From a virus, in the IMG/VR virus record IMGVR_UViG_3300036861_000122, positions 1 to 33,392 of that record: a stretch of DNA of 33,392 bases; one strand, written 5' to 3'. Of the stretch, positions 1 through 33,392 are shown in pieces. The position numbers were made by a program, and so were the translations under genes. Position 1 is the first letter of the stretch. Every line of letters starts with the position of its first letter. Below the pieces are notes generated by a model, which saw only the letters and a list, made by a program, of their open reading frames with translations, was not told where the DNA came from and ran no database searches.

Positions 1-1
1 C

Positions 2-595
2 ATCGCCGGGCTCGAGGTGAACCCGGAGACGCTGCCGAAGATCCCCGGGTTCGGGTACGTCATCGGTACGGACGGCACCCGGACCGCGCCGTTCCGCGCC
101 GAGTACCTGGCCGACCCGGCGCGCTGGTTCGAGCGGTACCCGATGCCGAAGCTGGACGAGCTGTCCGCGAACGCGGCGGGTGACGCGTACCAGATGCGGC
201 GGGAGACGCAGGCGGAGCTCCATGAGTCGAACCGGCTCAAGGTGGAGCAGATGCGCGGCGGGACGTACCAGCCGCAGATCGACGAGCCGGATCTGGACGA
301 CTGGGGTACGCCGGAGCCGGCCGCGTTCAAGGTGGTGGAGTTCCCCAGCGCGCCTCGGCCGCAGGACGAGCGCCCGCAGGATGGCCCCCGGTATCGCTAC
401 GGTCCGGCCCGGACCCGGATCATGATCGCGGTCGGCGTGGGGATCAACCGGACCGCAGAGATCATCGAGAAGACCGGGCTGAGCAAGTCGCAGACGGCTG
501 CCGTGTTGAAGGAGTTGCTCGAGTCTGGGCATCTGGAGCAGCAGACTCGTGGCGTCTATCAGTTCGCGGGGAGCGCGACTCCGCCCGAACGCTGA
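2..595 (+). CDS. C-terminal part of a Tra/FtsK-like protein (truncated by window edge)
   Basis: The frame is open from base 2, so this is probably the 3' part of a larger gene; a GTG at 17 is the only nearby start and has no convincing ribosome site. The first visible stretch (PKIPGFGYVIGTDGTRTAP, then a segment rich in Trp, Arg and Pro) resembles the tail that follows the ATPase domain in actinobacterial conjugative FtsK/Tra translocases. The last 60 residues form a likely winged helix (INRTAEIIEKTGLSKSQTAA, then a basic wing ending GVYQF), the fold that reads DNA in such proteins. It is the only credible plus-strand gene and converges on the phage operon across a hairpin. It could belong to a neighbouring integrative element, the host or the phage itself. 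The family assignment is an inference from style, since the ATPase motifs lie outside the window. Confidence 0.6.
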   Translation: MAGLEVNPETLPKIPGFGYVIGTDGTRTAPFRAEYLADPARWFERYPMPKLDELSANAAGDAYQMRRETQAELHESNRLKVEQMRGGTYQPQIDEPDLDDWGTPEPAAFKVVEFPSAPRPQDERPQDGPRYRYGPARTRIMIAVGVGINRTAEIIEKTGLSKSQTAAVLKELLESGHLEQQTRGVYQFAGSATPPER

Positions 596-613
596 CGCCA
601 CCAGGACGCACGA

Positions 614-646
614 AAGCGCCCCCCGCCATGACGGCGAGGGGCGCTT
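614..646. terminator. Bidirectional intrinsic-type terminator hairpin between convergent genes
   Basis: AAGCGCCCC at 614-622 pairs with GGGGCGCTT at 638-646. After one C-A mismatch, CGCC at 624-627 pairs with GGCG at 633-636 around a five-base loop. The hairpin lies 18 bases after the plus-strand stop and about 50 bases after the holin stop on the other strand, so it can end both transcripts. Only short, broken T runs follow it, as is common in high-GC bacteria. Confidence 0.75.
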
Positions 647-694
647 CTTCGTTACCGGGGTAGTAGCTACATCGGGTCGGCGGTCGGAGCGTTA

Positions 695-1117
695 CTACTG
701 GACGCTCGGCGGTGTGTAGGGCGACGGCTCGTCCAGCGTGGACAGCACCTCGCCCTCCACGACCATCGGCTCCTCGTGCAGGCCGGGGGTCTCGGCTGGG
801 GAGTTGGCGGTCCAGTTGAAGAAGCCCAGCACGATGGTCGACAGGAAGATGATGCCCGTGGTCTGGTCGACGGTCAGGGTCAGCCCGTAGCCGGCCATCA
901 GCGCGATGACGGCTTGCACGAGTCCGATCGCGAACGAGAATCCGGTGCGCTTGGTGTAGATCGCGACGGCGACGCCGATCGCGGCGTTGACGCACGCCAT
1001 GATCAGCGGGATCAGCGTCTCGGTCAGGCCGAACAGCCCCCAGGACAGGGCGAGTCCGAGGACGGCCTGGATCAGGGTGGCGTAGGCCGCGGGGTCGCGG
1101 CGGAGGAACTTCAGCAT
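695..1117 (-). CDS. Putative holin, four hydrophobic segments
   Basis: This 140-residue protein has a short basic N-terminus (MLKFLRRD) and four hydrophobic segments at roughly residues 12-30, 34-54, 59-80 and 86-103, followed by an acidic, Pro-rich cytoplasmic-type tail. It sits directly after the amidase endolysin, 11 bases downstream, and is the last gene of the late operon. Size, topology and position fit a phage holin, which forms membrane lesions that let the endolysin reach the wall. The start at 1117 is chosen because AGAGG stands just upstream; a longer frame beginning at 1216 would run into the endolysin gene and encode a His/Arg-rich stretch unlike protein. Holins share little sequence, so the call rests on topology and context. 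Confidence 0.72.
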   Translation of the reverse strand: MLKFLRRDPAAYATLIQAVLGLALSWGLFGLTETLIPLIMACVNAAIGVAVAIYTKRTGFSFAIGLVQAVIALMAGYGLTLTVDQTTGIIFLSTIVLGFFNWTANSPAETPGLHEEPMVVEGEVLSTLDEPSPYTPPSVQ

Positions 1118-1128
1118 GGGGGCCTCTC

Positions 1129-2109
1129 TCAGCCGTTGTTGATGATGGTGTAGCCGTAGCCGCGGAACCAGGCGGCGGTCCGGGCGTCCATGAGGCCGGA
1201 GGTGGTGAGACCCCACTTGGCTTGAAGCTTCTGCATCGCGACCGTGACCATCCGGTTCGCATATGCCCAGTTGGGCTCGGTCGTGGTGATCTTGACCCAG
1301 TAGTCCCGCTGGGCGACAGTGATGACGCCGATCTTCGGGTTGGCCGCGAACGCCATCACCTGGTACGCGTCACCCCAGGTCTCGTCCGTCTTGCGCATCG
1401 GCTTCGGCTGCGTGGCGGCGAACAGGATCGACCACGTGTGGATGGTGAGGTCGACGACCGGGGTGGCAGTGTTGCCGGGGTTCGGTGCGCCGTTGCCGGG
1501 GCCGGCCTTGAGGACTGCGGCCAAGTCACGGCGGAACTTGTCCATCGGGTTGTGGCCGGGGTCGTTCTTCCGCAGGGTGTGCTCGCGGTGACCGATGACG
1601 GAGAGCGCGCTCCATCCGTGGAAGTCGCAGACCGCTGCAGCGTGGAGCAGCGCGGTCCGGTACGCGGCCGGTGCCATCGCGCTCGCACCGTCGTACCGGA
1701 TCTCGTTGCCGTAGTAGTAGCCGTTGCCGTCGGTGTCGTCCGGGCCGGGCACGAGTTCCTTCAGGAAACCCTGGTAATCCTCGGCCCGGACACGCGCCAG
1801 GGTCGCACCTGACCCGCGGCCTGCGTGGTTCGCGCGGCCGGCGGCACCGAGGTGGAGGTCGCCGTCCATGTCGGTCGAGACGTTGCACAGCGGGCCGGGG
1901 ATGCCCTCGTCGGGGCGGCCGGTGACGAACAGGAAGTGGAGGTAGTCGTCCGACTGCGAGTTGCTACCGGTGTGGTGGATGACGAGGCCGTTGCGCTGGC
2001 CCGTGTCGCCCGGGCGGGTTCGAGTCCGCCACCCGGAGTACTCCTTGAAGCGGACGTTCCACTTCTTCAGCGCCGCGATGGTCTGGTCAGGGGTCATCAG
2101 TTTGGACAT
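1129..2109 (-). CDS. Endolysin, N-acetylmuramoyl-L-alanine amidase (Amidase_2/PGRP type)
   Basis: This 326-residue protein is expected to cut the amide bond between N-acetylmuramic acid and the stem peptide of peptidoglycan at lysis. The Amidase_2 domain spans about residues 30-200. It shows IHHTG at 44-48 with the first zinc histidine, GNEIRYDG near 135-141, IGHREHT at 172-178 and KNDPGHNP at 181-188, the usual C-terminal metal-site region of actinophage amidases. Residues 240-326 form a second region (repeated aromatic residues, MQKLQAKWG, TSGLMDARTAAWF) resembling a peptidoglycan-binding or cell-wall-binding helical repeat. The start at 2109 has AAGGGAA nine bases upstream; the in-frame ATG at 2142 has no ribosome site. 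It lies between a membrane/collagen-like protein gene and the holin gene. No signal peptide is visible, so it depends on a holin for export. Confidence 0.92.
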   Translation of the reverse strand: MSKLMTPDQTIAALKKWNVRFKEYSGWRTRTRPGDTGQRNGLVIHHTGSNSQSDDYLHFLFVTGRPDEGIPGPLCNVSTDMDGDLHLGAAGRANHAGRGSGATLARVRAEDYQGFLKELVPGPDDTDGNGYYYGNEIRYDGASAMAPAAYRTALLHAAAVCDFHGWSALSVIGHREHTLRKNDPGHNPMDKFRRDLAAVLKAGPGNGAPNPGNTATPVVDLTIHTWSILFAATQPKPMRKTDETWGDAYQVMAFAANPKIGVITVAQRDYWVKITTTEPNWAYANRMVTVAMQKLQAKWGLTTSGLMDARTAAWFRGYGYTIINNG

Positions 2110-2158
2110 GGGCTCAGTTCCCTTGATCGGGGTGGTTTGCATGCGCCGAGTGGGCTCG

Positions 2159-3031
2159 TCAGCTGGGTGGGTCAGTGGGTAGCGCCACGCCGATCCGGCA
2201 GGGCCCGTCTTGGCGCTGCTCGGTGTCGTCGCTGTACTTAGTGAGCCAGTACGAGTCGGGCCCGGTGCCGATGCAGGTGGGCCCGGAAACGATCCCGCGG
2301 CCCTGCGGTCCTGTCGGACCGGCTGGCCCAGCCGGTCCGGGGACGGTGCTGTCTGCGCCGACGCATCCGTTGTGCTGGGCGCAGTACGCCTTCAGGGACG
2401 CGTCGATCAGTGCGCTGAGCCGCTCGTCGGTGACCGGTGGTGCATCGTTGCCAGGTTCACCTTTTGGGCCCGGCTTGCCGACGCACCGGTCTTCTCCGCA
2501 GAACGTGGTGACGGCGACCGAAACCAGTGGCTGGAGTTCCGCCGTGGTGGGGGTCCTGCCGTCCTTCGGGCGAGTGACCTTCGGTGCGGTTACTCGGGCG
2601 ATCTGCTCCACCTGGGACGGTGTCAGCGTCGGCCGGTAGGCGCGGATCGCGGTCGAGACGATCGCCTGGACCTGCGCCGCTGTCAGCCCGGGCGCGGCCG
2701 GAGGTGGCACCACAGTCGTGGTCGGTGAGGGGATCGAGACAGTCGGCTTGCCCGCTTCCTTGAGCCGCTGGTTCGCCTGCTCGGCGGCCTTCCGGGCGGC
2801 CGCGGCGTCGTTCGCTACTGCGGCGATCGTCTGCTGTGACCCGGCATTCTGCTTCTCGAGCCCGTCGATCCGCCGGCCGTCCGTACCGGACTGGAGCCAC
2901 AGGATGCTGAACCCGACAGCAAGGATCAGTACGACGGCGCACATGACGGCGAACACCGGGCGCCAGTACTGGCGTTGCGCCAGCCGCTGTTTCTGTAGGA
3001 CATCCGCAATCTTCTTGGCGTCCTCGGTCAT
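2159..3031 (-). CDS. Membrane-anchored coiled-coil protein with short collagen-like segments
   Basis: The 290-residue product has one membrane segment at about residues 25-46 (FAVMCAVVLILAVGFSILWL) and then a coiled-coil region rich in Ala, Gln and Lys up to about residue 95. A Pro/Thr linker and two repeated helical segments follow (LTAAQVQAIVSTAIRAYRP-like, then LQPLVSVAVTTFCG and LSALIDASLKAYCA). Two short Gly-X-Y runs are present (GKPGPKGEPGND and GPAGPAGPTGPQGRG). Four to six Cys residues in the C-terminal half could form disulphides. It overlaps the next upstream gene by ATGA and precedes the endolysin gene. Related architectures occur near actinophage lysis cassettes, where a role in wall or membrane attachment during lysis is possible. 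No specific function can be assigned. Confidence 0.8.
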   Translation of the reverse strand: MTEDAKKIADVLQKQRLAQRQYWRPVFAVMCAVVLILAVGFSILWLQSGTDGRRIDGLEKQNAGSQQTIAAVANDAAAARKAAEQANQRLKEAGKPTVSIPSPTTTVVPPPAAPGLTAAQVQAIVSTAIRAYRPTLTPSQVEQIARVTAPKVTRPKDGRTPTTAELQPLVSVAVTTFCGEDRCVGKPGPKGEPGNDAPPVTDERLSALIDASLKAYCAQHNGCVGADSTVPGPAGPAGPTGPQGRGIVSGPTCIGTGPDSYWLTKYSDDTEQRQDGPCRIGVALPTDPPS

Positions 3032-3390
3032 GGCAACTCGCCTTCGTGCGGATCGGGCGGATCCGGGGTAAGCGGCGGATCGGCCCGCAGCATCTGCGTG
3101 ATGTAGCGGTAACAGATCCGGTAGAGGCGCTCGTTGTCAGCGCGGAGGATCTTGATCTCGGCAACCTTCTCGGCGGTCGATACCTTGTCTGCGGCTCTGG
3201 CTTCGGCAGCTTCGGCTCTTGCGGCCGCGAGCTCCGCGGCCTTCTCGGCGTCGAGCTTTTCGGCTTGGGCTTGAAGGGCGGCCATCTGCGCATCGCGGCG
3301 AGCCGTCAGCCACTTCACGGCGCTACCGACTGCCACAAGTAGCGCCAACAGTCCGCCTGGGCCGATGAGGTCTCGCAATATTTCCCCCAC
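3028..3390 (-). CDS. Small membrane protein with long Ala/Glu-rich coiled coil
   Basis: The 120-residue protein has a single hydrophobic segment at about residues 10-27 (GPGGLLALLVAVGSAVKWL). A long charged coiled coil follows to about residue 100, rich in AEKA/AEAR repeats, with a Pro/Asp tail. Topology is like that of phage accessory lysis proteins such as Rz-type or holin-antiholin partners, but there is no sequence evidence for those families. The GTG start at 3390 has GGGAGG six bases upstream; an ATG two bases earlier is in another frame. Its stop overlaps the start of the coiled-coil/collagen protein, suggesting coupled translation. Function is unassigned. Confidence 0.75.
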   Translation of the reverse strand: MGEILRDLIGPGGLLALLVAVGSAVKWLTARRDAQMAALQAQAEKLDAEKAAELAAARAEAAEARAADKVSTAEKVAEIKILRADNERLYRICYRYITQMLRADPPLTPDPPDPHEGELP

Positions 3391-3451
3391 ATCGGTCCTC
3401 CCCAGTAGGCACGGTTGAAGGTGGTCAGATAGCGACAGTCGTGCACGGCGG

Positions 3452-3895
3452 CTAGCCCCCTTGGGAGCCGTAGGGGCGGAAGGTGAGGTAGCCGGTGCCG
3501 CCGTCTCGGAGCGCCTGGATCTGCACGAGCCGCCATTCGTCGTCCGTGATCGGCAGGTCCATGTCCCAGGTGAGTCGGCCGGTGCCGAGCGTCACCGCGA
3601 CGGGCGCGTGGACCTCGGTTCCGGTAGCGAGGTCGACGGCTTTCACGAGCCCGGTTGTCGAGCCTGCGTCGGCATTGGCGTCGAACATGACGGACGCGGT
3701 CGAGGCGGTCCCGGCGACGATCGTGAACGCCTCGCTGTAGCCGGCGGTTGCGACGGTCTGCGTCATCGCGGGCGTGGTGGGGCTGGATGCGTCGTCGAGG
3801 ATCTGCAGCTTGAGTCGGTCGATGTCTTGGCGGAGCGCGGCGATCGCGTCCCAGAAGATGGCGTCCGAGTTCGGGTTCCCTTGGGAGCGCATCAC
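3452..3895 (-). CDS. Phage minor structural protein, unassigned
   Basis: A 147-residue product with an N-terminal helix (FWDAIAALRQDIDRLKLQIL) followed by a Ser/Thr/Ala-rich beta region without membrane segments. Short helix plus beta-sandwich is a common design for trimeric tail-tip or fibre attachments. The start reads GTGATG (3895 or 3892), overlapping the stop of the Gp37-like tail gene upstream. It is the last gene of the tail module before the lysis genes. I do not recognise a named family. Confidence 0.75.
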   Translation of the reverse strand: MMRSQGNPNSDAIFWDAIAALRQDIDRLKLQILDDASSPTTPAMTQTVATAGYSEAFTIVAGTASTASVMFDANADAGSTTGLVKAVDLATGTEVHAPVAVTLGTGRLTWDMDLPITDDEWRLVQIQALRDGGTGYLTFRPYGSQGG

Positions 3896-5058
3896 TGGCT
3901 CCCGTCGTCGTAGGGCGACCAGAGGATCGGCTGGTACGTGTCGCTGTTCGGGTCGAGCTCCACGCCCATCACGCGGACGGTTTCGAGCAGTCCGTCGGGG
4001 TGGCGCGGCGATGGCGCCGGGTTGCCTTGGGCGTCGTGGTCGTAGACGACGAATGCGACGTCGTCTCCGAGTTGCAGGTCGCGGAGGTAGCGGGGGCCGA
4101 GGTTCGCGTCGACGGTCATGACGTGGGTGGTGTGGCCGCGGGCGTTGAGCTTGAGCGTGGACCGGCCGAGCCCGTCGAGTCCGGTGGCGGTCTTCACGCC
4201 GGGCTTGGAGATCTCTTGTTCCCAGCGCGGGTAGCCGCCTGCGATCCCCGCCTCGTCACGGGCCACAGCACCGACGGCCGAGCCGCTGTCAGCGCGGGGC
4301 GTGATCTGGTTCGCGCCTTTGCCTTCGGTGTAGTCGTCGGTGGTGCGGTAGGTGGTGACGCAGCCGGGGAAGTCGAAGCGGGCGTTCGGCTGGGTCGATG
4401 CCGATCCGAGGCGTGGCCGGCCGAGGAAGGTGAACCCGACGGCGAGGTGTGCGTCGGTTTTCCAGGCGGGCTTGATGATCCACTCTGGGCCGTCTTCGAG
4501 GTCGGCGAGGTCGCTGAGTGCGGCGAGGGCCTTGGTGTATTCCTTCGCCTTGTACCGCAGTGTCCGCGTCGTTGAGCCCTGTACGTCGACCGTGAGGTTG
4601 ATGCCTTCGACTGCCGCGTCGGCGAGCAGGTCGGCCATGATCTTGGCGTCTGTGTCGGTCCCGACGGCCTCGCTGTACGTGTGGGTCAGTACGGAGCGGC
4701 GGGAGAAGAACGCCTCCGGTGTCGCACAGGAGAGGTTCGAGTCGGGTTCGGACCCGCCGTCGCGGAGCAGGATGATCCCGGCCCACACGATGTCGCTAGA
4801 GACGCCATCCTCGTACTGCGCTTCGCAGGCGATGAAGGACCGGCCGGGCGTGGTGAACGTCCAGAAGTCCGACAGACTGAGCGAGTCGGAGACAGCGGAG
4901 TCCGCCAGGTCAGCCCGGAACGATGCCGTCGACAACTGCCCGATGTGGTTCGGGAGCGCCCCGGACGGCGTCAACGGCAGCGCCTGGAGCTTGATACCGG
5001 TCTTCAGGTCGCAGGCCCAGTAGATGTACGTCGCAGGGACCGGCTCCGGCGCGGTCAC
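3892..5058 (-). CDS. Minor tail protein, ReqiPepy6 Gp37-like
   Basis: The 388-residue product opens with ATYIYWACDLKTGIKLQALP and continues with a mixed alpha/beta body. It has features seen in actinophage and Gram-positive phage Gp37-like tail proteins: an early strand of the type ASFRADL, an interior TYRTTDDYTEG segment, and a C-terminal region on parameter-dependent strands (VAFVVYDHD). Such proteins sit at the tail tip as hub-like components. The GTG start at 5058 overlaps the preceding stop as GTGA; the longer frame from 5178 would lie inside the preceding gene and is Arg-rich. Position after the distal tail and fibre-like genes supports a tail-tip role. The family name is a recollection of pattern and not a search result. 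Confidence 0.8.
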   Translation of the reverse strand: MTAPEPVPATYIYWACDLKTGIKLQALPLTPSGALPNHIGQLSTASFRADLADSAVSDSLSLSDFWTFTTPGRSFIACEAQYEDGVSSDIVWAGIILLRDGGSEPDSNLSCATPEAFFSRRSVLTHTYSEAVGTDTDAKIMADLLADAAVEGINLTVDVQGSTTRTLRYKAKEYTKALAALSDLADLEDGPEWIIKPAWKTDAHLAVGFTFLGRPRLGSASTQPNARFDFPGCVTTYRTTDDYTEGKGANQITPRADSGSAVGAVARDEAGIAGGYPRWEQEISKPGVKTATGLDGLGRSTLKLNARGHTTHVMTVDANLGPRYLRDLQLGDDVAFVVYDHDAQGNPAPSPRHPDGLLETVRVMGVELDPNSDTYQPILWSPYDDGSQ

Positions 5059-6071
5059 CCCACTCTCGCGATGTCGACGAAGTTCCAGACCTCGTTCAGG
5101 TTGAACAGCCGCGACGAACCCTGATCCTGGTGGACCTCGAACTTGAGGACGTCGCTGACTGCAAAGTCGAACTGGCAACTAAGTGCCAGCGCGACCGCAG
5201 AGACGGTCGGGGGATGGGGGAACTGGCGCTTCTCGACGCCGTTGACCGTGAACCGACAGCGGAGCCCGGTCCCGGCCGCGACGCCAGTGTCGAACCTGAC
5301 TTGCCCGTTGCACTGGTAGGTTCCGGCTTCCTCGATGCGGAGGCTGTTGCCGCCGACAAGAGTGACCCTGGACGTGGAGTCGACGTCGGTGATCGGCATC
5401 GGGATCCAGGTGTTGTTCAGGATGGTCGAGGGGGTCTCTGGGTCGTAGGAACCCCGGAAGTGTGCAGGTCCGGATTGGTAGACACGGCGCCATACACCGG
5501 CGGACGGATCGAAGATCTCCAGGTCCCCGGCGGTCGTCCCCGGCCGTGCGCCACCTGCCGCGATCGGCGGGCGTGCGGTCATGGTGACGACCGGGGAGCC
5601 GCCGCCAGAGTGCGGGACGGAGATCAGGGCGATCTCGTACGAGTTCACCGGCAGCGTCGGCGCGACCGGGGTACTCGCGGCGGTCCCGACCTGGTACTCG
5701 ACGACATGCTCACGTCGGCCGGATCCGTCGAGGTTGTGGTTGTAGACGCGCACCAGGATCCGGTCGATCCGGTCGAGGGTGGCGTGCGCAGCCGTCAGTG
5801 TCTTCGACAGGTTCGCGGTGTCGCCGCTGAGGAACTGGCCCATGTAGAAGCCCTCGGAGCCGGGAGCGTTGCCACCGTTGAGGACGTAGGTGAGGGGCTG
5901 GATCGTGATGGCGGTGCCGACGACAGACACGACCCCGCCGCGGACGCCGGAGAACACCTGGCCGGCTGACGGTCCAGCGAGCATCGGCGTGAATCCTTGC
6001 CGGTACTCCTGGGCTCCGTAGCTGGGGCCGGAGCCACCGTCGAGGTCGAGGAACAGCGGGTCAGTCGCCAT
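5055..6071 (-). CDS. Minor tail protein with C-terminal receptor-type beta-sandwich
   Basis: The 338-residue protein has an N-terminal segment typical of virion-anchored tail proteins, ending SGVRGGVVSVVGTAITIQPL and a strand-rich middle (DRIDRILVRVYN, VNSYEIALISVP). The C-terminal 125 residues (from about 213) are a beta-rich module with RIEEAGTYQCNGQVRF and VLKFEVHQDQGSSRLF, like the C1q/TNF-type head domains that end many phage fibres and bind host surfaces. Start could be GTG at 6074 or ATG at 6071; GGGA stands seven bases before the ATG, so 6071 is preferred. It follows the distal tail gene and overlaps the Gp37-like gene. It is a reasonable candidate for host recognition, but this is inference. 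Confidence 0.82.
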   Translation of the reverse strand: MATDPLFLDLDGGSGPSYGAQEYRQGFTPMLAGPSAGQVFSGVRGGVVSVVGTAITIQPLTYVLNGGNAPGSEGFYMGQFLSGDTANLSKTLTAAHATLDRIDRILVRVYNHNLDGSGRREHVVEYQVGTAASTPVAPTLPVNSYEIALISVPHSGGGSPVVTMTARPPIAAGGARPGTTAGDLEIFDPSAGVWRRVYQSGPAHFRGSYDPETPSTILNNTWIPMPITDVDSTSRVTLVGGNSLRIEEAGTYQCNGQVRFDTGVAAGTGLRCRFTVNGVEKRQFPHPPTVSAVALALSCQFDFAVSDVLKFEVHQDQGSSRLFNLNEVWNFVDIARVG

Positions 6072-6083
6072 CACGGGCTCCCA

Positions 6084-6914
6084 TCACTGGTAGGCATCGT
6101 TGTAGGTCAGCAAGGCGGTGCCGGTGCCGAGGGCGGCGCGGAATGCGATCAGGTCGCCGCCTTCGCTGACCTGCCAGGGCGTGCCGGAGATCAGCCCTGT
6201 GCGGGAGGCGTTGCCCATCAGCAGCGCGCGGAGCGGGTCGGTGTAGATGACGACCCACTCCCCTGCGGCGAGTACGCCGTTGTAGGTGAGGGTCCGGCCG
6301 AGGTCGACGTTCGTGAGTGACGGCGTGGTGAGCGGTCCGTCGAACCGGATCGTGACCGGGGCGGAGAAGTTCCCGGCGTTCGGTGCGTTCCGGTCGCCGC
6401 TCGAGTTCGCCCCCCCGAACGACATGGGGAATGTCACTGGGAAAGTCATGCCGCCGATTGCCAGCGGCAATGTGAACGGGATCTCGCGGGCCGTCCCGTA
6501 GCGGCGCGGGTCCGGGCAGGTCAACTCGGCCTGCCACGTCGCCTGGATGTCAGTGTCGTCGGCGATGGTGATCTCACCCTCGCGCCGGGCCCGGACGTGC
6601 AGCGGGATCGCATCGACCACGGTCAGGTCGAACATGTCCAGCCCGAGCGCCGCAGCGAGACGGTGCTCGGCGTCCTGCCGTAGCGCGATCGTCGGCGCGT
6701 TGATCAGGCCCGTCGCAGTCAGCACCCGCGGCTTCAACCACTGCCGGGGGTTCGTGCCGCCATGAGCTGCGGCGCGCTGTTGCACGCCACCGGTCCCGGC
6801 AGGCGACCCCCAGCCGTCGAGCGTGGCGCAGGTGATGAGTACGCCGTTGCTGTCCCGGCCTGCGTTGAGGTTGATGCCGGGGATGTGGACTTCACGCTCG
6901 TCCGGGTACGGCAT
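6084..6914 (-). CDS. Distal tail protein (Dit-like, phage tail family)
   Basis: The 276-residue product follows the tape measure gene directly, with stop and start sharing a base (TGATG), which is the standard place for the distal tail protein of siphoviruses. The N-terminal half (PGINLNAGRDSNGVLITCAT, then GTNPRQWLKPRVLTATGLIN and ALRQDAEHRLAAAL) matches the pattern of Dit-type proteins, in which a beta-barrel ring domain is followed by a galectin-like C-terminal domain. The C-terminal half is beta-rich (FSAPVTIRFDGP, LTYNGVLAAGEWVVIYTDP). It is expected to form the ring connecting the tail tube to the tip complex. Confidence 0.85.
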   Translation of the reverse strand: MPYPDEREVHIPGINLNAGRDSNGVLITCATLDGWGSPAGTGGVQQRAAAHGGTNPRQWLKPRVLTATGLINAPTIALRQDAEHRLAAALGLDMFDLTVVDAIPLHVRARREGEITIADDTDIQATWQAELTCPDPRRYGTAREIPFTLPLAIGGMTFPVTFPMSFGGANSSGDRNAPNAGNFSAPVTIRFDGPLTTPSLTNVDLGRTLTYNGVLAAGEWVVIYTDPLRALLMGNASRTGLISGTPWQVSEGGDLIAFRAALGTGTALLTYNDAYQ

Positions 6915-9900
6915 CAGCGCCTCCCCGCTAGACGTAGCGCGCCGAGGGCACGGCGGCCGATGAGGTCGGCCTCGGCCATCGAGACGCCGGTGAATTCCTG
7001 CTTCAGGTGGTAGTGGTTCTCGCGGACCGCCGTGCTGCCACCGGAGCCGATCGACCCGACGTACTGGTGCGGGAGGATCCGGCCAGTCACGCCCGGCTGG
7101 AAGAACTCCTCGCCGCGCTCGTTGACCCGGTAGATCTTCCCGGCCATGACGTCACCGCCATCAGCACGAGCCCCGGCGATCGTCTGCCCGTACTTCTTGT
7201 TGGCCGAGCCGACCCCGATCAGGTTCGCCTGGTCATCGAGTGCCTTCTGCGCCTTGTTCAGCGCGGCGACGAGCCCGAGGCCGCCGTCGAGGATCGCCTG
7301 CGCGACCTCGCCGCCCTGCTCGACGCCCTTCCCGATGATCTGCTGGATCAGATCCTCTGACAGGCCCTGCTTGCGGAGCTTGTCGATCTGGCCCCGGAAT
7401 ACGCCGGTCTGCGCGCCCTGGGCTTGCAGGTCGGCGAGCAGCCCCTTGCCGGTCAGCGAGTTCTGGAACAGGTCGCCGATGTTCGCGCCCGAGGTGAGCG
7501 CGTCGGAGATCTGCGCGGCCATGTCGACCGCGGCCTGCTGCTGCTGGATCAGCTTCTCGATCGCGGCCTTGTGCGCCTCGGTCGCCTTCGTCGCGGCGTC
7601 GGCGCGGAGCCTGTACGTCGCGTCGGCCTTGTTCGAGGCGTCGGTCGCTGACTTCTGCTTGATCTTCGCCCGGTACAGCTGGTCCTGGAGCTTGATCAGA
7701 TCGGCCTGCTCCTGCTTGATCTTCTTGTCCCGTGCGGCGTTCCCCCGGTTGCGGTCGTCCTTGTCCTTCGCCTTCGATGTGGGAACCTGGCGGGCCTTGT
7801 TGATCTCGCGCTGCTGCAGCGTGATGGCCCGCTGAATCCGGGCGACCTCGGCCTTCGCTGCCGCCTCCGCCCGGGCGGCCGTGTTCGCGGCTGCCTTCGC
7901 GGGCCTGACCTGACTGACCGCCTTGTTCTGTGCGGCGAGGGTGCTGCCGTAGTTCACGCCGGCCGACGGGTTGAACGGGATCCCCAACTGGCGTAGCAGG
8001 AACGCGATGTCGACGAGCTTGCCGCCGGGCAGGAACCCGCCATCGGCGAACGACTTCACCAGGGTGAACCCGAAGTTGTCGGCGACCTGACCGAGGATCG
8101 ACGTGGACCTTTGACGCTTCGATGGCGCCATCGGGATGAACGCTTCCCCGCCGGTCTCCTGCTCGGCCCACTGGACCATCCCGCGGCCCTTGCCCCGAGC
8201 GACCATCGCCTGCTGCGGGAGCTTGCCATCGGCATAGGTCGGCCAGCCGCCCGGGTGGTAGCCGCCGTCAGCCTTCACCGGCGCCGCGGGAACCCGCACG
8301 CCCTTGTCGACGTGCGTGGTCGTCTCGACCATGTTCTTGTACGTGTTGATCGTGAGCGAGACGGTCTTCCCAGACAGCGAGTCGATCGCAGCCTGAGCCT
8401 GGGCCTTCGCCGCGAGCAGCTGCTTGATCTCGGCCTGCAGTTTGGCCCGCTTCGTGGCCGTCAGGTGCGGGTCCGCGAGTTGCGCCTTGGCTGCGGCGAT
8501 CTTCTTGTCGAGGTCCTTCTTGTCGGCCTCGAGCTTCGCGGTCCGCAGCACGTTCGGGATCGCGATCATCGACGCGGCCATCCGCTGGGCCTGCGGGACT
8601 GTGTAGCCCATCTGGGTGGCCAGCTTGATGAAGTTGTCGCGCGACGACAGGGCCGACTTGCCCGCGGCGGCGTTGCCCTTGCCGGACCGCAGCATCGCCT
8701 CGGTCTGGTCGTTCGCGGACTTCGCCAGAGCGTCGAGCGCGGTCTTGTTCGCCCGGCCCTTGGCCGTGTTGATGTCGTGCGTGCGGCCGTTCTCCTTGAT
8801 GGAGGCGGTCGTGGCGTCGATCGCTGCCTGGAAGGAGATCTGCGCGCCGCTGAGCGACAGCGCCAGCCCCTGCAGGGTGAACAGGGATGTGATCCACGTG
8901 TCGGTCGCGGCCTTCGCGTCGGCGATCTTCTTCTTCGCCTCGGCGACCTGCTCGGCCATCGTCTTCACCGGGGCACCGGCGTGCTGGGCTGAGCCGGCCA
9001 GGCCGTTGACCCGACCAGCCAGATCAGCAGTCTTCGCGGCCGCGTCGGACATGCTCTTGCCCGCGGTATCGACGTCCCCGCCCGTCCGGCCCAGCAGCGC
9101 ATTCACACCGCTCAGGCCAGCGCTCAGCGCCCGGAACGGGGCTGCGATCCCGGCCACGACGCCCTCGAGGCCCTTCATCACCACGGTGACGAGGGAGATG
9201 CCGCCGGTCAGGTCCGAGAACTTGCTGTTGATATCGTTCAGGAGTGTGATGAAGTCGGTGATCACGGCAACGATCCCGGCGAGACCCTTGACGGTGTCGG
9301 CCATCGCGGCGGGGTTCTTCTGGACGCTGGCAGCTAGCCGCTCGAACCCACCTGCCATGGTGTCGATCGCGGCGGGCAGGGCGTCGCCGAGCGAGCCGAG
9401 CAGGGCGATGAAGGCAGCAGTGATCGGCGCGACTGACGGGATCAGCCGCTCGAGCGCCTTGGCTGTCTTGTCGACGAAGGTATCGACGGGGCCGGCGAGA
9501 TCAGCGAACGCGGCCGCCCAGGCGGGGTTGAACCTGTCGACGGTCCGCTTGAAGTAGTCGGCGATGTGGGACAGCACGGACTCGAACGGCTTCGAGATCA
9601 GTTGCATGTCCGCGCCGAGGGTGGACAGCGTCGCCTTCCACTTGTCCTGGACGACCTGGCTCTTGGCGGCGAAGATGCCGGCCATCCCGGCGAGGCCCAG
9701 CCCGAACCCGGTGACGAGTGCGCCGCCAGCGATGGCCCCGACCGCGGGCATAGCTGTGACGACGGCGGCGGTCAGGATCGCGACGACTGCAGGGCCGAGG
9801 ATCGGGGTCTTCAGTACGCCGAGGAACCCGGACCCGAAGACGGTTCCTCCGGCCTTGCCGACGTCGGCCACGCCTCCGTTGCCGGTGAGCCATTTCCTGA

Positions 9901-10444
9901 GTCCGGTCGTGAACGACTTGCCGGAGTCGTTGCCTGCCTTCTCGAACTTCTTCACGGCGCGCTCGGCTGCGGCGACTGACTCCTCGGCGCCAGCCAGGGC
10001 GGAGCCGCTGGAGCCCTTCCGGTTCTGGGTCTCCGTCAGACGCAGTTGTGCGACCCGCAGCCTACCGAGCGCGGAGGCGTAGCTGTCGGCGTTCTTGGTG
10101 GAGACCGTGATCGCCTTCGAGTTGTCCGTGGTCGCCTTGCTGGCCTTGGTTGTGCTGGCGGTGACCTTGTCGACAGCTTCGGAGGCGACGGTCGCGGAGG
10201 CTTTGACTTTGCTGCCTGACGCCTCTGCGGCCACGCCGATCTGGGAGACCTTCTCCGAGGCGGTCGTCGCTCTCTTGCTGACCGCATCGAAGCTGGCATC
10301 CTTGCCGACCTTGGAGATGCTGATGTTCGCCTTCTTGGCGGCAGCGTTCAGCGCCTCGACGGCAGCGACAGCTTTGCCGCCGACGTTAGCGACGAACCCA
10401 CCCACGTCGGCTTCCAGCTTGACGGTGACGGTGCGATCGGCCAT
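6914..10444 (-). CDS. Tail tape measure protein
   Basis: At 1176 residues this is the longest protein of the window. It is rich in Ala, Lys and coiled coil, begins with a short beta segment (VTVKLEADVGGFVANV), and contains a hydrophobic stretch at about residues 205-262 with several membrane-like helices. Long helical repeats follow (for instance around DKKIAAAKAQL and AKAEVARIQRAI). A C-terminal module carries GKIYRVNERGEEFFQPG, a phrase common near the end of actinophage tape measures. The product sets tail length and may help pass DNA into the cell. With the usual rule of about 1.5 angstrom per residue it would suit a tail of roughly 175 nm. It lies immediately after the frameshifted chaperone genes, the conserved order in siphoviruses. 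Confidence 0.96.
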   Translation of the reverse strand: MADRTVTVKLEADVGGFVANVGGKAVAAVEALNAAAKKANISISKVGKDASFDAVSKRATTASEKVSQIGVAAEASGSKVKASATVASEAVDKVTASTTKASKATTDNSKAITVSTKNADSYASALGRLRVAQLRLTETQNRKGSSGSALAGAEESVAAAERAVKKFEKAGNDSGKSFTTGLRKWLTGNGGVADVGKAGGTVFGSGFLGVLKTPILGPAVVAILTAAVVTAMPAVGAIAGGALVTGFGLGLAGMAGIFAAKSQVVQDKWKATLSTLGADMQLISKPFESVLSHIADYFKRTVDRFNPAWAAAFADLAGPVDTFVDKTAKALERLIPSVAPITAAFIALLGSLGDALPAAIDTMAGGFERLAASVQKNPAAMADTVKGLAGIVAVITDFITLLNDINSKFSDLTGGISLVTVVMKGLEGVVAGIAAPFRALSAGLSGVNALLGRTGGDVDTAGKSMSDAAAKTADLAGRVNGLAGSAQHAGAPVKTMAEQVAEAKKKIADAKAATDTWITSLFTLQGLALSLSGAQISFQAAIDATTASIKENGRTHDINTAKGRANKTALDALAKSANDQTEAMLRSGKGNAAAGKSALSSRDNFIKLATQMGYTVPQAQRMAASMIAIPNVLRTAKLEADKKDLDKKIAAAKAQLADPHLTATKRAKLQAEIKQLLAAKAQAQAAIDSLSGKTVSLTINTYKNMVETTTHVDKGVRVPAAPVKADGGYHPGGWPTYADGKLPQQAMVARGKGRGMVQWAEQETGGEAFIPMAPSKRQRSTSILGQVADNFGFTLVKSFADGGFLPGGKLVDIAFLLRQLGIPFNPSAGVNYGSTLAAQNKAVSQVRPAKAAANTAARAEAAAKAEVARIQRAITLQQREINKARQVPTSKAKDKDDRNRGNAARDKKIKQEQADLIKLQDQLYRAKIKQKSATDASNKADATYRLRADAATKATEAHKAAIEKLIQQQQAAVDMAAQISDALTSGANIGDLFQNSLTGKGLLADLQAQGAQTGVFRGQIDKLRKQGLSEDLIQQIIGKGVEQGGEVAQAILDGGLGLVAALNKAQKALDDQANLIGVGSANKKYGQTIAGARADGGDVMAGKIYRVNERGEEFFQPGVTGRILPHQYVGSIGSGGSTAVRENHYHLKQEFTGVSMAEADLIGRRALGALRLAGRR

Positions 10445-10466
10445 GGGTCACCGCCTTCCAGGGGGC

Positions 10467-11455
10467 TCAGGTCTTCTCGGGTGGCGCTGCGGTGGCTCGC
10501 CACAACTTCCCGGCGGGCGCGGCCTGCTTGAGGGCGGCCTTGTCGTCCAGCCCGTCGGCTTTCGCCTGGTGGTAGGCGACGGTTTCGCAGCGGTTGCACT
10601 CGTCGTAGGTGACGTGCCAGGCGTAGTGCTCGGCGTCGGTCGTCTGGTCGAGTGGTCCGCCGCACCGGGGGCATTCGTTTGCCTTCACCTCGGCGAGTGC
10701 CGTCAGGTGGTCCCGGTCGTAGTCGTCGAACTCGGGCTCCGGTTGTGTGTACAGCAGCCGGCCGTCGTCGTCGTAGACGTAGAGCGTCTTGGGTTCCCAG
10801 CCGAGGTAGCGGCGGAGGGAGATCCCGTGGGCTATCGCCTGTTCGAGCTGTTGCCTCTTCGCGGGCGACTCTGCGAGTTGGCGTCGGAGAAAGGGACCGA
10901 GAGGCTTTTCCCGTTCACCTCGTTCGAGACCTGGCAGGCGACATTTCGCTCGCCGTCGCTCAGGGTCTCCAGGAGTTCGGTCGTGTCCATGTCGACGAGG
11001 TTGCCGTCGATGTCCTCGACCTTCGTGGCGGAGGCGAACATGAGTGCGTCGTACCAGGTCAACTCGTTGCGGTCCGTGAGGGCGTCCGCCTGGTTGCCTT
11101 CGCGCGGCGGGTGCTCTTTCAGCAGCTCGTCGTAGTCCTTGGCCTTCAGCGCGGTGAACGTGACCCTGACCGACGCGGCATCGACAGCAGCCGCGGCCTC
11201 ATCTACCGCCTTCTCCGCCGCCTTGACCCGCTTCGTGATCTCCGGGTCGACCGCGACCTTGCCGCCTACGCGCTTCTCGCCGTGCTCGGCGGCCACGTCG
11301 GCTGCCTTCTCGGCTGCGTCGAGTTCTTCCTCGGCCAGCGCGAGCGTCTTCGACAGGTCCGCGACGAGGCAGACGTTCATCCACCGTGACGCGCGGCCCT
11401 TGGTCGACGTCTTCCGGTCCTGCAGCAGGGCTTGCAGTGCACTGTGATCGGGCAT
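10467..11455 (-). CDS. Tail assembly chaperone, long form made by -1 frameshift
   Basis: The first 189 codons are shared with the short form. A -1 slip at CCCTTTC (10889-10895) then continues into a second frame for 140 residues, giving 329 in total. Translating that frame by hand gives, right after the slip, RRQLAESPAKRQQLEQAIAH, then GISLRRYLGWEPKTLYVYDD, without a stop to 10467. The extension ends in a zinc-ribbon-like segment with CPRCGG and CNRCE. The extension has no plausible ribosome site of its own; the GTG at 10688 lies well inside it. The two products correspond to lambda gpG and gpGT and are expected to coat the tape measure protein during tail assembly. Evidence is the heptamer, the frame geometry and the position directly before the tape measure gene. 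Confidence 0.9.
10832..11455 (-). CDS. Tail assembly chaperone, short form (gpG-like)
   Basis: This is the product when ribosomes stay in frame: 207 residues, starting at an ATG preceded by CAGGAG seven bases upstream. The protein is helical, with a strongly Ala/Glu/Lys-rich coiled segment (LALAEEELDAAEKAADVAAE) and a C-terminal domain (WYDALMFASATKVEDIDGNL, then ETLSDGERNVACQVSNEVNG). The last residues after the slip site are basic (PRRGNSSNRR), typical of a short read-out tail. It is expected to bind the tape measure protein and recruit major tail subunits. The shared N-terminus plus an alternative C-terminus is the conserved arrangement for siphovirus tail chaperones. Confidence 0.9.
   Translation of the reverse strand: MPDHSALQALLQDRKTSTKGRASRWMNVCLVADLSKTLALAEEELDAAEKAADVAAEHGEKRVGGKVAVDPEITKRVKAAEKAVDEAAAAVDAASVRVTFTALKAKDYDELLKEHPPREGNQADALTDRNELTWYDALMFASATKVEDIDGNLVDMDTTELLETLSDGERNVACQVSNEVNGKSLSVPFSDANSQSRPRRGNSSNRR
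10889..10895 (-). promoter_or_regulatory. Programmed -1 ribosomal frameshift site CCCTTTC
   Basis: On the coding strand the zero frame reads GTC CCT TTC; the heptamer C CCT TTC has the X XXY YYZ form. After slipping, codons are CCC TTT CTC CGA. The zero frame has a stop 20 codons later, while the -1 frame is open to 10467. The heptamer lies in the 3' part of the short chaperone gene, as in other siphoviruses. Confidence 0.88.
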
Positions 11456-11500
11456 GGGGGTACTCCTGGGCTCGGGTAGTGCGGGGCTCGGGGTGGTGCG

Positions 11501-11887
11501 TCAGAAGCCGGTTGCGTCTCCGCCGCCGGCAAAGGGCCTGGCCTTCATTCCCATCGGGACGCGGCTGCTTGGCCCCGGATGCTTCGCGTTGGCCTCGGTC
11601 ATGCGCTGGATCTGGAAGTCGATCGGCAGCCCGGTGACGTCGGCGAGGTGTCGCCCGATCGCCATGCAGACGAGGGACCAGAGCATCACTCGGCCGCAGA
11701 ACCAGTAGTCGAAGTCCTCGTCGGTGAGGATGAGGCGCACGTCGACGTCACGGAAGTCGGGCCGCTTTGTTGCCGACCCGACGAGGTAGGGGTTCGAGTC
11801 GAACGCCTGGGCGACCGGGATGCACGCGTCGTTCAGCATCGCGAACTGCGCCGTGGTCAGGCAGGACTTACGCCTCTTCTTGCTCAT
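11501..11887 (-). CDS. Nucleotidyltransferase-fold protein (Pol beta superfamily)
   Basis: The 128-residue protein carries the motif GSATKRPDFRDVDVRLIL: Gly37-Ser38, then Asp47 and Asp49 in DVDV. A third acidic residue, Asp90, follows in LPIDFQIQ. This is the full hG[GS]...DhDh...hDh signature of the DNA polymerase beta-type nucleotidyltransferase superfamily, whose members transfer nucleotides to proteins, RNA or small molecules. The protein is short, with a Trp-rich helix between (YWFCGRVMLWSLVCMAIGRH) and no obvious second domain. It starts at 11887 with AGGAAA upstream; the frame upstream of that is Arg-rich and overlaps the major tail gene. Its place between major tail protein and chaperone genes is where virion-module accessory genes insert. 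The substrate is unknown. Confidence 0.8.
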   Translation of the reverse strand: MSKKRRKSCLTTAQFAMLNDACIPVAQAFDSNPYLVGSATKRPDFRDVDVRLILTDEDFDYWFCGRVMLWSLVCMAIGRHLADVTGLPIDFQIQRMTEANAKHPGPSSRVPMGMKARPFAGGGDATGF

Positions 11888-11925
11888 TGGGTTTCCTTGG
11901 GCTCGGCGAGCTCGGCGCAAAGGAA

Positions 11926-11962
11926 GAGGGCGGGCGACCCGAGCCCGGTATCGCCCGCCCTC
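11926..11962 (-). terminator. Strong hairpin after the major tail protein gene
   Basis: GAGGGCGGGCGA at 11926-11937 is perfectly complementary to TCGCCCGCCCTC at 11951-11962, a 12-bp stem with a 13-base loop. It begins 15 bases past the stop of the major tail gene, and on the minus strand is followed by TTCCTTT. It probably acts as a partial terminator or 3' stabiliser that gives high major tail expression relative to downstream genes. Confidence 0.65.
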
Positions 11963-11976
11963 GATCAGGGGGCGGA

Positions 11977-12504
11977 TCAGGTCAGCGCGACCTGCTTGCG
12001 GACGATCCCGGTCACCGCGACGCTCTGGGTGATCGTGATCTTCGCGAACTCGTCGTTCTCCGCGAGCGCCGTGATGTTCTGGACGCCGAAGATGATCGGC
12101 CACACCCAGACCTTCTGCGCCGCGACGAAGTCGACCGTCTCCGCATCCAGGCCGTACCGGATCACGAAGAAACCGGTGACGCCCGGCTGGAACAGCTCCA
12201 TCGCCTTGTTGCCAGCGGCAAGCGCCGCGGCCTGCGGGTCGGCGATGTAGACCATGTCCTCGATCGTCGACTTCTCGCGGCCCAGCGTCTCGAACGTCTG
12301 CTTCGATCCGACACGGCGGTCATCGCCGCGAGCCTGCTCACCGGACGGCTTGAAGTTGCCCGCCGTCATGAAGAAGGACACGTCGAGCGCACCGGCGGCC
12401 GTGACCTCGGCGACAGTGGGTGCGGTAACTACTGCGATCGTCGGGACGTAGGCCACCTTGAGGTTGCCTTCGGCCTTGACGCCCGCGGGGTTGGTGACAA
12501 CCAT
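11977..12504 (-). CDS. Major tail protein
   Basis: The 175-residue product is beta-rich, with an N-terminal stretch typical of tail tube proteins (LKVAYVPTIAVVTAPTVAEV) followed by PQAAALAAGNKAMELFQPG, and the C-terminal strands FAKITITQSVAVTGIVRKQV. It should form the stacked hexameric rings of the non-contractile tail tube. Its position fits: neck and tail terminator genes lie upstream, chaperones and tape measure downstream. The ATG at 12504 has GAGGAG seven bases upstream. A strong hairpin lies directly after the gene, in keeping with a highly expressed structural protein. Confidence 0.88.
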   Translation of the reverse strand: MVVTNPAGVKAEGNLKVAYVPTIAVVTAPTVAEVTAAGALDVSFFMTAGNFKPSGEQARGDDRRVGSKQTFETLGREKSTIEDMVYIADPQAAALAAGNKAMELFQPGVTGFFVIRYGLDAETVDFVAAQKVWVWPIIFGVQNITALAENDEFAKITITQSVAVTGIVRKQVALT

Positions 12505-12505
12505 T

Positions 12506-12733
12506 TCAGGACTCCTCGGTGGTGGCCGCGCGGCCGGTGGTGGCTGCGGGGGTACGGGTGGCCGGCGCGGACGCCTGGGCCGGGTACGTCGGCGGGAGCA
12601 GGTCGCCCCGCACGTCGGTGGCGGGCTCGTTGAGCACGGTCAGGCCCTGGTCGACACGGCCGTCCTCGGTGACGGCGTAGGTGCTGTACTCGGCGCCGGT
12701 CTTGTTGTCCCTGACGCGGACTGGTTCGGGCAT
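12506..12733 (-). CDS. Small conserved phage protein before major tail gene
   Basis: This 75-residue protein starts MPEPVRVRDNKTGAEYS, a phrase seen in small actinophage proteins encoded among the connector and tail genes, and ends in a low-complexity Ala/Thr/Pro tail. There is no membrane segment. GAGGAG lies eight bases before the ATG. The N-terminal half (residues 1-45) looks folded, with short strands. The role is unknown; a virion or assembly role is inferred from its position one base ahead of the major tail gene. Confidence 0.78.
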   Translation of the reverse strand: MPEPVRVRDNKTGAEYSTYAVTEDGRVDQGLTVLNEPATDVRGDLLPPTYPAQASAPATRTPAATTGRAATTEES

Positions 12734-12745
12734 GGTTGTGGCTCC

Positions 12746-13159
12746 TCAGACGTGGAGGCGGTAGATGATTAGCCCGGAGGTCCGGGACGGGACGACATTG
12801 GTTTCGGTGCGGAAGATGACGTCGTCGAGGGCTTCCTTCAGGCGCGCATCACTGGTGGGTCGCTTGCCGGTGAGGGCGCCCCGGATCTTGTCGAGCGCCC
12901 ACAGCGCGCGGGTCTTGTCGCCGCCGACGATGAGGATTCGGCAGGTCCACGACATGTCGGTGGGGGTGTCCTGGTTGAGGCGGTCTCCGAAGGCGTGCCC
13001 TCCGCCGGGGAAGAACACGGCGTAGGGGTGGACACGGCCGTCCGGGTCGAGCGGCGGGTCGCTGGGCTTCTCCGTGTCGAACACATTCAGGTTCGGGATC
13101 GCCTGCAGCAGGGCGAGCGTGGCGTCGGCGACCGGAGTGACCGCGGGCAGCGTCGTCAC
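12746..13159 (-). CDS. Tail terminator / tail completion protein
   Basis: A 137-residue protein with an alpha/beta pattern: an N-terminal helix (PVADATLALLQAIPNLNVFD), strands (PYAVFFPGGG, WTCRILIVGG), a central helix (RALWALDKIRGALTGKRP) and a C-terminal strand (SGLIIYRLHV). This matches the ferredoxin-like tail terminator proteins (lambda gpU, SPP1 gp17-like) that cap the tail tube and join it to the head. It starts at a GTG overlapping the preceding stop (GTGA) and follows the gp10-like gene. Length and order agree with the family. Confidence 0.75.
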   Translation of the reverse strand: MTTLPAVTPVADATLALLQAIPNLNVFDTEKPSDPPLDPDGRVHPYAVFFPGGGHAFGDRLNQDTPTDMSWTCRILIVGGDKTRALWALDKIRGALTGKRPTSDARLKEALDDVIFRTETNVVPSRTSGLIIYRLHV

Positions 13160-13521
13160 AGGATGGCCTTCACGCCGACCTTGCCCAGCGCTGTCCCGAA
13201 GGACGGCTCGTGCGTGTCGACCGCTGGGCCCATGTACGGCTGGGCTTCCATCCGGACGGACCCGTCCTCGTTGTGTGTGCCGTCCTCGACGTACCCGCCG
13301 TACTCGGCCGTGGGGCCGATGAGCGCCGTGAGGCCGTCCATGTCGGTCGAGATCGAGTTCTCGAGGTTGCCGGTATCGACCGGTGCGAAGATCTTCGCGG
13401 TGGCCTCGATGTCGTGGGCGGTCTTCTTGACCACGATCTCGGCAAGCTCTGTGACTTTGGCGCCGGACTTCTCAAGGTCGCGGCCGAGTTCCTGAAGATC
13501 GGAGGTGTCGAAGCCCATCAC
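13156..13521 (-). CDS. HK97 gp10-like neck/tail-completion protein
   Basis: The 121-residue product has an N-terminal helix (LQELGRDLEKSGAKVTELAE, then AEIVVKKTAHDIEATAKIFA) leading into APVDTGNLENSIST. The APVDTGxLxxSI phrase is the hallmark of HK97-gp10-like and bacteriophage minor-capsid/tail-completion proteins. The C-terminal part contains EYGGYVEDGTHN and QPYMGPAV, also typical of the family (YxxYVExGT, QPFMxPA). It is expected to sit at the head-tail junction. The start is GTGATG (13521 or 13518), coupled to the preceding stop. Confidence 0.9.
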   Translation of the reverse strand: MMGFDTSDLQELGRDLEKSGAKVTELAEIVVKKTAHDIEATAKIFAPVDTGNLENSISTDMDGLTALIGPTAEYGGYVEDGTHNEDGSVRMEAQPYMGPAVDTHEPSFGTALGKVGVKAIL

Positions 13522-13937
13522 GCCACCCCCAGATCGTCGATGCAGATCACGGTCCGTTCGAACAGGAGCGAGCCACGCTGGAGGTCATCGACCCGCAATT
13601 CACGGCCGACGAGGGTGACGTCGGAGCAGGCGTCGACAGTGCCGACGTCGTTCTTCCGCAGCGCCGCCGCGACATCGAGGGACACCTGGTAGGCGTGGGT
13701 CGTGATCACTTCCGCGCCGGCAACAGCGGTGTGCGCGTTGACCTGGTGGTCCTGGATGCGGCAGGTGCCGGAGTGCACGGTGATCGTCGGTTGCGTCGAG
13801 GTCCCCGTGACCGGGTCCATCACCGAAGGGCCAGTGGTGCGCCTGAACGTGATCGTCGCGGTCCGGGTCGTCCCCAGGACTGGCCTGTGGTGCGCCTCCC
13901 AGCCGGCCGGGATGACCCGGGTTCCTGGGCGAGGCAT
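13518..13937 (-). CDS. Head-tail connector protein, DUF6093-like
   Basis: The 139-residue product begins MPRPGTRVIPAGWEAHHRPV, then has a beta-rich body with SGTCRIQDHQ and ITTHAYQVSLDVAAALRKND. This pattern (helical start with WxxHHRP, CRIQ, then YxVSLP/DV) is that of the DUF6093-type connector proteins of actinophages, which resemble head-tail stoppers. The start at 13937 overlaps the upstream stop (TGATG); an ATG at 13961 lies inside the upstream gene and has no need. It lies in the standard place between adaptor and gp10-like genes. The family name is from memory. Confidence 0.8.
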   Translation of the reverse strand: MPRPGTRVIPAGWEAHHRPVLGTTRTATITFRRTTGPSVMDPVTGTSTQPTITVHSGTCRIQDHQVNAHTAVAGAEVITTHAYQVSLDVAAALRKNDVGTVDACSDVTLVGRELRVDDLQRGSLLFERTVICIDDLGVA

Positions 13938-14542
13938 CAGTACGGCCAGTCGCTTCGGCACGGGTACGGCTCGTACTCGACGATCTCGAACCCGGTCGAC
14001 TCGGCGTCACCCTCGCCTTGGTCGGCCTGCCGGCGCAGCTCGGCGGCCTGCTTCCGCAGTGCCTCGGCGACAGCTGGCCCGTCGGTCTGGAGGTCCTGGG
14101 TGCGGATCTTCTTCGACACCATCGCCTCGTTCGCGGCGAGCGTGTCGAGCGCCTGCGCGGCGGCCCGGCGTACCGAGTCGCCGTTCAGCGATAGGAAGTC
14201 GGCGAGCTCCAGCGTCGAGAAGATCCGGTTCGCTGTGTCGGTGTCGCTGATCAGGAGCCGTACCTGGCGTTGCGCGTCGGACGGCGGCGGGACGGGGTCG
14301 ACGTCGAGGGTGTCCCACGAGACGCCTTGCCCGGTGCCGGTGATCGTCCACTTCGCCCGCCACTGCCCTGGACTGCTGAGCGTGACGTCTGCGGTCCAGG
14401 TGGCGCCGCCGTCCGCTGTGGTCGGCGCTACGGGGCTGCTGGTGCCGTCGGGTGCGAACAGTTCGATCGCCGCGGCGGTGGTGAGGTCGAACGGGTCGAC
14501 GGTGAGGGTCAGCTTGGCGGTGTCGCCGACGTCATAGGTCAT
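13937..14542 (-). CDS. Head-tail adaptor protein with N-terminal Ig-like module
   Basis: The 201-residue protein starts MTYDVGDTAKLTLTVDPFDL and shows an Ig-like beta module to about residue 90 (WTADVTLSSPGQWRAKWTIT). A helical adaptor domain follows (QRQVRLLISDTDTANRIFST, LELADFLSLNGDSVRRAAAQ, ALDTLAANEAMVSKKIRTQD). The helical half matches the head-tail connector fold of SPP1 gp15/HK97 gp6-like proteins, which bind the portal ring. It overlaps the 3' end of the repeat-protein gene by 11 bases. Starts further upstream give a Pro/Ser/His-rich sequence in the neighbouring gene's frame shadow and were rejected. Confidence 0.82.
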   Translation of the reverse strand: MTYDVGDTAKLTLTVDPFDLTTAAAIELFAPDGTSSPVAPTTADGGATWTADVTLSSPGQWRAKWTITGTGQGVSWDTLDVDPVPPPSDAQRQVRLLISDTDTANRIFSTLELADFLSLNGDSVRRAAAQALDTLAANEAMVSKKIRTQDLQTDGPAVAEALRKQAAELRRQADQGEGDAESTGFEIVEYEPYPCRSDWPY

Positions 14543-15821
14543 GGCTGGCCTCCAGTCGGGACGAGGGTTCGTTGCCGGGTGCAAGGTGTGGCCCGGCATT
14601 GGTGGCGACGAGGTGGCCGGGTTCGGGGGGTGGTGCTTGGGAGGCGAGGGCGAGCACGCCAAGACCTGCGAGTGCGAGTTCCTGCTGGAAGGACGGCGAT
14701 CCACTGGCGGCGAGCGCTCCTCCGCCGCCGAGTACGAGATCTCCGGTCGCGGTCGGCGATCCACCGCCGGACAGGTCTCCGGCGCCGGACAGGTTCAGGT
14801 TGCCCAGAAGCGAGGGCGTCCCGTTCAGGTTGAGCGCCCCGGACCCGGCGAGGGTGAGCGTGCCGGTGAAGTCGTTGGCCGCGGCGAATGCGAGAGTTCC
14901 TCCGCCGGACAGCGGCAGGTCGCCGGGAAGCGCGGGCTGTCCGGCGGAGGTCAGGGAGCCGACCCCGGCCAGCGCGACGGCACCAGGGGCGGAGGGTGTT
15001 CCAGCCGGCGCCAGCTGACCGGCACCGGCGAGTGCGGCACCCCCAGCGATCGTGGGCATGCCGCCGTCAGCTTGTGACCCGGATCCGGACAGGCCGACTG
15101 ACCCTGAGGTGACTGGGGTTCCAGTGAGAGCTAGTGATCCTTCCCCGGACAGGCCGAGGGATCCGCTGTACGACTCGGTCGACGGGGCGAGCTCGATCAG
15201 ATAGACGCGCGCCGACGTAGAGGCAACCTGGCTGACGATGCTCGCCGGCGTGAACGGAGTGAGCCCGTGTGTTCCGGACAGGTCGTCGTACAGGACCACC
15301 GACGTGCCACCAGTGCCGCCGGTCGAGAACTCCTGCCGCTTCGTGAACCCCGTCGGCGTTGAGGCGGGGGTGACGGACGAACTGACCCGCTCAACGAACG
15401 CCAGGATGAACCCGGACCCTGCGACCTGCGGGGTGATCGCCGGACAGGCGTGTGTCGCGACCGCCGAGCCGGACGTCTCAGCCTGGGTGACGATCTGCTG
15501 CACATCCGAGTAGCCGTTCCAGATGCCGAGAGCACCGGACTGCCGGTTGCCTGACGAACAGGTGGCCGCGATGGAGCCAGACTCGGAGCCGGTCATCGTC
15601 GCCGGGGTCCGCTTGGCGATGAGGCTGCGGACGTTGGTGTCGAGGTCTTGCGAGACGCTCGTGAACGCCGAGTCGAAGCTGCTCAGGGTGATGGTCGAGT
15701 CGCCGAATGCGAGGAGGAATAGCGCTAGGTCATCTGCGCCGTGCGCGACCCAGGCTAGGCCGGAGAGGGCGGTGACGCTGGTTGTCCCATTGCTGACGTC
15801 ACCATCGACATAGGTGCCCAT
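14532..15821 (-). CDS. Virion-type protein with nine C-terminal 20-residue repeats
   Basis: The 429-residue protein has two parts. Residues 1-212 are a beta-rich domain like those in phage tail or head fibres (FGDSTITLSSFDSAFTSV, FILAFVERVSSSVTPASTP, SARVYLIELAPS). Residues 218-397 form nine tandem repeats of exactly 20 residues with the pattern G-x-L-x-L-[SA]-G-x-G-x-L-x-x-x-G-x-P-x-x-x; the leading Gly falls at 220, 240, 260, 280, 300, 320, 340 and 360. This strict period suggests a beta-solenoid or rigid stalk. A short tail of 32 residues follows (PGHLVATNAGPHLAPGNEPS). The gene has GGGGAGA before its ATG. It sits between the glycosidase and adaptor genes. Role unknown; virion decoration or fibre stalk is the natural guess. 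Confidence 0.82.
   Translation of the reverse strand: MGTYVDGDVSNGTTSVTALSGLAWVAHGADDLALFLLAFGDSTITLSSFDSAFTSVSQDLDTNVRSLIAKRTPATMTGSESGSIAATCSSGNRQSGALGIWNGYSDVQQIVTQAETSGSAVATHACPAITPQVAGSGFILAFVERVSSSVTPASTPTGFTKRQEFSTGGTGGTSVVLYDDLSGTHGLTPFTPASIVSQVASTSARVYLIELAPSTESYSGSLGLSGEGSLALTGTPVTSGSVGLSGSGSQADGGMPTIAGGAALAGAGQLAPAGTPSAPGAVALAGVGSLTSAGQPALPGDLPLSGGGTLAFAAANDFTGTLTLAGSGALNLNGTPSLLGNLNLSGAGDLSGGGSPTATGDLVLGGGGALAASGSPSFQQELALAGLGVLALASQAPPPEPGHLVATNAGPHLAPGNEPSSRLEASHDL
14631..15170 (-). repeat. Tandem coding repeat, about 60-bp period, nine units
   Basis: The bases encode nine successive 20-residue units in exact register. Nucleotide identity is partial: units keep phrases such as GGxxxxCTxxCGGGxxCCGGxxxxCTG but have diverged at third positions and at variable codons. 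Selection therefore appears to act on the protein pattern more than on the DNA. Confidence 0.8.
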
Positions 15822-15837
15822 CAGCGTCTCCCCTCGG

Positions 15838-16833
15838 TCAGGTGCGGGCGTCGGCAGTGACGTCGATCAGGGCTTGCTTCGACTGCTCCTGGCCGGATGC
15901 GAGCAACTCCCACGTCGCGCGTGGCTCGGCGGTGACGTCGAGGTTGTTGTGGAAGTACAGGGCCGACTCGATCGGCACTGCGGGGTGGGCGGCGTTCCAC
16001 GTGTTGAACCAGGCGTAGGCGGCGCGGATCCAGGCGGCCCGGTTCGCGTCGGTGACGCTCGTCGAGGTGCATCCCCACTCTGAGAGCACGACTGGTTTGC
16101 CCCACTGCAGGAGCTTCGTCATCGTCGACCGGTCAGTACCGGTCGCGGTGCCGGAGTCGTTCCGGGTGAGGATCTGCTCGAGCGACGGGTCACCGGGGTT
16201 CCACCGGTATGGGTCGATGCAGACGACGTCGATGCGCTCCAACTCGGCCGCGGTCCAGGCCCAGTCCCACGTGTCGTAGTTCGAGCGCGAGTCGAACGTC
16301 CACGGCCCCATCAAGCAAATCCCGGCGCGGAGCTTGCTGTTGGCACCTTGTTCGGCGCGGATCTCGTCCACGATCTCGCCGGTCTTGACGACGGACGCCT
16401 TCCACTGCGCGAGAGTGAACTGACTCTGCGCGATGTTGTCCTCAGGCTCGTGGTACGTGATGATCACGAACCTGTGGCCGACCGGGACCGACCGCAGCAG
16501 CGTCCGGAGAGCGTTCTGCGCCGCCGTGTCCGTCGGGAACGTCGACATCGACGGCTTAAACGACCAGTACGACGCCCGGCCCGCCTCCAAGTCGTTGGCG
16601 GACCCCGCTTGGGACGCCTCGAAGTTCGACGGGGTCGTGCTGCCGTAGGTGCGGCGCGACTGGAACGCGCCGATCGCGGTTTCCAGCGTCGCCCATGTGG
16701 TGTTGGACGATGTCGACGCTCCCATCAGCGGCTTCACGCTCGCTGGTGGGGCGGCTTCGAAGATGAACTCCAGGTTCAGGGTGTTCGACAGGCGGCCGGT
16801 CGAGTCCTTGATCCTCAGCTGACCGGTGGTCAC
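15838..16833 (-). CDS. GH26-like glycoside hydrolase, probable virion-associated depolymerase
   Basis: The 331-residue protein reads as a TIM-barrel glycosidase. It has an early barrel strand (KPLMGAST), then FVIITYHEPEDN with His128-Glu129 in the place of the acid/base, a strand with a carbohydrate-type aromatic cluster (DTWDWAWTAAELERIDVVCI, DPYRWNPGD), and PVVLSEWGCTS with Glu252 as the likely nucleophile. This pattern recalls GH26 mannanase-type enzymes. Residues 6-26 (LRIKDSTGRLSNTLNLEFIF) match residues 50-70 of the small protein encoded at 17019-17339, suggesting a shared virion-anchoring strand. It starts at a GTG with only a weak ribosome site, four bases after the preceding gene. 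It probably cleaves a host-surface polysaccharide; substrate and activity are inferred. Confidence 0.78.
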   Translation of the reverse strand: MTTGQLRIKDSTGRLSNTLNLEFIFEAAPPASVKPLMGASTSSNTTWATLETAIGAFQSRRTYGSTTPSNFEASQAGSANDLEAGRASYWSFKPSMSTFPTDTAAQNALRTLLRSVPVGHRFVIITYHEPEDNIAQSQFTLAQWKASVVKTGEIVDEIRAEQGANSKLRAGICLMGPWTFDSRSNYDTWDWAWTAAELERIDVVCIDPYRWNPGDPSLEQILTRNDSGTATGTDRSTMTKLLQWGKPVVLSEWGCTSTSVTDANRAAWIRAAYAWFNTWNAAHPAVPIESALYFHNNLDVTAEPRATWELLASGQEQSKQALIDVTADART

Positions 16834-16836
16834 GGC

Positions 16837-17019
16837 TCAGGTGAGTTCGACGATCGGGCGCGGGTTCGGCCGCGGCATCGTGTAGTCGGCCCGGGCTTCG
16901 GCGAGAACCGTGAGCACGCCCTGGACGGTCGCATACTCGTCATCGGTCAGCTCGACCTCGGCGGAATACTCGTCGTCGACGTTGCCCTGGGTCCGCGCGG
17001 TGATGGTGTGCTTGGCCAT
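16837..17019 (-). CDS. Small hypothetical protein in structural insert
   Basis: A 60-residue product beginning MAKHTITARTQGNVDDEYSA with acidic strands and a helix (DEYATVQGVLTVLAEARADY) and ending PRPNPRPIVELT. The ATG at 17019 shares a base with the preceding stop, and a GTG three bases earlier is also in frame. It is encoded between the small beta-protein and the glycosidase. It has no membrane segment or known motif; a short fold of strand-helix type is likely. I do not recognise it. Confidence 0.68.
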   Translation of the reverse strand: MAKHTITARTQGNVDDEYSAEVELTDDEYATVQGVLTVLAEARADYTMPRPNPRPIVELT

Positions 17020-17339
17020 CACGCGTTCGTGTTCTTGACGCGGAACCGCTGCTTGTTCGCCGGGTCGACCTCGACCTGGTACGGCGTACCTGCGGGGAAG
17101 GCCAGCGACGCGACCTCCATCGGGTCCGGGAAGTTGAAGAGGCCGAACGACAATTCGTTCGACTCGCGGCCGGTGCTGTCCCGCAGTTTCAGGACTGCCT
17201 GGAGTCCCGCGACAGCGTCGGCGTCGGTGCCGACCGCGAGCATCCACGGCGAGAACGACCCGGCCGGGATGGTGATCTGGCTCGGCACAGGAGAACCGTT
17301 GTCGAGGGTGACGCCGGTGAGGACTGGATTGCTGGGCAT
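17019..17339 (-). CDS. Small virion-type beta protein sharing a segment with the glycosidase
   Basis: This 106-residue beta-rich protein starts MPSNPVLTGVTLDNGSPVPS. It contains LKLRDSTGRESNELSFGLFN (residues 50-69), which aligns with the N-terminus of the GH26-like enzyme two genes downstream (LRIKDSTGRLSNTLNLEFIF). The start at 17339 has GGAGA about eight bases upstream; the longer frame to 17585 is Arg/His-rich and overlaps the previous gene. It is probably a capsid- or tail-associated subunit on which the enzyme's N-terminal strand could assemble; that is inference from the shared segment and gene order. Confidence 0.75.
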   Translation of the reverse strand: MPSNPVLTGVTLDNGSPVPSQITIPAGSFSPWMLAVGTDADAVAGLQAVLKLRDSTGRESNELSFGLFNFPDPMEVASLAFPAGTPYQVEVDPANKQRFRVKNTNA

Positions 17340-17353
17340 GGCTCGGTCTCCGG

Positions 17354-17740
17354 TCAGGTCTGGGTGTAGGAGAGGTTCAGGACGTACGTGCCCTGGGTGG
17401 CGAACGCTTGCGAGGTGACCGCGCCGCCGTCGAGGTAGGTGCCAGCTGTGACGGCGGTGTGCACACCGGCACCGGCGACCGTGTCGCCGGCCTCGACGTC
17501 GAACGTGACCTGCGCGTAGCAGACGCCCGGCGTGGCAGGTTGCGACCCGGAACCGAGCGGGCCGACCGCGCCCGCCGCGCCCCAAGTGATCGCCTTGCGG
17601 GCGTAAGCGGGGCTGCCGCCGGCCAGTTCAGTGCCGGGCGATGACCCGGACGGAACGGTCGAGTACAACGCGGCGTAGTCGGCAGCGCCCGCGTAGGCAT
17701 CGGCGACCGTGTTCTTCATCGTGTCGGTCTTGATCGTCAC
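17354..17740 (-). CDS. Phage structural protein, unassigned
   Basis: The 128-residue product begins MTIKTDTMKNTVADAYAGAA and has a Gly/Ala-rich middle (GGSPAYARKAITWGAAGAVG) and C-terminal strands (GVCYAQVTFDVEAGDTVAGA, YVLNLSYTQT). The pattern IKTDTMKNxVADAY recurs in small structural proteins of actinophages, often close to capsid or fibre genes. The GTG start at 17740 has GAGGAGG seven bases upstream, one of the best ribosome sites of the window, suggesting strong expression. It is the first gene after the inverted-repeat intergenic element. Exact function unknown. Confidence 0.8.
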   Translation of the reverse strand: MTIKTDTMKNTVADAYAGAADYAALYSTVPSGSSPGTELAGGSPAYARKAITWGAAGAVGPLGSGSQPATPGVCYAQVTFDVEAGDTVAGAGVHTAVTAGTYLDGGAVTSQAFATQGTYVLNLSYTQT

Positions 17741-17770
17741 GGCGACCCCTCCTCAGGGCTCGGCGGGGCA

Positions 17771-17927
17771 TGGGTGTCGGGGCGCAGGTCGCGCCATGGC
17801 AGAGAGAAAGGAGGGCGCTCGATGCAGCGCAGCCGTTAGCCTGGCCAGGGACTCCCCGGTGCGCCTTCCCGCGGGCAATGAACGTGGTGATCAGCATCGA
17901 TTCCGCGGGTTGACGCCCCGACACCCA
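17771..17927 (-). repeat. Intergenic element closed by a perfect 14-bp inverted repeat
   Basis: On the coding strand TGGGTGTCGGGGCG (17927-17914) is fully complementary to CGCCCCGACACCCA (17784-17771), with 129 bases between. The element starts right after the stop of the gene ending at 17929 and ends about 15 bases before the GAGGAGG ribosome site of the next gene, so it fills almost the whole 188-base gap. Inside are further pairings: CCCGCGG near 17910 with CCGCGGG near 17870, and GGCGC with GCGCC. It could be a structured leader or processing RNA or a small non-coding insertion. No coding frame inside it is convincing. Confidence 0.55.
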
Positions 17928-17928
17928 G

Positions 17929-18156
17929 TCAGCGGCCGGTGACCGTCTTGCGAGCGGTCTTCTTCGCGGCGGCCTTCTTCGCCGGGGCAGGCACCTCGGC
18001 CGGGGCATCGGCCACCTGCTCCGGTTCGGGCTCTGCGGGCAGTTCCGCGCCAGCCGGCTCCGACGGCTCCAGCAGAGAACGGATCTGCTGGAGCTCGTCG
18101 AGGATCGCGACCTGGATCGACTCGCCGATCGTGACCGGCTTGAAGTCGTGACCCAT
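17929..18156 (-). CDS. Small protein with Lys/Ala-rich tail, downstream of capsid gene
   Basis: The 75-residue product starts MGHDFKPVTIGESIQVAILD and has a helix (VAILDELQQIRSLLEPSEPA), an acidic Pro/Glu linker and a basic C-terminus (APAKKAAAKKTARKTVTGR). Small proteins of this form often directly follow the major capsid gene in actinophages. The basic tail is histone-like and could contact DNA or the capsid interior, but that is inference. The gene begins six bases after the capsid gene and is followed at once by the inverted-repeat element. Confidence 0.8.
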   Translation of the reverse strand: MGHDFKPVTIGESIQVAILDELQQIRSLLEPSEPAGAELPAEPEPEQVADAPAEVPAPAKKAAAKKTARKTVTGR

Positions 18157-18161
18157 CAGGG

Positions 18162-19331
18162 TCAGGCGCCGGAGCCGTTGGAGACGGCCGTGGCGATCAT
18201 GTCGGTGCCGGCGCCGCCGACGACGTGGCGAGCCCTGTAGCTGATGTCGTCCGCCTCGAAGGAACCCTCCTCCGGCGCGATGGGGCCGCCACCGACACGG
18301 TTGCCCGCGTCAGCCTTGACGCGCAGGTCGGGGGTCTCGTGTCCGCGCAGGAACGCCAGGAACAGCGCCGGGCGCGCTGACGTGGTGGCCGGCAGCAGGT
18401 ACCAGGTGGTGTTGGCGTTCGCGCCCTTGTCGATCACCGGCAGCCAGTGGTCCACGACGAGCTGGACCCGGCCGGAGACCGAGTTCTTCATGATCGTGGT
18501 CGTGCTGCCGTTCGTGACCCGGATCTCGATCGCGTCGAGGATCTTCCGGGCCGTGGTCTCCAGAGCTGGCGGCACCACGAGCTTGAACGCCTCCACCGCG
18601 ATCGGGAGGCCCTCGGGATCGACGCGCTGCGAGATCGCGTCCAGGGCCGCGGTCAGCGCGGGGTCGGTGAGCGCCGGGTTGCCGGAGATCAGGTTCGACG
18701 AGCCGCCCGAGAACGTGTTGGTCTTCGGGTCGTAGGAGCGGCCCCATGCCGTCGCGTTGAAGTACGCGTCGTTCGGGCCGTTGCCGTCGGTCAGGAGCTT
18801 GACCGCGGCGGTCGTCTCGGTGTTGCGGGCCGCGACCGCGAGGCTGCCCGGGAGATCCTCGAGCTCGCCGAGCTCGTCGTTGATGATCGACTCCCAGGTG
18901 ATCTGGAAGACGCCACCGTACTTGGCGACGCTGATCAGGTACGGCGCCTTGGAGACCGACCGGTGGGGGTACTCGGTGCGCTCCGGCACCAGGTCCAGCG
19001 CCGCGCGGCCGCCCATCAGGTCGACCAGCGTCTTCGGCTTGAAGTCGCGGACGGTGGTGCGCTTCGCGTACTGGTCCCACACGGGCGGCAAGTCCTGGTA
19101 GCGGGCCATCATCTCCCGGTCGAGAACCTCGAACGCAGCACCCCGGAAGTCGTCGGAGGTCAGTGCCTCCTGGAGGTCCAGGGCGGCGCGCTTGCTGCCC
19201 TTGAACGCCTTGCCCATGAGCTGGGCGGCGGCGAGCACCTGCGCTTCGTTGATGCGGCGCGGCCGGGCGAACAGGTTGTCGTCGGCCGTAGCCTCCGCAA
19301 CGCTCGCACCAGAGAAGGTCTGGATGGTCAT
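18162..19331 (-). CDS. Major capsid protein
   Basis: The 389-residue product starts MTIQTFSGASVAEATADDNL after a GAGAGGA ribosome site. An N-terminal helical region (RRINEAQVLAAAQLMGKAFK, then REMMARYQDLPPVWDQYAKR) precedes the shell domain with YPHRSVSKAPYLISVAKYGG, VFQITWESIINDELGELEDL, and a C-terminal region with LPATTSARPALFLAFLRGHE. The strand-helix organisation and position after protease and decoration genes are those of an HK97-fold capsid subunit, with resemblance to the Mu gpT-like major head family that accompanies MuF-type minor head proteins. The 32 residues upstream in the longer frame are low-complexity and overlap the decoration gene, so they were rejected. Confidence 0.92.
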   Translation of the reverse strand: MTIQTFSGASVAEATADDNLFARPRRINEAQVLAAAQLMGKAFKGSKRAALDLQEALTSDDFRGAAFEVLDREMMARYQDLPPVWDQYAKRTTVRDFKPKTLVDLMGGRAALDLVPERTEYPHRSVSKAPYLISVAKYGGVFQITWESIINDELGELEDLPGSLAVAARNTETTAAVKLLTDGNGPNDAYFNATAWGRSYDPKTNTFSGGSSNLISGNPALTDPALTAALDAISQRVDPEGLPIAVEAFKLVVPPALETTARKILDAIEIRVTNGSTTTIMKNSVSGRVQLVVDHWLPVIDKGANANTTWYLLPATTSARPALFLAFLRGHETPDLRVKADAGNRVGGGPIAPEEGSFEADDISYRARHVVGGAGTDMIATAVSNGSGA

Positions 19332-19350
19332 GAGTGTTCCTCTCCGGCCC

Positions 19351-19710
19351 TCAGTAGCCGAGCTTGACGCGGATGGTGGCGGTCGCCCCGGAAGTGACGG
19401 CCGCGAGCGCGTAGCCGAACCGGACACCGTTCGTGTTGTCCTTGTTCAGCTTCACGGTGTTCGCGGCGTCGTAGTACAGGACGTCGCCAGCCGCGACGGC
19501 GATGTTTGCGTTAGCCGCGTCCTTGCCTTCGACCGCGAGCAGCCACACGCCTTCGGTGTCTACCGACGTGGTGCCGTCGGCGCGCTCGTTGGTGACCGCG
19601 ACTGCCGGGATCTGCCCGATCAGGACCGGGTCACCGGACACCGGGGTCGCAGGCTGCGAGCAGACGGCCGAGAACTTCGTGCCGCGCTCGAAGACCATGT
19701 TCTTCGCCAT
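19351..19710 (-). CDS. Capsid decoration protein, DUF2190-like
   Basis: The 119-residue product starts MAKNMVFERGTKFSAVCSQP and is a compact beta-rich protein (GDPVLIGQIPAVAVTNERAD, then GVWLLAVEGKDAANANIAVA, YYDAANTVKLNKD, GATATIRVKLGY). This is the DUF2190-type pattern found in phage head decoration or stabilisation proteins encoded beside the major capsid gene. A near-perfect AAGGAGG lies eight bases before the ATG, inside the end of the scaffold gene, which suits a protein needed in hundreds of copies. Confidence 0.88.
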   Translation of the reverse strand: MAKNMVFERGTKFSAVCSQPATPVSGDPVLIGQIPAVAVTNERADGTTSVDTEGVWLLAVEGKDAANANIAVAAGDVLYYDAANTVKLNKDNTNGVRFGYALAAVTSGATATIRVKLGY

Positions 19711-19713
19711 GAA

Positions 19714-20205
19714 TCAGCCCTCCTTGGACTGGCGGCCGAAGGCCTCGTCGATGGCCCGCTGCGAGTCGGCAGCGGTCACTTCCTGCTTCTCGCCGACCGG
19801 GCCGAGGCCGCGGACGGTGGCGCCGCTGTTCTCGATCACCGTGGCGAGGTAGATCTCCTGCTCCTTGCGGGCCTCGTCGACCCGCTTCCCAAACGCCTCG
19901 GTGTCGAGGCGACGGTCGGCGGCCTTCTCGGCCTCGGTCAGCGGGATCTCCCGCATCGCCTCGGCTGCGATCCGCTCGACGACAGGCGCGGACAGCTCGC
20001 TGTTGGCCTCGCGGACACGCTTGGTGGCGAAGTCGCGGGCGTACTCCTTCGCCGTCTCAACGGCCAGCGCCTGCTCGGCCTTGTCGGCACGCTCGGTCTC
20101 CGACGCCAGCTTGGCCTCGGCGATATCAACGCGACCGGCCTTCTCCTCGAGTTCGCGCCGCTTCGACTCCTCGATGGGGGTCGTGGCGCCCTCGTTCTCG
20201 GGCAT
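19714..20205 (-). CDS. Nested in-frame scaffold protein from internal start
   Basis: Within the protease-scaffold gene an ATG at 20205, codon 485, is preceded at five bases by AGGGAGA (20211-20217). The resulting 163-residue product, starting MPENEGATTPIEESKRRELE, is only the coiled-coil scaffold. An internal start that yields a free scaffold in excess over the fusion is known for lambda C/Nu3 and related heads. Sequence evidence is the strong ribosome site and the domain boundary falling exactly there; the product itself is inferred. Confidence 0.65.
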   Translation of the reverse strand: MPENEGATTPIEESKRRELEEKAGRVDIAEAKLASETERADKAEQALAVETAKEYARDFATKRVREANSELSAPVVERIAAEAMREIPLTEAEKAADRRLDTEAFGKRVDEARKEQEIYLATVIENSGATVRGLGPVGEKQEVTAADSQRAIDEAFGRQSKEG

Positions 20206-21657
20206 GGTGTTCTCCCTGATGGTTGTGGGCTGCCCGGGCGCGTGGCGCGGGACATTCGGGGTAGCCGTCTCTGCGACGGCAGTGCGGGCCTCGGGGTCGT
20301 CCCAGAGATCGCGCTGGTACAACTGAGGTGCGGCCTTCTCGACCGCGGTGGTGAAGGCAGCGAGTGCGTCGCCGATGCCGGAGGAGAGCGTGATCCGCTC
20401 CTCGCGAGTGAGGCGGCCGTTGCCGAACATCTCGTCGGCGACCTGCGTGAAGCCGAGGTGGATACGGGACTCCATCCACTGGCCGACGTTGCGGGCCTCG
20501 CGGACCTGCTTGAGTGCGGCCTCGCGGGTCAGTTCGACGCTGCGAGACTCGCCGACGGGGACGTACTGGGTGCGGATGTTGACCTCGGTGCGGTCACCGG
20601 TGAGCGTGTACTCGCCGTCGCTCTCGCTGTACGCCTGCTGGTACGTGGCGCACTTCCCGCCGACGTTGACCTCGAAGTAGGCGACGGACTTGTCGGGGTC
20701 GTAGTCCCGCATCCACGCGTACGTGTCGTTCTCCGTGTCGGAGTACGCGCCCGATACCGCGTCCTGCAGCGCCCGGTCCGTGTCTCTCGCCGACGCCTCG
20801 AACACCGTCAGCCGCGCGTCAGCGACAGCGGCCTCGCTCATCCCGGCCGCTGACAGCAGCGCCTTGGGCGGGTCCTCGTCGAGCTGGTTCCGGTAGAGGG
20901 AGACGAGCTTCTTCGCCGCCTTCTTCTTCACGTCCGCCGACACATCGGTCTGACCGAGACGGCCCGCCGCTGCGTGCACAGCGTTGCGGTTCAGCGCGCC
21001 GCTCGGCTCCTTCACCGGGAGCTTGTAGCGCTGCTTTCCCTCGCCGTCGCCTGTGTCGATCAGACACGCACGCTTCCACTGAGCGTCGTCGTAGTCCGAC
21101 TGAGAGAAGTCCGACCATGCCTTGTCCGACACAGCCTCGTCGAGATGCCGGCGGGCGGCCTCGAGGATCATGCCGCCGCGGCCCGCATACGTGACGAAGT
21201 CGACGCTGTTGAAGGTGCCGGGGTGGATCTTCTCGACGATCCAGCCCTTCTTGCCCTCGGCCTCGCCGATGTTCATCTCCGCCGATGCGCGCACCGAGCA
21301 GGCGACAGCTTCACGGAATGCCTTGTCGGCGAAGACCGTCGAGCCGAGCCCGCACGGGTCGGCGCGACCAACGAGCCGGCCACCATCCCAGCGGGCATCC
21401 TCAGACAGCGTCGCGGCGAGGTCCTTCACGGACCGCTCGGGCCGGTCGGCCGCCTCGCTCGCAGACGGGTGGTCGAAGAACATCTTGGTGCCCTTCGGCC
21501 ACACCTTGTCCTTCGCGGCCTCCTGGAGGACGTCGGCGCTGTAGTAGCCGCTTGACCCCCAGCCTGGCGTGATGATCTGGATGAGCATCGAGCCGTCGGA
21601 GTTGCGTTCGAGGATCTCGGTGTGGGCGCCGGCCTCGGTGAGGTTCTGGCGAGCCAT
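19714..21657 (-). CDS. Prohead protease-scaffold fusion protein
   Basis: The 647-residue protein has four regions. Residues 1-165 form a prohead protease of the herpesvirus-like serine class, with MFFDHPSASEAADRPERSVK (His63) and EAVACSVRASAEMNIGEAEG (Ser121 or Ser125 candidates). Residues 188-265 hold a helical module (YDDAQWKRACLIDTGDGEGK, then YKLPVKEPSGALNRNAVHAA) common inside actinophage proteases. Residues 300-370 form a small beta domain (AWMRDYDPDKSVAYFEVNVG). Residues 485-647 are a coiled-coil scaffold (ESKRRELEEKAGRVDIAEAK). It should assemble and then process the procapsid. The ATG at 21657 has GGAGG five bases upstream; the extra 29 residues of the longer frame lack support. Confidence 0.88.
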   Translation of the reverse strand: MARQNLTEAGAHTEILERNSDGSMLIQIITPGWGSSGYYSADVLQEAAKDKVWPKGTKMFFDHPSASEAADRPERSVKDLAATLSEDARWDGGRLVGRADPCGLGSTVFADKAFREAVACSVRASAEMNIGEAEGKKGWIVEKIHPGTFNSVDFVTYAGRGGMILEAARRHLDEAVSDKAWSDFSQSDYDDAQWKRACLIDTGDGEGKQRYKLPVKEPSGALNRNAVHAAAGRLGQTDVSADVKKKAAKKLVSLYRNQLDEDPPKALLSAAGMSEAAVADARLTVFEASARDTDRALQDAVSGAYSDTENDTYAWMRDYDPDKSVAYFEVNVGGKCATYQQAYSESDGEYTLTGDRTEVNIRTQYVPVGESRSVELTREAALKQVREARNVGQWMESRIHLGFTQVADEMFGNGRLTREERITLSSGIGDALAAFTTAVEKAAPQLYQRDLWDDPEARTAVAETATPNVPRHAPGQPTTIRENTMPENEGATTPIEESKRRELEEKAGRVDIAEAKLASETERADKAEQALAVETAKEYARDFATKRVREANSELSAPVVERIAAEAMREIPLTEAEKAADRRLDTEAFGKRVDEARKEQEIYLATVIENSGATVRGLGPVGEKQEVTAADSQRAIDEAFGRQSKEG

Positions 21658-21671
21658 GCGGACCTCCCTGG

Positions 21672-22712
21672 TCAGCGGGGTTTCGGTGCGGGTGCGGGGA
21701 CGTATGAGTCGCGCCACCCGTCGTTGCTGCGCTTCACGGCCCACTTGGACATGGGGAAGTCACCGCGCTGGTAGGCGGCGAGCTTGGCGGGGCCGAGGAT
21801 CTGGCGCTGCGTCTTCTCGTCCAGGGCGTCGAACCATGCCTGCGACCCGGTGGCCGCCGGATCTGGTTCGTCGAGGTCGATGCCGAGGTCGGCCCACGAC
21901 TTCGTGACCGGCATGCGTGCGCATCGGCAGTTCTGGTGGCCGTTCGGCCCGTCGTCGGAGAGCGGGTGTTCGGTGCCGTTCAGCGCGATGCATGCCGGGC
22001 AGGTTCGGGGAGAGAGCGCAGCGAGCCACATCCAGCCGCGGAGAACGTCAGCGTTTTCTTCGTGGGCGGCTTTCGCGCCGGCCCGATGCGCGTCGAGCGT
22101 CTCGGTTCGAGCGATCGTCAATGCCCTGGTGAGCCCACCGTTGAAGGCGCCCTCGGTCCGGTCAATGATCGCCGCCGCGGTCTGCCGCGGCCCCGTACCG
22201 GTGGCCAATCCACGCACGATCTCGCGCCGCACCGCAGCATCAGCTTCGGCGGACAATGGCCACATCTGCGACGTGATGCGTTCGGTGGACCGCTGCACGA
22301 TCGCATCGATCTGACGGGCATCGATGCGAACCTGCGAGACCAGGCTCTCGCGGTCGGCCTTCGGTAGCTGCTGCGCGATGACCTCGGTCTGTGCGTTGCT
22401 GGCGTCCCGCACGACCTGCAGCAGGTCGCCGGTGACGAGGTTGCCCGCCGCCTCGGTCAGTTTCGTGAGGCGCCGCGCGATCAGGTCCAGCACCAGCAGC
22501 ATCCGCTGCGACCGGAGCACGGTGGCCTGCGAGATGATCCCGCCTTGCGCGGTCGAGATCATCTCGACCATCGCCTTCTCCAGGTCGCCCGAGATGTCAT
22601 CCCAGGCGTCCACCCAGGCCTTCGTGAGTTCCCGGGTGTGCGCGTCGGTGACCCTGAGGAGGTCGTTCCGGACCCGCTGCGCGAGGCGCAGCGTCTTCGG
22701 TGTGACGGGCAT
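21672..22712 (-). CDS. MuF-like minor head protein (SPP1 gp7 family)
   Basis: The 346-residue product has a long helical N-terminus and a C-terminal MuF domain. The key features are RALTIARTETLDAHRAGAKA (about residues 200-220), then SPRTCPACIALNGTEHPLSD and NGHQNCRCARMPVTKSW. The CxxC...HxxCRC arrangement is the signature of Mu gpF/SPP1 gp7-type head morphogenesis proteins. These bind the portal, enter the procapsid in few copies and are often ejected with DNA. The start shares bases with the portal stop (TGATG), indicating coupled translation. Confidence 0.94.
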   Translation of the reverse strand: MPVTPKTLRLAQRVRNDLLRVTDAHTRELTKAWVDAWDDISGDLEKAMVEMISTAQGGIISQATVLRSQRMLLVLDLIARRLTKLTEAAGNLVTGDLLQVVRDASNAQTEVIAQQLPKADRESLVSQVRIDARQIDAIVQRSTERITSQMWPLSAEADAAVRREIVRGLATGTGPRQTAAAIIDRTEGAFNGGLTRALTIARTETLDAHRAGAKAAHEENADVLRGWMWLAALSPRTCPACIALNGTEHPLSDDGPNGHQNCRCARMPVTKSWADLGIDLDEPDPAATGSQAWFDALDEKTQRQILGPAKLAAYQRGDFPMSKWAVKRSNDGWRDSYVPAPAPKPR

Positions 22713-24355
22713 CAGGCGGCAGGTTCGTCAGCTGGTGCTGGATCCTCGCCGCCGTTCAGCGCCGTGGCCGGGTCCTTGCCGTCGCGGAAGGCCTTCGCCG
22801 CGACTTGCCCAGCCGTGACGCCTGGGTCGATGAAGTTGCCTTCGTCATCGGTCGCATCGTCAAGGACTTCGTCGAGATCCTTCACCTTCAACGCCTGCAG
22901 CAGCAGACGCAGGGTGACGAGCGGCGGGACCTTCATGGTGCCATCGGCCTGAACGATCGCCTCGACGAGATCCTTGACCGGCGTCGAGTCGAACTCGGGC
23001 CAGTCGATGTCGACCGTGCGGTCATCGTTGTCCGGCAGTAGCACCAGTACTCGGTTGCTGCCCGGGTCGCGGGTGATCCGCCCAGTCAGTCCACCCTGCG
23101 GCGCACGGACGGCCCAGTCGATGACGTAGTTGATGACGTCGCGGATAAACCCGGCCCACAGTTCGCGGCGCAGATTCATCACCAGCTCCATCGGCTGGTC
23201 GAGCGTCGCCGCGACCGCACGGGCCCCGTTGATGCCTGGGTCGCCGAGCAGCATCGTCACCGGCACATCCAGCGCAGCAGCCACCATCGCAGCCAGCGGC
23301 CGGCCGGAGTCAGCGTCGATCGTGGCGCCGGTCTTCGGGATCGCTTCGAGGACCGTGCTCGGGTCGCTGACGACGTGAGCACCGGCACCGTTGAGGTTGC
23401 CGCCGCGGGAGTCGGTGGTCGGTGCGGCTCCGACCTTGGCTGCGACCTGCTTGGCGCGGTCGCCGCGGGTCTTCGTCTGCCACGCGAACCGGGACAGCGC
23501 CTTCATCAGCACGGCCCAGTTCTCGAGGAACTCCTTGTAGCTCCGCGCCCAGGCGATCGACGCGAACGAGTCCGGGATGCCCCGGTTCGAGCCGGTGTTG
23601 CTGGGCCGGTTCACCGACACCATCCGCACCGGCGCGTTCCACAGCACCTCGGCGCCGTTGATGTACCGCGGCTTCGACCCGGGCGCCGGTTCGAAGCCGA
23701 GCGCCGGGTAATACACGGTCCGCTGCCGCTCGATCAGCTGCTCACCGACCAGGGCACGTTCGCTGTAGTCGCGCCGGTAGTACCAGTCCTCGGCGGCGTC
23801 GTCGGGGTTGGTGATGACGTCGTTGATCTGCTCGACCGGGATCCAGCGGAGCGACACCTTCCCCGTTAGCGCGTTCGTGAACAGCGCCGCCGCGGCCTCG
23901 CCGTCGGTGTAGAGCGCCTGCTCCATCTCCTCGTGCGCCTGCGACCCGGCGAACGTCTTCACGTTCCCCGGGTCATCCATGAACCGCTGCACGACAGCGT
24001 TGACATCCTGGCCGTCATCGGACTGGTCGCGGACGGTGATCGCGACGCCTTGGCCCCAGATGTACGCCTTGCGCAGCGACAGGCCACGCTTCGACAGGGG
24101 GTTGACCACGGCCATCACGCGGCACAGGTTCCGGATCTGCTCACGGCCGGCCGACGACAAGTCCAACTGCGCCTGCATCGACAGGCGCATCCAGCCGCGG
24201 TCCTCGTAGGCCAGCTCCACGTCAGCGAGAGACTCCCGGAGGATCTCCAGCTCGTTCAGCGACGCACCGAGCTGCTCCTCCAGGTGCGCGACCTTCAGCG
24301 TGCTGGTCTCGCGGGCGGATTCGAACAGGTCGGGCTGGGTCCAGGGGTTGGCCAT
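22712..24355 (-). CDS. Portal protein
   Basis: The 547-residue protein begins after AGGAGGA six bases upstream. Regions typical of portals are RNLCRVMAVVNPLSKRGLSL with the following WGQGVAITV, then MDDPGNVKTFAGSQAHEEME, SLRWIPVEQINDVITNPDDA, and a long C-terminal region carrying LDVPVTMLLGDPGINGARAV and an acidic tail. It forms the dodecameric ring through which DNA enters and leaves the head. Position between large terminase and MuF genes is the standard order. Length is at the usual size for SPP1/HK97-type portals. Confidence 0.94.
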   Translation of the reverse strand: MANPWTQPDLFESARETSTLKVAHLEEQLGASLNELEILRESLADVELAYEDRGWMRLSMQAQLDLSSAGREQIRNLCRVMAVVNPLSKRGLSLRKAYIWGQGVAITVRDQSDDGQDVNAVVQRFMDDPGNVKTFAGSQAHEEMEQALYTDGEAAAALFTNALTGKVSLRWIPVEQINDVITNPDDAAEDWYYRRDYSERALVGEQLIERQRTVYYPALGFEPAPGSKPRYINGAEVLWNAPVRMVSVNRPSNTGSNRGIPDSFASIAWARSYKEFLENWAVLMKALSRFAWQTKTRGDRAKQVAAKVGAAPTTDSRGGNLNGAGAHVVSDPSTVLEAIPKTGATIDADSGRPLAAMVAAALDVPVTMLLGDPGINGARAVAATLDQPMELVMNLRRELWAGFIRDVINYVIDWAVRAPQGGLTGRITRDPGSNRVLVLLPDNDDRTVDIDWPEFDSTPVKDLVEAIVQADGTMKVPPLVTLRLLLQALKVKDLDEVLDDATDDEGNFIDPGVTAGQVAAKAFRDGKDPATALNGGEDPAPADEPAA

Positions 24356-24376
24356 GGCGCGTCCTCCTGTCCGGTG

Positions 24377-25834
24377 CTAGTAGGGCGAGATGCTGTAACC
24401 GGCGGCGTCGAGTTCGTCGAACTCCTCGCCCTGCACGACCTTCCCGACGTCGGGAACGTGGGCGACGGCGAGCATCACAGCGTCAGCGCGGTCAGGGCTG
24501 GGCAAGCCACGCTTGCGCATGTCGTCTTTCGACTCGATCTGGATCTGGCCGCGGGACGTGAACTTGTACCGCAGGGCACCAAGCTGTGCGGCGAGCTCAT
24601 CGTCATCCGGGTCGAGATCGATGTCGCCATCCTCGAACCGTTGCCGCAGACCCCAGAACCACTCCGCGCGAGCGTTCAGGAAGTGCTCCCGGTCGCCGGC
24701 GCCTGCACCTGCCTGCATGTCGAGCACGGTGTAGCCCTGCTCGGTGAGCTGGTCGACGACACCGCCGCCGACACCCACTCCATCAACGCGGATCTCGTAG
24801 CCGCCGACCATGTCGCGGGTAGCGGCGATGACATGCCCCGTGGTCTCCGTCGTCGACAGCTTCGCGTGCGACCCGACGCACCGGATGACTGGGCCCTGGC
24901 TGCGCATGATGATGGTGCGGTCGGTCCCGAAGCGGGCGACATCCACACCAAGCGCCTGCTGGATTGTCGGCACGCAGGTGCGCTGCTGGGCAGCCTCGAT
25001 CAGCGACGGGGCGATGAGCGTGTCCTCGCCGATGTCGGGGAAGTCGCCGAGCACCTTCGCTGTGTAACGCGGTGACTCATCACCCCACCGGAGCTGCTTG
25101 TCCTCCACCCACTCGGGCGAGAGCAGCAGCGGCCGAAGCGAATCGGGGACGGGCTCGTCGGTGAAGTTGGGGGTGTCGAACGCTGAGATCTGGATGACGT
25201 TCCACCCGGAGCCTGGCTTGCAGACCCGGCCGAACTCGGTGTTCGGGTCGTCGGGGTTGCCGATGGCGAGGATGCGGCAGTCGGCGTTCGTGGTGATCGT
25301 CTCGACCGCGGTCCACAGCTGGTCCGGCACGCCGCACGCTTCGTCGATGATGACGAGGACGTAGCGGCGGTGGATGCCCTGGAAGCCGTGCTCGTCGGTG
25401 TCGGCCGGCTTCCGGCCAAACCCTACGAGGGTGCCGTCGTCGAGCTTCCACTCATCGGACTGGAGGACGCGGCCGGGGAGCTTGTTGCCGCGCCTCTCGG
25501 CGGACTTCGCGGCCTTCCGGATCTCTTCCCACAGGATCGCGTGGACCTGCTTGTAGGTCGGTGCGGTGGAGACGACGAACGCTTCGCCGGGCGGGTGTAC
25601 GTCGATCCACCAGTCTGCGAGCCGGGACGCGATGAATGATTTTCCGGAGTCGTGGCACGACTTGACCGCGGTGCGGCGGTGCTCCACGACGGCGGCGCAG
25701 ATGTCGCGCTGCTTGGACCAGGGGTGCTCGCCGAGGCGGGACTCGATCCAGCCGGCCGGGTCCTCGATGTATGGGTCGAGCTTGGGTGGCTCGAATAGCC
25801 GGGCGGCGTACTCGAACGGCGACAGCGCGGTCAT
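24377..25834 (-). CDS. Terminase large subunit
   Basis: The 485-residue protein powers DNA packaging and cuts concatemers. The ATPase half has a Walker A-type loop SCHDSGKS (residues 59-66), a strand and helix (AFVVSTAPTYKQVHAILWEE), and a Walker B with catalytic acid, VLVIIDEA (159-166), followed by a coupling-like RILAIGNPDDPNTEFG. The nuclease half has GVDVARFGTDRTI with Asp298, YEIRVDGVGVGGG with Asp351, and PDRADAVMLAVAH with Asp451, consistent with a RNase H-like fold. The true start at 25834 overlaps the stop of the 50-residue zinc protein as ATGA; the longer frame to 25990 is an Arg/His-rich shadow. Confidence 0.96.
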   Translation of the reverse strand: MTALSPFEYAARLFEPPKLDPYIEDPAGWIESRLGEHPWSKQRDICAAVVEHRRTAVKSCHDSGKSFIASRLADWWIDVHPPGEAFVVSTAPTYKQVHAILWEEIRKAAKSAERRGNKLPGRVLQSDEWKLDDGTLVGFGRKPADTDEHGFQGIHRRYVLVIIDEACGVPDQLWTAVETITTNADCRILAIGNPDDPNTEFGRVCKPGSGWNVIQISAFDTPNFTDEPVPDSLRPLLLSPEWVEDKQLRWGDESPRYTAKVLGDFPDIGEDTLIAPSLIEAAQQRTCVPTIQQALGVDVARFGTDRTIIMRSQGPVIRCVGSHAKLSTTETTGHVIAATRDMVGGYEIRVDGVGVGGGVVDQLTEQGYTVLDMQAGAGAGDREHFLNARAEWFWGLRQRFEDGDIDLDPDDDELAAQLGALRYKFTSRGQIQIESKDDMRKRGLPSPDRADAVMLAVAHVPDVGKVVQGEEFDELDAAGYSISPY

Positions 25835-25983
25835 TGGTCTTCCCTGATGCAGGTGTGCATCGCGATCGCGCGCGCATCGACGACCGCGGTGACGCTGCCG
25901 TCCGGTCCAACCACCGAGGTGACGGCGTGCTCGAGCAGTACGGGCAGGTGGCACAGGGGGCAGGTGAAGCGGACTCCCGCCAT
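25831..25983 (-). CDS. Small zinc-ribbon protein before terminase
   Basis: A 50-residue protein starting MAGVRFTCPLCHLPVLLEHA with a CPLC knuckle and a second Cys/His pair near the end (AMHTCIREDQ). GGGAGG lies six bases before the ATG and its last bases overlap the terminase start (ATGA). The pattern is a minimal zinc-binding fold. The frame upstream of 25983 is a shadow of the neighbouring gene. Its tight coupling to the large terminase suggests a packaging-related accessory role, but no function is known to me. Confidence 0.75.
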   Translation of the reverse strand: MAGVRFTCPLCHLPVLLEHAVTSVVGPDGSVTAVVDARAIAMHTCIREDQ

Positions 25984-25999
25984 GCCGCACCTCCCGGGC

Positions 26000-26791
26000 T
26001 CAGGTAATGGGGATCCAGGCGGTGCCGTTCCACCGTTTCCCGAGGTGGGTCTGCCACGTGGTGCCGTTCCATGTTTTGAACGGGTGGCTGGTCCACGAGC
26101 CGCCGACGAACACCTTGGCTTTGCCGGTGCCGCCTGGCGCTCCGGGGTCGCCGAGGGCGTAGGCCCGGGCAACGAATCCGTAGAGGCTGGACGAGTTGAG
26201 GCTGCCGTTCGCGACGTAGGTGTCGATCGCGGTGACGTACTGCCATTCCATGACGACGGCTCGGTCACCGGCGCCGTTGGTCGTGGCGACCTTGGTTCCT
26301 GCCGTGTAGCCGGCGCCTGCGGTGAGGATGCGGGCGGCGGAGACGAGGCCGAGGGTGGCGACGATCAGGGCGTCGGCGTGCGTGGTGGTGAACGACGCGG
26401 TGGTCGGGACGTTGCTGGACGCCCCGCCGTTGTTGCCGTTGGCGCCATTGTCGATGGCGATGATGCCGTCGTCGAAGTGCTGGACGGACACGGCGCACCT
26501 GGACAGGGCGGCCGCGAAGGTGACGGTGATCAGGTCACCTGCGTCCAGCGCGGCGGCGATGACGGCGCGGAACTGGTGCGCGGATCCGGATGCGGCGACC
26601 TGGATCTCACCGTCCAGGGACCACGTGTTCCCGGCGGTGTCGGTGACGGTGATCGACGGAAGCGTCGCGGCGTTCGTGCCGATCCCGAGGATCAGCAGGT
26701 CGCCGGCTGGGATTCCGCCTGCGGGGACGGTGGCGGTGCAGACGGTGTTGGAGGTGTTGAAGAACCCTGAGAACTCTTGGATGTGGCCCAT
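26000..26791 (-). CDS. Virion-type beta protein with C-terminal WNGTxW motifs
   Basis: The 263-residue product is beta-rich (GIPAGDLLILGIGTN, SITVTDTAGNTWSL, AGDLITVTFAAALSRCAVSV) and close in style to the N-terminal domain of the repeat protein at 14532-15821. Its C-terminus holds two WNGTxW motifs (KTWNGTTWQTHLGKRWNGTA), repeats seen at the ends of many phage fibre and minor tail proteins. It lies between the fibre-like gene and the zinc protein, upstream of the terminase. Tail, fibre or head decoration is likely; the exact role is unknown. Confidence 0.78.
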   Translation of the reverse strand: MGHIQEFSGFFNTSNTVCTATVPAGGIPAGDLLILGIGTNAATLPSITVTDTAGNTWSLDGEIQVAASGSAHQFRAVIAAALDAGDLITVTFAAALSRCAVSVQHFDDGIIAIDNGANGNNGGASSNVPTTASFTTTHADALIVATLGLVSAARILTAGAGYTAGTKVATTNGAGDRAVVMEWQYVTAIDTYVANGSLNSSSLYGFVARAYALGDPGAPGGTGKAKVFVGGSWTSHPFKTWNGTTWQTHLGKRWNGTAWIPIT

Positions 26792-26794
26792 GGG

Positions 26795-27853
26795 TCAGGC
26801 GCTCGTATCGACCCAGATCACCGTGGTGTCTGCCGGGGCGGTGCCTTGGGCGACGACCTTCTGCCCGATGTTCGGGGCGACGATCTTGCCGTCGGAGTCG
26901 ACGGACATGAGCACGTTCCGCAGGTCGCGGTTGTCGACGACCTCGAACATGTTCACGGTGTGCAGCGGTGCGGTCGTGTCGTTGTCGCGGGTGTACAGGC
27001 GGAGCGGGACCGTGTTCCCCTTCGCGGGGGTGATGCGGGCCTCGCCGTACTCGTTCAGCCAGAACGTCAGGTGGACGGGGACACCGGTCGACTGGAACGA
27101 GATCTCGAACCGGTTCGGCCAGGTCGCCGTGTCGGTGGCGTCGTCGAGGATCGTTAGCCGCAGGAACTTGTCCAGCGACGGGATGAGTGCAACTGAGCCG
27201 TTCTTCGTGGGCAGCAACGAGAACGTGGTGACGAGGTAGCTGATGAAGTCGTCGAAGCTGGCGCCCGAGTGGCCGTGGGCCTGCCAGTCCTCGTACGCGG
27301 ACAGGCCGACGCCGGTCGCTCCTGCTGGACCGGTGGCTCCTGTGGCGCCGTCGGCTCCTGCCGGGCCTGCTGCACCGGTTGGGCCTGCTGCACCTGCCGG
27401 GCCGGTAGCTCCAGCCGGGCCTGTGGCGCCGGGAGGGCCTGCGGGACCGACGAACAGCGGATCGACGGTCGTGACGCCTGTCGAGGGCGCGACGGGGGCG
27501 AGGGTCCGGTAGAAGAACGGGTCGGTGCCTGCTTCGACGAGGATGTCGTACTCGAACCTGATCGACGCCGGGGTGGGCAGCGGAGAGTGGGCTGGGTAGC
27601 TCAACTCTTCGACGACGTGGTGCGTGTAGCCGCTGGTGCGCATGTCCTCGTCAGAGACCTGCACCGTGATGCTGACCGTGCCGCTGCCATTGAGGGTCCC
27701 GACGCGGGGCCGCGGGTAGAAGACCTTGTCCTCGGTCATGTTCTCGACCGGGACTGCGGCGGTGATGGTGACCGTGCCGGTCATCGGGTCGCCGAAGTCG
27801 TCGAGGTAGGTGCATTGGAGGACCCGGTCGTCCCATTCGGGGGGGAGCGGCAT
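26795..27853 (-). CDS. Collagen-like tail fibre protein
   Basis: The 352-residue protein has a beta-rich N-terminal domain (residues 1-130), a Gly-X-Y run of about 15 triplets at roughly 136-182 ([16 protein letters not shown] type), then [20 protein letters not shown], a phrase typical of phage fibre connectors, and a C-terminal beta domain of about 170 residues. Collagen-like triple helices make rigid fibre shafts in phages. The ATG has a perfect GGAGGTGA six bases upstream. Unusually, the gene lies upstream of the terminase instead of after the tape measure, and begins the strong virion operon after a hairpin at 27939-27969. Confidence 0.85.
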
Positions 27854-27938
27854 GGCGGGTCACCTCCGGGTCTGGGTGTTGCGTTGCCCGGGCCCGGCTG
27901 CTCGGCGGCTGGTCGGGCCCGGTTGCTTGGGAATGCGA

Positions 27939-27969
27939 AGGCCCGGCTTCCAGGTGGAAAGCCGGGCCT
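27939..27969 (-). terminator. Strong hairpin before the fibre-packaging operon
   Basis: AGGCCCGGCTT at 27939-27949 pairs with AAGCCGGGCCT at 27959-27969, and the arms can extend by TTCC/GGAA with one bulged A. No clear T run follows on the minus strand. It lies in the 202-base gap between the GIY-YIG-like gene and the fibre gene, together with a second small hairpin (GCTGCAC/GTGCAGC, 28010-28026). A terminator or processing site between transcription units is likely. I see no clear promoter in this gap. Confidence 0.55.
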
Positions 27970-28055
27970 CGCTGGGGGGGTCATCCACGGGGTCGAAGTC
28001 GTGGGACCTGCTGCACCTGGTGCAGCTTCCGCGCCTTCGGGTGGGGCGCGGGAAT

Positions 28056-28514
28056 TCAGTTGTTGCTGCGAACATCCATCGGATCTCCGTGCGTCATGCG
28101 CGTGATCGCGATGTGCTGTTTCAGCCTATCGCTCAGGTCAAAGTCTTCGCGGCGACCGTGTCGTTCCTCGGCGAACTCCCGATGCCGCCGCCGTTCCAGG
28201 TCGCGGCCACCAGGCTCGGCGGCGAGCAGTTGGTCTAGCCCGGCCCGTAGGTTCAGCATCCGGTGGGACAGGTTGCCGGTGACACCGATCTTGACGTAGT
28301 CGCGGATCCGGACGTAGTACACCACGCCGGTCGCGCTGCGATGTGGTCGAGGTCGGGCGGCGTCTTCTGCGGCTGCCAGTACCTCTGCGATCTGGTCCTT
28401 CATGTACGCGGCCACTTTGACTAGGTGGGCCGTGCAGAGCGGCGGCGAGTCCTCATGGTGTGCGAGTCGCCCGCATTCGGGCCAGCAACAGCGGTGGGTG
28501 GTAGCGTCAGCCAC
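28056..28514 (-). CDS. GIY-YIG/T5orf172-like protein with N-terminal zinc motif
   Basis: The 152-residue protein has an N-terminal Cys/His cluster (HRCCWPECGRLAHH, then CTAHL) and, from about residue 65, GVVYYVRIRDYVKIGVTGNL, then SHRMLNLRAGLDQLLAAEPG and DLERRRHREFAEERHGRREDF. The strand pair YYVR...VKIGVT with a following helix and ExxxHxxF is the T5orf172 variant of the GIY-YIG nuclease fold. Such genes occur as small nucleases or as DNA-binding accessory proteins in phages. The GTG start at 28514 has GAGAGG five bases upstream. Enzymatic activity is not established. Confidence 0.82.
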   Translation of the reverse strand: MADATTHRCCWPECGRLAHHEDSPPLCTAHLVKVAAYMKDQIAEVLAAAEDAARPRPHRSATGVVYYVRIRDYVKIGVTGNLSHRMLNLRAGLDQLLAAEPGGRDLERRRHREFAEERHGRREDFDLSDRLKQHIAITRMTHGDPMDVRSNN

Positions 28515-28605
28515 GTCAACCTCTCATCAGGTTGGCCAGGCCCTCGGACGTTCCAGCGTCGCGGGGGCCATTCTGTGTTCGGACATACCTCGCCCGCTGT
28601 GGGAA

Positions 28606-28635
28606 ATAGTCCTGGAGCGCACGTACCGCTGTCAA
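28606..28635 (-). promoter_or_regulatory. Candidate promoter upstream of GIY-YIG-like gene
   Basis: On the minus strand a perfect TTGACA (28635-28630) is followed after 18 bases by GACTAT (28611-28606), three of six matches to TATAAT including the key A and T. It lies in the 162-base gap before the GIY-YIG-like gene. An inverted GACAC-N8-GTGTC element (28638-28655) overlaps the upstream side. The -10 match is weak, so confidence is low. Confidence 0.3.
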
Positions 28636-28676
28636 GCGACACGCGACAGAGTGTCACGCATCACTGGACAGTCTGG

Positions 28677-28946
28677 TCACGCGGCGCGGCGGCGAGGAAG
28701 CCCTCGGACATGTCGGCGGGTCCGCTTCACCCACCTGACCGCGGTGGTCTGGGAGAGCTGTGCGGCGCAGCAGACGCACACCTTCGTCTGCCCGTAGCCG
28801 CCGCTGACCGAGGCCAGATCGCCGCGTTTCCGCCATGAGTCGACGGTCTGGAACGGGCGGTTCACCAGCGCGGCGACGGTGAGTGGCCGGAGGTAGCTGT
28901 GCTCGTGCGGGTTCGGGTTGGTCGTGCAGTGGCAGGTGGTGGTCAA
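28677..28946 (-). CDS. Small helix-turn-helix DNA-binding protein
   Basis: The 89-residue product, from a TTG at 28946 with AGGGGG about eight bases upstream, begins TTTCHCTTNPNPHEH and continues LRPLTVAALVNRPFQTVDSW with the following RKRGDL. The TVAALVNRPFQTVDSWRKRG segment matches the MerR/Xis-type winged helix-turn-helix in which the second helix contacts DNA. CVCC and SQTTAVRWVKRTRRHVRG follow, with a very basic C-terminus. The longer frame (29027) has no ribosome site. GTGTCA-type inverted motifs lie on both sides, so it may regulate this region or act in recombination; both are inferences. Confidence 0.65.
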   Translation of the reverse strand: MTTTCHCTTNPNPHEHSYLRPLTVAALVNRPFQTVDSWRKRGDLASVSGGYGQTKVCVCCAAQLSQTTAVRWVKRTRRHVRGLPRRRAA

Positions 28947-28980
28947 CGGCGCGCCCCCTTGTGTGGCCCCGTGCGGGCTG

Positions 28981-29011
28981 GTGTCATGTCGGTGGATTGT
29001 CCGCGTGACAC
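28981..29011. promoter_or_regulatory. Inverted GTGTCA motif upstream of the HTH gene
   Basis: GTGTCA at 28981-28986 and TGACAC at 29006-29011 are inverted with 19 bases between. The longer GTGTCACGC reads on the minus strand at 29011-29003 and again on the plus strand at 28651-28659, beyond the other end of the HTH gene. These could be operators for the encoded HTH protein or another regulator. Confidence 0.3.
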
Positions 29012-29027
29012 CCTGCTGTCCGTGCAT

Positions 29028-29059
29028 GCGAGCGCCTGGCTGGCCGGCTGGGCGCTCGC
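29028..29059 (-). terminator. Hairpin after the coupled small-gene cluster
   Basis: GCGAGCGCC at 29028-29036 pairs perfectly with GGCGCTCGC at 29051-29059, with G-T pairs extending the stem. It starts seven bases past the stop of the gene ending at 29066 and thus closes the coupled cluster that runs from 32962. There is no T run, so termination may be partial. Confidence 0.5.
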
Positions 29060-29065
29060 TGCGTT

Positions 29066-29281
29066 CTACGAGTCGTCCACGATCTCCGCGCGCCGCCAGG
29101 TCGAGTGGTCGATCTGGCCCACCGCGTGCCCCTCACCGTCGTGGATGAGCGCCATGTCCGCCACCTCGGTGGTTGCCTCGTCGCCGTTCCTGACGACCAG
29201 GTAGCCCTTCTGGACGCCTGCGGGTATCGGCTCCCACGGTGGCTCGGCGTAGTACGTCAGGTCGGCGGTCGGATCGGTCAC
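29066..29281 (-). CDS. Small hypothetical phage protein
   Basis: A 71-residue acidic protein starting at a GTG that overlaps the preceding stop (GTGA): TDPTADLTYYAEPPWEPIPA, then GYLVVRNGDEATTEVADMAL and HAVGQIDHSTWRRAEIVDDS. The middle reads as a small beta fold. No motif is recognised. It is the last gene of the coupled cluster. The longer frame to 29530 is an Arg-rich shadow of its neighbour. Confidence 0.68.
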   Translation of the reverse strand: MTDPTADLTYYAEPPWEPIPAGVQKGYLVVRNGDEATTEVADMALIHDGEGHAVGQIDHSTWRRAEIVDDS

Positions 29282-29502
29282 GGCTTCCACTCCGACCGGA
29301 TCTGGACCTTCAGCGAATCCTCGTCGGCCTCGACCATGAACGCGTCGTCGTACTGCGCCTGCTTCGGGTCGGCCTTCTCGACGGCCTGGGTTGCGGTGCG
29401 CAGCAGGTCGGACACATCCCGAGCGGTGCACTTGCCATCCCGCAGCGGGACGGACCACTCCTCGATCTTCTCGTAGAAGGTCCGGCCTTCGACGTTGCTC
29501 AC
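29278..29502 (-). CDS. Small hypothetical phage protein, acidic helical
   Basis: The 74-residue protein starts at a GTG overlapping the previous stop (GTGA) and reads SNVEGRTFYEKIEEWSVPLR, with a helix DVSDLLRTATQAVEKADPKQ and a C-terminal strand LKVQIRSEWKP. It is acidic with no membrane part. I do not recognise a family. Coupling to the Cys-rich protein gene upstream suggests both are made together. Confidence 0.7.
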   Translation of the reverse strand: MSNVEGRTFYEKIEEWSVPLRDGKCTARDVSDLLRTATQAVEKADPKQAQYDDAFMVEADEDSLKVQIRSEWKP

Positions 29503-30410
29503 GATGCCTCCCGCTCGTTGCGTCCATCATCCTTGAACAACGCCCCCACTATCAGCCCCAACTCGCGGAGCCGGCCGTTCGCCTCGTGCCGCTTGCCGCA
29601 CTGCACGCACTTCACGGCAGTCCCCTCACGCTCCATGACGAGTGCTCCCCCGCAGAGCACTGGGACTGGCACGCCGGGCCGGTCGACGAGCGACGCGCAC
29701 TTTCCGACAGGCTTGGCGCGGTAGTCGCCGATCGTGTCCGTCAGGGTCCGGTTCAGTTGGCGGAGTTCGTCGTACAGCTCGCCGGCCCATTCCTGTTCGG
29801 TGCACCAGGCGAGGTTGCCGAGGATCAGGGAGCACTCGCTGGAGACGGTGGGGACGGGGACTTCGTAGTGGACGCAGTTGCAGTGCGGGCTGCGGCAGTG
29901 CGCGAGAAGCGGCGGCGCCCACGTGTGCCGGCCGGTCTCGTGCTGGCACCGGCCGCACCTGGTCTGGATGAGGCGGTCGCGGCGGATGCGGCGCGCCCAG
30001 TCGTGGACGAGGCCGAGTGCGCCGCGCCGGTTCTCGGTTTGGATGAGGTGGCCGGTGTCGTCGCGGGTCCAGATGGGGCGCTGGTCGAGGAGGTCGGTGA
30101 CTTCGAGGCGCATGGGTGCGGGCGCGTCGGGTTTCTTGGTCCTGGCGGACTCGGGGTTGCCGGGGACCGTGCCGTGGTCCTTGACCCAGAGCAGGAGCCC
30201 GAACGAATCGGGGATGGTGCGGAGACATTCGTCGAGCCGTTCGGTGCAGGACCTCTTCCCGCTGCACAGCAGTTTGCCGGGTTCGCACAGAACCGGTCCG
30301 CGCGCGTCACCGCTTCCGCGCTCGCAGCCGTTCAGGCAGTTTTGAGGGGGCGTGGCCGTGTAGCCGGTTCGAGGGCGCAGATCGGCGCGTACGGCTTCTG
30401 AGGTGCTCAA
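29499..30410 (-). CDS. Cys-rich, multi-zinc-motif phage protein
   Basis: The 303-residue protein starts at a TTG overlapping the previous stop (TTGA) and holds several Cys clusters. It begins CLNGCERGSG, then VLCEPGKLLCSGKRSCTERL, CGRCQHETGRH, CRSPHCNCVHYE and a C-terminal CGGALV...CVQCGKRHEA ribbon. Between them is a helical stretch with ELYDELRQLNRTLTDTIGDY. Such multi-ribbon proteins are common in actinophages and are usually annotated as hypothetical or DNA-binding. The C-terminus after the last ribbon (LRELGLIVGALFKDDGRNER) may be a helix-turn-helix. A nucleic-acid binding role is likely, not shown. Confidence 0.75.
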   Translation of the reverse strand: MSTSEAVRADLRPRTGYTATPPQNCLNGCERGSGDARGPVLCEPGKLLCSGKRSCTERLDECLRTIPDSFGLLLWVKDHGTVPGNPESARTKKPDAPAPMRLEVTDLLDQRPIWTRDDTGHLIQTENRRGALGLVHDWARRIRRDRLIQTRCGRCQHETGRHTWAPPLLAHCRSPHCNCVHYEVPVPTVSSECSLILGNLAWCTEQEWAGELYDELRQLNRTLTDTIGDYRAKPVGKCASLVDRPGVPVPVLCGGALVMEREGTAVKCVQCGKRHEANGRLRELGLIVGALFKDDGRNEREAS

Positions 30411-30739
30411 GGCGTCTCCTCGGTCATCTTGCGCAGTTGAGTGACGGCCTCGGCCCACGTCATGTGACCTCGGCCCGCAGCGGCATGGCCACGTGCGACG
30501 CGGGTGATCTCCTCAGCAGCGCCAGTCAGCGCGGTCCGGGCGGCGTCCTCGATCAGGCCAGCTACGAACGGCGTCAGCTCGGCCGCATCGCGCCGATCGA
30601 TCTCATGCTCGGGGTCGAAGCAGTCGCACATCTGGCACGGACCCTTCACCGGGCAGAGGCCGCTGGTGCGGTACCTGACGATGAACTCGGCCAGGCGGGC
30701 GGTGAGCGCATCCCGGGTGGCCTCGGTCATGGCGCTCAT
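30407..30739 (-). CDS. Small phage protein with CxxC-type cluster
   Basis: A 110-residue product starting at 30739 (ATGA overlap with the preceding stop): MSAMTEATRDALTARLAEFI, then SGLCPVKGPCQMCDCFDPEH with four Cys residues, and a helical remainder (AGLIEDAARTALTGAAEEIT). The Cys cluster with CxxxxxCxxCxC spacing may bind zinc or iron-sulphur. The start at 30832 is rejected because it lies inside the preceding gene. Function unknown. Confidence 0.72.
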   Translation of the reverse strand: MSAMTEATRDALTARLAEFIVRYRTSGLCPVKGPCQMCDCFDPEHEIDRRDAAELTPFVAGLIEDAARTALTGAAEEITRVARGHAAAGRGHMTWAEAVTQLRKMTEETP

Positions 30740-30948
30740 GTGGTCCTCCGGTTCGGGGGCCGCAGCCCGTCGTGGTGGTTGTACTTCCCATTGCCGACGG
30801 GGGCCGGTGAGGCGAACAGCGACAGCAGCCAACGCAGTTCAGGCCATTTGCTCGACTCGATGAGCAGGTGGTTGTGGAACCGCTTGGAGATCATCACCTT
30901 GGACGACCGAGCCCAGTACGCCACCGGGTTCGCTGGTGCGCTGATCAC
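30736..30948 (-). CDS. Small hypothetical phage protein
   Basis: A 70-residue protein from a GTG at 30948 that overlaps the preceding stop (GTGA). It reads ISAPANPVAYWARSSKVMIS, then KRFHNHLLIESSKWPELRWL and a basic Gly/Asn/Arg-rich tail. There is an aromatic, possibly helical central segment and no known motif. The longer frame to 31077 overlaps the previous gene and is Arg-rich. Its status as a real gene rests mainly on the overlap pattern of its neighbours. Confidence 0.6.
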   Translation of the reverse strand: MISAPANPVAYWARSSKVMISKRFHNHLLIESSKWPELRWLLSLFASPAPVGNGKYNHHDGLRPPNRRTT

Positions 30949-31130
30949 GCCGCCCTCCTCTCGACCCACGTAGCCCGCCGCGTCAGGTGGAACCCGCCGC
31001 ACTCGCAGCCGTAGATCCGCAACGCCAGGCCGGTCCGCTTCGACCTGCGCAGCGCGTACCTGACCGCCGCGCCCCACGTCGGGTAGGTGTGCTTGCCGGA
31101 CTTCTCGCAGATCGCGGGGAGGGCCATCAC
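30945..31130 (-). CDS. Small Cys-containing phage protein
   Basis: The 61-residue product starts MMALPAICEKSGKHTYPTWG and continues AAVRYALRRSKRTGLALRIY, then GCECGGFHLTRR. The pair of Cys in CEKSGKH plus GCECGGFHLT is typical of small phage proteins that carry one zinc knuckle with a Cys/His set, and that recur in actinophage early regions. It overlaps its upstream neighbour by ATGA. Function unknown; nucleic-acid binding is plausible. Confidence 0.75.
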   Translation of the reverse strand: MMALPAICEKSGKHTYPTWGAAVRYALRRSKRTGLALRIYGCECGGFHLTRRATWVERRAA

Positions 31131-31339
31131 GGACGCCTCGCCTTCTGTGCGGCCAGCCGAGCGCGCCTGTCAGCGAGCCCCTGACGCAGTTCGAAGTAGC
31201 CCAGGACCGGGCCGGCGACCACGCCGAAGAGGTTCCCGATCAGCACGACCGTCGTGTGCGAGTCGCCAGCGGCAGCGAACGATCGCAGCCCGGCCATCAG
31301 CCAGAACGCGGCGAGGATCAGGCGAGGGTTGTCGCTCAC
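31127..31339 (-). CDS. Small membrane protein, two hydrophobic segments
   Basis: A 70-residue product with two hydrophobic segments (about residues 6-22 and 30-50: LILAAFWLMAGLRSFAA and VVLIGNLFGVVAGPVLGYFE) and a short basic tail (LADRRARLAAQKARRP). It overlaps the small-terminase-like gene by ATGA. The topology would suit a holin-like or antiholin-like protein, but it is far from the endolysin gene, so I leave it as a membrane protein. Confidence 0.75.
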   Translation of the reverse strand: MSDNPRLILAAFWLMAGLRSFAAAGDSHTTVVLIGNLFGVVAGPVLGYFELRQGLADRRARLAAQKARRP

Positions 31340-31986
31340 GCCGCCCCACCTTCGATCTCAGCCATCTCCCGCAGCGGCGCCATGTGCCGCAGGATCACCT
31401 GAGCAGCCACCGACCCCGGCGACACGTCATGCCCAAGCTCGCCCAGGACAGCGACCAGCACGCCCTGCAGCAACGTCCCCTGCTGCTCCGCGATCCTCAC
31501 CCGCCGCTCGTCCACACCAGCCTTCAACGCCGCAGTCGAGTACCGCTCCAGCCGGTTCGACGCATCGACCAGCATCACGTACGCGATGTTCGGCTTCGCG
31601 GCGCTCGTGACGTCCGTGCCGGTGAACTCGCCCGAGCCCTTCTCGACCTCCTCCGTCACACCCCACGTCAACTCGTGCTCCTCCAGCACCCGGACCCGCT
31701 GCCGCCAGTAGTCGACCTCCCCGGCCGTCCACTGCACCAACTCGAGCAGCGCGTCAGCGGGGTGGATGTCGCGGCGGCCACCGAAGAGGACCACGTCGCG
31801 CTTGGCCTGCGTCGTGACCGCCGCGGTCTTGTGGTTCTGCATCGACCCGCCGTGCAGCTTGCAGGACCCGATGCCGACGTGGTCCGTGCCCCAGCCGGCG
31901 GGCTGCGTGCAGGTGCCTTCGCCTTGGCGCTTCTTGGCACCGCAGAACCGCTCGTCACGGCTTTCGTCGGGGGCGTCTGTGGTCAT
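31336..31986 (-). CDS. Terminase small subunit-like protein with N-terminal HGGS zinc motif
   Basis: The 216-residue product, started at an ATG that overlaps the preceding stop (ATGA), begins MTTDAPDESRDERFCGAKKR, with TCTQPAGWGTDHVGIGSCKL and HGGS. The Cys/His/HGGS block is an N-terminal module of many actinophage small terminases. The remainder is helical: ADALLELVQWTAGEVDYWRQ, NIAYVMLVDASNRLERYSTA, ERRVRIAEQQGTLLQGVLVA and a C-terminal helix. The helical core with E-rich linkers fits DNA-recognition oligomers that mark packaging sites. It lies 5.5 kb upstream of the large subunit. The longer start at 32043 lies in the upstream gene. Confidence 0.82.
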   Translation of the reverse strand: MTTDAPDESRDERFCGAKKRQGEGTCTQPAGWGTDHVGIGSCKLHGGSMQNHKTAAVTTQAKRDVVLFGGRRDIHPADALLELVQWTAGEVDYWRQRVRVLEEHELTWGVTEEVEKGSGEFTGTDVTSAAKPNIAYVMLVDASNRLERYSTAALKAGVDERRVRIAEQQGTLLQGVLVAVLGELGHDVSPGSVAAQVILRHMAPLREMAEIEGGAA

Positions 31987-32285
31987 GACTTGGCGATCCT
32001 CTCCATGCCCAATTCGAGGCTCTCGTCGTCGCCTTCGAGCCACACCCGGTAGCGCCCTTCAGCGTTGCCGTCGTCGTCCCAGGCTGCGCCGAGGAGGTTG
32101 GCGTTACCGGAGATCTGGCACGAGAACAGGTCGCCGGTGACGCGCTCGATGACGGGGTGCTGGAGGGTCCAGCCGGTGTCGTCGATCTGGAGGATGTGGT
32201 CGTTGCGGTGTGGGTCGGAGAGGAGTGCGCGGACGAGGTCTGCGTCGGGACCGGTGACGGTGATGGGCTCGGGCTGGTCGCTCAT
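31983..32285 (-). CDS. Small hypothetical phage protein
   Basis: A 100-residue acidic protein from an ATG at 32285 that overlaps the preceding stop (ATGA): MSDQPEPITVTGPDADLVRA, then LLSDPHRNDHILQIDDTGWT and LFSCQISGNANLLGAAWDDD. It appears to be a mixed alpha/beta fold with acidic C-terminus (ELGMERIAKS). I do not recognise a family. It is coupled to the small terminase-like gene. Confidence 0.72.
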   Translation of the reverse strand: MSDQPEPITVTGPDADLVRALLSDPHRNDHILQIDDTGWTLQHPVIERVTGDLFSCQISGNANLLGAAWDDDGNAEGRYRVWLEGDDESLELGMERIAKS

Positions 32286-32962
32286 CCCTCGCCCCCGATC
32301 TCGCGGGCAGCAGCAGCGACAGCCCAAGCGCCGTCGGCCTTGTTGCGGAAGGCGACCGCAGTCCGCCAGTGCCGCTGCCCCTTGGGGCTCTCCTTGTCGC
32401 CAGCGAGCTCCCGGTGGGCCACCGCGCTCTCCTGGAACTCGTCGGCCAGGCGGTCAGCCTCGGCCACGAGCTCCTCGGCGACCTGCTGCCGGATGGCGGG
32501 CAGGGCGGCTTCGAGAGCAGCGCGGGCCATGCCGGTGGTCCACTCCTTGCAGCTGGGGAACTCGAAACCTGGCTCACCGGTGTCGTTGCAGCCTTCGTCG
32601 TCCCACGGGTCGTCCTTGTCGTAGACGTGCATGGCTTTGGCGGCGGCTTCGGCCATGGCGTCGGTGATGCTGCTGTCGGCCTCGGCCCGGTTGCCTTGTC
32701 CGGTGAGGTTGAGGGTGCCGGCGTGGTGCTCGCCGGCGGCCACGTCCTGGACGGGTTCGAGCGAGCTCTCCTTGATGTGCTCCAGGCTGTAGATGTCGCA
32801 GCTGCACGACTTGGGGAACCGGCAGCAGGCCGGGTTGTACTCGCCTTCGGAGCATCCGGGCCAGGCTTCGACGCACGCCTTGAGGCGGCGCGGCGGGCCG
32901 CCCGGCCAGCGCTCCAGGGTCGCCGGCTTCGCGGCCGGATCGGTCTCGTTTTCGTTGCTCAT
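32282..32962 (-). CDS. Phage hypothetical protein with two Cys clusters
   Basis: The 226-residue product begins MSNENETDPAAKPATLERWP, then has CVEAWPGCSEGEYNPACC and FPKSCSCDIYS, suggesting metal binding near the N-terminus. A middle helical region (DAMAEAAAKAMHVYDKDDPW) with CNDTGEPGFEFPSC follows, and a long amphipathic helical C-terminus (AEELVAEADRLADEFQESAV). The ATG has GAGGAG six bases upstream and heads the coupled cluster down to 29066. I do not recognise a family. Confidence 0.75.
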   Translation of the reverse strand: MSNENETDPAAKPATLERWPGGPPRRLKACVEAWPGCSEGEYNPACCRFPKSCSCDIYSLEHIKESSLEPVQDVAAGEHHAGTLNLTGQGNRAEADSSITDAMAEAAAKAMHVYDKDDPWDDEGCNDTGEPGFEFPSCKEWTTGMARAALEAALPAIRQQVAEELVAEADRLADEFQESAVAHRELAGDKESPKGQRHWRTAVAFRNKADGAWAVAAAAREIGGEG

Positions 32963-33069
32963 CTGCTGCTCCTCGCCTCGCGTGCGTTACCTAGCTGTAG
33001 TTGAGAATCAAACTTTTTTGGCAGCGACCCCTTTACCTGTACCGAAGGCAAAGGTGAGCCGCGTTAGCG
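32963..33069 (-). other. AT-richer intergenic stretch with a pseudo-palindrome
   Basis: This 107-base gap precedes the coupled cluster. It contains an unusual A6 run on the minus strand (33014-33019 as T6 on the plus) and next to it GTTTGATTCTCAAC (33013-33000), an imperfect palindrome resembling an operator. TAGGTA lies nearby but no well-spaced -35/-10 pair is seen. A promoter or operator for the coupled cluster is possible. Confidence 0.3.
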
Positions 33070-33123
33070 CTAGGTGTAGGTGCTGGTGTAGGTGCTGGTG
33101 TTGCTAATGGCACTGGTTGTCAT
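33070..33123 (-). CDS. Possible 17-residue coupled peptide with Thr/Ser/Tyr repeat
   Basis: An ATG at 33123 shares a base with the TAA of the 8-residue-repeat gene (TAATG) and opens a frame encoding MTTSAISNTSTYTSTYT, then TAG. The stop lies 107 bases before the next ATG. Short coupled ORFs may act as leader peptides or be chance. The peptide is encoded by a 12-base repeat, which favours slippage-prone DNA over a conserved protein. Evidence is only start-stop geometry. Confidence 0.25.
   Translation of the reverse strand: MTTSAISNTSTYTSTYT
33073..33105 (-). repeat. 12-base tandem repeat
   Basis: On the plus strand GGTGTAGGTGCT occurs at 33073-33084 and 33085-33096, followed by the partial copy GGTGTTGCT at 33097-33105. 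On the minus strand the repeat encodes alternating Thr, Ser and Tyr in the short peptide frame. Confidence 0.75.
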
Positions 33124-33359
33124 TAATTGACCCTTTCGCTAGGGGTTTCCTCGTCCACGGGGAACGGGTCATCGAAGGGGTACTCGAATGGGTCACCTGA
33201 GGGGTTCTCGGAAGGGTTAGCGGAACCCTTCCGGTAGGGGTTCGGGGAAGGGTTCTCGTAGGGGTCCGGGGAAGGGTTCTCGTAGGGGTCCGGGGAAGGG
33301 TTGACGATGGCCTCCCACAGGGCCGGGAACTTCTCCTTGATACCCTTCCAGCCGGCCAT
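33123..33359 (-). CDS. Small repeat protein, NPSPDPYE-type octapeptides
   Basis: The 78-residue protein starts MAGWKGIKEKFPALWEAIVN, a short amphipathic helix, and continues with NPSPDPYE repeats: two perfect octapeptides, a NPSPNPYR variant, then degenerate copies ending in NPSENPSGDPFE and PFDDPF. The repeat is encoded by 24-base tandem units. AGAGGG lies about seven bases before the ATG. A Pro/Asp/Tyr-rich extended tail is likely disordered and could bind a partner or metal. No family is recognised. It is the rightmost gene in the window and may begin the transcript. Confidence 0.68.
   Translation of the reverse strand: MAGWKGIKEKFPALWEAIVNPSPDPYENPSPDPYENPSPNPYRKGSANPSENPSGDPFEYPFDDPFPVDEETPSERVN
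33243..33300 (-). repeat. 24-base tandem repeat in the octapeptide-repeat gene
   Basis: CGGGGAAGGGTTCTCGTAGG and the following GGTC form a 24-base unit found identically at 33243-33266 and 33267-33290, with a partial third copy starting at 33291. Degenerate copies extend further downstream in the gene. Identity at the DNA level shows recent duplication, unlike the older 60-bp repeats at 14631-15170. Confidence 0.85.
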
Positions 33360-33392
33360 GGCCGGACCCTCTTTGTGGGCGCGCTGGAGCTC

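What the first reader, a model, noticed from the sequence alone, without database searches (positions are those of the whole stretch)
17771..17927. Structured 157-nt intergenic element closed by a perfect 14-bp inverted repeat inside the virion operon
Genes in this operon are separated by a few bases or overlap, yet one 188-base gap exists here, and a perfect 14-bp inverted repeat brackets nearly all of it, from just after one stop to about 15 bases before the next GAGGAGG. Further pairings (CCCGCGG with CCGCGGG; GGCGC with GCGCC) lie inside. A 14-bp perfect pairing across 129 bases is unlikely by chance even in GC-rich DNA. It resembles a riboswitch-like or sRNA-like closed RNA, a processing element that changes expression between capsid and fibre-type genes, or a small non-coding insertion.
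Basis: partly seen in the sequence, partly recalled or inferred. Interest (0 to 1): 0.62.

Follow-up and report, generated by a model that had tools for sequence, protein, structure and literature searches.

The report
New three-way-junction RNA of actinobacterial phages
The odd gap between the phage's capsid genes is one copy of an unlisted family of small folded RNAs that turns up in many, mostly actinobacterium-type phages, sometimes riding behind the capsid gene and sometimes in its own unit beside tRNA genes, so it is probably a stand-alone RNA that works inside the infected cell.

Summary
On the minus strand, 17771-17929 is a 159-nt structured RNA: P1 (the 14-bp repeat plus an inner U.G pair) closes a three-way junction of two arms (P2 and P3/P4) whose loops are complementary. 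Covariance models found about 24 distinct relatives. Most lie directly behind the capsid-gene cluster in soil, gut and isolate phages. In cultured Arthrobacter phages (Amigo, Anansi, Molivia) the RNA follows tRNA-Gly and a second tRNA in a unit with a promoter-like site and an intrinsic terminator and no protein gene. In TripleJ and Kukla it lies in the non-coding right end. P1, P2, P4 and the loop-loop helix are kept by many changes on both sides; conserved U.G pairs fix the RNA strand. Rfam 15 holds no match. The RNA is optional: a sister phage (86% identical over the preceding 2 kb) lacks it cleanly, and two phages with 74% identical capsid genes share a 165-nt identical copy. Best reading: a free-standing, trans-acting phage RNA, co-transcribed with late genes in this window. 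A cis-acting late-mRNA element and a pRNA-like virion RNA are the main rivals. The molecular target is unknown.

The parts
17771..17929 (-). whole RNA element, 159 nt (model R1 match, 173 bits)
   Evidence: relatives by covariance model
17913..17927 (-). P1 5' arm TGGGTGTCGGGGCGT (starts 1 nt after the stop codon of the upstream ORF)
   Evidence: inner U.G pair kept in 15 of 16 members
17771..17785 (-). P1 3' arm GCGCCCCGACACCCA
17910..17912 (-). conserved junction CAA between P1 and P2
17903..17909 (-). P2 5' arm CCCGCGG
17868..17874 (-). P2 3' arm CCGCGGG
17894..17900 (-). loop-loop helix, 5' strand TCGATGC in the P2 loop
17819..17825 (-). loop-loop helix, 3' strand GCATCGA in the P6 loop
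17875..17893 (-). hypervariable remainder of the P2 loop
17862..17866 (-). P3 5' strand AGGCG
17786..17791 (-). P3 3' strand CG(A)CCT with a bulged A
17852..17857 (-). P4 5' strand GGGGAG
17801..17806 (-). P4 3' strand CTCTCT
17831..17846 (-). P5 hairpin GGCC-AGGCTAAC-GGCT (long variants only)
17815..17830 (-). P6 hairpin GCGC-TGCATCGA-GCGC (long variants only); its loop makes the loop-loop helix
17805..17814 (-). CCTCCTTTCT, identical to the 3' end of bacterial 16S rRNA (recalled, not tested); conserved in the soil group, only partly elsewhere
17929..18156 (-). upstream ORF, 75 aa, Lys-rich C-terminus, no family match
18162..19331 (-). major capsid protein (389 aa from the likelier start; ORF opens at 19427)
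17354..17740 (-). downstream ORF, 128 aa, fibre/head-type (Pfam Gp80, phrog_240)

Best explanation
The element is a gene for a free-standing, trans-acting structured non-coding RNA of about 110-165 nt carried by phages, mostly of actinobacterial type. In this window it is co-transcribed with the late virion operon, directly behind the capsid-gene cluster, and would be trimmed out at the base of P1. In Amigovirus phages it is the last member of a tRNA unit and would be released by tRNA 3'-end processing and the terminator. It folds into a three-way junction (P1, P2, P3/P4) whose two arms are locked by pairing of their loops. The conserved junction (GGGGCGUCAA ... GAAGG ... ACCUGCGCCCC), the bulged A/U, the GCCAU bulge and the CUUU-type strand would form a surface for a host or phage protein or ribosomal component. 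Shown: the covarying fold, its strand, its spread, and the tRNA-linked unit as read from sequence. Inferred: that it is made, that it is released, and that it acts in trans. Unknown: the target.
For: Amigovirus phages: promoter-like TTGACA-N18-TAAACT, tRNA-Gly, tRNA-Val, RNA starting right at the tRNA-Val 3' end, then terminator GCCCCCTCGGGGGC-TTTTATTTTT, with no annotated gene in the unit; Molivia, 74% identical there, keeps the arrangement and compensates P4 (GGGAG/CTCCT to GGAGG/CCTCT) and P1. TripleJ and Kukla carry it in a non-coding genome end. One confident copy per record that has it. All copies behind the capsid cluster lie on the transcribed strand. Helix covariation. Same slot holds tRNA-Met in L068. 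Optional and exchanged as a unit. Downstream genes unrelated among carriers.
Against: No transcript has been seen. About 20 of the known copies do sit in one slot of the late mRNA, which a cis-acting element would also explain. No promoter or terminator is evident around the capsid-slot copies, so release there is assumed. The Amigovirus and TripleJ matches score only 29-34 bits (E about 1e-4 to 1e-5), and TripleJ shows no clear loop-loop helix.
Confidence: 0.57

Rival explanations
1. A cis-acting element of the late polycistronic mRNA: the compact fold separates capsid mRNA from connector/tail mRNA by stopping nucleases, marking a processing site or tuning translation of the next gene.
For: Copies among the sampled capsid relatives all lie directly behind the capsid-gene cluster. 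A strong hairpin after the capsid stop codon is general in this clade, with or without the RNA, so mRNA processing there is plausible. Three-way-junction pseudoknots can stop bacterial RNase J1 in vitro (PMC5760640).
Against: Amigovirus and TripleJ copies are elsewhere, beside tRNAs or in a genome end. Distance to the next gene varies from about 10 to 170 nt, and in L039 the next gene is on the other strand. Close relatives do without it.
Confidence: 0.2
2. A virion or packaging RNA analogous to phi29 pRNA: the complementary loops pair between molecules and build a ring on the portal or capsid.
For: Similar plan: helix with paired ends, three-way junction, two arms with complementary covarying loops, 117-163 nt; usually encoded beside capsid genes. 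pRNAs share little sequence but keep this plan (PMC5340915, PMC12670572).
Against: The window phage has ordinary large terminase, portal and tape measure genes; close relatives lack the RNA; no RF00044 match (weak because no control rang); the Amigovirus copy is in a tRNA unit; loop pairs are 5-8 bp against 3-4 in pRNA.
Confidence: 0.09
3. A selfish or mobile RNA cassette spread by recombination or a homing endonuclease, without benefit to the phage.
For: Clean presence/absence with junctions at the P1 ends; 165-nt identical block between phages whose capsid genes are 74% identical; an HNH_3 endonuclease gene ends 1 nt from the RNA in L039.
Against: Only one of about 20 carriers has an adjacent HNH gene; the elaborate fold is kept by compensatory changes; one confident copy per genome.
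Confidence: 0.1
4. A riboswitch or protein-binding leader that senses a ligand in the junction and controls the next gene.
For: A three-way junction with kissing loops and conserved junction bases resembles the purine riboswitch plan (own knowledge); a ribosome-binding site often follows P1.
Against: No consistent downstream gene, no expression platform seen, and the Amigovirus copies are followed by a terminator and not by a leader-controlled gene in the same unit.
Confidence: 0.04

Closest known systems
phi29-type prohead RNA (pRNA, Rfam RF00044)
   Same: phage RNA of similar size; paired ends; three-way junction; two arms with complementary, covarying loops
   Different: other phage type and packaging genes, different place in the genome, optional among sister phages, longer loop pairing, no Rfam match
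Stable RNAs C and D of the T4 tRNA cluster (recalled, not tested)
   Same: stable non-tRNA RNAs co-transcribed with phage tRNAs, function unknown
   Different: sequence relation not tested; other host group; most known copies here ride in the virion operon instead
Purine riboswitch aptamer (architecture only)
   Same: three-way junction with kissing hairpin loops and conserved junction bases
   Different: no consistent downstream gene, no Rfam match
Flaviviral xrRNA (mechanism analogue)
   Same: compact three-way junction with pseudoknot; such folds can block RNase J1 (PMC5760640)
   Different: topology differs (here P1 closes the whole RNA); no sequence relation
GOLLD / ROOL phage-linked RNAs
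   Same: structured RNAs of unknown role linked to phages
   Different: far larger; Rfam models do not match

Membership tests
phi29-type pRNA | three-way junction with complementary loops on two arms | tested here: met
   whether pairing is within or between molecules is not known
phi29-type pRNA | match to Rfam RF00044 | tested here: inconclusive
   0 of 13 records at E <= 10, but no control genome rang; two searches gave no Rfam match in the elements
phi29-type pRNA | genome with phi29-type ATPase gp16 and connector gp10 | tested here: not met
   the window encodes an ordinary large terminase (phrog_2), a phrog_10963 portal and a tape measure protein; no direct search with gp16/gp10 was made
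phi29-type pRNA | required for DNA packaging | not testable with these tools
   sister phage L030 lacks it, which makes it unlikely
riboswitch | consistent downstream gene under control | tested here: not met
riboswitch | match to a known aptamer class | tested here: not met
   no Rfam 15 match
tRNA or tmRNA | recognised by ARAGORN or Rfam tRNA/tmRNA models | tested here: not met
   only the neighbouring tRNAs are recognised
xrRNA-type exonuclease block | stops a 5'-3' exonuclease | not testable with these tools
   needs an in vitro RNase J assay
T4 stable RNAs C/D | homology in sequence or structure | not tested
   lead from memory; literature searches gave no usable text
IscB/HEARO or IS110 bridge RNA | adjacent cognate nuclease or recombinase gene | tested here: not met
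   by an HNH-like motif scan an HNH gene lies next to the RNA in one carrier only, of the HNH_3 type; recombinase genes were not searched for specifically

The most novel reading that the evidence does not exclude
A new family of free-standing phage RNAs, companion to phage tRNAs, that acts in trans on host translation, tRNA metabolism or defence, and that has been moved repeatedly into the slot behind the capsid gene to be made late and in quantity.
Probability: 0.4. Interest if true: 0.85.

Novelty: new variant of a known kind. Interest (0 to 1): 0.7.

Why it matters
Few phage RNAs have a defined fold and a recurrent place, and this family has no Rfam entry. It occurs in cultured, named phages (Amigo, Anansi, Molivia, TripleJ, Kukla) that grow on laboratory Arthrobacter, so expression, structure and deletion phenotype can be tested at once. 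It also shows that the slot behind the capsid gene can carry optional non-coding RNA genes (this RNA, or a tRNA in a relative).

Tried and rejected
Anti-Shine-Dalgarno mimic (CCTCCTTTCT): conserved in the soil group, but L032 (TCCAATC) and L051 (TGACTTC) lack it, so not the core function. Protein coding or stop-codon readthrough: lengths differ modulo 3 and no one frame stays open in all members. Antisense short ORF behind AGAAAGGAGG on the plus strand: the ATG is lost in several members and the base change is explained by pairing. DNA site or transposon ends: P1 sequences differ between members but stay complementary. L012 was a chance pattern match; the AmM-1, Pavo, Wheezy and Margaret BLAST hits were not confirmed by the model. 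RNA ligase and kinase in cluster AQ noted, not followed. My choice of helices was by eye, so the partner-shuffle controls show complementarity given that choice, not an unbiased discovery statistic; the unbiased part is the model searches. In one search complementary stretches of 5 or more bases were also common between different members, because several share GC-rich loop sequences; the within-member shuffle was the more useful control there (13 of 13 observed, mean 4.5, maximum 10 in 2000 shuffles).

Full report
Check of the observation. The gap 17741-17928 lies in a minus-strand virion operon between a 75-aa Lys-rich ORF and a 128-aa fibre/head-type ORF, directly behind the major capsid gene. 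The 14-bp perfect repeat is real and rare: 0 of 400 shuffles reach 14 bp, and 1 of about 350 other stretches of the window does. Energy alone is weak evidence. The window is an IMG/VR virus record and the element occurs once in it.

First relatives. Close relatives of the window's capsid gene and exact-pattern scans gave eight further soil-type phage copies, one cut by a contig end. All lie behind the same kind of small Lys-rich gene, while the gene after the element differs. The element is 86-100% identical where the capsid genes are 74-92% identical. Only part of the P2 loop varies freely. RNAalifold gives P1 to P6, and a loop-loop helix TCGATGC/GCATCGA joins the P2 and P6 loops, with C-G against U-A exchanged on both sides among members. 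Model R1 was built from seven sequences.

Independent discovery by the model. R1 found an unseen relative in a human-gut phage scaffold (MT835568.1) right behind its capsid gene (34.6 bits, E = 1.8e-5 over 82 kb). In it the loop-loop helix is GCCAGC/GCTGGC. A capsid alignment then brought 80 loci, and R1 found 11 more matches among 72 of them (two of these, L034 and L036, look like the same sequence), all on the sense strand directly behind the capsid-gene cluster, best E = 1.7e-12, weakest 0.016. Many are short variants of 117-139 nt that lack P5 and P6 but keep the three-way junction, P4 and the loop-loop helix with new sequences: CCCGGC/GCCGGG, CCCCC/GGGGG, CGCCC/GGGCG, GGCGACA/TGTCGCC.

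Covariation. In 16 representative members, P1, P2, P4 and the loop-loop helix (15 members) are 94-100% paired, against 51-72% when partners are exchanged among members, and none of 5000 exchanges reached the observed value for any helix. Thirteen, seven, six and seven positions respectively show changes on both sides. The U.G pair at the base of P1 (15 of 16) and the G.U pair at the start of P4 (13 of 16) exist only in the RNA of the sense strand. Helices were picked by eye, so this measures agreement rather than discovery.

Presence and absence. L032 carries the RNA. L030, 86% identical over the preceding 2 kb, lacks it, and the break lies at the P1 ends. L007 and L009 share 165 identical bases across the RNA although their capsid genes are 74% identical. 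A strong hairpin after the capsid stop codon is common in the clade with or without the RNA. In L068 the slot holds a tRNA-Met. In L039 an HNH_3 endonuclease gene lies convergent to the RNA, 1 nt away. Searches of whole records found one copy in each carrier (a second match in G015, E = 0.06, is taken as chance) and none in the non-carriers.

Copies outside the capsid slot. Model R2, run over whole genomes of cultured phages, hit Arthrobacter phages Anansi (32.9 bits) and TripleJ (34.4 bits). In Anansi the RNA starts at the 3' end of tRNA-Val: promoter-like TTGACA-N18-TAAACT, tRNA-Gly, tRNA-Val, RNA, intrinsic terminator. Thirteen GenBank records of Amigovirus phages have it at 98-100% identity and Molivia at 74%. 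Between Anansi and Molivia, P4 changes from GGGAG/CTCCT to GGAGG/CCTCT and P1 from GGGTTGCGT/GCGCGACCC to GGTTCGCGT/GCGCGAACC, pairing kept; the loop-loop helix GGTGG/CCACC is unchanged. TripleJ and Kukla carry a copy in the non-coding right end of the genome; there P1, P2 and P4 form but no loop-loop helix is evident.

Interpretation. A unit of promoter, tRNAs, this RNA and terminator, without a protein gene, is what a stand-alone RNA gene looks like. The changing neighbours, its optional nature and its exchange as a block fit the same reading. In the window the RNA would be part of the late transcript and would be made in step with capsid protein. What it binds is unknown. The conserved junction, the bulged A/U and the GCCAU bulge are the likely contact surface (inference).

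Comparison with known families. There is no Rfam 15 match for the window element, the other members or the Amigovirus and TripleJ copies. The plan resembles phi29 pRNA, but the packaging genes are of the ordinary type and a sister phage lacks the RNA. A cis-acting role in late mRNA stays open for the capsid-slot copies; compact pseudoknots can stop RNase J1. T4 RNAs C and D are an analogue from memory, not tested.

Limits. No expression data, no whole-bacterial-genome search with the model, rough model E-values, hosts of most carriers unknown, and sampling that began from capsid relatives and so over-represents the capsid slot.

Noticed in passing
L039:4393-4947 (-): HNH_3 homing-type endonuclease gene convergent to the RNA, ending 1 nt from it; P3 of that RNA also carries a small hairpin insert.
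   Followed up: partly
L068:4697-4771 (+): A tRNA-Met gene occupies the slot behind the capsid gene in a relative without the RNA.
   Followed up: yes
L030, L033, L037, L044, L052, L055, L057, L062, L063, L066 after the capsid stop: A strong hairpin without an evident T-run follows the capsid stop codon in much of the clade, with or without the RNA.
   Followed up: partly
L009:548-730 (-): 165-nt block identical to L007, including a leftover stop codon (CCAGTAG) from the donor's upstream gene: trace of a recent recombination at the element.
   Followed up: yes
L113:2500-2540 (+) (Arthrobacter phage TripleJ): tRNA-3'-half-like sequence (GGCGGTTCGATTCCGCCCCAGCCCACT) shortly after the RNA; possibly an attachment site or a degenerate tRNA.
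   Followed up: no
L006: A related capsid gene (36% identity) lies in a contig binned as a Euryarchaeota genome.
   Followed up: no
cluster AQ Arthrobacter phages (PMC5513430): Phages with the tRNA-linked RNA also encode an RNA ligase and a polynucleotide kinase, as in tRNA-repair systems; a link to the RNA is not tested.
   Followed up: no
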